Assembly: GCA_034638255.1 (NCBI GenBank)
Contig: JAWPGT010000013.1
Coordinates: 682,001-746,000 of the forward strand
Origin: Coprinus comatus
Taxonomy: Eukaryota > Basidiomycota > Agaricomycetes > Agaricales > Agaricaceae
Length of the DNA stretch: 64,000 nt
Direction of reading: 5' to 3'
Part shown: positions 1 to 64,000 of the stretch, piece after piece
Position numbering within the stretch: position 1 is the stretch's first letter
Layout of the letters: each line of letters starts with the position of its first letter
Notes under the pieces: model-generated
What the model was told of the DNA's origin: nothing
Database searches by the model: none
The model's input: the letters and a program-made list of their open reading frames with translations, nothing else
Program-made: the position numbers and the translations under genes

Positions 1-111
1 GATATTTCCAGTAGGAATATGTCTTCCTTTGTGTACCGATCCATATCCGCCCTTTCCTACTGTTTCTAAACGTTCGTAGAGCTGGTGGACAGACGCCTGA
101 GCTTGAGCCAT
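1..111 (-). CDS. STE20/germinal-centre-type Ser/Thr protein kinase, N-terminal fragment
   Basis: Only the first 37 codons are present; the gene runs off the left edge. Translation starts at the ATG read from 111. After a short MAQAQASVHQLYERLE leader the protein enters a kinase glycine-rich loop, GKGGYGSVHKG (GxGxxGxV), which binds ATP. A very short leader directly before this loop is typical of the YSK/GCK-III branch of STE20 kinases (yeast Sps1/Kic1, fission yeast Nak1/Sid1 type), which act in polarity and septation signalling. The branch assignment is inference from the leader, because catalytic residues further in lie outside the window. It is transcribed divergently from the eIF2B gamma gene with about 100 bp between the start codons. 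Confidence 0.75.
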   Translation of the reverse strand, partial: MAQAQASVHQLYERLETVGKGGYGSVHKGRHIPTGNI

Positions 112-210
112 TGCATATCTGCGGAATGAATAAGAGTGTGGATGGAGTGTGGGTCACGTGGTACCGGGATAAGATTGATTGAATTTGGTTGGAGTCATCT
201 AATCATACCA
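112..210. promoter_or_regulatory. Bidirectional promoter with CACGTG E-box
   Basis: This 99-bp gap separates two divergent start codons (kinase and eIF2B gamma), so it must hold both promoters or their cores. It contains TCACGTG at 154-160, the core site of CBF1/Pho4/USF-type bHLH factors. No clear TATA box is visible. Confidence 0.5.
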
Positions 211-2044
211 ATGGACCTGGATACTGTCAAGGTTGAGCTTGTCTCTCGTGAATTTCTTGCTGTAGTTCTCTCGGGATTTGGTAACGAGTAAGTTGTAACT
301 CCCTCAATTCCATTATCCAACTCATTTCTAGGCTCGTTCCCCTCACTGGCGATTATGGTGATGAGCCGTGTCCTAAGGCCCTCTTGCCAGTCGCAAACCG
401 GCCCATGATCGATTATGTATTTTCCTGGATCGAACAATCTGGAATAAAAGGTATCTGTTGACATTGTATATAATATATTATTATTTACCACAGTTTCTTC
501 AGACGTTTTACTCATTTGCCCTACCGTTCACCGGCCTGCTATATACCACCACATTCATTCCGGTGTTACTTCCTTCAATTTAAACATAGACCTACAGACG
601 TACGAAGAAACGGTTGATAGTAGTGTTGGTACTTGCACACTTCTCAGACATTTCGCAAATCGAATCCGCGAAGATTTTGTTGTCGTTCCCTGCGACTTTA
701 TTTCCCCATCCACTCTTCCTCTCAGCACTCTTCTAAACCAGTTCCGGACAGATGCCGGCTCCAATGGTTCAATTGCCACTGTGTGTTGGTATGCGACACA
801 AAAGTCAGAGAAGAACGCACCTCCAGAAGAGTGGGGACCTCCTGCACCTCCAACACCAATCGTCTGGGACGATGCATCCAGGACCTTGCTCCATGTCGAT
901 ACCACGGATGACCTTGACAGAAACTCTGATGAGTTCGAACTTCGACTGTCATTGCTATCACAGTACGTAACTTATTGTCCGTGTAGTATAGTATTTTAAA
1001 GGTTACTCTCCAGATACCCCCATGTTCGACTTTCCACTAATTATCAGGATTCTCACGTGTACGTTTGTAAGCGCTCACTGCTCGATGTCTTGTTGGAAAA
1101 AAAAACCCTTGATTCGTTCAAAGAAGAATTTCTTCCTTGGTTATGCAAAGTCCAATACCAGAAGCTGAAGAGACAAAAATATGGGCACGGTTAGTCGTAC
1201 GTGGATCCGTTATTAGCACTGACCTTAACTTTCACTTGATATAGCCCTATTTCAAGCTGATGGGACATCTTCGCAATCTATCGCACTCCAGCATTCTACT
1301 CTCCTCGACGTAGCCGATAGTCCAGTTGAACGGACTAATCAGGAGGGCGACATGTCTGCTAGCTTAAAGATCGGAGTTATATTGCACCATTCAAAGGACG
1401 ATATCGCGATTCGCGTCAATAATCTTCATTCATTCGTGGAAACCAATAGAAGGGTCAGCCTTCGTCCACCGTGCTCTCTTTCTGAAATTTGAGCTTATGT
1501 TTACACAGGCCCTTTCAACTACAAGTTACACACTTCCAATTGATCCTAAAAACCGTGCCTTGATAGATCAAAAAGCTCAGATATCCAGTGATACTATCAT
1601 CGGCGATTCTACCCGAGTATCAGAACGAACCACGATTAAGAAGTCCGTGATAGGACGACATTGCGTTATCGGGAGGATGGTAAAAATTGTGGGATGTATA
1701 TTGCTTGATCATTGTGTGATCGAGGATGGGTTAGTCTATCTTCTCACTAGAATTTTGACATAGTTCTGATCCCCCAAGAAACACAGAGCCAAGATCGAAG
1801 GGTGCGTATTAGGAAAGAACACCAAAATTGGTGGAAAGGCGGAGCTCTCCCGATGCGTCACGCAAGCCGGGTTTGAAGTTAGCGCGGGAGGTATGTTCAA
1901 GTTGAATCTATGTGTATATGGCTACTTACATGCGCTTTAGACACAATTAAAAACGAGAAGCTCGAGGCAAGCGACTGGACTGCTGCACCTGACACAACCG
2001 ACGATAGTGGCAATGATGAACAGACCGAAAGTGATATAGAGTGA
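211..2044 (+). CDS. GCD1: Translation initiation factor eIF2B subunit gamma
   Basis: This is the gamma subunit of eIF2B, the cytosolic guanine-nucleotide exchange factor for eIF2. Eight exons can be placed by GT..AG sites: 211-287, 332-450, 503-962, 1014-1189, 1245-1453, 1509-1729, 1787-1890 and 1941-2044. They sum to 1470 nt, giving 489 aa. The N-terminal half is a nucleotidyltransferase-like fold: LSGFGNELVPLT near residue 24, then PKALLPVANRPMIDYVFSW. The C-terminal third is a left-handed beta helix with hexapeptide-like repeats (VIGRHCVIGR, KIEGCVLGKNTKIGGKAELSRC), followed by an acidic tail. The order matches EIF2B3/Gcd1, whose NTase domain is not catalytic. The first ATG gives the expected N-terminus, and the exon sum is an exact multiple of three. 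Confidence 0.93.
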
Positions 2045-2135
2045 AGATGTATGAATACCTGATGGATGCGGTGTACATACTATACCCAGAAACTAGCGGC
2101 AACTGGGCTACTGAGACTAGAATACAAATAAGCGC
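2045..2135. terminator. Convergent 3' region between eIF2B gamma and eIF3c
   Basis: Only 91 bp separate the two convergent stop codons, so both 3' UTRs must share or overlap this segment. AATACAAATAA at 2121-2131 is an A-rich candidate for the plus-strand poly(A) region. No other feature is seen. Confidence 0.3.
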
Positions 2136-5073
2136 TCATCCACTTCGTTGCGCAATCTGACCAGGCATTTGGTTACCCAATCCTTGTGAGAAGCGTGCTC
2201 CACGGCCACCGCGAGCTCCACCTGACAATCATGTCAGTCAACAAGCCTCACATAATGATGGGTGGACTAACCGCGTGCACCTCTCGAACGATCACCACGT
2301 CCACGACGCTCTTGCAATTGTTCTCCTCGCTTCTCGCCTTTGATATCTGTGCGTTCGGGCCACCCACTACTCGTGCCAAACTTGTTATCCAACGTCTTTT
2401 CATTTTGCTCCACCATTGTACCTAGTTTGTCTGCAATTATTTGAGCAAGTTGTTGAGGACGAGATAATTCAATGCGGTGGAAAACGATGACACCGGCTGA
2501 CTGGTCCAGGGAGGCAGAGAGTTCTTCATTCCAAATCATCTTGGAAACAATAGAGGTAACAGTTCGAAGAGGAAGCGCAAAAGTGCGAGACAGAAGCGTC
2601 AGTGAAAGAGAGCTATAGTGAGGGGCGTAAGTGAACAGGTATGTTCTCAAGCCTTGCTCTTGAATACGTCTTATCAACAGGGATCAGATGACTGTTGTAC
2701 AGAGGTTATAAGAGTACTTACTTCGCCAACATATCTTTAACTGCTGTTGCCTCTGGCATGAGACTCCAGATTTTGATACTCTGTATCAGATTACAACATT
2801 TTTCCCATTCTCCATCTTGCAAAGCTTTGCTCGCTTGCATAATGTGATCCCTTGTACTTTCAGGAGGCCCTGTGAAAATTTGACGATCGGCAAAATCGAG
2901 TAAGCGCCTGAAAGGTTTAGATATCGTTTTCCGTTTCTGTTCCTCCGAATCGATACTCGCTAAAAGAGGAATCTCTACTAGCATGCTGGAGACAAGGAAA
3001 GCTGCCTCTAGAAGCTCGGTGTTAATGTGCATATGGAATGGTAACATGCGTTGTTTTTCGGCCTTTTCTTGTTCTGGGCTGAGTACCTGGAAACGCTGTT
3101 GGTGAACACCCTGAGCGAGCAGCTCTTTGACCCGCTGTGTCGTGAATATTTCTTGTAAAGTCGCCTGGGCTTCTCTAATAAGGCCGGATCTGAAAGCACA
3201 CAGACCCAATTGAACGATAGTACGATTGTAGAGTATTTGTGTAGCGACGTCGGCCGAGTGGATAGATTCCTGGAGGTGGGACATCAAAAGCATGTCCCGA
3301 GCTGTGTAAAAATCATTATGCAGTGCATGATGATAGATGTGACTGAGCATCGCCCTCGTGCGCAAGAGACTGTTACCAGACTTGTAAAGGTAAACACAAA
3401 GTGAATGAACCAGAGCAGATGTTGTGCTGGACTTCGATAAAAGATCATTGGGTTTTACCTCAGAGGCATCTGCTGATGCCTCTAGCGCCTGTACCACTGC
3501 GTCGGGCTTATGAGTTAAGTGGAAGACAAATTAGTTTCTTATAGAACGCCACAAAGCTGTATTAAATACCTTGGAATATATATGCTCCAAGCGTCGCATA
3601 ATGACCCTCGCAAGTGGTTCGCCCTGACTTGTCTTCTCGTAAAATGCCTGAGCCCGGCAAATGGTATAGTAAAGTACTTTCTCGTCCTTAAGACGCTCCA
3701 CATACTCAGTGCCATGAGGATCAATGTGTTGCAAGCTGCGAGTGAACTCATCGTCCAAGCGGTCGATGAAGCTAATGATGCTGCCCCGAATGCGCACGAT
3801 ACCATCTTCGCTTTGAGGTACCCTTTCAATAAGCTCGTCGTAATCATCCGTGATTTCCTGGACCGAATAACTGGTATCCGAAGCGACTATTGATACGAGT
3901 TGATCGACCTCTCGCTGAGCGGATATCCACAACTCTGCCGGCATGTGAGAAGAAGCGGATGAATTAAAATCGAACCTTGAGGAGATCAGAGCTAGGAGTA
4001 CACGTATACGCTGGTATGTCGTGGCTGCCACCTCCAAGAGTTTCTCAAGAATCTTGATTTGTTCAGCACGATCAGTGTTCTGGCCAAGGGTATGTTTAAG
4101 CTAAAGATGAAGTAAGGACAATTTAGGAATACCTTCTTTCCCCTAGCTTCTTGAACAGCTTGCAGATTTTTCAAAACGCCATCAGCAGTGAATTGCATTA
4201 CACGTCCCCCCCGTCCAACAGTTGCAAAGTCGTCATCATCTGCTGGAATGGCTGATGTATGGGAAGGAGCTGTGGGTTGTGCGGGCGCCACTAGGGTAAT
4301 CGTGTTTTGGTATTCACGCTCGAAAGCTTCGGGATCCTATATATACGATAGGTATTTGAAGAATACAGTAACAACAGAAGTGGTTGGCACTAACCGTTTG
4401 ATATTTGTTAACCTCCGTTTCATACTCCTTAAGCGCTTTCTTGATCTTCTGTTTCATCGCAGTCAAAGCTTTTGCCTTCAAAGCTGTCAGTTTCTTTTTA
4501 GCATCTTTATCTGCGAGAGCATTTTTAATGGTAGTATCGAGGCTGAGGAGGGTTCTGATATAAAACGGCGGGACAGGTTCCGAAACGTTCTGCTGGCGTT
4601 GAATCATTCTGGCAAGTTTATCGAATTCTGATGCAAGATCAGACATAGATTACCTGGATACAAAGGCAAGACGTACCATTTGAGATCGCTACCCAGTCAT
4701 CATTCTTGAGTCCATTATCGATGACTTTTCCAGCACCCTCCATCTCTGCCAACCTTCTTTCCTGTGCACTAAGAATCCTGGCTGCCGGCTTATCCTCTTC
4801 TTCGCTTGCTTCTTCGTCTGATGGATCGCGTAGGGGAAGACCAGTTCGTTTGCGTTGCTGTGGTGCATCGCTATCGCTATCGCTCTCCTCTTCTTCAGAT
4901 GAGGATTCGCTTGACGAGTCAGAACCTGCTGTGCGTAGAAAACGAGACATGGCGGGTTTGCCAGAGCTTGTAGAAGGTTTGAGGGGAGCTTCATCACCAC
5001 TGGTCATGAGCTCATCCTCAGACTCTTCAGTATCGGAATCGGAATCGCCAGCCTGTCGGAAGAAACGGGACAT
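2136..5073 (-). CDS. NIP1: Translation initiation factor eIF3 subunit c
   Basis: Core PCI subunit of eIF3, which bridges eIF1/eIF5 to the 40S ribosome during scanning. The start at 5073 opens MSRFFRQAGDSDSDTEESE, the acidic eIF3c N-terminus. A second MSRFLRTAGS copy follows and then a long Asp/Glu/Ser tract. The first intron (48 nt) joins ..VAIS to EFDKLARMIQRQ, a strongly conserved eIF3c segment, followed by VPPFYIRTL. Middle exons hold the eIF3c N domain. The PCI/winged-helix part is around 2.3-3.4 kb (LQDGEWEKCCNLIQSIKIWS, TVTSIVSKMIWNEELSASLD). The last exons encode an RGG-rich tail ending MPGQIAQRSG. Several introns of about 50 nt are needed; those in the middle were not all resolved. 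Confidence 0.93.
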
Positions 5074-5192
5074 AGTGGATGAAGTTAAGCTACGGGTCTA
5101 TTGCTACAAACCAACACCCAAAATTTAGAGCTGTCGGCTATCGCCGTGATTACTCAGCTTTACGGATAAGTATATATTAAGTTTATATACTA

Positions 5193-5979
5193 TCTATTAT
5201 ACAAAAGACAAGGCTTTTCTCCCACAGAGACAACTGAGTTCCGCGATTGGCTGTCGAAAGTTACTTGCCCTTTTCTAGCGTATTGAGAGACATGATTGGT
5301 TGGAGAGAAAACTTGGTTGCCATAGCCACCTCGAAGCTTTTGAAAAATATCGTCGATGAGCCACAATCATAGATTAGGTTGATAAAAGCAGATTCGTTTG
5401 TATATTAGGTTGCCTGGAAATTAATTTCGTACCATCTATTATTGACAAAGGCTTTCCTCACGAGACAAACGTCAAAGACAAACATCAAAATCCTCCAATG
5501 AAAAAATACCATACACATTTTAGTGTCAAGCCAATCATGAAAGATGATTAGCCGGAAGGTCATTTTGTGTGGAGAACAAGTAGAGAAGTGGACACGATAA
5601 CATTTAAAACGGTAATTTTACATGATAATGGGTACATGATGACGTTGAACGGCATCATGTTCTAACGCAAAAAGAAACAGTGGCGTCGAATGTTAAATAC
5701 CAAATATGTAGTCCATCCATCTAGAGAATCTACTTTCATCTGGATCCTGGAGCTGTTCCACTTGCTTAGGACTTCAACAGAATAGATGTAGAACTCACTG
5801 TCAACAACTCAATATTAGGAAATCGTTCTGTTTTAATCCCTATTCAAAACTCACTAGACACGGGCTTAACATACCATCATGTGCATGACAGAATTAGCCC
5901 CAAGTCAGATACATACATCCTATGGGGATTTCGACGATTCACTGACCCTAGCCCGTGCGTAGCACGGGTGCACCGCTAG
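5193..5979 (+). mobile_element. Non-autonomous Helitron, first of a tandem pair
   Basis: The 5' end is TC preceded by A (A5192, TC 5193-5194), reading TCTATTATACAAAAGACAAG. The 3' end has a hairpin, CCCGTGC-GTA-GCACGGG (5952-5968), then 7 nt, then terminal CTAG at 5976-5979. TC start, GC-rich hairpin and CTRR end are the Helitron hallmarks. No Rep/helicase coding is present. A second 5'-like terminus (ATCTATTATTGACAAAGG, from 5435) lies inside, so a shorter copy may start there. The 3' end directly abuts the next Helitron with no host base between. Confidence 0.75.
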
Positions 5980-7043
5980 TCTTATATACAAAAGACTACG
6001 TCTTTTCTCACGGAGACAAAGGTAAAGATATGGTTAGTACATTTTGACCAAGCGAAAGCCCATTGGCTGTAGGTCGCTTTCACACTCCATCGTCCGGTTA
6101 TTTTGCCTAAATATCGCAATCTATCATTTGCACTTTTTATAGCTTCCACCTAATGTAGTATTATAGGCCAACGATAAGTTGCCGGTGCCAACCCAGTGGT
6201 AGTGGCAAGAAGCTTAGAGACTCATCATGTATTGGATGTACAAAATCCAGTTTTTATTCCATTTGAAGAAAGTCAAGACTCGAATGATTTGCGATATCCA
6301 TGCCATCACATTACGTTGATACAGGCCAAAGACTTGAATATCACGGCAAACCATGAATCCATGATATGTAAGCTGTAACACGGGCTAATGTTATACATTC
6401 ACAGAGACACATGCATGACTTGAACTTTTGCATGTTACTCTACTACAGTATTCATCTTTCCAATTCACTTTGCTATCCAATGTTGCTGCCGCCACCTCAA
6501 ACAGTAAACCAAGGTCCAAGATTTACACACCACCGGTTGTGTAGGGTATATTTGGTTCAATTGTTCACTTTATAGGGACACTTTTGCACCACATGCTGCT
6601 AACCTGCTATCCACTTTACCCAATATTTATTAAACTCGATCGAAGTATACAGTGTTATATGCGTATGTTATATCTCACTAATGATGCATCAGAGTCACAA
6701 ATTACAATTCCCGGATTCCAACATGTCGGCTTAGCATTTAAGTAATCTGAACTTGCCACCGAAATCCTTGGCTTAACAGAATTTTTCTGGAGAAAATCAT
6801 CTGTCACTAGATGGGCCCCGCTGAATGTTAAAACAGGTGCATTCCTAACTGACGGGAAAGCTGGACAAGATTGAACATGATTTAATGACTCGGAGTAGTG
6901 TTATTACCTCAGCTTCCCGAGGTAGCAGCAGATACTATCTACTGTCAATGATTTTGCTTTTTCAAAGTTTTTTTCGCACTACACAGTACATCTTCATTGA
7001 TGTCAGATTTTCTCACCCGGGCGGAGCACGGGACACCCGCTAG
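5980..7043 (+). mobile_element. Non-autonomous Helitron, second of a tandem pair
   Basis: It begins TCTTATATACAAAAGACTAC at 5980, immediately after CTAG of the preceding element, and shares ACAAAAGAC and CTTTTCTC with its 5' end. It ends with a hairpin CCCGGGC/GCACGGG (7016-7032) and CTAG at 7040-7043, followed by T7044. Taken together the pair is A5192-[TC..CTAG][TC..CTAG]-T7044, consistent with one insertion between A and T. No transposase reading frame is visible; the interior is AT-rich non-coding sequence. Confidence 0.75.
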
Positions 7044-7066
7044 TAGAGTATAGATGAGTATAATTA

Positions 7067-7127
7067 AATATAGGCGTCACACCTTTGGGGTGCCGTTGAC
7101 AATTGACTCGTAGTATACTCAGTGTAG
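7067..7127. repeat. Dispersed repeat R1, copy 1
   Basis: The segment ATAGGCGTCACACCTTTGGG and the following CAGTGTAGAAAT closely match a segment at 14,604-14,682, including CTTTGGGGTGCCG and TACTCAGTGTA. The family and the ends are unknown; no hairpin-CTAG or TIR could be assigned. Confidence 0.5.
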
Positions 7128-9361
7128 AAATTATAATTATATTAGATTTACAACCAAAGTTGATTATATTGCATTTTGTTTGTTATGCTGGGGTACTTGA
7201 AGTACCTGAGCCTAAGAAACTTGGAAGATGTTGGGGAGGTCATTATTACATCAGGATTCATCACACCGAATCAATGGTGACAATATGCACTGTCCTCAGG
7301 GAAATTGTACATGAATGACAGGGTCAATCCTCTGGTCATGGTGTATGGAGTATGGTGTATTTGTGATTATTGCTTGTGCTGGTATTTCGAAAGGCGTTTA
7401 ATACAAGCAATGTCATCCACCATCATGAAGGGTTGCTGCCAGACTCCTACCCAGTCCTCGCATGCGCATTTTCGGAGGGGAGATACAAATAAAGCCTTTA
7501 TTTGTGTACCCGTTGCCATTGTTTGTGTCCGAGCGCACGTGGGGCTGGTTCTAGGAGCCTGGGTTGCTGCCTTCGACGACGACAAACTTCAGAAAGAATT
7601 TTTGGCAAAATATCTTCCTGCAGAGGTTTATACCATCCTCTATAGACAAACGTTTGGTACAACGAAAATGGTATTGGCTGCATAGGAAGTAAATGTGTCA
7701 TTGATGACCGGGACCTTTGACATTTCTTTCTTCAAGTATTCACAGCAGGGTATGATAGAGAGTTATTGTGTGCTGGAAGTCAACAACTTGGTCCCCGTCT
7801 TCAACATCTACTTAATGCCTACTACGTAAGGTGAAGTTACTTGGATTGAAAAGAAGAGATCAAGCTTAAGACACTAGTATGTGCATTGAAGCAATATTTT
7901 CGAAGTGGGAATATGTAAGGACAGGGCTGAAAGCTGCGTTAAGCTACGTGGATTATGCGTGGACGGGCTGGAGTCAGCAATATGATCGACCTTGTAGGCA
8001 AGTAATTTAAATGCATGCAAGTCCACCCTAGATATAACGACCCCTTCACTTGCCATGGTGGTACCGAGCGGCAAGCTAGCTGCAAAACCAAATTATTCCT
8101 TATGAACGTAACGACACTGGTCAAGCGACCCACCTTTCTCCGGACAATAAAGTTACGAGTCCAATAGTCACACTCGAAACAACTCTGCGATTCCAACCTG
8201 GTCATTCCCAACTGGCATACGAGAAGCATCCAAAAGCCCCGAATAATCCAAGGTTGGCTATTCCACATGTAAGTACTAATGAAGTATAACTAGGTATAAC
8301 TTTATCCCACCGAATCCGAGAAGCCCACAGAACACCCGTGGTCTCAGATCTACTTCCCCTAATTTGCGGTAGTTGAATTGTTTTTCAACTATACGTTTTT
8401 CATTCTTTTTAAGAAGAGTATTTTTACACCTTTCCACTGTATACCCTTCAAGAGCGAGAGGCCCCGACGTAGTAGCAATCGCCTTCGTGATGAACCCCAT
8501 GTCTCTGTATAGGGCTGGTCTATGGTATAAATTGCTCCCAAGACTCGCAAGTAAACCAAGGTTGACTATATCATTGATCCTTAACATCCCTTTCAGCAAC
8601 TTTCAGCAAGCATTCCTACTCACCTAACCCAAGAACACCTCCAGTCACTTCTAGATGTAGTAGATAGTGCTTGGCAGTGTCCCAGATACATACATCTGAT
8701 TCGACTTCCCCAAAATGCCCTTTTGTCTTTGGCTTGTCCGGTATAGGCCTTGTAAGGTCACAATCAGAAGATTGGGTATTCACATCTTCATTGCATTCTG
8801 AGAAATATGAAGCATTTTCTGATGTGTAGGTGTGAGGGTCCTGTTTGAACGTATAACCAACAACGTTGATTTTGGCCATATCATTGGCGACGTTATTACT
8901 TTCAGTCAATATCGTGTTGAGAAGAGCTGGATCTGGTCGAGCCTATGCTGCAATTGAGAACACTGGGTTACAAGAACGGAAAAAATGTGGATGTTGCATG
9001 CCTGACGGAATTCAGGAGATATATTGGATGAAGCAACAGATGCGTATGTCATGGTAAGAAAATGGTAGCAGGTTGGAATTTTATGGGGAACAACGGTGGT
9101 CATCGTTTATCGTGAGTAAAAAGCACTCAAAGTATACTGGACATACACCTTTCGTCCGAGACATAAACTTCAGTGAAAGTATTAACTTAGGTCCCCGGAA
9201 CTGCACTGGTAGGTTAATCGTTATTGTAAAGATTCCTTTAAAGCCCTGAGGTGTCTTATTAGCAGTGCATATATATAGATTCCGCTATGTATGTATTGCA
9301 AATTAAATCATAATGTATTCATGTCCGAATGGGGTATAAAGGGTATAAAATCATACAGCTT
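7128..9361. other. No confident gene; weak coding-like stretches
   Basis: No recognisable protein is found here. The best coding-like stretch is minus-strand 8616-8945, which reads roughly 110 codons from LLNTILTESNNVANDMAKI to a stop at 8616 and might be the last exon of an unrecognised gene. Minus-strand 8276-8599 is another open stretch. Neither shows a domain, a convincing start or a family match that I know. The block lies between the tandem Helitrons and the CLIP gene and may be degraded transposon sequence. Confidence 0.25.
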
Positions 9362-12300
9362 TCAGAAGACCTCTTGAGAATGTGGACAGTCTGACGAAAT
9401 GTGCCCCCATGTTTCGCAATCGGAACAAAACTTGTCGTCGGAGGCATGAGGGTCCAACGATGTGGTTACATCTTCTTTGAGGAGTTCACAGCTAAATATG
9501 TCGTGCCCCGGGCGTTCGCAGATTTCGCAAATGCACTCCTCTCGTGATTCTTCCTTGTCGATATCTGGACTATGCATTGAACTTGACAAGGTGGAACTCG
9601 CACGAGGATGTGAATCTTGTGTTTCCGAGCTGCCTTTTTGGGATTTCCTGAGTTTTGAAACTCGCTCTTTCAAACGCTCTACTTCTTGTTCAAGTTCGTC
9701 CTGTGCAAGTGTAAGTATAAACTATACAGGAAGCCTCCCAAACGAAGTACATACTTCCCGGTAAATCTGCTCACGGAAGAAGATTAGCTGGCTGAGCATC
9801 TGTCTGGCATATTTCCTCACCTTTGATTCCACCAAAGCCTCAAGTTCGCTGATTTCTTTGTGAAGCTGTTGCAGTTTCAGTGATTGTTGCTCAAGCTTTG
9901 TATTAGTAACTTACATTATGTGTAGTTCGTGCATGCTTCATCTCCAATTCGTGGAATCGTTTTTGCAGCTGCTCTGCCTCGGCCTAATCATATATAGGGT
10001 GAGTGTGTTAGAGATTGGTGTAAAATCTGACTGACTTCATATTTTGTTTTCTGTTCTTTTATTAGCACATCCGTTGGAGTAATGGCGGCCAGTTCTTCAG
10101 CTGGTGGATCATTTATGTGGTCATTTTCACATTTGCTTTCAAGAATTTGAATTTCCTGTGCTGTATGAGCATCAAGCTAGGATTGTGGGAAATTACACAA
10201 ACTTGGCGCAAATGGTCTGCCTGAGAACGTAGCATATGTGTTTCGGATATGAGCATCTGGTTTTCTGATTCCAATAATTTAATTTTATGAATTGCGCCGG
10301 AGTGCTCTTTCTGCAGTTCCTGAACAATGTGCCTATTTTAATTGTTAGTAATGCCTCTGACAATGAGTATCAAGTTTTTACTTGAGTCCTGTGATTTCCT
10401 CCCGTGCAATAGATGAATCGTGTTTGGATGAAGATGATTTCGTATCATCTCCATTGATAGGTGAAGTATTGTAGTACAATTTTTGTTCCAGTTCAGCAAT
10501 TTGTTCTTTCATCTGACCTACTTGAGAAATGAGATCATTATTCAAACTTTGTAACTAGATAGGTGTTTTTATGAGTATCTATTAACTTTTCGAAGCCACA
10601 GTTGCGTACCCTCAGATTTTCAGATTTAAGATGATCTCTTTGATGATCAGATCCGGTTTCTCCTACTCGCGAGGAGTTATTCTGTATTCCGGTACTGATT
10701 TAGGTTGGCAAAATAGAAGAAATAATGATACTCACGGTGAGATCATTTCGAAGGGTTTCGATTTCTGCGCGGGCATTCTCAAGTGTTACCTGGCTTTCTC
10801 TCAGAGCCTCTTCAATCTCTTCCACTCGACTACGAGCAGTAGCCTCTGCCTTGGCCATACGGTCCACTTCCCTTTGGCCCTCCGCTAACTCTACTTTCAT
10901 GCTATCCTCTTTTTCTTTAACTCGTTTCATCCGTTCCTTCAAAGCTGCTTCATCCCTTTCACTGGCAATCCGCGAATCCTCAATCAAATCTTCCATAACC
11001 GCTATTTTTTTCTGTAAGTGTATAACTTGATCGCGTAGGGTCTCGTTGTCAATTTCTGTAGCTGACATATGATTTGATGATGGATCAGAGGTTTCTGTCA
11101 GTGATATATTGGCACCCTTTTCAAGATTCACAATCCGAAGCTCCAATTCATAACGCTGGCTATCTGCAACACTGAGTCTTTCTTCGTATAGTGCAATGGT
11201 CTCCTGGTAAGAACATTTGAGAAAAAAAATTCCATTACCAACGTTACCTCCTTACCTGCCCGGCTAGACGGAGTTCATCGACTTGTGTGCCTAACTCGTC
11301 GACTTGACCTAGCAAATTAGTCTTGATTTCTTTCAGGTGACTGTTTTCGTCCTCAAGTGCTGTGCGTGTTGAGATGACTTCAGATACCTCGTCTTTGAGT
11401 GTTTGCATGGTCTTTCGTGCTTCATCTAGCTGTTCGGAGAACTGCAGTTCCAACTCATTCACTCTTGCTTGGCTAGCACGATGAAGGTTGTGTAGCTCCT
11501 CATAACTAGATACTTTGTCTTGTTGAATTTTTGAAAGCTCTTCCTTTTCTTTTGCCATGCGGGTTACGTCCTCCGCTAATTTAGCACATTTACTTTTTAA
11601 GGAAAGGATAAGTACGGTCTGATCTTCGGCTTGAATCTTTTCTCTTTCGCAGCGCAGTTGATCGTTTTCGCTTCGAAGAGCATCCAGACTCGCTTGAAGC
11701 TCTGCAAGTTGGTCGGCACCCGCAACCGAATGCGCCATCGCTGCATTTTCGATGGGATATTGGGTGGACTCTGTTCCCAAATCAGCTATCAGGAATGAGA
11801 TGCGATCTTGTATTGTTGTCCTTTGTAACTCGAGATTAGTTAACGAGAGGTCTTCCAGATTTGCATGGCTGAGAGATGCTGAACGTGAAATTGTAGGGGA
11901 TGCAGGCGGTGGCATGGCCATTGCACTAGGTACACGACCCCGTGGTGTACTGACCAAAGGTCGGGTTCGAGAAGACCCGATGTTCGAGATACGCCCGTTC
12001 ATGCTGGGTTTAGGGGTCGAAAACGGGGAGCCAGGTGGCCGCGATGGTGATGACACGGTCCTCAATATTGGGGATGGTGAAGAAGGGATCTTCGGGGGGA
12101 GATCGATAGAGCGCCTGGAGGGACTTTGCAGTGGTTCATTAAGTGAATTCAGCTGTTTAGCCGTCATGTTGGCATACTTCGCTGCCCTAGACCCCGGGGT
12201 GATTTTCTCGGGGAGCTTCTGATGAAAAATTTCATCTTTGTACCCAGAAGTAGATTTAGAGAGAGAGTTAGATTTTGATAAGAGTGCGTTAGGTGTGATC

Positions 12301-13110
12301 CGACCACTTGTCAGAGTAGATGTTCCTCGATCCTTTGGTATCGGTACTGATGGTAGACGAGTAGAGAAGGAAGGTGTGTTGCGCCCCGAAAGAGATGGTG
12401 TGGTACGGCCCGTTCTAGAAGATGCTACTGAGGGTGGCCGAGGTGGGTGAACCCGCGTAGGCGATAATTTAGTCACTGCCACGAACACGCCGCAGTTAGT
12501 CATGCACGAGAAATATTGAATTCTGATAGATTGCGATCGTTAGCTACGCATTGTGCTGGAAGGCAAGTTGTCGCTCAAAAACTTACCCGTTAACACTTCC
12601 ATTGTTTTTTCCCTTCCCGGAAAACTGCCCGATTAGCTCAACTCCAGCCCATACTCCAGCCTTACCTTCAATCTCTCCCGTGTATCGGAGTACTCCCTCC
12701 AGTCCTAGAGAATCAATTCTGACACTATCTCCGGGCTCAAAACGGCGACTGGCGCTTTTTGAAAATACATCTGAGTGGCGACTTGGAGGACGACTGACCG
12801 GTCCCTGGGTTATTGGCGTTTTGGCACGGTCAAGAGGTCGGGAAGTGCTATATGAATCAGCGACTGAACGGCGGCCAGAAAATGAATGAGGAGACATAGG
12901 TCTATGTTCCTGTTGCAGCTTGCGATGCTGCGCGGGGTCATTCGCCTTGATAGCATCCGCTAAGGTACGGGATAGGTAGTCAATATCATTTGATTGACCA
13001 GGGTTCTGAGGAATATTGGAAACGGAACGAGTTCGTCCAGGAGTAGGGATACCAGACCGTCCAGGAGTTGGAATACCAGATTGTCGGAGTGGTTTCCCAG
13101 GCGTTGTCAT
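9362..13110 (-). CDS. CLIP-170-like microtubule plus-end tracking protein
   Basis: Binds growing microtubule plus ends. The start at 13,110 (MTTPGKPLRQSG) leads a Ser/Pro/Arg-rich region with GIPTPGR repeats. One CAP-Gly domain follows (FEPGDSVRIDSLGLEGVLRY, GVWAGVEL, GKGKNNGSVNG), whose signature has GKNNG where GKNDG is usual. A second basic Ser/Pro linker precedes long coiled coils (about 9.7-11.8 kb) with dense heptads. The C-terminus has two zinc knuckles, CEICERPGHDIFSC and CSDCETWGHISSDC, ending SQEVF. CAP-Gly, coiled coil, then terminal zinc knuckles is the order in CLIP-170/Bik1/Tip1, where the knuckles bind p150glued or dynein regulators. Many short introns interrupt the coiled-coil part; not all junctions were resolved. 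Confidence 0.9.
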
Positions 13111-13212
13111 GGTCGAAAATACAGTAAGCTGTTAAAGGAGGTATGTAGACTTATGTAGATGTACCAGATATTTCCAATTACGCAAGTCGCGTAACCTTCG
13201 CGTTCGGTGTCT

Positions 13213-13218
13213 CACGTG
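13213..13218. promoter_or_regulatory. CACGTG E-box upstream of the CLIP gene
   Basis: TCACGTGA lies about 100 bp upstream of the CLIP start codon, in the 205-bp gap after the Rps18 stop. Confidence 0.35.
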
Positions 13219-13315
13219 ATCTTACGGTACGACCGGTCATAGAAAGGCCATGGAAATTGCATTGTATCAGAAACTGCCATAGCAAAGTAAACATAATGAA
13301 AATCGGAGCATTTGT

Positions 13316-13889
13316 CTAACCGCGCTTCTTGGATACACCGACAGTTTTTCCACGACGACCTGAAACAGATTTAATACGATATATTTAGGCAGATATGCGT
13401 TCATACGTACCGGTGGTTTTGGTATGTTGACCTCTCACTCGAAGGCCCCAGAAATGACGTAGACCGCGATGAGCACGAATCTTCTTCAAGCGCTCCAGGT
13501 CATCACGGAGTTTGGAATCAACACCGTTCGATAGAATTTGTGAGTTTTTGCCATCAACAATATCCTTTTGCCTGTTAAGGAACCATGTTGGAATCTTGAA
13601 TTGTGTTGGGTTTTGAATAATGGTGACTAGACGTTCCAACTCATCAGAGTTGAGTTCACCAGCACTGGAAAGCCGTCAGATCAAACAATATATCCGATTT
13701 ATTGAGGGTCCCCCACCGCTTGTTGAGGTCAACATCGGCTTTCTTACACACGATGTTGGAGTAGCGACGACCAACACCTTTGATCTCCGTCAAGGCATAC
13801 ATGACTTTGCGCTTTCCATCGACATTGGTGTTTAGCAAACGCAAGATATGCTGGAATTGTTGATGTGGTTCGGGGACGACGAGAGACAT
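13316..13889 (-). CDS. RPS18: 40S ribosomal protein uS13 (Rps18)
   Basis: Small-subunit protein of the 40S head that contacts the P-site tRNA and the B1 bridge. Three exons: 13889-13717, 13664-13411 and 13359-13316. Together they are 471 nt, or 156 aa, the normal family length. The start [20 protein letters not shown] is that of eukaryotic Rps18. The helix-hairpin segment [20 protein letters not shown] and the basic C-terminal [20 protein letters not shown] region are both present, ending VGVSKKRG. Splice sites are canonical and the reading frame is intact. Confidence 0.97.
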
Positions 13890-14200
13890 ATTGGAGGTAT
13901 TATTGACCTATATCGGCAAAGATAATTTCAGTAAAGAGACACAACAAGGTAATCCATTCAGCCTGATTTCCATCCAGCCCAAAGGACTTGAGAATGATGT
14001 TCATTCATAACACCTTGAGACCATACGGGCTGTACCATCTATCGGAATGAACACTAACCTTGCGGGGGGCCCTGCTTGCGTCGTCGTTGCGTATAATCTC
14101 GAGGTGGTCAGACGTTGTCTGGGAATGACGAATCGGATTTTGCCGAATCTATTTGTACTTGTTATGACTGTGACACAACTCTGAAATAACCCCCCAATAA

Positions 14201-14206
14201 CACGTG
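14201..14206. promoter_or_regulatory. CACGTG E-box upstream of RPS18
   Basis: ACACGTGT lies about 310 bp upstream of the RPS18 start codon. It is the same core found upstream of the kinase/eIF2B gamma pair, CLIP and alanyl-tRNA synthetase. Confidence 0.3.
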
Positions 14207-14603
14207 TATGTTTGTTCATTGAACTTGTAAGGCTTTGTTAAATGTTCTGAAGATTTCTCTGGGTTTGGTTGTTTGACTTTAAATAAACTTTCAATTGGGG
14301 ACAAAACATATGTCAATATTTACGATCGGTAGAATTAGAATTGTGTTTACATACTTTAAATTACGCTTTGATACGCCCTGTATTAGGTACTATCACCGGT
14401 CCTTGGGCCATCGCCTTTCCTTGGGTCAAATGACCGTTTCTCGTTCAATTCTTAAGATAAAATTCTGTAAAATTCAATACAAGTTACCATCACTGCCGTG
14501 CATCTATTGTAATTAAATATTTGCTTGGTGTCCATTCGTTCTTTTGTAATCCTTAAATAACTACCAAAAACGGATATGATGCAATTTGCTAGCCCGGTGT
14601 TAC

Positions 14604-14682
14604 TAGATACAGGCGTCACGCCTTTGGGGTGCCGCTGCCAACCTTGCCTGTGAATTGATCTTATACTCAGTGTACAAATATA
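14604..14682. repeat. Dispersed repeat R1, copy 2
   Basis: ACAGGCGTCACGCCTTTGGG begins this copy. It matches 7,067-7,127 through TACTCAGTGTACAAATATAAT with scattered differences. The family is unknown. Confidence 0.5.
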
Positions 14683-15210
14683 ATCGTTTCTGTTGTAGCA
14701 GATACAATGGATGAAGGGGTTCCTATTGGGGCATTCTGGGACTGTTTTAGGAGATAGAACATCGGCAGAGCTTGATTCCAGTAAGGTAAAACCTCAGAGC
14801 AGAACTCCAGCCTGGTATATATTGAAGCTGAGGGGAAGGCTCAGACTGCACGGCAACTAGTAGGCGGCTCTAGGTTCGATATACCGTGGGAAAGTGATGG
14901 GGACTCGTTTTGAATTATGAGTTTTTGAAGGCCCAAGGGCCTTCACAAAAATCATAGCACGTGAAAATCATGTGGTTTTTCGTGGAAAATTGATGGGGAC
15001 TCGTTTTGAATTATGAACGACAGAGATACCCCTTGCAGGCAAGGTAACAAAGACTGGTCGTTCCTTCGTCTCTCGTCGTAGACCAAAAAACATTTGGTGT
15101 ATTACCTAATACATACAGGTCGCTGTGGATACAAACCAGGCATGTGTGTGTGTTTGTGACCTATCTCTATCGCGAGTGGGCTTTGATTACAGGAAAAATG
15201 GGACATGAGA

Positions 15211-15258
15211 TGTGAGATTTATTGTATGTGAGATTTATTGTATGTGAGATTTATTGTT
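15211..15258. repeat. 16-bp tandem repeat, three units
   Basis: TGTGAGATTTATTGTA occurs three times head to tail; the last unit ends in TT. It lies just downstream of the alanyl-tRNA synthetase stop. Confidence 0.9.
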
Positions 15259-15367
15259 AGAGAAGCCTCACTTCATTCGGCAATATGACTAAGACCCTTT
15301 TATAATTTAAAATTTACATTCTTTCATAGTGCACAAGTATGATGCTTCCAGAGTCTACATCAAATAA

Positions 15368-18910
<3,543 letters not shown>

Positions 18911-19035
18911 GGCCAGGGTGTGTTTAAAGAGAGATCTGGGGCGGGAGATAAATCTACAAGTCAGAAAACCCATAGATTCGATCTCTTTGGATGACTCGAA
19001 CGGCACTTGCCGTGGACGCGACCACATGCACTGAT

Positions 19036-19041
19036 CACGTG
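19036..19041. promoter_or_regulatory. CACGTG E-box upstream of alanyl-tRNA synthetase
   Basis: TCACGTG at 19,035-19,041 lies 63 bp upstream of the possible upstream start codon. Confidence 0.35.
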
Positions 19042-19084
19042 CACATACATATATATTCACTACGCTGTGAAAAGTCACCTTCAA

Positions 19085-19548
19085 TAATTCTTCTGGATTA
19101 TTGTATATTTTTTCTAATGTAGTTCAGAATAAATTTATAATTGTTCGTGTGGATTATTAAAACATTTTCCTGAGGTTTTTGTAAAAGGTTTTAATATTGT
19201 TATAATAGTTGTTTTATAAATAGTACAATAGTTAGAGTAGAATATTGTAATATTATCAAATCCCCTTTTTCAAAAAGTTTTCAATAATCCACACATATTT
19301 TGTTGCCTTTTTTTTTTTTTTTTTGTATTATTGAGATATTATTTTATTATTATTAAAGTATGTTAATAAAATAGTCAAACAATAATATTTGGTTTTCAAA
19401 AAAGAAGAGAAACTATCAAAATATTATCAAAACTGGAGGACAGATTCTGCCACTGAATCTCAAAGATTCAGGAGCAGATTTCTTCATGATTTTGATGCTA
19501 AATCTCCAAGAATTATTATGAGGATTTTCAATCCTGTAGCAGAATCTG
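19085..19548. other. AT-rich boundary between gene block and transposon nest
   Basis: There is no coding sequence. It contains a T run of about 18 (19,308-19,324), AT-rich low-complexity sequence, and a short GAATCTC-AA-GATTC palindrome near 19,457. Everything to the right for 45 kb is transposon-derived. Confidence 0.6.
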
Positions 19549-19907
19549 TGTTATGAACTTGCCTATACCTCCATTTCGGTATAGACAATGCTACAATGGA
19601 CCTCTTCAAGGTGCTTATAGGAGGAGAATGTCTACTCTTACTGAGACTACTTTTGGGGGACAACCTCCACAGTACTCAGACTGTAGATCACAGGTGTTCC
19701 TTACTAGTAAGCTGTTTGTATAAGAGTTAGAGCTGACTCTGAGTTCTAGGTTTATCAAGGTAGAGGGCAGAACAATGATAAGGCAGATAGAACGAGAGTA
19801 ATGAAGAGTGTTAAGCTGAAGCTTAACCTCTGTTGCTGTCCATGTATTTATACAACTATGAGTACAGGTTGTAGGCTGTGCATGATACATGTGAGACAGG
19901 AAGGTGC
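19549..19907 (-). mobile_element. LTR-A, 3' part (truncated solo LTR)
   Basis: Begins TGTTATGAACTTGCCTATAC and matches the complete LTR-A copies at 39,944 and 49,728 up to GAGACAGGAAGGTG. At that point an LTR-D in inverse orientation is inserted, and the rest of LTR-A is not found on the other side. Confidence 0.75.
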
Positions 19908-20114
19908 TGTTGAAAGCAACACTTATACAAGAAGACATAGTAGTTTAATGATATACACAGAGTGGTAGATAGTATGTTGTGCTTGTAGAGAGAACAGAGT
20001 ATAAGAGAACTTGTTAGTTCAAGAACTGTAGAATACATATGAGAACATAGACTACTTATACTACATAATGCTGGTCTGTGCTACAACAATAAGGAGTCAG
20101 GTGTCAACTACATG
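19908..20114 (-). mobile_element. LTR-D fragment, inverse orientation
   Basis: TGTTGAAAGCAACACTTATA.. is the reverse complement of the end of LTR-D seen at 21,901 and 24,113. It is cut at 20,114, where LTR-E begins. Confidence 0.75.
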
Positions 20115-20185
20115 TGTTAAATACTGAAAATACTGAGTGGTGTGAGCCTTGGCTTCAGCACGTGTGCTGCACCTCTGGAATTTGT
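20115..20185 (-). mobile_element. LTR-E, left piece split by gypsy-B
   Basis: It starts TGTTAAATACTGAAAATACT and ends CTCTGGAATTTGT. It continues in register at 55,602 (ACAAGGTTGATTTACG) once gypsy-B and one copy of the TTTGT duplication are removed. The two pieces sum to a 608-bp LTR (TG..CA). Confidence 0.7.
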
Positions 20186-20702
20186 TGTTAAGAACGGGGA
20201 TCGGAGATGAGCTAGCAATGTTGGATTGAGGCTTTGGCTTCAACATATGTGTTGCGCCCTTCTGATACTGCAATTAGCCTCACTTGCAAGAGGACTGAAT
20301 GGTCAGAAAGAATGTCAGGAGGAATTACAGAGGAGAGTAGAGAATGAGAGCAGAGACAAGATTGACTTAGAGTCGGAACAAGACAGAGACAGAGGAATGA
20401 GTGCAGATACTATGTTGATATCAGACTAAAGAATGTACAGGAGTGACTGGCAATTAAATACATTGTTTACTGATATCGGAATATAACATATCAAAACATA
20501 AGATAACAGAACAACAGGACAACATACTAAAAAGGATAATGCTGACTGAAAAGGGAATAACTGAAATAGGAAGTTGGAATGGAAACAGCAAAAAAGTACA
20601 GAAGGCCCAAGAGATCAGTGACCGATAACAAGATTGACAGTTGGAACTGTCAGAAGGTCGGAAGATGTGTCAGAAAGTCGGTCGGTGGCACAGTATGTAA
20701 CA
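20186..20702 (-). mobile_element. LTR-B, 3' LTR of gypsy-B
   Basis: 517 bp with TG..CA ends. On the minus strand the adjoining inner sequence is TTAATGGGGGGGCAC, a polypurine tract directly before the LTR, which sets the polarity. The left flank is TTTGT. Confidence 0.75.
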
Positions 20703-20905
20703 GTGCCCCCCCATTAAGGCCAAGCCCTCGAGGACTTAGTGTGGTGAATGTGGAAAGTTAAAATGACAGCAGGGAGGTGAAGTTGAGAGCATGTGGTCAA
20801 CATATGGTAAAAAGAAGTTGAGAAGTCACTGCATGTCAGACACATGACAGTTGGCAACTGGACTTAAAAGGGTGAGTGGCAACAATTGCTGTAGTCCACA
20901 TCATC

Positions 20906-21900
20906 ATGTCCAACATTCCCACCATGTATGACTTCCTGAATATGAGTAGTGAGCAGCAAGTGTTACAAGTCCACCCAAACCACCGGCCCGTACCACCACC
21001 ACCGAGGAAGACTTGTTCGCCATCTTCCCCAAACTCATTCCCAATGACGACACCATGGACGACTCCGCCTGACATACCATTCCCCGGTGACATCACTATG
21101 ACATCGTTATGACCTAACGTCGAACTAAGTATGAGACTCCACTTATGCTTAGAAGTCTACATTTCCCCAGCTCCAGTATTAGTTATCTGTTTCGTCATTT
21201 TACTCCTGTTGACTAATCTTTCATTGTATATGGAGTAAATAGTCCCCGACCCCGATGTCTCACCTACTCCTGTTGACAGTTCTAGCATTGTGTATGGAGT
21301 AGATTATAAAGCGATGACGAGTATTTAGGAGATACATAGTTAGTAGCTATTAATAGGTATATCCCTAGAATAGTATAAATACTCACTGTATTAGATGATT
21401 AAAGCCTTAAGCTTTAATCTCTTCTGTTGTATCCCTTATACATCTCTGTCTCCATACCTCTCGGTCACTAGGTTGAAAGGCCTTGAGATTGCAGCAGAGT
21501 GTTTATTGATTGCACATTCCTACACGACTGCACTCTAGCGTTTAAGTTCCAGGAGTGTTCAGCTTAACGGTTTGTGGTCATAACAGCAAGAGGCTTTTGA
21601 GGCAGTGTGGAAAGCTGCCCAGGCAGTCTCAACATCCTCAGGTCCCACCAGTGCCATGGAGGCAATGGCGGAAGTTCCGACAACTGTACCCTCCACCCCT
21701 GCACCAACCTCTCCACGACTTCTGACACCACCACCCATTACCCTGACGGTATCCTCAAATTCATTGCAAGAACAAGAAGTGGAGACAGTGAAGAGGTGTC
21801 AGGAGTCAGATGGAAAAGTGTCAGCAGTGGTGGTGAAGAAGAAATCGAAGGCCACTGTCAAGAACAGTGACGATGAGGTTGTGGTGGTGGAAGGTGTGAA
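20906..21900 (+). pseudogene. Antisense frame at the 3' end of gypsy-B, copy 1
   Basis: Reads MSNIPTMYDFLNMSSEQQ, then after removal of the solo LTR-C (20,961-21,585 plus one GCAAG) continues EAFEAVWKAAQAVSTSSGPT without a frame break. A Pro/Ser/Thr-rich part (VPSTPAP, LTPPPIT) follows, then VETVKRCQESDGKVSAVVVK and an acidic run. It is cut by LTR-D at 21,901. It lies on the strand opposite to gypsy-B, just inside the 3' LTR, about 200 bp downstream of a leader conserved with 44,334-44,530. The function is unknown; no domain was recognised. Confidence 0.5.
20961..21585 (+). mobile_element. Solo LTR-C
   Basis: TGTTACAAGTCCACCC..GGTCATAACA, 625 bp, flanked by the 5-bp TSD GCAAG (20,956-20,960 and 21,586-21,590). 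It contains a TATAAATA box near 21,376 and inverted AAGCTT around the transcription start. It splits the antisense frame above. Confidence 0.92.
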
Positions 21901-22278
21901 TGTTGGAAAATATGGACTATTATTAGGTAGTCACATGACATTTTCATTTCGTTTCACTTTAATCGTTTCATACTTGCTTTGCATTATATGGCAGCTCCTA
22001 TTGGTTGTAGTTAGTGTTTCACCTATGTGTTTCAACTCCTGTTTGGACTCTTGTTTCATGTATAATTAGTTACATGTAGTTGATACCTGACTCCTTATTA
22101 TCGTAGATGGACCAGCAGTATTTAGTATAAGTAGTCTACATTCACTCCTGTATTCTACAGTTCTTGAACTAACAAGTTCTCTTACACTCTGCTCTCTCTA
22201 CAAAGTCAACATACTAACTACCACTCTGTGTGTATCATTATACAACTATGTCTTCATGCATATGCATTGCTTTCAACA
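21901..22278 (+). mobile_element. LTR-D, 5' LTR of a truncated copia element
   Basis: TGTTGGAAAATATGG..GCTTTCAACA, 378 bp. It is followed directly by GGTTATG, the start of the copia primer-binding site also seen next to LTR-G (GGTTATGGGCCC). No matching TSD flanks it. The body of its element is replaced by the LTR-I copia after 7 bp. Confidence 0.75.
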
Positions 22279-22285
22279 GGTTATG

Positions 22286-22502
22286 TGTTGAACTATTATT
22301 AGTTCTTCCATGACATTCTCTAATGGCATTACGCTAGATGAACATGTGACTCAATATGTTCTCACACGGACCATTGCATTAACATATATAAACCTTGTAG
22401 TAGTTGCATTATATACTTAAGTTCTTTTCTACCTCAACAACCACCCTCAGTAAGTCTAAGTCATACCTACCTTAGCATACATGCTATGCTCTTGTTTTAA
22501 CA
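22286..22502 (+). mobile_element. LTR-I, 5' LTR of a copia element
   Basis: TGTTGAACTATTATTAG..CTTGTTTTAACA, 217 bp, followed by TTATGGGCCC at 22,503-22,512, the presumed primer-binding site. The copia gag begins 300 bp downstream. Confidence 0.65.
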
Positions 22503-22802
22503 TTATGGGCCCTGACTAGCCAGTATGGTTCCATGAGTTCAATGAGACACCTAGCTTCTCAGCAGGTTAAGTCATCTTGCTCCAGGAAACATGTGGTTCA
22601 CGTCGACCAACCTGGAGAGACTGAGTCCTGTTCCAGGCCCTCAGAGATTTTGTCTCTCCCTCTCTGGTGTGATGCTTGCTCTATACTACCATACTCAGTT
22701 AGATGGAAAGCTCACAGATCTGTTGCTGGCACACATAAATGCGACTTACAACATGAGGCTAATTCATGTTTTGTTGTAGATTCATATCTCCAATCACTCA
22801 TC

Positions 22803-25101
22803 ATGACGGCTATCATCCCTACCCTTCCAGTGTTGAGAGGTTCTGCCAACTATCCTATGTGGTCAATGAAGCTGCTTAACTGCACCAACATGATCATACT
22901 GGATGGATATTCAGTTGGACAAATCATCCTAGATGTCGTTGCTCCCAAAGAGCATGATGTCACGTACACAGTGGCTACTATTCCTGCTTCAGATGGTGTT
23001 CCAGCACAAGCTGCCTACACTACCACTAACCGGGAAACTATTCCTGGGGAACAAGCCAAGTTTGATACAGCTGAGGCTTTTGCCTTAGGTTTGATTAACT
23101 CCAAAATCTCTGATGAGATGCTGAATCATGGCATCCTCCAGTCCAACCTATTGTGGAATCATTTGAAAACCACATACGGCACATTCAATGCAGGGACTGC
23201 TTTCGAAATTTGGGCAAAAGCAGACGGCTTCAGACTTTCTGGATCTTTGGATCCATCAGCCGAGATCGCTCAATTCTCCTCATATTTCACTCAATTAGAG
23301 ACAGCAGATCCTCCTATCCATGTTCCCAACCTTTTTCGTGCACTCATGCTGTTGACGCACATTCCAAACCAATGGAATGCAACTCAGGCTTCACTTCTCG
23401 TTTGATATGGAAGTTCCAAGTTCTCCCAGCTCACAGTACAGATTGTTGCTGAAGCAATCCAGTCCACTTGGCTTAACTCTCATGGTCAAGCTAACACTTT
23501 ACATTCTCAGGGTGTTAAGGGCTTTAAAGGCCCTAAACAACACAACCAAAACCAAAACCAGAACCAAGGTCAAGGTTTGCACCTGCAAGGGCAGCAACCG
23601 CAACCTCAACAATCTGGCAGCAGTTCTGGTTCCAGTCAGACCCAACAGGGTGGATCCAGTGAGGACAAAAAGAAGAAGAGGACTCGAGGGAAACATGGTG
23701 GTAACAAGAATGCTAAGTCCGCGGACACCACTAATGCCTCTACTACTGGGGTAGATGCAGCTGCTTCTAACATCGTCATGCTCAACAATTTTGCTTCTCC
23801 TGCTGCTACTGTTATTGACTGTCCCTTCAAATCTACTTGTACTTTTATAGAAGAGATTCATGAGTCTACCCCCAAGAAGGTAGTTGAGCATAAAGCTCCT
23901 ACTGTGGTTCCTAACCAACTTGTGGGAAGGACCCGTTTGCAACAGACCAAGGCCCGGGTGCTCAAGTCCTACGAATGTCGTCTTGGTATGGAGCCTAAGC
24001 CTCCCCCTGCCTTGCCTTCGCTTGATGGCCTCATTCTTACCTCTCGTCCAGCCTGTGAGCCTAGTCCTCTGCATTCGGTCGTCTCCATTGATGAAAACAA
24101 TAATGTTCACATTGTTGGAAAATACGGACTATTATTAGATAGTCACATGACATTTTCATTTCATTTCACTTTAATTGTTTCATACTTTGCTTTGCATTAT
24201 ATGGCAGCTCCTTATTGGTTGTAGTTAGTGTTTCATCTATGTGTTTCAACCCCTGTATCAACTCCTGTTTCATGTATAATTACCTGACATGTAGTAGACA
24301 CCTGACTCCTTTCTAGTCATAGCACAGACCATTACATTCTCCTATAAGTAGTTTACATTCGCTCCTGTATTCTTCAGTTCTTGAACTAACAAGTTCTCTT
24401 ATACTCTGCTCTCTCTACAAAGTCAACATACTAACTACCACTCTGTGCATATCATTATACAACTATGTCTTCATGCATACGCGTTGCTTTCAACACACAT
24501 GCATCCTCCGCATGATCAGGTGTCTGCTCCGGCATCTGTCTCTGTTCTTGATGAACAGTATGAACAAATAATGAACTCTCCTTCTACCCAGTATGATACC
24601 GATGATGGGGAATACAAGTACGTAGAATCTATGATCAAAGATTCATCTTTTTCTGATGTGTGCTCTGTACAGCATGGACCCCAAAGCTTCTCACTTCTGG
24701 GGTGTTCCAGAAAATTCCTCCACTCCGGGTTCTCCCACTTCTTGCTTCTAAGCTCGAGAGCTGTTGATGGACTATCGAGATCATTGCATGGGACTACTAG
24801 AACTATTTGGACTACTGTTTGTAATCCTCCACCACTAGATACTGAGATTTGTATTTTTCCTGTCACAAAATTTACCACACATTATGATTTACCCATTTCT
24901 ATCCTGATGAAGTACTTCAAACCTACTGCTTCAATCTCAGGATATGGAAAAGATGACCATTCTAAATTCTTTGAACATTGTCAATGCAGCAACTGCAAAG
25001 ATCACCCAGTGTATAATACTGGTATAGCAATCTGGATGCTTGACTCTGGCACTAGTTATCATTTTACTGGTAACATTGGCGACTTCGTTGACATCAAGAA
25101 G
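22803..25101 (+). pseudogene. Ty1/copia gag-pol (gag and protease), broken
   Basis: Gag starts at 22,803 (MTAIIPTLPVLRGSANYPMW) and runs to a stop at 23,403. It shows the UBN2/gag-polypeptide pattern SANYPMWSMKLLNCTNM, LWNHLKTTYG and AEIAQFSSYF. A frameshift at about 23,405 leads into a Gln/Ser-rich and basic stretch (KKKKRTRGKHGG). Removing the solo LTR-D (24,113-24,495) restores a connection to a protease-like segment, WMLDSGTSYHFTGNIGDFVD, with the catalytic DSG triad core, at about 25,035-25,095. The frame is then cut at 25,102 by LTR-E. Integrase, RT and RNase H are absent. Confidence 0.8.
24113..24495 (+). mobile_element. Solo LTR-D
   Basis: TGTTGGAAAATACGG..GCTTTCAACA, 383 bp, with TSD CACAT (24,108-24,112 and 24,496-24,500). 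It is inserted in the copia pol frame. Confidence 0.92.
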
Positions 25102-25622
25102 TGTCATATTCCGTTCCATCACATGACTGCTAACCCTGATTTCCGCCAAGTTCACATATCACAATTCCGATTAGATAGCAAATCTCCAGATTTCTGATCT
25201 TCCTGAATTTCCTAATTTCCATATTTCCATTGTTCATTATTTATTCCAAGGGACTTTTCCGTCCTCCGGAAATTCTGGGTTTTTCTTATCTTGCTTTATT
25301 CTTTGGTTATCAATTCTATTCAGTTTAGTTTGACATTTCCATGCTTTTCCTATGCTTCCTAATTCTCCAATATTATGCCATTACTTTCCGTCTTCCGTTT
25401 TATCTACCTCCATTTGTATTTCTTCTCTGATTCGGATTTCCGTTATTCCTTATTACCTTTTTTATCCATTACAGCATTTCGTATAAATAGTTCACTGCTA
25501 TGTTTGTATTTCCTCAGTTTCAGAATCGACTTGATATACTCTTAACTCTTGTATCATCTTAACCATCTGCATTCTTACTTTTCTGGTCTTCCAGAAACTC
25601 TGCCGGAAGTCTCCCAGAAATT
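25102..25622 (+). mobile_element. LTR-E, interrupted 19-odd bp past the shared core by KDZ-1
   Basis: TGTCATATTCCGTTCC.. inserted in the copia protease after GACATCAAGAAG (left flank AGAAG). It matches the LTR-E at 55,602-56,138 (reverse complement) until CCCAGAAATT, where KDZ-1 starts with GGGGCAGGAGACT. The other LTR-E continues CGTAAATCAACC at this point, so it serves as the uninterrupted target. Confidence 0.8.
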
Positions 25623-25859
25623 GGGGCAGGAGACTAATAAAAATGGTAACAAACAGATACAACTAGTTGTTATAAATGGATACCACTAGTCATTTTAAAT
25701 AGGTACATATATATGTATCTTACTTGGTACATATATCTGTACTACCTTTTATACCTATATAGGTGTCCATTATTATTATACTAGGCAATAGAAATTAATT
25801 AATCAGAATTTTGTACACTTTTAAATCAGGAAAAGTCAAACAATTGAGCAAAGTTTTTA

Positions 25860-26115
25860 GCAGGATTTAACAATGTTTATGAAGAAATGTACTATAATTG
25901 GACAACTTATAGTTGATTTGTACAGAATAGTTGTAGAATCCTACTATATATTATAAAACTATGGTCAGTTTGTACAGAAAAGGTGTAGAATCCTACCATT
26001 CATTATGAAATTATAGTTGGTTTATACAGAAAAGGTGTAGAATCCTACTATATTTTATAAAACCATGGTCAGTTTGTACAGAAAAAAAGATGTAGAATCC
26101 TACTATATTTATAAA
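25860..26115. repeat. KDZ-1 left subterminal repeat array
   Basis: Four or so units of about 60 bp, each with TTTGTACAG near AGGTGTAGAATCCTAC and a TATTTTATAAAAC core. Their layout is like the arrays of KDZ-2. Such arrays are plausible transposase-binding sites; that role is inferred. Confidence 0.7.
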
Positions 26116-26213
26116 AAATATCTTGTTAAGAATAATTATATTATTGAAGTTTACTCATTTTTGATACAAAAGGCAAATGACAAATGTATTTAGTAGGAAT
26201 TATATGTATCTAT

Positions 26214-28179
26214 CTACTCCTGACTAGAAAGCTCCCTATATCTCTTTGTGTAATTTGCTATCATCGACTTTAAAAACCACTTTTCCCATTTCTTCTCATC
26301 TGCATATATGTTTCTGAGATACATGTCCTGCCAGTCAATACCAAAACTACTCTCCAGATTTTGCATAAAGAAGAGAGTATTTCGGGGATTTAAAGGAAGT
26401 GGACCCAATGCTTCAGTAACCTCTTCCCCATCTACCATTGCAGTAACTCGCCAGAGTTTCCAAAACATCACATTAGCAACTACTAAGTCTTCAGGACAAC
26501 CACAGTTGGCATATCCTTGAACTTGGACCAATGTTTCAGTCTTGCCCTTTCCTGCCCTCTCAACTCCAGTTCCATGAATCACAACCCCAGATACTGAGTC
26601 ATCACCATTAATATGATTGGTGATTTTATCTTTTCTAGAGTGGTGGAGACAGAGAAAATTTTTATATCCATTAGTAAGTAATTCTTTTGTAAGTTCAGGA
26701 GAAGTCGTATAAGCCTTGGGAAGATATAAGCAATTGAACTGAATACGATTCTTGGTTTCAATTGGAATCTTTGGCTTCTTCTTGGAACTTGACATCCAGG
26801 CATGAAGTAAAGCTGTATCACCTTCTATAACAAATATTAGCAACATAAAGACCATTATAATAGATATATACCAGCATAAATCTCAACATCTTCTTTGCTT
26901 TCTTTACTATTGTCATCATTCTTTCATTTCTCTCTTCCCTTACTTCATGCTTACTTTGCCTCTTTTTTGTTTCTTGATTTCTTATGCTTAATCACTAGAG
27001 GTTTTTAGATTATAAGATATATTACTCAATAATAAGGGAAAAAACATACAAGATTCTTGTTTATCTTCTCCACTACCATTGTCACTACTACTATCATAAA
27101 TCACTTGGTGTTTTCGCTTTTGTCCAACCGAGACTGCTATAAGTAAAAGTTATTAATAATAGAGTATAATAATAAAAAAGAAATAGCTTACTATAAGTAT
27201 CATCATCAGAGTCAACCTCAACATATCATGCATTTGATTCCACTCTATCACTAGTACTGTTAATATGCAGAGGTAAAGCTGGTATACTAGAATCTTCTGT
27301 TGTTGGTGAAAGTTTAGGTATAGAAGCCAAAATAGGTGGGGTGATAGAGGGTAGAAGAGAAGGCGACCTCAAAAGCAAAGATGATATCAATGGAGGTGTT
27401 GTACTTTGATACTGAGTATTTGCTGCTATATCGTTAGAATTAATATCCAAAGTAGGCTCTGTTGATTTTTAAACAAATAAGAAAAAAAGAACAAAGAAAA
27501 AAAAATAGAAAAAATACCCTGAAAGCGAGTAGTAGTCAAATTACTAGTCATTTCAAGTTGTACATTTAAGTCCTTATCTAGTAATATCAAGTAGTTAGAA
27601 TAAAATTAAATAAATTTCAATATATAACATACTATCATTCTCAAGTGAGTCACTTGAGATAGACAAAAGAGGAGAGCTAGGTTGAGGAATGGCTTCTTGA
27701 GACTGACTTGGTAAGGTAGTAGATTTAGAGGGAGATGTTATAATGACAGAAACCCTATGTTTGGGTTTTGTTTGCGAAGTACTTGGAGGAAGTATTGGTA
27801 GGGGTATAGATAATAGTTTGGGTTGTTTTTCTAGATAAATGGAGTCAGACAAGAAGTTTTAGAAAGTAGAAATACAAACCCTTTATATCCAAATTTTTTT
27901 TCGCTTTTGTAATTTTACATCTTATATTCTTTAATCGATAACGAAGATCTTTAATTCTTTGTTGTAGCACTTTACTTTCTAGAAATATATATAGTATATC
28001 TGAGCAAAGATATATATGAATTAAGGGGAAAAAAACTTACGACCAGCCACTTTCCCTTGGGTAGAGTTTTTCATTGCCTCAAAATCATAGATACAATTCT
28101 TTAGTTCTTTGTTGAGTTCTTTTTCTACTAATACCATGGGTAAAATGGAAGAAGTATCAGAGCTAATACTTGTAGACAT
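26214..28179 (-). pseudogene. Unknown KDZ cargo protein, coiled coil plus C-terminal domain
   Basis: Not recognised. The start at 28,179 reads MSTSISSDTSSILPMVLVEK. Two coiled-coil segments (KELNKELKNCIYDFEAMKNS, KVLQQRIKDLRYRLKNIRCK) are followed by Ser/Pro-rich exons and an Asp/Ser-rich exon. The last exon, about 210 codons (26,214-26,850), is the most conserved-looking part: LPKAYTTSPELTKELL, VQGYANCGCPEDLVVANVMF, WKLWRVTAMVDGEEV, ending RYRELSSQE. Six or seven introns of 40-60 nt with GT..AG fit. One in-frame TGA in VESNA*YVEVDSDDDTY (about 27,227) is best read as decayed CGA, so the copy is probably dead. It lies immediately downstream of the dioxygenase gene on the same strand. Confidence 0.6.
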
Positions 28180-28560
28180 GGTAGAGGGGATAGAGCAAAT
28201 GGGAAAGTAAGATGTAAAAATTGTGTCATGTCATGTTGGTTTATACTACAAATTGACCAAAACATATACATACTAAACTAAATATTATACATAATAAGGT
28301 CTAGACTGATCTATTTATTATCAATCACCTTGGCAAGAATATACAAATAGCTCTATTATAAGAGCAACAACCTTGATAAAGTCAGTAGCAAGCTATACTC
28401 ACAAATAAAAAATAGAAAATGAATTAAAAAAAGCTACTACATTTATACTACTGTAGTCTCATCTTTGTATACTTCATCTTGTTCAGCTTCTGGTCCCCAG
28501 AGAGCTTCTTCTACTTTTTTTGCAATATCGTCAATTGCATGGGGGGTTTTGCAAACTTGG

Positions 28561-30017
28561 TCAACACCATGCATTAGGAAGTTGGGGAGAGGTTACAAAT
28601 GCCAAACCTCTTTGTAAAAAGGCTGGTGATTTGTCAGCAGGATGGGCATTTGGAAGACTTGTTCCATGAATATGCCTCGGTTGCCAAACAATAATTGTAT
28701 TAGCTTCTAGCTCCACTTTAATCCCATATGAAGCAACATAGAAATGCCCTCCATCATGTTCTCCACCATATTGCTTGACTGTAAAGGAAACTGCATACTT
28801 ATGAGGTTGTCCCTCATTATGCATGGGTCTATAAGAAGTATAAGTAATTTATTAAGTAAATATAGTAGATTGCGATTATACCTTGCATAATTTTGTGCCA
28901 TAGCACCAGTTGGAGGTGCTAATTCAACATTATCAAATGTGAACTCCATATCTCCTGCTTTAACTGTATATGATCCCAAAGTTTCGTTACTGATTTTCAT
29001 AAATGCATTCATACGAGGTAGTCGGGTAGATTCCATGAAGTTGGTAAAATCGGATTTGACTTCTTCAGGTAGACAATGTTGTAGCAAGTTCCAAACAAAA
29101 CCAAATGCATTGCTTTCTTGGATATTGAGATGGTTGATGTCAGCTTCAGATCGTTTACGAAGGATATTCAGGACCCAGTGGAAAGCTGCCTTGGAATGAG
29201 AACCTGCTGACCATCCACTCATAACCAGCACACCAGCATCATCCTTCTATAATATTGCATTAATAATTAATCAAATAATAATATGGATTGTACCCACCCA
29301 AATATTTCTCCTTGCCAATGTCACCTCCCCAACTACTGCTCCCAAATGATCCAACACTGCTGGAGAAGCAACATTCCTCAAAACAACAAGGACAATTTCA
29401 GTTGTCTTCTTATCTCTGATGATTATTGATTCATGGGGCAATACAATTTTCTGCAGCTTGGATTCATCTAAAAGCATTGGCTTGCAATGAGGAAGCCTAT
29501 TATCAGCCTTTGGCCCATATTGGAGATGGAACGACCAACGATCCAAGATATCACTGTTTTCAGTAACCCACATTGCCTTGGGAGGGTAGATTGCACAAGG
29601 TCGGGAGAGGGAAAGGGTAGAGATGCTGGTATAGATGGGATTGGTGTTGTTGCGAAAGCGACTTGTCATCTGGTTTTTTCCAAGAAATTTCTGTTTCTTC
29701 CTGTGCTGCTCCATACGAGTGATTTTGAAGCAACCATAAGCTGCCACAATAGAAGGATGGGTGGTTTCCAATTGGCAAAGGCGACCCAAATGCCTAAATA
29801 ACATAGCCTGAAGCTTCTCCACATCCAATGCATCAGACCCCACAGATTTGGAAAGATCAACTAGGAACTTGTTAAGAGGATCGCGGATAATATTCCCATT
29901 GGCAATGAGTTCGGGAAGATCATTGTTGTTTACCAAGGCAATATTAATTGCTTGAACAAAGGTAATAGGTTTTGGCAACATCAGAGCTGTAGCAGGGAGT
30001 AGAGAGGATGGGGGCAT
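28561..30017 (-). CDS. TET/JBP-type 2OG-Fe(II) dioxygenase (KDZ cargo)
   Basis: Members oxidise the methyl group of 5-methylcytosine or thymine in DNA. The start at 30,017 reads MPPSSLLPATALMLPKPITF. Introns of about 50 nt lie after LARRNIW (29,282-29,232) and after MAQNYAR (28,879-28,826). Joined, the core reads VVLRNVASPAVLDHL, KDDAGVLVMSGWSAGSHSKA, GSYTVKAGDMEFTFD, then HNEGQPHKYAVSF as the HxD/E iron motif, QYGGEHDGGHFYVASYGIKV, the second iron His in PRHIHGTSL, and a 2OG-binding Arg in QRGLAFVTS. This order fits the fungal TET/JBP family known to travel with KDZ transposons. HxE replaces the commoner HxD. A stop after PNAWC is followed one frame away by VCKTPHAIDDIAKKVEEALW, so the last about 38 codons were probably lost to a frameshift. 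All active-site motifs are upstream of it. Confidence 0.78.
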
Positions 30018-30112
30018 TGTAGTAACGATGTGGTAAGAGGCAAGATGTAAAATTTATGCTGACATAATCTTAATTAATTTGGGAAAAAGAAATAATTTAT
30101 ATTAATTATCTA

Positions 30113-30616
30113 CAACACAATGGTCTACATCTAGGTTATATGGGAGAGCATAGCATGCAGGAGAGGAGATGGGATGGGATAGGTGGGGGGATGTGTTGTG
30201 GAGCAGTGGGCCAACCTCAGGTCAGGAACACCTGCGACACAGAAAGGGACAGCCTACAGACCATTGAGGGGCGCCCGTAAACCCATATAAGGGACCAAGG
30301 CAGGCTCAAGGTTGTAGGTAGTTGGCCAATTCCATGTTTGCGACATTCCCAACACTGGGGGGACCAGCACCCGACCAACCAGCACAGCAAATTGGTTCAC
30401 CTAGAAACCCAACTGGGGCTAGGCCAGGCAATTTGCAGCAAGGAAGGAGGACTAGGACCCAGTGAGGAGGGTGGAAGGGGGTGGGGATGGAGAGAGGATG
30501 GTGGGGTGGTGTGGAAACAGCAGCATATAAGTTGGATTTGTCGGTGGCCAATGACAGCTGCCAAGATGGCAACCAGGGATGGCCATCCCTAACCTGTCCC
30601 AATGCGTATTGTGTTG
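30113..30616. other. GC-rich insert between cargo genes, possible MITE
   Basis: About 500 bp, much more G+C- and G-rich than the surrounding AT-rich KDZ sequence, bounded by CAACACAAT (30,113-30,121) and its inverse ATTGTGTTG (30,608-30,616). The base composition breaks exactly at these 9-bp inverted ends. No clear TSD, no coding. A promoter-like GCATATAAG sits near 30,522. It separates the dioxygenase start from the Cys-rich gene. Confidence 0.4.
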
Positions 30617-31420
30617 AAGGTTGCTACGAATTCGTTTGCATGCTCTGTGAGATTCGATGACTTTGACATCAGTTTCTGTAACAAACTCTTCACCTCTGAT
30701 TTTTGAGGTTGATGCATCACCAGTATGGATAAAGTTTTTAGGAGTGGGTCTCTTCTGACCTGCGCAAGCCAGCCTGGTATTTTGATTTGAGTCGGATTCA
30801 CCATCACTGATGTATTCTGATCCATCTTTATCAGGTTCAACTTTTGACAAAAAATGAGAACTGTGTCGGCATGAGAGAAATATGAAAGATGACGAACATG
30901 ATAATATCGGTGTCTGTCTCTTTTTTCTTCCTCTGTGATCATTCCCATACTCCATTCTATCAACACCCTTTCCTTTTGAGATCAAAGCAACCAGGCTCGC
31001 CATCACCATATTTGTAGTAATATAAGCCTGAGTAGACCACACTGGCGATCCAACATGACTAACATGAATACCACTTCCTCTAGGAGGGACAAATTTAACG
31101 AGATAATTATACTCATTTTCCTCCAACCTCAATTTCTCCATAATCATTCGCTTTCTAAAATCACTTATATGTGAACAAACACAATGTTGTTCAAAACATA
31201 ATTGACATCGTATATGTTCACAATCACATCCAACTCCATAACCTGGTTGGATTGTACATGACTTGCAAATCTAGAAATATAAATATAAAACAAAATTTAG
31301 TGACAGCGTCAGAAGAGTGTGTCAGGAAATTTCACATACATATCCCGGATCTCCTTTATTCAACCCCTTCAACCACATCCTAGCACTCTTTTGAAACATA
31401 GAATTCATACATCCAAAAGG
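30617..31420 (-). pseudogene. Cys-rich zinc-binding KDZ cargo protein, fragment
   Basis: The best part joins FKLHRHPFGCMNSMFQKSAR and LKGLNKGDPGY across an intron (31,341-31,273) to a dense cysteine cluster: ICKSC, GYGVGCDCEHIRCQLC and FEQHCVCSHI (C-x2-C, C-x-C, C-x2-C, C-x-C), a likely double zinc site. YLVKFVPPRGSGIHVSHVGS follows. Downstream exons are Asp/Ser- and Lys-rich and include QKRPTPKNF. The C-terminus is cut by the GC-rich insert, and the N-terminus at about 31,440 by unrelated sequence. The family was not recognised; a chromatin or transposase-accessory role would be a guess. Confidence 0.5.
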
Positions 31421-32450
31421 ATGTCTATGCAGTTTAAAAAAATGCCGTCCAAAGATCTGATACCATAACTTGATTTCCAGTCCCATTGCTGTCAATGTTG
31501 AGTTGACGCACTAGCTGATCGTGAGTACTTGCAGCTTCAGATTCATCATCCATGGCACCCTGAACACCCGAATCAGCTGTGACTGGTGGATGAACAGGAT
31601 CAAGGACAGATGGAGGAGGAGGAATAAGTGGTAGTGACATCCTATCCTCCTCACCAGTCAATTTAGATTGATTTGTAGGTGTAGTGGACAAGAGATAGGC
31701 TAGATCCATGAATAATAAAGACGAAGGTGAACACAATAGCACTGAGCAAGCAAGAGGCAAGGAAAGTGATGGATGCCGCAGAGAGCAAAGGAGAGAGGGG
31801 AGAATGGAGGACCAAAACATAGCAGATTAAACCAGACCCTTTCAGACCAGTACTAAAACCTTAGAGAGAACCTCGAAGTTGAACACAAAAGTGTGCAAGT
31901 CAACCTAAGAAGAAAAACCAAACAAAGTAATTGTAGCTGTGCAGCAGATGCATGCACCATGTTTCAGCAGGAATAAACTTTTTCATTGAAACATTGTTAA
32001 CCACATGCTTGGAATGACCTACATATCTGGTAATTCCTTGGTAAATTGTTGCAAAGGAAAAAGAAACCCATGACAATGATGTCTCTGGAAAGAGTCTGGT
32101 ATGCCTTGAGGCTTGGAGAACAAGGATTTAGGACCACAATTCCTTGTCAAAGTCAGATAGGTGACAGCCTAAGGTCTTCATCTTAGTTAGGTGTTTGTGT
32201 CGAAGAATGACAATCTCATTGACAGTGATCAACCGACCACTGATGATTATAGGCTGAGTAGAGGGTGAAAAGGTAAGCTGTCACAGTATATACATTGAGA
32301 TGAGATGACTCACACTCATCCTTCCTAACTACATGGTATCCATCCACAATCCACCAGAGACCTGCATGACTCCATACATGACCAGTGTAATCCAAGCTCC
32401 GATTGAGGACAGACACAGGAATGGTGAAGAGGGCGCGAGGGTACATTTTG
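31421..32450. other. Unassigned sequence inside KDZ-1, possible copia LTR remnant
   Basis: The minus strand has TGGTATCAGATC near 31,460, which resembles an initiator-Met primer-binding site, with pyrimidine-rich sequence upstream (31,430-31,830) that could be an LTR. Its open frames (for example 31,434-31,820, Ser/Leu-rich) have no domain. A second minus-strand open stretch at 32,216-32,450 (RALFTIPVSVLNRSLDYTGH) is unrecognised. No gene is called. Confidence 0.3.
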
Positions 32451-32640
32451 TTATGAGTCCACCCAAACCACCGGCCCGTACCACCACCACCGAGGAAGAC
32501 TTGTTCGCCATCTTCCCCGAACTCATTCCCAATGATGACACCATGGACGACTCCGCTTGACATACCATTCCCCGGTGACATCACTATGACCTAACGTCGA
32601 ACTAAGTATGAGACTCCACTTATGCTTAGAAGTATACATT
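32451..32640 (+). mobile_element. LTR-C, 5' fragment
   Basis: TGTTATGAGTCCACCCAAAC.. matches the first 190 bp or so of LTR-C (20,961; 58,779) and stops after GCTTAGAAGTATACATTT, where the sequence becomes unrelated. Confidence 0.8.
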
Positions 32641-33339
32641 TACATTTGAGCTTCTGATCCCTGAAGAGCAGTATAAATCTGAAGACGTGTGGGAATTGTC
32701 CAAGCGATGACTGCACAAGTATGGTTCTGTAGAGAGACTCGTAGGCTGGTAACTAAGAGCTCATGAGGAACATAGCCAGCACAGATTGAGTGCTCAGTGA
32801 AGTAGGGAGAGAGAAGTCGTCATCACGTGACGTGATAGGATGCTGAACAGTGACGTAATACTTCCTCTATGACGAATTTCAAAGAGACACAAAACTCGAA
32901 TGAAGGCTTCAAATCCACTGAACGTGCTGAAATGCACAGAGTCTGATCATGTTGACCAAATTATTCTCCTTAACAAAATCCACATGTTCACATGTGTATG
33001 TTAAGGTTGTGTGTTGTATTCCTTCGCCTCATGAATTAACATCGCAGAAACACTACACGAGACAACCAGAAGTAGATATATGTAGGCCAACGTTGAAACG
33101 AATATTGACAACATCATCACGTTCCACAATAATATATGTCTCGAACACAATCCCTTTCAACACGGGTTCTTTGTCCATAGCACTGTTCACACCACTGTCC
33201 CTCTATAGTGATTGAGTAACATTCAAACCTGTGATTGACTTCAGCAAACAAGCAGTACCCAGAAAGCATAAATGTGAGTGGCAACTAGAAGATAATGACA
33301 TGTGTACCTGGAAATTATATGTACATGAATGATACTTAC
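32641..33339. other. No gene seen
   Basis: No recognisable coding or repeat family. It contains TCACGTGACGTGA near 32,825 and a few short open frames without features. Confidence 0.5.
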
Positions 33340-33730
33340 TATATATCAGAGTATGAGAGCAAGAGAGCACAAGAACGAGAATAGGAGTAAGAGAATGTGA
33401 GTGTGAAAATAAGAGTGTGAGAGTGAGGGTATGAGAGCAAGAGTGCAAGAGTGAGAGTGCAAGAGTGCAAGAGTGCAAGAGTACAAGTGCAAGTGCAAGT
33501 GCAAGTGTGAGAGTACAAGAGTATGAGAGTGAGAGTGCGAGAGTGAGAGAACAAGAGGGAGAGAGTGAAAGCAAGAGTGAGAGAACGAGAGCAAGAGCAA
33601 TAGCAAGAGGAGAATGAGACAGCAAGAAGTTAGAGGAGAACAAGACAGCAAGAATGAGTGAGGCAAATGAGTGAAAGAGGGCAAGAATGAGAGAGAGAGA
33701 GCAAGAACAAGTGAATGGGAGAGAGAGTAA
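33340..33730. repeat. Purine-rich minisatellite (GAGAGT/GAGTGCAA units)
   Basis: About 390 bp dominated by GAGAGTGAGAG and GAGTGCAA units (for example AGAGTGCAAGAGTGCAAGA near 33,460) with almost no pyrimidine runs on the plus strand. The opposite strand yields Leu/Ser-rich open frames that are artefacts of the repeat. Confidence 0.9.
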
Positions 33731-33864
33731 TGAGCAAAATGGGGCTTTGTGATGTGGTAGCAGCACTCTGAAGCTTGAGTATTGTGCATATCACATGACA
33801 TGACATGACACGTCAGCACCATATCAGACTCCAACACACTCGACATATACCAGTGTATCAAACT

Positions 33865-34310
33865 CTCACTTACTCACTCGTTCTCATTCTCTCTCTCTCT
33901 CACACACATTCTCAGACACTCATTCACTCCCACTCAGACACTTGCTCTCTCTCACTCAGTCACTCTCTCTCACTCATTCTCTCACTGGTCACCTGTTCTC
34001 TCCCTCTCTCACTCATTCTCTCCCTCTCTCTTGCTCACTTGTTCTTGGTCACTTGTCCTCAGCCACTTGTTCTTGGTCACTCATCCTTGGCCACTCATTC
34101 TTAGTCACTCATTCTTGGTCACTTGTTCTCTCTCTCATCCTCGGTCACTCATCCTCGGTCACTCATCCTTGGTCACTCATCCTCGGTCACTCATCCTTGG
34201 TCACTCATTCTCTCTCTCTCATTCTCAGTCTCTCGTCCTTGGTCACTTGTTCTCTGTTCTCTCATCCTTGGTCACTTGATCATTTTCTCTCTCTCTCATT
34301 CACTCACTCA
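33865..34310. repeat. Pyrimidine-rich minisatellite (14-bp GGTCACTCATCCTT units)
   Basis: Starts with CTCTCACT-type repeats, then about a dozen 14-bp units of GGTCACTCATCCTY (best at 34,070-34,210), then CTCTCT tracts. It lies about 135 bp from the purine-rich array with opposite strand bias. Confidence 0.9.
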
Positions 34311-34317
34311 CCTTCTT

Positions 34318-34640
34318 TCTTTGTCCTATTTATATTAAAGCCATTCAGGCTTCAAAATTCAAGCATGAAAAATGTAAGTTCTCCCATTCCTGCTCATGTC
34401 TACCCACTCTCACTCACATTCACACTCACTCCCTCAGTGCCCACTCTTATTCTTGTTCTCCCTCCCTCTCTCTCTCTCATCATCCATTCATGTTGAGGCC
34501 AAAGTTGTCTTGGCTTCGAAATTCACACAACTTGTGAGTTCTTTTGTTCTCTAACATACATTCTCACTTGGCCTCACTTCCTCATCCCATTTATAGTAAA
34601 GCCATTGTCTGGCTTCGAAATTCATGCAATTGTAAGTCTT
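34318..34640 (+). repeat. Three imperfect repeats, each with a small hairpin
   Basis: Units near 34,330, 34,495 and 34,590 share AAAGCCATTG(T)CTGGCTTCGAAATTCA followed by GTAAGT-like sequence. AAGCC..GGCTT forms a short hairpin. CT-rich runs separate the units. They may be diverged 5' leader copies of the copia fragment that follows. Confidence 0.6.
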
Positions 34641-34864
34641 TCTCTTGTTCTTTCTCTTTCTTTCTTTCTCTTTCTCTCTTTCTCTTTCTCTCTCTTTCAC
34701 TAATAGTAGTATATTCTCTATTATTGTAATGTAGATAATGTTATAATTACATTTTATTTTATTAATTAAATTAAATTGAGCTGCTTATCACTACTTTGCA
34801 CCCATTTACTGAACTTAAACCCTTACATTGAGCTTAATGGTTAAGGGACTTTACAGTTTTTGGC

Positions 34865-35570
34865 ATGGATGAAGAAAGTAACGGGATGAGAGTTTTCTTT
34901 GCAGAAACTGGGAAAGTAAAAATTGAACGAAATGTACGATTCATGATGACTGACCTCGAGGGGGAGAATGGATTGTTAAAAGCTCAAAGCAAGGATAAGT
35001 CAAATGAATTACTTACCCACAACAGCATGACACCATCAATTAACTCTGACTCCACTGACACCAACAACTCTATCCAACAAGATGACCCCATCCCTCCTAT
35101 TGCCAATGACCCTCGATCGCTAATGACCCTCATGCTGACTGTTCAGTCAATGGCCATCAGAATGACCCAATATCTGACCCTGAAGGTGATACAAGCAGTA
35201 ACAACCCTCCTGCAAATCAACATCCATCAAGGATCAGGAAACCAAGTAAGAAGGTGCAGGATATACTTGATGGCATTGCAGTGTCTCTGGTTGAAGAAGA
35301 TTTGGGTGAATTTTGTGAACTACCACCCATCATTCTCACAAACGAAGTGGTGCCTCCATCACAATTTAGTTGAAGATGAGTAAGTATTGACCTCACTTGA
35401 CCAATATTTGATTCGGCAACAAGAAGTGTCACAAAACTTGGTGAAAAGATCAAAGTGTGAGTTCTATGATTTTTCCACAACCAAGGAAATTCAAGTGAAT
35501 TTTTCAGGATTAAAACAACTGACACCACCAAATTACAAGATGAATATGTGAAATTAGTAGAAGGTGTATA
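34865..35570 (+). pseudogene. Copia pol fragment (integrase C-terminus to RT hinge)
   Basis: MRVFFAETGKVKIERNVRFM matches the segment between integrase and RT in copia polyproteins. Ser/Asp/Pro-rich linker follows, and after a frameshift HPSRIRKPSKKVQDILDGIA, the usual basic segment before copia RT. RT itself is absent and stops are present. It is an old insertion within KDZ-1. Confidence 0.6.
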
Positions 35571-35676
35571 TAGTCATATGAAGTCAATCATATTTTATCC
35601 CCCCCAGCCCTTCCAGAAGACATGTTACATTTTGAACATATTGTAGGTAGCTAAAATGGTAATAATGAGATAGGAC

Positions 35677-36093
35677 CTACCGACATAGATGAGAAATACA
35701 CACCTCCTTAAAAATCCTATCGGGTCGATTCACATACCACTGACATGTACAACATACACCCTCAGGACATTTTTCCGGGTGGCTACTACTATTGAAACAC
35801 GTTTGTTGTCCACAATCAATCTTTTTGTCGTGTTGGAAATAGTAGTGTGTGCATGTGTATTTGTTGAAGTGTAGTTCATGGTAACACATTGTGAAATAGG
35901 ATGTGGGAACTTGGAAGACAACTGGTGAAGTGGGTAGACTTTGAGAGTAGGTGGGAAAGTTTGGTTGAACCTTGGACTTTTTAAGGCCATTGTGCACTTC
36001 ACAAGATCGGCTTGCTAGGATCGGCCCTGAAATGACTGATGACAGCATTATGGCATTGCCATAGTCTGGGAAATATACAAAACAACGAACCAC
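35677..36093 (-). CDS. Small Cys/His-rich protein of unknown function
   Basis: 138 codons from ATG at 36,093 (MVRCFVYFPDYGNAIMLSSV). The C-terminal 60 residues hold YTCTHYYFQHDKKIDCGQQT, CFNSSSHPEKCPEGVCCTCQ and ISHLC. The spacing C-x-H, DC..C, H..C, C..C-x-C suggests two zinc sites. Similar C-terminal modules occur in hypothetical proteins of mushrooms, from memory and unconfirmed. It could be KDZ cargo or part of the neighbouring copia debris. Confidence 0.45.
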   Translation of the reverse strand: MVRCFVYFPDYGNAIMLSSVISGPILASRSCEVHNGLKKSKVQPNFPTYSQSLPTSPVVFQVPTSYFTMCYHELHFNKYTCTHYYFQHDKKIDCGQQTCFNSSSHPEKCPEGVCCTCQWYVNRPDRIFKEVCISHLCR

Positions 36094-36419
36094 ATCAGAT
36101 GCTGTCTTCTCTAATTTATAAAGGTTTCACCACAAGCACACTGTTGGTCCATTTGATTAAACAGCTTTATCATGTACATTGGTTTGTTGTTCAGTTCATC
36201 TACTGAAAGATGGGGGGGGGAGAATCTTTCACAGTTTGGCTCTCCCTATGATATTGTTAAAGTTGGAGCCAATAGTTCTAGAACTCTAGAATTATTGAAT
36301 AATGCTGACATATTATTGTTACAGTTAGTTAATAGTTGGGCCAATGGTGGATGACAGATGTTCTAGTTGCTTCCAGATAAAAATAGAGCTGATGTTATTA
36401 TATTATCATGGTCTAGACC

Positions 36420-37600
36420 CATTGCTATAATATATATAAGGTAAGCTAGCCTTGGAGCTTGTCGCAAACTTCAACTTCTTTCCCCCATTTTTTTCTCCTG
36501 TGGCAGAAACCCTGTGTCAAGTTAAAACCATGCTGAGGGCCCCAGCTAATGGTCTTGTGCGGCGACTGCTACAGTTTTCTCCCTCTTTCCCTCTCAACTC
36601 TATTTTAATTCTCATTTTCTCTTCTACTCTTTAACTATCATATTAACCCCTTGCATTCTTAATCATTTTGTCCACTGTACCATATGGATTTAGGCAAGTT
36701 TTTCTTCATGTTTTATATTACTAATTATATTTTTATTTAGAATGTTTGATAGAATACCTAATCAATGGTTCTACATTTTGGCTCTTAGGTATGAAGTATT
36801 TGTCCAATTTCTCGATTTGTTACTAAGAAATCTCATTATATTTACTAGGAGTTATTTTGATCTAATATTGTACTTACTAATTTCTCTCTACTAGACATTG
36901 ATTTTTTGTCAACAATTTTCAAGTAAGTCATTAATATATAGCTTTAATTATCATACTAACTTTGTTTTGGTTTCTATAGGTCTTTTTCTATAACTATTTC
37001 TGATATTTTTCTAGTAAGTCATAACTTATCTTATGTTTTAAGTTCATATTAAATCTGTTGGTTAGTATACTTTGGCCAAAGAGTTTGTTGATAGCTATAG
37101 GTATATTTAGTTTATCTTCTAAGCTCAGCTGATAACTTTTGCTTCTAGATTATTGTTGTCGGACTATCTTGTTTCTAATGGTTTTAGTAAGTGATTATTT
37201 GTCTAGTCTTTTAAACTTAATATTAAATGTATTTGTTTGTATACTAGAGCTAAAGAGCTTGTGAATAGCAATAGGTATGTTTGGTATATCTTCTAGGCTT
37301 GGCTAACGACTTTTGTTTTTAGATTATTGGCCTCTTTCTATTATATTAATTTTTTTTTTACTTTTATTTGTATCCTTTACAATCGTTTTTGCTTATAAAA
37401 TTAGTGGACTGTGCACCCACTAGCTTTATAAGCAAAGGTTTTTTCATTTCTTTTTTGACTCATAATAAGAAGTTCACACAAACTTCTTATAATAAGTCTT
37501 TTTTTCTTTTTTTTGTGGTTATTTTTTATATATGTACTATATATATATACTCATCTAATTGTATTTTTTTGCTACATCACTACTCTAACCCTAACCCCAA
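36420..37600 (+). ncRNA. Candidate structured non-coding RNA of KDZ elements, copy 1
   Basis: Order: TATA-like ATATATATAAGG (36,430); a block shared with KDZ-2, CCCTGTGTCAAGTT and TGAGGGCCCCA (36,510-36,545); hairpin H1 (37,391-37,433, 17-bp arms GCTTATAAAATTAGTGG / CCACTAGCTTTATAAGC); hairpin H2 (37,457-37,498); T-rich spacer; then CTAACCCTAACCC at 37,585-37,597, complementary to TTAGGG telomere repeats. KDZ-2 carries the same parts in the same order on the corresponding strand. There is no protein frame. Transcription is not shown; the RNA interpretation rests on order and arm conservation. Confidence 0.4.
37036..37330. repeat. Tandem duplication, two units of about 170 bp
   Basis: The segment from TTTTAAGTTCATATTAAAT to TTCTAGATTATTG (37,036-37,155) recurs at 37,207-37,328 with about 75-80 percent identity by eye. 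Both end in ACTTTTG(C/T)TT(C/T)TAGATTATTG. Confidence 0.75.
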
Positions 37601-37762
37601 TATGAGTACCCAAGTTAATATATATATATAAGTTTGATTTCTTAATACTATCAAACTATTGTCAAAGTATAGCGATACTAATTTCTACTTAATAATGATA
37701 GCTGACTATACTTTATTACTTATTTAGAGAATAAATGAATTGATTAAAGAAATATTAAAGGG

Positions 37763-38490
37763 CTAAGTACGAGTATTTTTGCTCTTTGCCTCAACAGCCT
37801 GCAACCTCTCTTTAAGTTCTTTTAACTCTATATCTCTTTTTAAGATCTCATCTTTTGCTTTTTCAACCTCTTTTTTCGCCTCATCCAAGTCCTTAGCCAT
37901 TCCCTTTGTATCTCCTCTTTTAGCAATTACCAACATATTTACCATTTTACAAAAATCATCAATAAGTTCAATTGTTTCTTCTTTACCCTCTCTTCATAAT
38001 CTTGGAGAACTATAGTGGCTATCTGTTAGAACTCCTGTTGAAGGCTGTGAGAGAATAATAGTATATGAGTCTGTTTCCTGTGCAAATCTCTTAACCTATA
38101 ATATATTGTCAATAACAAAACCTCTGACATAAGTAGAACTAGTCATACCGATGCTATAAGACCAGGAAGTAATCACCTATATCATTTACTTCTATCAGTT
38201 GCATTGACTTTCAATGGTCTTAGCTCTCTTGGTCTCTGAATAACTAGATTACTATTATTAACATAGATTTTAAAAGTAAATAAAAAAACAATACTTACTC
38301 CACTTTTCATTTCCCCTCATTGCTCCTTCTACAAAACCAAACTTGTTCTTTTGTTCTTTTTCTTTAGCTTTGGAACCTCCACTTATCAAGAACCTAGAAG
38401 ATAGGAAATTACTTGAGGTTCCTGCTGGTGTAGGTGTATTGTTATTTGAGGCAGTTGGAGTCAAGCTACCATCTGAGCTACAGTGATGGA
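37763..38490 (-). pseudogene. Small coiled-coil protein of KDZ-1, probably frameshifted
   Basis: The 3' exon encodes MVNMLVIAKRGDTKGMAKDL followed by about 40 residues of charged heptads (AKKEVEKAKDEILKRDIELK). An upstream exon begins MTPTASNNNTPTPAGTSSNF and contains AKEKEQKNKFGFVEGAMRGN. The intervening part needs a frameshift near 38,000 (DYEE to REGKEETIEL). No family recognised. Confidence 0.4.
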
Positions 38491-39143
38491 TCAGTCATCG
38501 TGACAACAAAAATGGATTCATTCATTTGTAGTGAAATAAAACAGCAGCATGTAAAAAAAATGTCATCAATCTGTAGCTAAATACTTAAAGTGTAAGAATG
38601 TATAATTTTTTGAACCTTTATAAGACTACAGAAAGAAAAATTGAACAAGTTCTTCGAGAGGCCAAAATCATACCTAGATCAATCGCCGTGACACGATGAC
38701 ACATCACTAATCAACTGATCATTTATAATGATCCAATTCATTCACTACTAATGGTACTTAGTAAGCTGTACTAAGGCCACCCACCTCGCCAACAAAAATT
38801 AATTTACTAAATACAATCTTGTCTACAATATTCTAATTTTTATACAGGGGTAGTAACAACATGCTTGACTGATAATTAAGCCCAATTTTAGGATTGTTGT
38901 GTTGTTCATAGCTTCTCAGTTGTCCAATCCATTTTTGAGAGCCATCAATTTTGATAGATTTTGATAATTTTCCCCACATTTTTCGCAAATTTCTTACTCT
39001 ATTATGCCTAAAATCAAAATACAGTGTAATAGTAAGATGTATATTGGATATCTGAATAATATTCTACAATTTTGCATTACTTGGATAAGATTTCGCACAG
39101 GAGGAGCAGAATTATGTTTCCAGTGTCATGTTGAGTGATCGTG

Positions 39144-39386
39144 TCACAGTGACTGATCCATGACTGTATACTCAACTTCATCAAACTCACTAGACCGAAT
39201 TAAGTTTTCTGTTGCTGGAGAGGAGAGCCAATCCTCAGTTTGTATAGGAGTAATGGGAACAAGAATATGAGTGTCGTTAAAAGCCCTTTGTGGAGTTGCT
39301 GGAGTGTTTTGGCTATTTTCTTCATCTGGTTCTAAGTTCTCTGGAGAGTCCTCTCTAGTTGTTTCATCTATAGTACTATCTCCCAT
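39144..39386 (-). CDS. Small acidic protein of unknown function
   Basis: 80 codons, MGDSTIDETTREDSPENLEP.., Asp/Glu/Thr-rich, no cysteine, no membrane segment. It lies upstream of the transposase on the opposite strand and could be the 3' exon of the small basic protein at 39,476-39,622. Confidence 0.35.
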   Translation of the reverse strand: MGDSTIDETTREDSPENLEPDEENSQNTPATPQRAFNDTHILVPITPIQTEDWLSSPATENLIRSSEFDEVEYTVMDQSL

Positions 39387-39475
39387 CTCTCTCTCTATAA
39401 CTTCCTATAACAGCTAACTTTAGTCTATAGGCATAAAAAACTCCAATCAATTGTACCTACATTTGAAGTCAAAAT

Positions 39476-39622
39476 TCATTCTTTTTTCTTTCCAGAACAT
39501 TGACAATTTTTCTTGAGAGGTTGGTTAGGGCATACTCTGCATGTAGGAGGCTTTCTTGTCTTCTTAATACCTATAGGAGTATCCTGGACTTTTTGTGTTG
39601 GTTGGCGAACTCTGGAACCCAT
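39476..39622 (-). CDS. Small basic Cys-cluster protein
   Basis: 48 codons from ATG at 39,622: MGSRVRQPTQKVQDTPIGIK, then Lys/Arg-rich sequence and CRVCPNQPLKKNCQCSGKKK (C-x2-C..C-x-C). Such a basic peptide with a zinc-binding cluster could bind DNA. It is divergent from the transposase, with about 85 bp between the start codons. Confidence 0.4.
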   Translation of the reverse strand: MGSRVRQPTQKVQDTPIGIKKTRKPPTCRVCPNQPLKKNCQCSGKKKE

Positions 39623-39943
39623 AGTTGAACTTATGTAACTTGCATCACTACTTTTGTGTGATTACTAGTATTATGTCATATTTTGTTCAACTTACCTTTT
39701 TTTCCTATGGGCAAACGACAAAGACAAGTATCTGAAGATTTCCAGCCCATTCTATCTCTTAATTCTCCACCTGAACCATTTGCTTCTTTAACTATTCTTG
39801 ATAATCCTCCTAATCAAATATTACACACACCCCAAAAAAAGCAACAACTACACAAAAAAGGTTATACAAGACAGCACAAATCTAGGAAATCCTCTGTTTC
39901 TGTTTCTTATACAGTTGAAGATCAGATACCTTCTACTTCTGGC

Positions 39944-40471
39944 TGTTATAATCTTGCCTATACCTCCGTTTTGGTATAGACAATGCTATGATGGACCTCT
40001 TCAAGGTGCTTGTAGGAGGAGAACGTCTACTCTTACTGAGACTACTTTCAGGGGATGACCTCCACAGTACTTAGACTGTAGATCACAGGTATTCCTTACT
40101 AGTAAGCCGTTTGTGCAGGAGTTAGAGCTGACTCCGAGTTCTAGGGTTATCAAGGTAGAGGCAGAACAATGATAGCAAGTAGAATGGAAGACTTAGAGTA
40201 TTAAGCTGAAGCTTAATCTCTGTCACTGTCCATATATTTATACAACTACGATGTACAGGTTGTAGGTTGTGCATGATACATGTGAGACAGGGAGGTGAAA
40301 CTATCTACAGCTGAAACGGTGAGTGAAACGACAAGTGGAAGTCCGTAGAAAGTACTAGTCCAAGGCTATATGAAACAGTAGTCCAAGGCTATGTGAAACG
40401 AGTAAGAGAAAGTACACTATCGTCCATCATTAGTTCTAATGATTAGTCATGATAAATATGAAACCGTAACA
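39944..40471 (-). mobile_element. Solo LTR-A in the KDZ transposase gene
   Basis: 528 bp, TGTTATAATCTTGCC..GAAACCGTAACA, TSD CTGGC (39,939-39,943 and 40,472-40,476). A TATAAATA-type box is on the minus strand near 40,238. Confidence 0.95.
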
Positions 40472-41833
40472 CTGGCCTTTTATTTGGTTATGAAGAAACT
40501 GAAAATATATCGTCTCAAGAGCCTAGACTCCAAACACTTGTTTTACAAGATTCCTATACCAAGTTTGTAGATGGAGTGCTTACTGAAGCTATTCCATTCC
40601 ATCGCATTACTTCAACTATATATCTAGTTCAAGGATGGAACTCAAGAACTGCTACCTTAACTGTGAGTTTTTTTAATAGTATTGTTAATAATGATTAAAA
40701 GATTAAATATTAGGGCAAATGGTACCATTTACAATTGGATTACTCAACAAGTCCACCTATACCAATTTGTTATTGTGGTCTTGGTATATCGATAGGTCAA
40801 TGTGTCCATTCAAGATTTCTTATTGAATATCCTGAAAATTTTGACCAACCAGAAGGTTTGGCTTTAGCTTTGAATATTTAACTTTTTTTAACTATTTATT
40901 CTAGATCTTGATTCTGATATTATAATCTTTTCAAGAGAACAGATTGAAGATGGATTTTTGAATCTCTTTTCTGTTTCATCAAAAAATGACCCTCAATCAA
41001 CAAAAAGTCGGTCTATAACTTGTTATGAGGGCCCAGATAACGGTATTGGAAAATGGAGCTGTAATAAGGACCCTGGGTCAAAATGCTCTCATATCCAAAG
41101 ATCAATTCTTTATTTCAATCGAAGAGGTTTTTCTACACTATCTAAAGCTATTGATGATGAGTCACAAGGTAAAATGCTTATTTATTTAAACTTGTTAATA
41201 TATATTATTAACAATCATTTCATTAGATAATATACCAGCAGTTCAAGTTGCTGGGATTAGAACAAGCAAACCTATTTCCTATCAACCAATTCTCCCACCT
41301 TTATCATTTCAGATTCCATCAGATAACTCTAACTTATATATAGAAGCTCCTCCAACCACTAATATTCCTCCTCTCATCTTACTTCACCCATCATCAAGAT
41401 GTTCTTGTGGACAAATGTATGATAGTACATTTCCAGCATATGAGCTGGAATGTATTGTTTATGGTCTTACAAAAGCCATGAGAACAAAGATTCAACTTCA
41501 AAAATGCTTACTTTGCAATAAAAGTCGCTACCAGGCTATTGGACCAGATTGTTGGGAAAAAGGAATATTCAATCTCAACAACCATTCTTTATTTTCTCAT
41601 GATCTCCTTGAAGATTATACGATCTCCTATTCAACTTCTGAAACACCTTTTACTGCTTGGGTCAAAGTTATTTCGGCTAGATACCAAAAGTATCAAAGCT
41701 CTGTTGGATTTGTGGATGAGAAAATCTTTCGTTCTGCTTGGTTTGGATATGCTTCCCTTCTTCTACTTGAAGAAGATATGAAATGTCCAACCTGCAAAGA
41801 TTTTCCAGAAACAGTAATTTGGGATGGTGTTAC

Positions 41834-42142
41834 TGTCAGTGAATTATTATTGGGGTAAACTCGCAGATCTGATTCCTGTTATCACTTCTCTATGATATCC
41901 ATGTGCTACTGTTTGTCACCTGTCCTCCTCATGTTGTTCCCATCTGTCAATCTTTTATTATCACATGTGAATTACTTGTTGTATATATATGTCACATACA
42001 AGTCCTGTAGTCCTTGTCTGCTTACACCCGAATACAAGTCCTGTAGTCCTTGTCTGCTTACACCCGAATACAACGCTTGTGGCATCCTACACTCAGCTAA
42101 GGTGTTCACCTCAGTACTTTACATCTTCGTCATATTCCAACA
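41834..42142 (+). mobile_element. Solo LTR-F in the KDZ transposase gene
   Basis: 309 bp, TGTCAGTGAATTATTATTGG..ATATTCCAACA, TSD GTTAC (41,829-41,833 and 42,143-42,147). It contains a direct duplication of about 31 bp, CAAGTCCTGTAGTCCTTGTC (41,999 and 42,030). Excision joins VIWDGVT to LAFNKKNLQKSLYSPTT. Confidence 0.95.
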
Positions 42143-43559
42143 GTTACTTTGGCTTTTAACAAAAAAAACCTACAAAAATCACTCTACTCTCCTACAACTA
42201 TCTCCTCCGACTCTCTTATCCAAAATTGTTCATATCCCAAAAATCAAGCTCTAGTTACAGATGTAACTTGTCGGAAACTACTCAAGTCAATATTTTGCGA
42301 ACCACTCAACCTTATTACTCCTTCCAAAAACAAAAATTTGGAAGATGAATCAACAGATGATGAATCTCAAACTACAATTACAAAAGGCCTTCAAAAATTA
42401 CTATCAAAACTTTCAAACCTTCCAGTTCTTCAAAAAATGCTAGAAAAGGAAAATAAAAGTTTAGGTGCATTGTTCAACTGACATTGTACTGAATCTGCTT
42501 TATCTAAGTCAAAAGGGGGATGCTCTAAGGAAGTTGTTAGTTTTTTCTATCAGGTATTTATTGTTTATACATAAATTATCTATCAATTACTAATGTTTAT
42601 TGTAGCTTAGCAGTAACAATTCAATACTTCAAGTAATTAACTGACAATCACTATTCAAATTAGAGGATTTTCTCAAAAATCCCTCTGACAAAATAAAACT
42701 TGATCGGTTATGCTGTATACCATCTTTATTTTGGCTACTTAACTATGAAAGAAAACAGCAACTTTATTGGGATGACTCTATCCTTGGAGTTTGCCAATGG
42801 TTAAAAGAGAAATGTCAAGTTGCAATGGCAAAGATTATTAAATATTCTTCTCCTCCAATGATTGATAATATCCAAACTATAGATGGAGGGTGGCAAAAGG
42901 TAATGTAAACTTATTTTATAGTATTCTCAAGTTATCTTATCTTATAATTTATAGAGTGGTTGTAAATATAGTATACCACAAGTTTGGTATCGGCCACAAT
43001 ATCCTGGTCTAAAATATGAAGCAGAAAAAGAACCAAAGGAAAGAGGTGGAAAATGCAACAAGTATTATAGTACCTATGGTGAAAAAGGATTAACTGGAGG
43101 AATTATGTGTGCATGGTGTACACACTCGATATGCTATGGATATCATTGCATTCCCTCAAGTGAAGGAAGGAATGATGTTTTTTCAGCAATGATAACAAGA
43201 TGGCCTATAGCACCAAAATATGTCATTTATGACTTTGCATGCCAGCTTGGACCATATTGTCGAGCAAGAGAGCCAGACTTCTTCATGGATACATCATTTC
43301 TTATTGATAATTTCCATTCTACAGGACATAAAGCCTGTAGTGCTGCCTATTTTCTTAGGACTTACTCAGAAAGCCAACCATCACTAGGGTGACTAAACTC
43401 AAGTGCAGCTGAGTGTGGTAATGGAGAACTTACTTGGATAAGAAAATCAGTTAGATATATGGGTCAAGAAAGAGCCATTTTGTATACTGCTGTATTTCTT
43501 TCACTATGGAATAGGGCAAGAATTCTGAACCTTCTAAAAATATAGATAATCTTTAAATA

Positions 43560-43818
43560 TAATACTTTTCTACAACTCTGCTACTAAAATGACCTATGAT
43601 TTTATAAAAGATAGAAAGATTTTACTACTTTGTTGTACAAACTAACTATAACTCTGTTGAAAATAGTAAAATCTCACTACTTTGTTGTAGAAATCAACTA
43701 TGATTTTGGAAATAATGGTAGAATCTTACTACTTTGTTGTAGAAATCAACTACAACCTTATTGAAAATTGTAAAATCTTATTATGCTGTTGTACAAATCA
43801 GCTATGATTGTAGAAAAG
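43560..43818. repeat. KDZ-1 right subterminal repeat array
   Basis: Four units of about 65 bp, each with CTACTTTGTTGTA(G/C)AAA, TCAACTATGATTTT and TAAAATCTTACT-like parts. It mirrors the left array in spacing. Truncated by LTR-B at 43,819. Confidence 0.7.
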
Positions 43819-44333
43819 TGTTAAGAATGGGGATTGGAGATGAGCTAGCGACGTCGGATTGAGGCTTTGGCTTCAACATATGTGTTGCGCCCTTCCGATA
43901 CTGCGATTAGCCTCACTTGCAAGAGGACTGAACAGTCAGAAAGAATGTCAGAAGGAATTATGGAGGAGAGTAGAGAGCAAGAGAAGAGACAAGATTGACT
44001 TAGAGTCAGAACAAGACAGAGACAGAGATGAGTGCAGATACTATGTTGATATCAGACTAAAGAATGTACAGGAGCGACTAGCGATTAAATACATTGTTTA
44101 CCAATATTGGAATATAACATATCAAAACATATGATAACAGAACAATGGGCCGACATACTAAAAGGATGATGCCGACCAAAAAGGGAAATAGCTGAAACAG
44201 GAAGTTGGGATGGAACAAGCAAATAAGTAACCAAGGCCCAAGAGGTCGGCAACCGACAACGAGATTAACAGTCGGAACTGTCGGAAGGTCGGAAGATGTG
44301 TTGGGAGGTCAGTCAGTGGCACGGTACATGACA
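43819..44333 (-). mobile_element. LTR-B, second copy (3' LTR side)
   Basis: 515 bp, TGTTAAGAATGGGG..CGGTACATGACA, followed by GTGCCCCCCCATTAAGG, the reverse complement of a polypurine tract. The left flank AAAAG has no partner at the far side. Confidence 0.8.
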
Positions 44334-44534
44334 GTGCCCCCCCATTAAGGCCGAGCCCTCGAGGACTTAGAGTGATGAACGTGGAAAGTTAAAGTGACAG
44401 CAGGGAAGTGAAGTTGGAAGCATGTGGTCACCATGTGGTAAAAAGAAGTTGAGAAGTCGCCGCGTGTCGGGCACGTGACGATCGGCACAGGACCTAAAAG
44501 GAATGGGGTTTGGTGAGCTAAGTCCCCAGTCCCC

Positions 44535-44870
44535 ATGTCAGCACAACACACCAACCCCAACAGTAATGATGATGTCCAGGAGTTGGACAGGCAGATCTGT
44601 GAGCTCACAGCTTGTCAGGCAGTGGTGGCGGCAGCAGTGGTGCCCCCCCCAGTTACAGTTGACCCGACACCAGCGGCCGTGGCCAGTGTCGAGGCAACCC
44701 TGCCTCGTGTTCCCAGCACCCCGGTCCTCGCACCATTTCCTATTCTGATGCCCCCGCCCATCACGCCAAGCATTTCTGGAAGTTCGGCACAAGCTTCACA
44801 AGGAGGGGACGGAATGGTGAAGAGGAGGAGGGACTTGGATGGAAAGACGTCGGCGACGATGATTTGAGCC
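44535..44870 (+). pseudogene. Antisense frame at the 3' end of gypsy-B, copy 2
   Basis: MSAQHTNPNSNDDVQELDRQ, then an Ala/Val/Pro-rich part, LPRVPSTPVLAPF, LMPPPITPSISGSS and GMVKRRRDLDGKTSATMI. The order PSTP, PPPIT, VKR..DGK.SA matches copy 1 at 20,906. The leader 44,334-44,530 matches 20,703-20,900 and has CCTAAAAGGAA about 30 bp before the ATG. The frame is cut at 44,870 where RT sequence on the other strand begins. Confidence 0.5.
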
Positions 44871-45821
44871 TCAGGGACCCAATGAGTAAGCATAGGAGCA
44901 CAAGTAAACACTTTTTTGAGAGCATTGAAAGCATCCCAAGCTTTGCTGTCAAACAACCAAGCAACACCCTTTTGGGTAAGCCTTGTCAGAGGGACAACGA
45001 TGTCAGAATAACCATAGATAAAGTGCCGATAGAAGTTCACAAAACCCAAGAAAGATTGAATGTCCTTTACCTTTTTCGGTTTGGGCCAGTCTTGAATAAT
45101 TTGAACCTTGTCCTGAGCCATAGTAAGACCTCCAGAGCTGAGAATGTAGCCAAGATATTCCACCGATTCGGAATGAAATTCACATTTGTCGGCACGAGCA
45201 TAAAGACCATGCTTGCGCAGATGTTTGAGAACTTCACGGACATGTTTTTTATGAGAAGCAATGTTGTCAGAATAAATGAGAATGTCGTCAAGATAGATGA
45301 CTACACAGACATTGAGCATATCTGAAAAGATGTTGTTCATAAAACGTTGAAAAGCGGCAGGAGCATTGGTAAGCCCAAATGGCATGACAAGCCATTCAAA
45401 TGAACTGTAGCAAGTTTGGAAAGCCGTTTTCCATTCATCACCTTTGGCAATACGAATGAGATGATAAGCATGACAGAGGTCAATCTTGGTGTAGATATGA
45501 GCCTTTCAGGGAGAGTCTAAGAGGTTGGAAATGAGTGGAAGTGGGTAATGGTCCTTTTTAGAGATGCAATTAAGACCACGGAAATCAACACAGAGTCAGA
45601 GGGAACTGTCCTTCTTTTTTATGAAAAGAATGAGTGTGGCATGAGAAGAAGAAGATTGTCAAATGAAACCAAAAGTTAAGTTCTTGTCAATGAACTCATG
45701 TAAGGCCTTGAGCTCAATTTGTGACAGCAAATAGAGCACACTGATAGGTGGTGAGGTACCTTCCTCAAGATCAATCTTAAGGTTGTAAGGTTGGTGAGGT
45801 GGTAATGTGTCAGCTTTGGCT

Positions 45822-47762
45822 TGTCAGAATGGTAGAGAGTGATGTTGAGAATGAGAGTGAAGTTGAGAGAGAGTTAAGCTCAGACACAGACACAGACACA
45901 GAAAGAAGGGAATTGATTGGATAGTTTGGCTAAGACATGAGGGACTTATATATCTACCAGAACAAAGAACAACCAAAAGGGGAGAACAATAAGGACCCTT
46001 GCCAGCACACAAAGGGAATATGTAAGTAACATAATAAGGGAAAAGAACATTATGAAAGAGTCCAGAACATCAGGATAAGATAAGTGGAGTGATTAGGAAA
46101 GATGGATAAGATAAGGAGATATCTGGGAAAAACCTAACATACCCCCCTGACCAGATATATCTACAAAGAGTCCAAAAGAATGTGAAGAAGATAAAAGAAA
46201 ATGAAAAGAAGTAAAAAATCCATCAAATCAACAAAGGTCCATAACCAGGATAACTTCCATCAACAAACCTAACCCTAGCAGAGCAGCAGCAACAACAGGA
46301 GAAGATGGAGGGGATGATGAAGGAGAGGATGGAGGAGAGGAAAGGAAGTGGTATACTGAGTTAGCCTGTTGTTGAGTAGATGAGGAATTCCAAGAAGATG
46401 TTGATATGACCCAATCCTTTACTTCCTGAGGCATGTTGTACATGCACCTTGCAGCAATATGTCCAGACCTTCCACACCTATGACAATGACCTTCATTAGA
46501 AGGATTACACCACCTAAAACCTTTTCCATCAACAGGGACACTAGAAGAAGAGTTGGGAGTAGAATGGGAGAAATGATGAGGTTGAGAAGAATGATGAGGT
46601 TGAGAGGAGTGTTGGTGGTGAGATTTGGAATGAGGGTGTTGGTACTTCTTGTTGGTGACAGAGAATGCAGATTGAGAAGAGAAGGAGGAATCTGGGACAT
46701 CAGCAGAGGAGGCTGAAGAAATCATGACCTTGATCTTGTCCAGAGTGGGATATGTGTCTTGAGAGAGAATGTTGGATCTGATATGGTGGAAGGAAGAATC
46801 CAAATTCATGAGAAGAACATCAATAATCTCTGTATCAGAGATAGAACAACCCAAAGCCTTCAACTTTGAAGAAGCAGCAAGAACCTCCTGAATGTAAACA
46901 TCTACATGCCTGGAACCATCATGTCTAACACCATAAAATGCCTGCCTTGCCATCATCCTATGACCAAGAGTAGACTTCTCAAAATGAGCTTTAAGAGCAG
47001 CCCATGCCTTCTGACCAGATTTAACATCAGCCATGAGATACCAATGTTCAGGATGAACCTTGGAGAAAATAAGAGCACAGAGTTGATTGTCTAATAAGAC
47101 CTTGTCAGAGGTGGGTGATTTCTTGTCATCAGGAGAGAGTGAAGAGTTGTTGGGGTTGGATGAAGTGATATCTATTCCAGCAGCAAGGAAGACCATTTGC
47201 ATAGCCTGAGACCATATTGACCAGTTGTTAGAGGAGGTAAGGATAGGAATACTGTTGGAGATGGTGAGAGCAATAGAAGGGATAGACATTGTTGACAGTA
47301 GAATGATAGATTAGGGAATAGAGTTGAGAGATCAAAGTAGCAGAGTGATAGGATAGGGATATGTGAAAGATAAGGAATTAAAATGGCAGAGTTTCAGTAT
47401 AGGAGTGTGATGATTAGAGAGCAGTGAAGCCGGGGCCCATAACCTGTCAGAATGGTAGAGAGTGATGTTGAGAATGAGAGTGAAGTTGAGAGAGAGTTAA
47501 GCTCAGACACAGACACAGACACAGAAAGAAGGGAATTGATTGGATAGTTTGGCTAAGACATGAGGGACTTATATATCTACCAGAACAAAGAACAACCAAA
47601 AGGGGAGAACAATAAGGACCCTTGCCAGCACACAAAGGGAATATGTAAGTAACATAATAAGGGAAAAGAACATTATGAAAGAGTCCAGAACATCAGGATA
47701 AGATAAGTGGAGTGATTAGGAAAGATGGATAAGATAAGGAGATATCTGGGAAAAACCTAACA
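45822..47762 (-). mobile_element. Complete gag-only copia retrotransposon, young
   Basis: 1941 bp with two 318-bp LTR-G copies that read identical (45,822-46,139 and 47,445-47,762), flanked by TSD TGGCT (45,817-45,821 and 47,763-47,767). On the minus strand the 5' LTR is followed by GGTTATGGGCCCCGGC (primer-binding site), one gag frame, and GGTCAGGGGGGTA before the 3' LTR (polypurine tract). No protease, integrase or RT is encoded, so it needs pol from another element. Confidence 0.93.
46228..47289 (-). CDS. Copia Gag with zinc knuckle (intact)
   Basis: 353 codons from 47,289: MSIPSIALTISNSIPILTSS, NNWSIWSQAMQMVFLAAGID (the N-terminal gag helix), LWYLMAD-like HPEHWYLMADVKSGQKAWAA, and DVYIQEVLAASSKLKALGCS, typical of UBN2-type copia Gag. 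A His/Ser-rich linker precedes the zinc knuckle CHRCGRSGHIAARC (C-x2-C-x4-H-x4-C), then a Ser/Pro-rich end. No stops, unlike the older frames around it. It would package the element RNA; with no pol of its own it is a non-autonomous element. Confidence 0.88.
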   Translation of the reverse strand: MSIPSIALTISNSIPILTSSNNWSIWSQAMQMVFLAAGIDITSSNPNNSSLSPDDKKSPTSDKVLLDNQLCALIFSKVHPEHWYLMADVKSGQKAWAALKAHFEKSTLGHRMMARQAFYGVRHDGSRHVDVYIQEVLAASSKLKALGCSISDTEIIDVLLMNLDSSFHHIRSNILSQDTYPTLDKIKVMISSASSADVPDSSFSSQSAFSVTNKKYQHPHSKSHHQHSSQPHHSSQPHHFSHSTPNSSSSVPVDGKGFRWCNPSNEGHCHRCGRSGHIAARCMYNMPQEVKDWVISTSSWNSSSTQQQANSVYHFLSSPPSSPSSSPPSSPVVAAALLGLGLLMEVILVMDLC

Positions 47763-48426
47763 TGGCTTTGCTGAACACATCGGCGAATTCGTGATATTTG
47801 GAAGGGATGGCAGAAAGGTCAGGAGGTTCTGGTGAAGCAGATTTAAGAGTGGCAGTGGCAGCTCGAATGTTAGACTTGAGATCCAACATGAACTGTTGCA
47901 AACCAGGCAGTCAGTGAGCATGATCAAAAGCAATCACATTCACAAAACTGATGTGTGGCTTGATTGGTGATGCAGAGGCAGAGCACCCTACAGGAGTGAC
48001 AGAAGAAGAAACAAGATTGTCAGAAGATGAGTCAGAAAGATTGACATTGGAAATGTCAGAAATAGATGGAGTGACAGGAGCATCAGCCACCATCAGTTTT
48101 CACAGTGAAGCAGAGAGAGCAAGATCATCGTTAGTCATAGATCGGAAAGAGATACTGCCCGAGACCCAGTCAATCAATGGATTGTAGTGGGTGAGCCAGT
48201 TGTAACCAAGAACCATAGCACACAAAGAGTCAAGCCGAGTCACATAGAAATCAATAGCCATAGATTCACCAGAGGGAAAAGTAATAGGTAAGGACAGAGA
48301 TTGGGTAATATAAGAGTTAGAAGAGCCATCGAATAATCGTAATTCAACCAGAGGACAAGAACTAGTTGTCAGGAATGCTCTAGACAGTCCCCAAGGTCAG
48401 TACTTATTGTTGGTTGAGGTTAGAGG

Positions 48427-48744
48427 TGTTAGGTTTTTCCCAGATATCTCCTTATCTTATCCATCTTTCCTAATCACTCCACTTATCTTATCCTGATGTT
48501 CTGGACTCTTTCATAATGTTCTTTTCCCTTATTATGTTACTTACATATTCCCTTTGTGTGCTGGCAAGGGTCCTTATTGTTCTCCTCTTTTGGTTGTTCT
48601 TTGTTCTGGTAGATATATAAGTCCCTCATGTCTTAGCCAAACCATCCAATTAATTCCCTTCTTTCTGTGTCTGTGTCTGTGTCTGAGCTTAACTCTCTCT
48701 CAACTTCACTCTCATTCTCAACATCACTCTCTACCATTCTGACA
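48427..48744 (+). mobile_element. Solo LTR-G
   Basis: 318 bp, TGTTAGGTTTTTCCC..CCATTCTGACA, nearly identical to the LTRs of the gag-only copia but inverted. Flanks AGAGG and AGAAG differ at one base, consistent with a mutated TSD. Confidence 0.85.
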
Positions 48745-49019
48745 AGAAGAGTTGTGGTTGGATATTCTCTTTGGAGTTCTGGACTTGTAGCAGGTAGCTG
48801 ACTAACCAAAAGTGGTAACAAACAGGTACCACTAGTTGTTATAAATGGATACCACTAGTCGTTTCAAATAGGTACATACGTATGTATCTTACTTGGCACA
48901 TATATCTGTACCACCCTTTGTACATATATATGTATCCATTATTATTATGATAGGCAATAGGAATGAATTAATCTGAATTTTGTACACTTTTAGATTAGAG
49001 AAATTTGAAAAAAAAAAAT

Positions 49020-49560
49020 TGAAAAAAAAATTAGATGAAATATAGTAGATTTGTACAGGAAACTTGTACAAATCTACTACATTTCCAAGAATTGTGGTAG
49101 ATTTGTACAAGTAACTTGTAGGAATCTACTATATTTCTCATGATTGTAGCAGATTCCTACAGGTTACTTGTACAAATGTACTACAATTATCAAAAATGTA
49201 GTACATTTGTACAAGTTTCCTGTACAAATCTACCACAATTATGAGAAATGTAGTACATTTCTTCAGGAAACTTGTACAAATGTACTACAATTATGAGAAA
49301 TATAGTAGATTTCTTTAGACAACTTGTAGGAATAGACTACTATAATTATAAGAAATGTAGTACATTGGTACAAGTAACTTGTACAAATCTACTAAAATTA
49401 TTGGAAATATAGTAGATTTTTACTATATTTGCAAAAACTATACTATATTTCTCTAGAAAGTTAGAGTACAAATATACTATAATTCCCATAAATATACTAT
49501 AACTCCTATAAACATAGTAGATTTTTACAACTATAGTATACTAGATATTACTAAATATAT
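49020..49560. repeat. KDZ-2 left subterminal palindromic array
   Basis: About nine units of roughly 60 bp. Most are themselves inverted repeats around GTAGATTTGTACA / TGTACAAATCTAC with GGAAACT or GTAACT loops, separated by AATTATGAGAAATGT. Confidence 0.85.
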
Positions 49561-49727
49561 TCATTAGCAATTATCTCATAAATCAGTTATAAAAAAACTC
49601 TAACTTATTACTTTTTATATCATTTTTTATAGTTAATAAATACACTTATATATATTTGCTATCAATTTCTAGAAGTGATAGTTATATTTGGTGTAAAGTA
49701 CCTTATTAAGATATCTAGATTAATTAT

Positions 49728-50253
49728 TGTTATAATCTTGCCTATACCTCCATTTCGGTATAGATGATGCTACAATGGACCTTTTCAAGGTGCTCATAGG
49801 AGGAGAACATCTACTCTTACTGAGACTACTTTCAGGGGATGACCTCCACAGTACTTAGACTGTAGATCACAGGTGTTCCTTACTAGTAAGCTGTTGTGTA
49901 GGAGTTAGAGCTGACTCCGAGTTCTAGGGTTATCAAGGTAGAGGTGGAACAATGATAGCAAGTAGAATGGAAGACTTAGAGTATTAAGCTGAAGCTTAAT
50001 CTCTGTCACTGTCCATGTATTTATACAACTATGAGTACAGGTTGTAGGCTGTGCATGATATATGTGAGACAGGAAGGTGAAACTATCTATGGCTAAAACA
50101 GTAAGTGAAATGACAAGTGGAAGTCTGTAGAAAGTACTAGTCCGAGGCTATACAAAACACTAGTCCAAGGCTATGTAAAATGAGTAAGAGAAAGTACACT
50201 ATCATCCATCATTAGTTCTAATGATTAGTCATGATAAATATGAAACTGTAACA
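49728..50253 (-). mobile_element. Solo LTR-A in KDZ-2
   Basis: 526 bp, TGTTATAATCTTGCC..GAAACTGTAACA, TSD ATTAT (49,723-49,727; 50,254-50,258). Confidence 0.95.
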
Positions 50254-50258
50254 ATTAT

Positions 50259-51210
50259 TGAGTTGAGTGATTTGAATATGAACTTTAACAAGTTAGAATT
50301 GGCATTGGTAACAGAGTCAGGAATGTTAGTATTTGGTAAGTTAATAATATCATTAAAACAGTTGGAAATAGAATCAGAAAATAGTTCCCTTACAATATTT
50401 CTTCAATCTATTTATTCCATCTCAATTTTGTTAAAGACTAAGTTACTTAATTTACTAATATCAGTATGAAGGCTAACTTTCCTTTTTCAGTAGCAGTACT
50501 TAGTATAGATGCCCAGTAGGTTAATTCTTATCTCTTTGGATTTGGATCTCCTCACTAGATATGGTGTATTAGTTATATTATATTTTTGACTTAATATAAC
50601 TTCAGATTTCCTTGCTAGACATTATGCTAAGTTACTGATCCTCAAGTTGCCCTTACAATTATTGACTTCAAGTATTAGATTGTCTTCTAACTTATGATAT
50701 TTATATTACTAAAAGTCTTATTCCAATTCTAAGTCAATCCTCTACTCTTTGTTCTTACTCTACTTTTTTGGAACTTCTACTAATATCCTTCTATTATTTA
50801 GTCCTTTTGTAAGTAAGGCTAACTATAGTATTAGAAAGATATATAAGTTAAAGCTAAAGCCTCATCCCAACATTATTCATTTATACTCTAATCTCTGTTC
50901 TTAACATTACAGTAGTATACATATATAATATATAAAGTAGAGTAATTTCTATTATTATTTCTTAGTCTTTTAAGTCTTATTATATATGTATATAATTGTA
51001 ACAGTCAATGAAGTCTAATGAAAAAATAAATAAAGTAACTTGACTAAGAAATGAGTAAGATATATATGACGCTTTTTTGAAGTGTGACATCACACAGGGA
51101 TGTCACAAAAAGCAAAAATAATGTATAAGTCCCACTCAATCAAGAGTTATTTAATTAGTTGTTGTAATTATTAATGAAATCAATCAATAAACACTTGTAG
51201 AAATAAAATT
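50259..51210. other. AT-rich KDZ-2 interior, no gene
   Basis: No coding feature. It contains a hairpin TGTGACATC-CCTGTGT-GATGTCACA (minus strand, 51,086-51,110) flanked by AAAAAAGCG. Confidence 0.6.
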
Positions 51211-51930
51211 ATGCTCTTAGGGTTAGGGTTAGGGTTAGGACAAAGAAATAGCAAAAAATAATAAGTCATAGCCATATTCTACATACAAGTAAGAAAGAAA
51301 AAAAAAAAGAAAAAAAAACTTGAAATAAGAAGTCTGCACAAACTTCTTATTTCAAGTTAATAAAGAAAAGAAAAAGAAAAAAGAATAACTTATAAAGCTA
51401 GTGGTGTGCACTCCACTAACTTCACAAGTTACTTTACAAAAGAAAAAGTAAGTATAAAAAGATAACTAAGATACTGTAACTAATAATATAAAATAAAAAT
51501 CTGTCAAAAATGCGTCAGAAATGTTCAAAATAAATCAATAACATACCAAATTATAATAGCTTGATGTAATAATAGAATAAAATAAAAAACTTATCAAAAG
51601 ATTGTTAATTTCATTAAGTTAGAGAAAGAAAAACTTACAAGAGAAAGAAAGTAAACCAAACAAGTTGAAAAAGTAAAAGTATCTCCCAGACCTAAGGTCT
51701 GATGCCAGAATCTATCAAAACCTTTATAAAAGAGGCCAAGTAGGTACCACACAAGTGCATAATGTCTATTGGGGCCCTCAATAGCATTAATACAACTTGA
51801 CACAGGGCATCCTCCTACTTGAGATAGAGCATAAAGAGAAAGAGGGAACAGAGTAAGGGCAAAGTAAAGGAAAAGAATGAGAACTGATTTTTTGCTGTCT
51901 GAAACCCAAGGCTTTTATATCCCAGAAACA
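51210..51930 (-). ncRNA. Candidate structured non-coding RNA of KDZ elements, copy 2
   Basis: On the minus strand: TATA box GATATAAAAGCCTTGG (about 51,920); shared block CCCTGTGTCAAGTT and TGAGGGCCCCA (51,810-51,770); hairpin H1 (51,388-51,429), whose arms pair perfectly only if G.U pairs are allowed on this strand; hairpin H2 (51,317-51,358), a perfect 17-bp stem; then CCTAACCCTAACCCTAACCC (complement of TTAGGG repeats at 51,217-51,239). Same order and relative strand as KDZ-1. The expression and function are not shown. Confidence 0.4.
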
Positions 51931-52539
51931 TGCCAGCAAAAAAGTCAGAAGTCCAGAGCTAGTGCTGTCACTAGACCCTGAATTTAGTTAATGACACACA
52001 ATTGGTGCCATAGTTACCATTGTGTGCTGGCAGTATTGTGTAATGGTATATGTCATATGTAAATAATAAAAATGTTGTTACTTGCTCATTTCTGGGCCGA
52101 TTGGGCCGTGTAAGGGCTTGTTCGGTAGCGCTTGGAAATGCCGTTCCAGTGCTGTATTGGGCGTCCCAAGGCGATGATTACTCATGGTGTTATGCAACAT
52201 ATACTCTAGACCTCATAAAAATAGAATATCTCATGCTATAATGGTCCGAATTTAACCTTCTATTCACGTGCAAAACAGCATTCAGGAGTACTCCATGATG
52301 GTGTAAGGGGAATATGGCTTTAGCAATCAATTGTGGTGAAATAAGTCAAATTACAGATGATGTAAAGGATGATTAGTCAATATCTCAGCTAATACTGCAC
52401 CATACTAGATGCCTTTGTGCACCTGGAATGGCATTTCTGAGCGCTTCCATTTGAAGGTAGTTTGACGGGATTTGGCCAAGTTTTCATTGTGCTATAGTAC
52501 ATTCTGTATTTTGCATATATCATATTATTAGACTATTGG

Positions 52540-52745
52540 AAATTGCTAATTTGAGTACAAATGTACTATAGTTCTGGTAACTTTAGCAGATTCCTACAAG
52601 TTACTTGTACAAATCTACCACAATTATTGGAAATGTAGTAGATTTCTTCAGGAAACTTGTAGGAATCTACTATAATTATGAGAAATGTAGTAGATTTGTA
52701 CAAGTTTCCTGTACAAATCTACTATATTTCATCTAATTTTTTTTC
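52540..52745. repeat. KDZ-2 right subterminal palindromic array
   Basis: Three to four units with TGTACAAATCTAC / GTAGATTTGTACA, mirror image of the start of the left array. The last unit joins the AT-rich part of the inverted terminus. Confidence 0.85.
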
Positions 52746-53223
52746 AATTTTTCGAATTTCTCTAATCTAAAAGTGTACAAAATTCAGATTAATTCATTCC
52801 TATTGCCTATCATAATAATAATGGATACATATATATGTACAAAGGGTGGTACAGATATATGTGCCAAGTAAGATACATACGTATGTACCTATTTGAAACG
52901 ACTAGTGGTATCCATTTATAACAACTAGTGGTACCTATTTGTTACCATTTATATCAGTCTCCTGCCCCACTTGTAGATTGTTTCCGCTTTCTGTGACATC
53001 ACAATGTCACATCACATGTTACTGAAGTGTCCTGCAGACACATGAAGACTCTCTAGTCTAATACAAGTGTCTGCAGGTGAGTAGTTAAGAAGTTATTGTA
53101 TCTCTCTAGTCTAATACAAGTGTCTGCAGTGTTTGTGTTCTATCTCAGTCATTTCTCATTGGTTTCCTTCCATTCCTTTGCCATCGTGCTCGTCTTGTCA
53201 TCCTCTACGATCCTGTGCTTACA

Positions 53224-55036
53224 CTAGTGGGTATAGCAAACTCATGAACAAATTTGGTGTCAATGAAGCAATGAGTAGAACTGCTATCAATAAGAGCAAC
53301 AATTGGCAATTTGGAACAAGAAGCAAAACAAGGAGCAGAAGAAGATAAAGGAATATGAAGTGAGTCAGGGTTAGAAAGAGCAGAAGCATTCAAACAAACA
53401 AAGGGAATAGTGCAGGGAGGAAGAACATGATCCTTGGTCTGCACACCTGAAGGATCACAGATCAGTTTCCCAAACACTTGGTTTGAGAGGACAAGGTCAT
53501 TTCCGAAGTTGTAGTAGTAGTAGCTGCCCAAGCCTTGGCTTTCTCCACTTCCGAAGCTGCTTTCTTCCAACAAATGCTAACACTGTGACCAGTGGTGCCG
53601 CAGAAGAGACAGAAGTTATTAGCAATCCGATATTGATGTTCTTTGGCAGTGAGCTTGCCATTAGAATCAAGTTTGTTGGAGAGGTTGGTTGCAGGTTTAA
53701 GAGTAGTGGAAGCAGATGTAGTGGCTTTCAGAGCAGGGGTTGCTGATTTGGTTTTGTCAGATGACTTGGACTTGGAAGATGATTGACCTGATATGGAAGT
53801 AGAAGTAGAAGAGTTGGAAGTGGAAGACTGAGTAGTCGCAGTGGGAGTATTCAGCAGGTTGCGACTTGCAACACACTTCTTTTCACATTGACATTCCCAA
53901 TAGTGTTGATCGATACAAATGCAAGTGTCACACATATTGGCAAGAGAGGTTGGTTTGCCCTGGGGTAGTGCATAGAGAGCATCTTTAAGTCAGTTGGGAA
54001 GACCTTTGTAATAGGTGCAGCAGAGCAGATAATCAGGGTATTGGAGGACCCTGGCCAAATAGTTGAACTTGACATTGTAGGTCACGATCAGACCACCTGA
54101 AGCCATAGTGAGGTTGTCCAATTCCTCTGCAGCTTCGGCAACTAAGTCGGAAGAGCCGAAGTTAGCGGTGAGTTCTAGGACAAATAGATCCCAGTTGGTG
54201 TACCAGGGGACTAACATCCAGTCATGAGTATTCTCGAGCACAGTTTGGAACCATTGACAGGCAGAACCAGAGAGATAGGAGAGAGCGAACCTGACCCAAC
54301 TGATGTTGGAGGCCAGGCTCTGATGATGTTGGAAATATAGATGGCATTGGAAAAGGAATTCTGACAATTTTGCTGGTTTAGAACTGTTGAAGATTGCCGG
54401 TTCACGAATGTGAGCACAATCTGATGCCCAAACAGAAGGATTGGGAGCAGGAGTAGCCGAAGTGCAGGCCTGGGCAGTCAAGGCATGGCTAAGAGTGCCG
54501 AGACCATGCAAGAATGCTTGTAGCTGATCCTCCACAGTATCCTGACTAGGCTGTTGAGCCAAGGGTGGATCGGGATTGTTCGGGTGTTTGTCATTATCAT
54601 CTGCATTATTGTCATCATCATCATCATTGCTACTGCCACCACCATCACCACCATCAGGTGGGTTTGGGGGGTTTTGTGGAACTCCATTAACAGGATCGGC
54701 TGGGACATGGGGATTTTCGGGATGATTTTCGGAATCGGAATCCCTTTCGTTCTCATCCATCGGAACTTCAGGACGAAAACCACTGGGAGGGTTTGGAGTT
54801 GGGTTGTTAGCTCAGCAATGACCAAAATTAAATGCAGGTAGACCTCCACAACCACAAATATTGGTTGCAGAGTTGGATTGGGAAAGATTTGGTGGACAAT
54901 AACCAGAGGGAGTAGGGGTAAGAGGGGAACCAGTATCAAAAATAGACCTAGCAGCAGGAGTAGTCTGAACATGAGCAGGCTCTTTGGCCTGAACATGAGC
55001 AGACTGGGAAGGAACAGTAGTAGTAATTCCAGACAT
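53224..55036 (-). pseudogene. Gypsy-B gag and protease (first half), broken
   Basis: Gag begins near 55,036 (MSGITTTVPSQ) directly after the 5' LTR and a TATCAGAC-containing primer-binding region. A TGA at about 54,812 interrupts FGHC*ANNP. The main gag (from 54,760) has an Asp/Pro-rich start and the retrotransposon-gag core KLSEFLFQCHLYFQHHQSLA and LSGSACQWFQTVLEN. TGA follows KGLPN. The zinc knuckle is CLFCGTTGHSVSIC, followed by the protease core VALIDSSSTHCFIDTKFVHE. It continues across LTR-H at 48,366. Confidence 0.85.
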
Positions 55037-55078
55037 AGACACAAGAGAGACAGTACCAGAAGTTGGAGTCTGATATAC

Positions 55079-55596
55079 TGTTAAGAACGGGGATCGGAGA
55101 TGAGCTAGTGACATTGGATTGAGGCTTTGGCTTCAACACATGTGTTGCACCCTTCTGATACTACAATTAGCCTCACTTGCAAGAGGACTGAACAGTCAGA
55201 AAGAATGTTGGGAGGAATTACAGAGGAGAGTAGAGAACAAGAGCAGAGACAAGATTGACTTAGAGTTGGAACAAGACAGAGACAGAGGAATGAGTGCAGA
55301 TACTATGTTGATATCAGACTAAAGAATGTACAGGAGTGACTGGCAATTAAATACATTGTTTACCAATATCGGAATATAACATATCAAAACATAAGATAAC
55401 AGAACAACAGGACGACATACTAAAAAGGATAATGCCAACTGAAAAGGAAAGTAGCTGAAACAGGAAGTTGGTTGAAAACAAGTGAACAAGTGTACAAGGT
55501 CCAAGAGGTCAGTGACCAATAGCAAGATTGACAGTCGGAACTGTCAGAAGGTCAGAAGATGTATTGGAAAGTCGGTCGGTGGCATGGTATGTGACA
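55079..55596 (-). mobile_element. LTR-B, 5' LTR of gypsy-B
   Basis: 518 bp, TGTTAAGAACGGGG..GGTATGTGACA. Its right flank TTTGT matches the left flank of the LTR-B at 20,186. The gag start lies 43 bp inside. Confidence 0.8.
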
Positions 55597-55601
55597 TTTG
55601 T

Positions 55602-56138
55602 ACAAGGTTGATTTACGAATTTCTGGGAGACTTCCAGCAGAGTTTCTGGAAGACCAGAAAAGTAAGAGTGCAGACAGTTGAGACAATACAGAGAGTTAAG
55701 AGTATATCAAGTCGATTCTGAAACTGAGGAAATACAAGAATAGCACTAGACTATTTATACAAAATGCCATAACAAATATAAAAGGTAACAAGGAACAACA
55801 GAAATCTGGATCAACAATGAAATACAAATGGAGGTAGATAAAATGGAAGACGGAAAGTAATGGCATATTATTGGAGAATTAAGAAGTATAGAAAATGCAT
55901 GGAAATGTCAAACTAAACTGAATAGAATTGATAACTGAAGAATAAAGCAAGATAAGAAAACACAGAATTTCCAGAGGATGGAAAAGTCCCTTTGAATAAA
56001 TAATGAACAACAGAACTTCTGGAAATTAGGAAATTAGGAAGATCAGAAATCCGGAGATTCAATATCTAATCAGAAATATGATATGTGGACCTGGCAGAAT
56101 TCAGGGTTAGCAGTCATGTGATGGAATGGAATATGACA
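55602..56138 (-). mobile_element. LTR-E, right piece split by gypsy-B
   Basis: ACAAGGTTGATTTACGAATT..GGAATATGACA; continues the piece at 20,115. On the minus strand it is preceded by AAAGGGAAGGCAC, a polypurine tract, so this is the 3' LTR of a further Ty3-type element. Confidence 0.8.
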
Positions 56139-56263
56139 GTGCCTTCCCTTTACAGCTGAGCCACGAGGCCGAATTAGACTTTAGACTTCAGAAGTCTGGA
56201 CTTTTCTGGACATGTATTCTCTTTAAAAACCCTGAAAATTTCCATTTACATCTTAACCCACTT
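56139..56263 (-). mobile_element. 3' internal end of the LTR-E element
   Basis: 125 bp between the LTR-E polypurine tract and the next LTR; no coding sequence remains. Confidence 0.5.
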
Positions 56264-56932
56264 TGTTACAGTTTCATATTTATCATGACTAATCATTAGA
56301 ACTAATGATGGATGATAGTATACTTTTCTCTTACTCATTTCACATAGCCTTGGACTAGTAGTTTCTATGTGCTTCCACTTACCATTTCACTTATTGTTTC
56401 AGCAGTAGATGTTACAGTTTCATATTTATCATGACTAATCATTAGACCTAATGATGGACAATAGTGTACTTTCTCTTACTTGTTTCACATAGCCTTGGAC
56501 TAGTATTTTGTATAGCCTTGGACTAGTAGTTTCTACATGCTTCCACTTATTGTTTCAGCAGTAGATAGTTTCACCTCCCTGTCTCACATGTATCACACAC
56601 AGCCTACAACCTGTACTCGTAGTTGTATAAATACATGGACAGCAACAGAGATTAAGCTTCAGCTTAATACTCTAATGTCTAAGTCTTCCATTCTACTTCT
56701 TATCATTGTTCTGCCTCTACCTTGATAACCCTAGAACTCAGAGTCAACTCTAACTCCTGCACAAACAGCTTACTAGTAAGGAACACCTGTTATCTACAGT
56801 TTGAGTACTGTGGAGGTTGTCCCCTGAAAGTAGTCTCAGTAAGAGTAGATGTTCTCCTCCTATGAGCACCTTGAAGAGGTCCATTGTAGCATTGTCTATA
56901 CTGAAACAGAGGTATAGGCAAGAACTATAACA
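56264..56932 (+). mobile_element. LTR-A with duplicated head
   Basis: TGTTACAGTTTCATATTTAT at 56,264 recurs at 56,412, so the first 150 bp are present twice; it ends AGAACTATAACA. 669 bp against about 527 in other copies. Flanks CACTT and TTGTA do not match. Confidence 0.85.
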
Positions 56933-57476
56933 TTGTATTAAGCTACAACTCGACAAATCCCTAACCAGGATCTCTGTTATCATCTTCCTCCATGAACCTC
57001 TAACCCAGGTCTCTGCACTCATCACCCTCCCCAACCCAACTCTGTGCAAACTCCTAACCAGAGTCTCTGCAACCCTCTGCTTTTATTCCTTTGACAACCA
57101 CCTAACCTGCAACTGTCATTATTTGGAAAATTAGCACCAACCTTCATGCATAGGATCAAGATCTGGGCTGATAACATACCTTGCCATTGAGCAGGTCTAC
57201 CTTAAGCAAGTAGTGGCTGAGAACATACCCTCTTAAAGAAAAAGGGCTGCCTTTAGCAAGCAGCACCCCAAGTTTCCACAATTGCCTCCCACCGAATTTC
57301 CTCTTCCACTTCCTTGTCTTCCAGACAACCACCCGCTCCTCCTCCCATATCCAGAGACGCAAACAAACAAGAACTAGTTGATCTCTTTGACTCTGCTGTA
57401 TGAATCCCAGAGGTCAGCACAACCTTTGGAACTCCTTTAGTCAGGAGGTACCTTCCACCAGGAGTCAAACTTTCAA
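56933..57476. other. No gene seen
   Basis: Contains three loose repeats of CTAACCAGGATCTCTG-like sequence (56,960-57,085), probably the leader of the Ty3 element downstream. Confidence 0.4.
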
Positions 57477-58778
57477 ATGACCAACAAAGTTGCCTCACTG
57501 ATACCTGGAAATGATTTCAAGAACTCAATGAAGCAGGAAGTTCTCAAATCACAGCCGACATCCACTACATCTTCTGTTTCCTACTACCCTACAAATCCAC
57601 CTCTCTCCTTATCCAAATCAACACCTACAAACTATACTTGGCAGTTGATAGATTCTACCAACCAACAGTTGAAAACCCCAATCTTACAACTAATATTGAA
57701 GTCAACCACACACAAACTCTATTCTACAGCAATAAACTTGCAAACCTTAGAAATGCAGTCCACGACAAAATCATTGCTCTAGACCTATTCCCTACATCAT
57801 CACCTATCTGAACTCATCCTTCTACCAACCCCAATCCCTCATCACCCAACGACGCTTCTATCCACTCAAATTCACAAACCCACTCTCGTGTGCAATCACC
57901 TACACCCAGAAACCCAGCTCGTCCTCCTTCCAGAATGACCAACCAACCAAATGAAGAAAATTACAATGGAAAGTTTGATATCCCTATTGAAAAGTTTGAT
58001 GGAAAACCCATCCATTATGAGAATTGGAAAGATAGCATCATCCTCACCCTACAATTGAAACCCAAATACTTTCAAAATGGTGCTATTCAAACAGAACAAG
58101 CCATACCAGTTGTTCTCCAATTATTAACTCATGGGAGTTGTGGTCATTTTTGAAGGCAATACTTGAGTTCTCACAAAGGTGAAGAAGCTGGAACATACAG
58201 ATATGGAACATGGCATGATTTCATCACAAGTCTCAACCAAGCTTTCCAACCCCATGCTGACACTCGCAACAAGCTCAAGACTTATCACATGCTTCCTTGG
58301 CAAAATATGGAAGATCATGTTAATAATGTCAAGCAACTTCTTGACTTAGCTGGAATTGACAATGACACCTACAAAGTCAATTCATTTCATTCTACACTCC
58401 CTCCTAAAATCTGAGAAGCCATTGCTCTTCGCTATCCTCAACCAACTACATTTGATGAATGGACTACCATTGCCACCCAACTTGATCAAGCTATCCATCA
58501 GATCAACCACAAACCTCATCCTCCAAAAAGCTATCAGAAACATAACTTCAATATCTCCAAGCTACCACAAGGAGAACCAATGGAGATTGATGCTGCTGGA
58601 CGATATAATGATGATGAATATGAAGAAGTCAGAATCCCAGATTTTGACTCTTCTGATGAAGAAGAATCTGACAAAGGAAATGAAGCTGAATTAATTCTTG
58701 GAATGGTCCTCACAGAACGACAAAAGGAACATCATAGCCAAGGTGTCTGCTTCTCTTGTGGAAATGCTGGACATTTCT
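57477..58778 (+). pseudogene. Ty3-type gag ('gypsy-C'), broken
   Basis: Ser/Thr/Pro-rich start with frameshifts, then MTNQPNEENYNGKFDIPIEK, FDGKPIHYENWKDSIILTLQ, GTWHDFITSLNQAFQPHADT and QNMEDHVNNVKQLLDLAGID: a retrotransposon-gag core. A zinc knuckle begins CFSCGNAGHF and is cut by LTR-C at 58,779. In-frame TGA codons follow SCGHF and PPKI. Confidence 0.8.
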
Positions 58779-59405
58779 TGTTACGAGTCCACCCAAACCA
58801 CTGGCCCATACCACCACCACCGAGGAAGACTTGTTCGCCATCTTCCCTGAACTCATTCCCAATGATGACACCATCATGGATGACTCCGTCTCACGTATTA
58901 TTCCCCAGTGACATCACCATGACATCGCTATGACCTAATGTCAAACTAAGTATGAGACTCCACTTATGCTTAGAAGTCTGCATTTCCCCAGCTCCAGTAT
59001 TACTTATCTGTTTCGTCATTTTACTCCTGTTGACTAATCTTTCATTGTGTATGGAGTAAATAGTCCCCAACCCCGATGTCTCACCTACTCCTGTTGACAG
59101 TTCTAGCATTGTATATGGAGTAGATTATAAAGCGATGACAAGTAGTAAGGATATAATTAGTTAGTAGCTATTATTAGGTACATCCCTAGAATAGTATAAA
59201 TACTTGATGTATTAGATGATTAAAGCCTAAGCTTTAATCTCTTCTGTTGTATCCCTTATACATCTCTGTCTCCATACCTCTCGGTCACTAGGTTGAAAGG
59301 CCTTGAGATTGCAGCAGAGTGTTTATTGAACACACATTCCTACACAACTGCACTCTAGTGTTTAAGTTCCAGGAGTGTTCAGCTTAACGGTTCGTGGTCA
59401 TAACA
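58779..59405 (+). mobile_element. LTR-C, third copy
   Basis: TGTTACGAGTCCACCC..GGTCATAACA, 627 bp. Flanks TTTCT and CCTCT do not match, and the coding sequences on the two sides are on opposite strands, so it marks a recombination junction rather than a simple insertion. Confidence 0.88.
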
Positions 59406-60998
59406 CCTCTGTGGTTTTGTGTGCATGCAAGTAACACAACTTTTGCAGAATACCTTTACATCTTCCTGAATTCCCAGCCAAGTATAATCTCAATGGATAA
59501 GTTTGAGAGTCTTGTTCTGACCATAGTGTCCAGAAATTGGGTGATCATGATTATTCTGTAAAACCCATAATTGGAGATCATTAGCATTAGGCACATACAT
59601 ACAATCATCCAGGCACAAAAATCCAACTGAGTCTTTAGACCATCTTCCTTGGGGATTTGCTAGATGATCAGCAATAGATGTATTAGAAGTTAGAGAAGAA
59701 AGAATATCTGAATGAAGCTTTGAAATGTCCATAACAATTCTGGCTCATAGAACTGGAGTGAAAAGATAAGTAGCATGAAGAGAGGAAATTAGTTATTCTT
59801 CTGTGAAGATAGGTTGGAAATTATGTGGGTTAACATCCTTATACTGCACTCCCCCCTCTTTAGGATAGATGTCCCATCATCTAGTTAAAGCATCAGGATT
59901 TGTACCCAATCTTCTGGGACAGAATCAAATTACCAGATGAAATTGTGACAAGTATTCCCACCAATGTGCTTGTTGGCAAGTAAGGACTTTTGTTGTGCAG
60001 AAGTATTCTATATTTTTATGGTCAGTAACAACATCAATAGGAAGAGCTGACCCTTCTAAATAATGTCCCCAAATCTAGAATGCTTCAAAAATTGCCAAAA
60101 GTTCCTTGTTGTGAGTATCATAATTCAACTCTGCCACAGAAAAGGTGTGAGAGTGGAAAGCTACAGGATGAATTTCTGAGTCAGAAGTTACAATAGAAAG
60201 AATCGCTACCAATGCATAATCTGAAGCATCAGTTTCAATAATGATTTGTGCATTGGGAATCCAGTGGGTCAGTATGGGTGCAGTAGTAAAAGCTTTTTTC
60301 AAGGCAATAAAAGCTGCTCTTGCTTCATCACCAAAATTCCAAGCCACACTTTTCCAAGTGAGCTGGGTAAGTGGAACAACAAGGTCAGAATACCCAAAAA
60401 TAAATCTCTGATAAAAATTCGCAAATCCCAGGAAAGTGTTGGAATATGACGAAGACGTAAAGTACTGAGGTGAACACCTTAGCTGAGTGTAGGATGCCAC
60501 AAGCATTGTATTTGGGTGTAAGCGGACAAGGACTACAGGACTTGTACACGACATATATATACAACAAGTAATTCACATGTGATAACAGAAATAGACGACA
60601 TGAGAAATAGAACACATGTGATAATAAAAGATTGACAGATGGGAACAACATGAGGAGGACAGGTGACAAACAGTAGCACATGGATATCATAGAGAAGTGA
60701 TAACGGGAATCAGATCTGCGAGTTTACCCCAATAATAATTCGCTGACAGAAAGATTATACATCCTTCACCTTTTTCAGTTCAGGCCAATCCTGAATGATT
60801 TGAACTTTATTGTTAGCCATAGTGAGTCCACTGGAAGAAAGAACATAACTCAAATATTCCACAGAATTTGAATGAAACTTGCATTTGTCCACACAAGCAT
60901 ACAAACCATTTTTCCAAAGATATTTGAGGACTTCCTTGACATGTTTGCAATGTTGGGTGATATCGTCAGAATAGATGAGAATATTGTCCAAGTACACA
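59406..60998 (-). pseudogene. Ty3 pol fragment ('gypsy-D': RT end, RNase H, integrase zinc finger)
   Basis: From the right: VYLDNILIYSDDITQHCKHV (RT active site with YLDN for YLDD), FHSNSVEYLSYVLSSSGLTM, then after removal of solo LTR-F FLGFANFYQRFIFGYSDLVV, LTHWIPNAQIIIETDASDYA (RNase H, TDAS), VAFHSHTFSVAELNYDTHNK. Further left comes the integrase HHCC finger, HDHPISGHYGQNKTLKLIH and VFCKSCVTCMHTKPQR. A stop lies in KVKDV*SFLG. Cut at the left by LTR-C. Confidence 0.85.
60437..60748 (-). mobile_element. Solo LTR-F in gypsy-D
   Basis: 312 bp, TGTTGGAATATGACG..TCGCTGACA, TSD GAAAG (60,432-60,436; 60,749-60,753). Confidence 0.95.
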
Positions 60999-61927
60999 AT
61001 GGGGTGGAAAGATTTGGGAGTGGCATAAGAGGCCTTACCTGGCTTTGGAATGATCACAGAGACAGACTCCTTGAAGTGACGAGGCCAGTATCCCACTGAC
61101 ATGCAGGAATTAGCAAGATTGATCAGCACACTGTGACAGTCATCATCTGCAACAATGCACTTGAGATGGGACCATGTAACATGATCAGGACCAGGGGAAG
61201 AGTTAGAAGCACACCCGTCAAGTGCATCCTCTAGCTCCTGTTCAGAGAACAACTGCCAATTCCGACTAGGGAGATCAGGAAGTTCGTCCAAAACAGAGAC
61301 ATCTACAGCACGGTCAGAGGCTGCATTGTATGTGCCGTTGAGAGCATCCCATAGGTTGTCCAGATCGTGACACGGGTGGCCATTGTACTGAATAGCTTCA
61401 CATGCAGGGAGTTTGCGAGCCTGGACCCAGTTCATGAGATCCCAAGGACACTTGTTGGTAGTTGCAATTTCCTTGACCTTGCCATCAAAGAACTTGCGCT
61501 TAGCAGACCGTACAGTCTTGTGAAATGAGGAGTAACCCTCTGGAGTGCAATTGGCCCTGTAGGCGTGAAGTGTCTCACTGCATTGATCATCCCACCACGA
61601 CTTGGCAGCAGGTGAAATAAAGACCTCCTTTGCACTGGTGTCCCAGGCATCAGAGAAGGTTCGGGAGATAGCCGAAGCAAGCTCCTCCACCAGGTCAGGG
61701 GAAGTCAGAGGCCGGTCTTTCAACAGGCCAATCATCACCATTGACGTATTGACAAAGTTCTTCTCTTCATCAGACTTCTTTGGCAGAACCTTACGTCGGA
61801 CCCCAGTGCGAACAGGGTTGACAGGAAATGTCAGGGCCATCGGGATGTGATCCGAAGGTCCCTGGAGGTCGGGCCAGAGCTCTGGTCGAAGATTGAGACT
61901 TGTCAGGATTGCTCCAGGTAGTCCCAA
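60999..61927 (-). pseudogene. LINE ORF2 fragment (endonuclease end to RT start) fused to Ty3 RT
   Basis: From the right: LRPELWPDLQGPSDHIPMAL carries the SDH motif that ends an EEP endonuclease. A linker follows (AAKSWWDDQCSETLHAYRAN), then the start of a non-LTR RT: GCASNSSPGPDHVTWSHLKC, GYWPRHFKESVSVIIPKPGK and PKSFHPIV. At about 60,998 the frame passes without a break into the Ty3 RT (VYLDNILIYSDD). 310 codons are open. The right side is cut by LTR-H. Confidence 0.8.
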
Positions 61928-62143
61928 TGTCAGGAGTTGATGGAGTTGTAGCTTGTGATCACTTTTCTGATCATGTGGTGTTACTGCGTGATGTCACAGC
62001 TTGTAGAAGCGTCCTGCAGACACTTGGTGACCTTCTAGTCTCATACCATTGTCTGCAGTGTAACTCATTCATTTCTTAATCAATCACCTTTGTTCCTTCG
62101 TTAATCTACGTGTCCCGTTGTGCTCTACATTCCTGCGCTTACA
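61928..62143. mobile_element. LTR-H, second copy (without the KDZ insertion)
   Basis: TGTCAGGAGTTGATGG..CTGCGCTTACA, 216 bp. Shares GACATCACA-type, GTCCTGCAGACAC, CTTCTAGTCT and TGTCTGCAGTGT blocks with 48,367-53,223. No TSD; its flanks are LINE on the right-hand gene and Ty3 gag on the other. Confidence 0.75.
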
Positions 62144-63559
62144 GTTTTGACATATTTGAGGGTTCCTTTGGGGATAGTGTGTCTGACGATAGTCTCGTTC
62201 AGACTGAAGTATGTGGCTGGCTGCACAGGCAGCACCTTTCCATGCTTCATAAGTATCAGCTGGCATGGCTCTGATGGCATACATTCCAATTGTGGGTTCA
62301 AGACCCATTTTGAAGAGATGGATTTTGAGTGTGTCTTGTGTAATTTGTGCCTCAAGTGTGAGGGCTTTGAATTCTGTGATGTATTTGTGTATATTGCACA
62401 TTCCTTGTTTAAATTTGGTAATCTTGGCCATGGCATCTGAGACATGGGTGGATGAGTGGAAGCTGGTGTCCATATGTTATGGTTTCATATTTATCATGCT
62501 TAATCATTAGAACTAATGATGGATGATAGTGTACTTTCTCTTACTTGTTTTGTATTGCCTTGGGCTAGTGTTTCATATAGCCTCAGACTAGTAGTTTCTA
62601 CATGCTTCCACTTGTTGTTTCAGCAGTAGATAGTTTCACCTTCCTGTCTCACATGTATCACACATAGCCTACAACCTGTACCATAAGTTGTATAAATACA
62701 TGGACAGTGACAGAGATTAAGCTTCAGCTTAATACTCTTGTTTGTTCTCTATCTTGTTCATTCCCCTCTACTTGATAATCCTAGAACTCAGAGTCAGCTC
62801 TAACTCTTATATGAATGGCTTACTAGTAAGGAACACCTGTGATCTACAGTCTGAGTACTGTGGAGGTCATCCCCTGAAAGTAGTCTCAGTAAGAGTAGAC
62901 ATTCTCCTCCTATGAGCACCTTGAAGAGGTCCATCATAGCATCATCTATACTGAAACAGAGGTATAGGCAAGTTCATAACACCATAGCTGTGACAAATGC
63001 AGTGAAGGTTCCAAAGTTGAATGCTTTGGTGGTATCATCATATTTGCTTTCTGTAAATGCATGTGCCCATGTGGCTGCTGGTCCAACCATAAGGGAAAGA
63101 GTATACAAGATTTTTGTTTCACTGTCATGGAATCGGGCTTGGTCTGCTGCATAGTAGATTCCAATGTGTTGCTTCCAATGAATGACTGTAGGATGCTGTG
63201 TCTCCAGCAAATGGTGGGGGTACTGGGAGTTTGAGTGCTGGGACAGTGGTTGCATTGGGCATCTTTGGATTTGAGCTTGATGAGCTGTTTGTAGTAGGTG
63301 TGGAGGGATTTGGTGGAGCTGGGGGTAATGTCTGAGTATGTGGAGTTGTTGGATTGACAGGAGTTGGGATCCTTGGTGGGACTGGAGTTGGGATAGTAAC
63401 TTGAGGTCTTTGAGGAGTGATTGGCAGGGGGTCATTGTCTGAGTCTCTGTATTGTTGCTTTGAAGTTTCACTTGATTGTGAACTTTCTTGTTGTATAGGG
63501 CTAGGTTCTGAGAAAAGCTGAGGTTGGGGAGGTACAGGTGGTTGTGTATAAAATGACAA
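62144..63559 (-). pseudogene. Ty3-type gag ('gypsy-E'), broken
   Basis: The start at 63,559 reads MSFYTQPPVPPQPQLFSEPS; Pro/Thr/Ser-rich N-terminus. PVPPPFAGDTASYSHSLEAT begins the gag core, a frameshift follows, then GIYYAADQARFHDSETKILY and LSLMVGPAATWAHAFTESKY. After the solo LTR-A the frame continues STHVSDAMAKITKFKQGMCN, IHKYITEFKALTLEAQITQD and the beginning of a zinc knuckle, QICQNC, where LTR-H cuts it. Confidence 0.8.
62475..62981 (+). mobile_element. Solo LTR-A in gypsy-E gag
   Basis: 507 bp, TGTTATGGTTTCATATTTAT..AAGTTCATAACA, TSD CCATA (62,470-62,474; 62,982-62,986). Confidence 0.95.
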
Positions 63560-63610
63560 GGAGGAGTGTCTAGAGTCCTGTGATGTAGAGGCTTCGATGG
63601 GTCCTGGGAT

Positions 63611-63937
63611 ATGAGCTGGGAAGGGCTCAGTGGAAGGGGTTTCTCAGTAGTGAGATCTGCTTTGTTGGAGTTGATGGGTCCTCATTGTGAGGAACATCAT
63701 CATCTTCTCTGTGGTCTGTGTAAAGGTAATGCCAAAGCTCAGCCACCAATTGCTCCTACCACAGCTGGTGAGCCATGCCCACATGCTAATCACTGTATGA
63801 ATTGCAAAGGCAATCATGCTGCTAATGATCGCAAATGCCCATTCTGGGACAAGCACTTTGACTCTGACTGGATCAAGGCCCACTATCAGGAGGTAAGAGA
63901 TAAATGCTCTTGCTCCCATACACCCCATACTAAATGA
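63611..63937 (+). pseudogene. LINE ORF1 C-terminal part (zinc knuckles)
   Basis: HCEEHHHLLCGLCKGNAKAQ, GEPCPHANHCMNCKGNHAAN and DRKCPFWDKHFDSDWIKAHY, then QEVR, are the cysteine-rich end of ORF1 of Tad-like mushroom LINEs. The N-terminal part is missing. The stop TGA (63,935-63,937) overlaps the start of the next frame as ATGA. Confidence 0.75.
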
Positions 63938-64000
63938 TGAACCCAGGACAAAACCAAGTGAGGCCTGAGGAGGATATCAGTAGTATACAAATCATTACAT
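63934..64000 (+). CDS. LINE ORF2 start, partial
   Basis: ATGATGAACCCAGGAC.. opens MMNPGQNQVRPEEDISSIQI in the frame after ORF1 and runs off the window. The overlap ATGA with the ORF1 stop is the usual arrangement before the endonuclease/RT frame. Endonuclease motifs lie outside the window. Confidence 0.5.
   Translation, partial: MMNPGQNQVRPEEDISSIQIIT

What the first reader, a model, noticed from the sequence alone, without database searches (positions are those of the whole stretch)
36420..37600. Telomere-complementary, structured non-coding module in KDZ-1
A TATA box, a conserved block (CCCTGTGTCAAGTT..TGAGGGCCCCA), two hairpins and a 13-nt CTAACCCTAACCC run occur in this order. The last is exactly the kind of sequence that serves as a telomerase RNA template in TTAGGG organisms. 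H1 has G-C at its base (GCTT..AAGC) where KDZ-2 has A-U (ACTT..AAGT), a change that preserves pairing. Options: a transposon-borne telomerase-RNA-like gene, a telomere-protein binding or targeting site, or chance telomere repeat seeding. I infer, and cannot show, an RNA.
Basis: partly seen in the sequence, partly recalled or inferred. Interest (0 to 1): 0.88.

Follow-up and report, generated by a model that had tools for sequence, protein, structure and literature searches.

The report
Transposon RNA gene with U1-like ending
A family of fungal jumping genes appears to carry its own gene for a folded, non-protein-coding RNA, and the telomere-like stretch at its end is probably not a telomerase template but an end signal like the one behind the fungus's U1 splicing RNA genes.

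Summary
Three diverged families (A = KDZ-2 type, B, C = KDZ-1 type) share one layout: TATA, a 5' domain with loop AGGGCCC, an intron-like stretch, hairpins H1 and H2, T6-GC-N12, CTAACCCTAACCC. H1 (8 of 19 pairs) and H2 (3 of 18) change on both sides, and their loops are complementary and change together (a kissing loop): very probably an RNA. The 5' domain pattern has 24 loci (control 0); 21 carry the run. In families A and B the RNA lies at a near-constant distance from one terminal repeat; KDZ-2 is a 4.2 kb copy without recognised transposase that keeps it. The telomerase reading fails: all 4 U1 snRNA candidates carry the same run 24-30 nt past their last stem, with the same GC-N12 spacing; U2 (0/4), U4 (0/1) and U5 (0/1) do not. 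T6-N4-26-CTAACCCTAAC occurs at 28 loci: 25 transposon RNA copies, 3 U1. Best reading: a transposon-borne, probably spliced Pol II non-coding RNA gene with a U1-type 3' end signal. Against: no snRNA-type promoter element, few independent families, no expression data; its job is inferred.

The parts
36431..36439 (+). TATA box of the KDZ-1 (family C) RNA gene; RNA start expected near 36464
   Evidence: sequence; the 4 U1 candidates start exactly 33 nt after TATATAA; the start in KDZ-1 is inferred
36498..36574 (+). 5' domain: stems P1, P2, P3 and the 7-nt loop AGGGCCC (36536-36542), which holds the palindrome GGGCCC
   Evidence: P1, a P2 stem, P3 and the loop appear in the folds of 10 of 10 rows, details between P1 and P2 differ; P2 and inner P3: 96.0% of cells paired, 5 of 15 pairs changed on both sides; energy only modestly below shuffles, z -2.25
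37275..37322 (+). intron-like stretch GTATGT..GCTAAC..TTTTTAG (a second one at 36923-36979)
   Evidence: families A and B also have one upstream of H1; the C copy L002 shows only the counterpart of the second
37389..37435 (+). hairpin H1: 19 pair positions, one mismatch in this copy; loop ACTGTGCAC 37408-37416
37457..37498 (+). hairpin H2: 18 pair positions, two mismatches in this copy; loop CACACA 37475-37480, complementary to the H1 loop over 4 nt
37563..37597 (+). 3' signal: ATTTTTTTG, GC at 37571-37572, 12 nt, then CTAACCCTAACCC (37585-37597)
   Evidence: shared with the 3' flanks of the U1 candidates
25623..25847 (+). left terminal inverted repeat of KDZ-1, terminus GGGGCAGGAG; right end of KDZ-1 not found
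41199..41858 (+). frame with the CxC4 domain of KDZ transposases, same strand, 3.6 kb downstream of the run
   Evidence: Pfam PF18717, E 5.7e-42
42955..43389 (+). frame with part of the KDZ transposase core
   Evidence: Pfam PF18758, E 0.0002, 21.6 bits, under the curated cut-off of 26.6; not listed by the genome search
48791..52968 (.). KDZ-2: 4.2 kb element; 203-nt inverted repeats 99% complementary (48810-49012, 52748-52950), 8-bp duplication ACTTGTAG at 48783-48790 and 52969-52976; the RNA gene is the only gene recognised in it
   Evidence: longest stop-to-stop frame 106 aa (its short frames were not scanned against Pfam)
51913..51919 (-). TATA box of the KDZ-2 (family A) RNA gene
51734..51822 (-). 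5' domain of KDZ-2 RNA
51386..51431 (-). H1 of KDZ-2 RNA
51317..51358 (-). H2 of KDZ-2 RNA; loop TGTGCA pairs with 6 nt of the H1 loop
51217..51238 (-). run of KDZ-2, 22 nt, one repeat unit longer than in the other A copies read

Best explanation
KDZ-type DNA transposons of this fungus carry a gene for a structured non-coding RNA of about 0.6-1.2 kb. RNA polymerase II starts about 33 nt after a TATA box. The RNA folds a 5' domain whose loop holds the palindrome GGGCCC, loses at least one short intron, and ends with two long hairpins whose loops kiss. Transcription or processing stops at a bipartite signal, T6-GC-N12-CTAACCCTAACCC, that also stands behind the host's U1 snRNA candidates. So the telomere-like run is an end signal (read as RNA, or as DNA bound by a TTAGGG-binding protein that halts the polymerase), not a template. 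The RNA most likely works in trans as a nuclear ribonucleoprotein that helps the element: short copies without recognised transposase keep the RNA gene at the same place, while the shortest TIR-only copies lack it, so it is not an end needed in cis. Shown by sequence: architecture, paired changes, place in the element, sharing of the end signal with U1. Inferred: transcription, splicing, how the end signal acts, action in trans.
For: Three families with the same order of parts. Pairs changed on both sides: H1 8 of 19, H2 3 of 18, kissing loop 2 of 6, 5' domain 5 of 15; in all four, cells changed on both sides and the covariation score exceed all 500 shuffles. 5' domain pattern 24 loci, reversed control 0; 21 of 24 carry the run. 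T6-N4-26-CTAACCCTAAC: 28 loci, 25 RNA copies and 3 U1 candidates, control 0. All 4 U1 candidates have the run; between the three unrelated contexts the sequence beyond it is 18-38% identical, the 15-mer 100%. GC at -14 in 24 of 26 RNA copies and in 4 of 4 U1. KDZ-2 against L046: 5' domain 96%, H1 92%, H2 97%, against 42-89% in the other segments. Intron-like stretches on the sense strand, none on the other strand in 8 bodies. Near-constant distance to the upstream TIR in 7 A copies and 3 of 4 B copies.
Against: No transcript was seen. The element TGGTCCGTGCGC, present at 9 of 10 snRNA genes examined, is absent from the 8 transposon promoters scored, so this is not a full snRNA-type gene; the best C-family site, TGGTCTAGACCC, keeps only part of it. 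The run is not behind U2, U4 or U5, so it is no general snRNA end signal. Rfam's U1 model finds nothing in this genome, so U1 is named by features. Three families mean few independent events. For H2, the kissing loop and the 5' domain the number of pairs changed on both sides does not exceed shuffles (389, 425 and 215 of 500 reach it). H2 pairs 5, 7, 8, 9 are broken in 3, 3, 6, 3 of 12 distinct rows. Sliding the kissing pairs by -2 still pairs 75.3%. 5' domain energies are weak (z -2.25, -1.93, -0.50). Between close copies (KDZ-2 and L040; KDZ-1 and L002) the structured parts are not clearly better kept than the rest. Intron-like counts are reached by 4 to 43 of 200 shuffles. In family C the distance to the TIR differs (10.9 and 16.9 kb). 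TIR-only copies show that moving does not need the RNA in cis.
Confidence: 0.62

Rival explanations
1. The run is a double-stranded DNA site for a TTAGGG-binding Myb-type protein that acts as a roadblock terminator or insulator behind U1 and behind the transposon RNA gene; nothing at RNA level reads it.
For: Telomeric sequence, 13-22 nt, at the same spacing behind two unrelated kinds of gene. In yeast, Tbf1 and Rap1 bind telomere-like sites inside chromosomes (recalled; related papers seen only in the listing).
Against: The T6 and GC 14 nt upstream would not be needed for a plain DNA site. All 28 gene-linked hits of the 15-mer point the same way relative to the gene, which a plain roadblock need not.
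Confidence: 0.3
2. The module is the long structured 5' leader of the transposase mRNA (translation or splicing control), not a separate gene.
For: Same strand as the transposase frames in KDZ-1, CxC4 lying 3.6 kb downstream; intron-like stretches as in mRNA genes; no snRNA-type upstream element.
Against: KDZ-2 and the copies on C33, C26 and C83, bordered by both TIRs in 4.0-4.6 kb, keep the module although the genome search lists no KDZ match on these four contigs (one search also missed the KDZ-1 frame); a U1-type signal closes the module.
Confidence: 0.13
3. The hairpins are small-RNA precursors or decoys that occupy the host silencing machinery.
For: H1 and H2 are hairpins of 18-19 pair positions, 91-94% of cells paired.
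Against: The two loops change together, which a Dicer substrate does not need; the conserved 5' domain is not explained.
Confidence: 0.12
4. Transposon-borne telomerase RNA or template mimic.
For: A run of 13-22 nt suits a TTAGGG template; yeast-like RNA size; A-U6/7-G before the run resembles an Sm site.
Against: Same run behind 4 of 4 U1 candidates, outside that RNA; in Ustilaginales the pseudoknot lies between template and Sm-like domain (PMC10035886, passages), here the run lies 3' of the Sm-like word; longest other telomere-like word 7 nt in 8 bodies.
Confidence: 0.03
5. Chance or repair-born telomere repeats in a transposon.
For: Repeat-unit length change in KDZ-2.
Against: Three families and U1 share run, orientation and spacing; 28 of 31 exact 15-mers of the genome are in these contexts.
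Confidence: 0.01

Closest known systems
U1 snRNA candidate genes of the same genome, 3' flank
   Same: T-run, GC, 12 nt, CTAACCCTAACCC in the same order and spacing, same strand
   Different: U1 has the upstream element TGGTCCGTGCGC and is 175-176 nt; a genome search with U1 matches none of the transposon copies
Metazoan snRNA 3' box (recalled)
   Same: works like it: short element a few tens of nt past the RNA
   Different: other sequence; here found behind U1 and the transposon RNA but not U2, U4, U5
Fungal telomerase RNA (S. cerevisiae TLC1; Ustilaginales ter1, PMC10035886, passages)
   Same: long non-coding RNA, possible Sm site near the end, telomere-complementary word nearby
   Different: order of parts reversed; run outside the structured part and shared with U1
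KDZ elements such as Cryptococcus KDZ1 (PMC12810828, passages: about 11 kb, 241-bp TIRs, 8-bp TSDs)
   Same: KDZ transposase with a CxC domain, TIRs of about 200 bp, 8-bp duplication
   Different: the words noncoding and non-coding do not occur in that paper's main text; here an RNA gene lies inside the element
Fanzor/TnpB omega RNA (recalled)
   Same: works like it in being an RNA gene carried by a transposon
   Different: no nuclease domain among the 18 distinct window frames scanned with Pfam; RNA not at the element end

Membership tests
Telomerase RNA | template inside the RNA, upstream of pseudoknot and Sm site | tested here: not met
   run lies downstream of H1, H2 and the Sm-like word; longest other telomere-like word 7 nt in 8 bodies
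Telomerase RNA | telomere-complementary word that is particular to this RNA | tested here: not met
   identical run behind 4 of 4 U1 candidates
Telomerase RNA | binds TERT and templates repeats | not testable with these tools
   needs biochemistry
snRNA-type gene | upstream element TGGTCCGTGCGC 22-25 nt before TATA | tested here: not met
   9 of 10 snRNA genes examined have it; 0 of 8 transposon promoters scored
snRNA-type gene | 3' signal as behind U1 | tested here: met
snRNA-type gene | Sm-binding site | tested here: inconclusive
   A-T6/7-G precedes the run in the 26 copies, but U1 has a T-run at the same place outside its RNA
KDZ transposon | KDZ transposase and CxC domain | tested here: met
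   KDZ-1 only: CxC4 E 5.7e-42, KDZ E 0.0002, below the curated cut-off; not shown for family B
KDZ transposon | TIRs and 8-bp target duplication | tested here: met
Any Rfam family | covariance model match at gathering score | tested here: not met
   no match in 10 loci; only sub-threshold matches in one copy each of A, C, B

The most novel reading that the evidence does not exclude
A cut-and-paste DNA transposon superfamily of mushrooms encodes its own spliced, Sm-type nuclear RNA: it has taken the host's U1 3' end signal, dimerises or docks through an invariant GGGCCC loop, closes its end with kissing hairpins, and acts in trans on U1-linked steps (splicing or end formation) or on silencing, so that transposase-less copies survive by supplying the RNA. 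In addition, this fungal lineage uses telomere-repeat sequence as the end signal of U1.
Probability: 0.22. Interest if true: 0.92.

Novelty: new variant of a known kind. Interest (0 to 1): 0.73.

Why it matters
Structured RNA genes inside eukaryotic cut-and-paste transposons are hardly known outside the TnpB/Fanzor world (recalled). A covarying RNA kept by short copies without recognised transposase, with an end signal shared with U1, would be a new player in how such elements persist. It also points to an unsuspected use of telomere-repeat DNA, as the 3' signal of U1 genes. None of the titles and abstracts listed (12 of 36 papers; 10 of 199) treats snRNA ends in filamentous basidiomycetes; more was not seen. 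Both parts can be tested with ordinary RNA mapping.

Tried and rejected
Telomerase template: rejected (U1 flanks, order of parts, no other template-like word above 7 nt). Chance telomere repeats: rejected (tally). Spliceosomal 3' cleavage with CUAAC as branch site: considered; by eye no 5' splice site near the U1 end; left out. Coding block: rejected, the distances inside the 5' block differ between families by 1 to 3 nt (counted by eye). snRNA-type promoter: looked for, not found. Rfam: nothing above threshold. Relatives in viral contigs: the 5' pattern gave 12 hits whose printed flanks show none of the other features by eye, taken as chance; the 3' pattern gave 0. Models R1 and R2 were built but could not be run on this genome. 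One search printed only part of the self-comparison and was repeated; word positions printed were offset and were replaced.

Literature: searches (listings of 8 to 15 papers; one search found none); passages seen in PMC12810828, PMC12730594, PMC10035886 and PMC7151599; all others seen in listings only. None of what was seen reports an RNA gene in KDZ elements or this U1 end signal; this is no proof of absence. Statements marked recalled come from no call.

Full report
WHAT IS THERE. The window lies in a 35,683,925-base genome in 134 contigs. Of 25 relatives of one host protein, three carry organism names in the listing: Mycena, Trametes and Boletus (7,997 candidates scored), so the host is probably an Agaricomycete.

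COPIES. The 3' module of KDZ-1 finds copies on C13, C65, C126 and C99 plus distant ones; that of KDZ-2 finds ten A-type loci; the 15-mer CTAACCCTAACCCTA has 31 hits. Reading the flanks sorts the 31 into 11 hits at 10 A loci, 13 at B loci, 4 at U1 candidates and 3 others (L009, L022, L037). B loci were found through the run itself, so they do not test how constant it is. The test that does not use the run starts from the 5' domain: pattern CCCTGNNTCA-N8-34-GAGGGCCCC has 24 hits, 0 for the reversed control. By sequence all 24 are A, B or C (8, 13 and 3), and 21 carry the run; C11:776488 (A), C27:346644 (B) and C126 (C) do not, C126 being cut short before it. Conversely, of 27 loci with a 3' module or run, five show no exact 5' pattern: C9, C22, C85 (A), C65:58781 (B) and C99 (C). 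The spaced pattern T6-N4-26-CTAACCCTAAC has 33 hits at 28 loci, control 0: 10 A, 13 B, 2 C and 3 of the 4 U1 candidates, the fourth having only five T.

STRUCTURE. H1, 13 rows, 9 distinct: 93.5% of cells paired, 8 of 19 pairs changed on both sides (1 of 500 shuffles reaches it), covariation score 0.360 against a shuffle mean of 0.178 (0/500); slid versions pair 31-47%. H2, 12 distinct rows: 91.6% paired, 3 of 18 pairs changed on both sides, the base pair being A-U in A, G-C in C and C-G in B; the number of changed pairs is no more than in shuffles (389/500), cells changed on both sides are (0/500); pairs 5, 7, 8 and 9 are broken in 3, 3, 6 and 3 rows. The H1 and H2 loops are complementary: 6 nt in A, 5 in B, 4 in the window copy of C and 5 in L003; random loops reach 4, 5, 6 in 5.9%, 0.9% and 0.09% of trials; the C H1 loop also matches the A H2 loop over 5 nt. 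Pair 3 of the kiss is C-G in A, U-A in C and A-U in B; pair 4 is A-U or G-C; 89.7% of cells paired, against 75.3% for the slide of -2 and 17-45% for the others; the number of changed pairs is no more than in shuffles (425/500), the score is (0/500). L047 and L048 lose one pair. In the 5' domain P1, a P2 stem, P3 and the loop AGGGCCC appear in the folds of 10 of 10 rows, with stems of different sequence; on the RNAalifold stems 96.0% of cells pair and 5 of 15 pairs are changed on both sides (215/500 shuffles reach that number; cells and score 0/500). Folding energy supports H1-H2 strongly (z -6.72, -9.58, -7.78) and the 5' domain weakly (z -2.25, -1.93, -0.50). With three families the paired changes stand for few independent events, though at many positions.

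CONSTRAINT AND DIRECTION. KDZ-2 against the diverged A copy L046: 5' domain 96%, H1 92%, H2 97%; elsewhere 62 and 87% upstream, 89% from TATA to P1, 65, 81 and 86% between the domains, 77% linker, 68% tail, 81% end signal (lowered by the extra repeat unit), 80, 43 and 42% downstream. Close pairs show no clear contrast: KDZ-2 and L040 have 5' domain and H1 at 100% but H2 at 92%, with flanks at 94-98%; KDZ-1 and L002 have 95-100% from upstream to the run. Stretches with a 5' splice site, branch site and 3' splice site occur 1-2 times per body on the sense strand and not on the other in 8 bodies; 4 to 43 of 200 shuffles reach the same count, so each alone is weak. One lies upstream of H1 in each family, and in A the pieces change between equally good forms (GTATGT/GTAAGT, CTGAC/CTGAT, ACAG/GTAG).

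THE RUN AND U1. Four genes begin ATACTTACC exactly 33 nt after TATATAA, carry an Sm-like AATATTTTC and a final stem-loop, and are 175-176 nt long; a genome search finds these four and no more. I name them U1 by these features; Rfam's U1 model finds nothing in the genome or in L010. All four have CTAACCCTAACCCTA 24-30 nt after the final stem, with GC 14 nt before it. Between the three unrelated contexts the sequence beyond the run is 18-38% identical; L016 and L017 are an inverted pair at 76%. U2 (4 genes), U4 and U5 (one each) have no such run in 150 nt; U5 has a single CTAAC. The transposon RNAs have GC at -14 in 24 of 26 copies; L002 has one base more and L048 has GT (L003, cut short, was left out). 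TGGTCCGTGCGC or TGGTCCGTGCAC stands at U1, U2 and U4 (9 of 10 genes examined, U5 by eye) but at none of 8 transposon promoters scored, the nearest being TGGTCTAGACCC in C at -1.7 bits against 21.5-23.7. So the transposon gene shares the end of U1, not its promoter.

THE ELEMENT. KDZ-2 spans 48791-52968 with 8-bp duplication ACTTGTAG, the length reported for Zisupton (PMC12730594, passages) and for Cryptococcus KDZ1 (PMC12810828, passages). A TIR search gives 43 places (75 first-look candidates, 40 scored, so a lower bound). A copies on C13, C33, C26 and C83 have both TIRs in 4.0-4.6 kb; C89, C128, C9 and C84 one; C22 and C85 none listed. The RNA 5' domain lies 1.1-1.5 kb from the upstream TIR in the 7 A copies where both are seen, and 8.3-8.4 kb in three of four B copies (C78, C27 twice; 10.0 kb on C24); in C it is 10.9 kb in KDZ-1 and 16.9 kb on C126. 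One B copy on C27 lies between two TIRs 17 kb apart; for nine of 14 B loci I could assign no TIR. KDZ-1 has its left TIR at 25623, the RNA gene at 36.4-37.6 kb and transposase frames at 41.2-43.4 kb on the same strand; its right end was not found. TIR pairs only 0.6-0.9 kb apart on C24 (two), C19, C99 and C89 hold no hit of the RNA patterns. PF18758 has 86 matches in the genome, none listed on C13, and B copies are not always near one, so I do not claim that B elements encode the KDZ transposase.

MECHANISM. Shown: a multi-family, covarying RNA architecture inside TIR-bordered elements, ending in a signal shared with U1. Inferred: Pol II start at TATA, splicing, end formation at the run, a nuclear RNA acting in trans. 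The run could be read as RNA or as DNA bound by a telomere-repeat protein; I cannot tell these apart. A-U6/7-G before the run could be an Sm site, but U1 has a T-run at the same place outside its RNA, so this stays open. In yeast telomerase RNA the Sm site sets the 3' end (PMC7151599, passages).

CORRECTION. My notebook gives the KDZ-2 right end as 52972; the right value is 52968. It also counts 29 loci; the recount is 28.

Noticed in passing
L010, L011, L016, L017, L093-L097: snRNA genes of this genome share an upstream element TGGTCCGTGC(G/A)C 22-25 nt before TATA: U1 4 of 4, U2 4 of 4, U4 1 of 1; U5 lacks it by eye.
   Followed up: yes
L016/L017 (G000:C17:419682-420645): Two U1 candidate genes stand back to back as an inverted pair, their runs about 0.95 kb apart.
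   Followed up: partly
L020 and L012, between 5' domain and H1: Family B bodies hold several hairpin-like units of the type CCTGGAGGTTTTGTACTTCCAGG followed by TTCCTGTTTGCAGGAA; not seen in the A and C bodies printed there.
   Followed up: no
25890-26116, 43606-43816, 49029-49423, 52555-52726: 52-bp tandem repeats, in KDZ-2 partly self-complementary, sit near the ends of KDZ-2 and the known or likely ends of KDZ-1.
   Followed up: partly
36997-37155 and 37172-37329: The C-family body holds a tandem duplication, 76% identical, that includes splice-site-like words.
   Followed up: no
G000:C19:308213-309503: A short TIR pair (308519-309133) lies between two pieces of one KDZ match, as if a TIR-only copy had inserted into a KDZ gene.
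   Followed up: no
whole genome: No long CCCTAA array shows: the only overlapping 15-mers are in KDZ-2, so the assembly lacks telomere ends or the telomere repeat differs. The reversed control pattern is commoner, 69 against 31.
   Followed up: no
45822-46121, 47445-47744, 48427-48746: Three about 320-nt repeats, 99-100% identical, around and beside a copia-type gag frame look like young LTRs next to KDZ-2.
   Followed up: no
39944-40471, 49728-50253, 56410-56932, 62475-62981, 19549-19906: A repeat of about 0.5 kb occurs five times in the window (once shortened), once inside KDZ-2.
   Followed up: no
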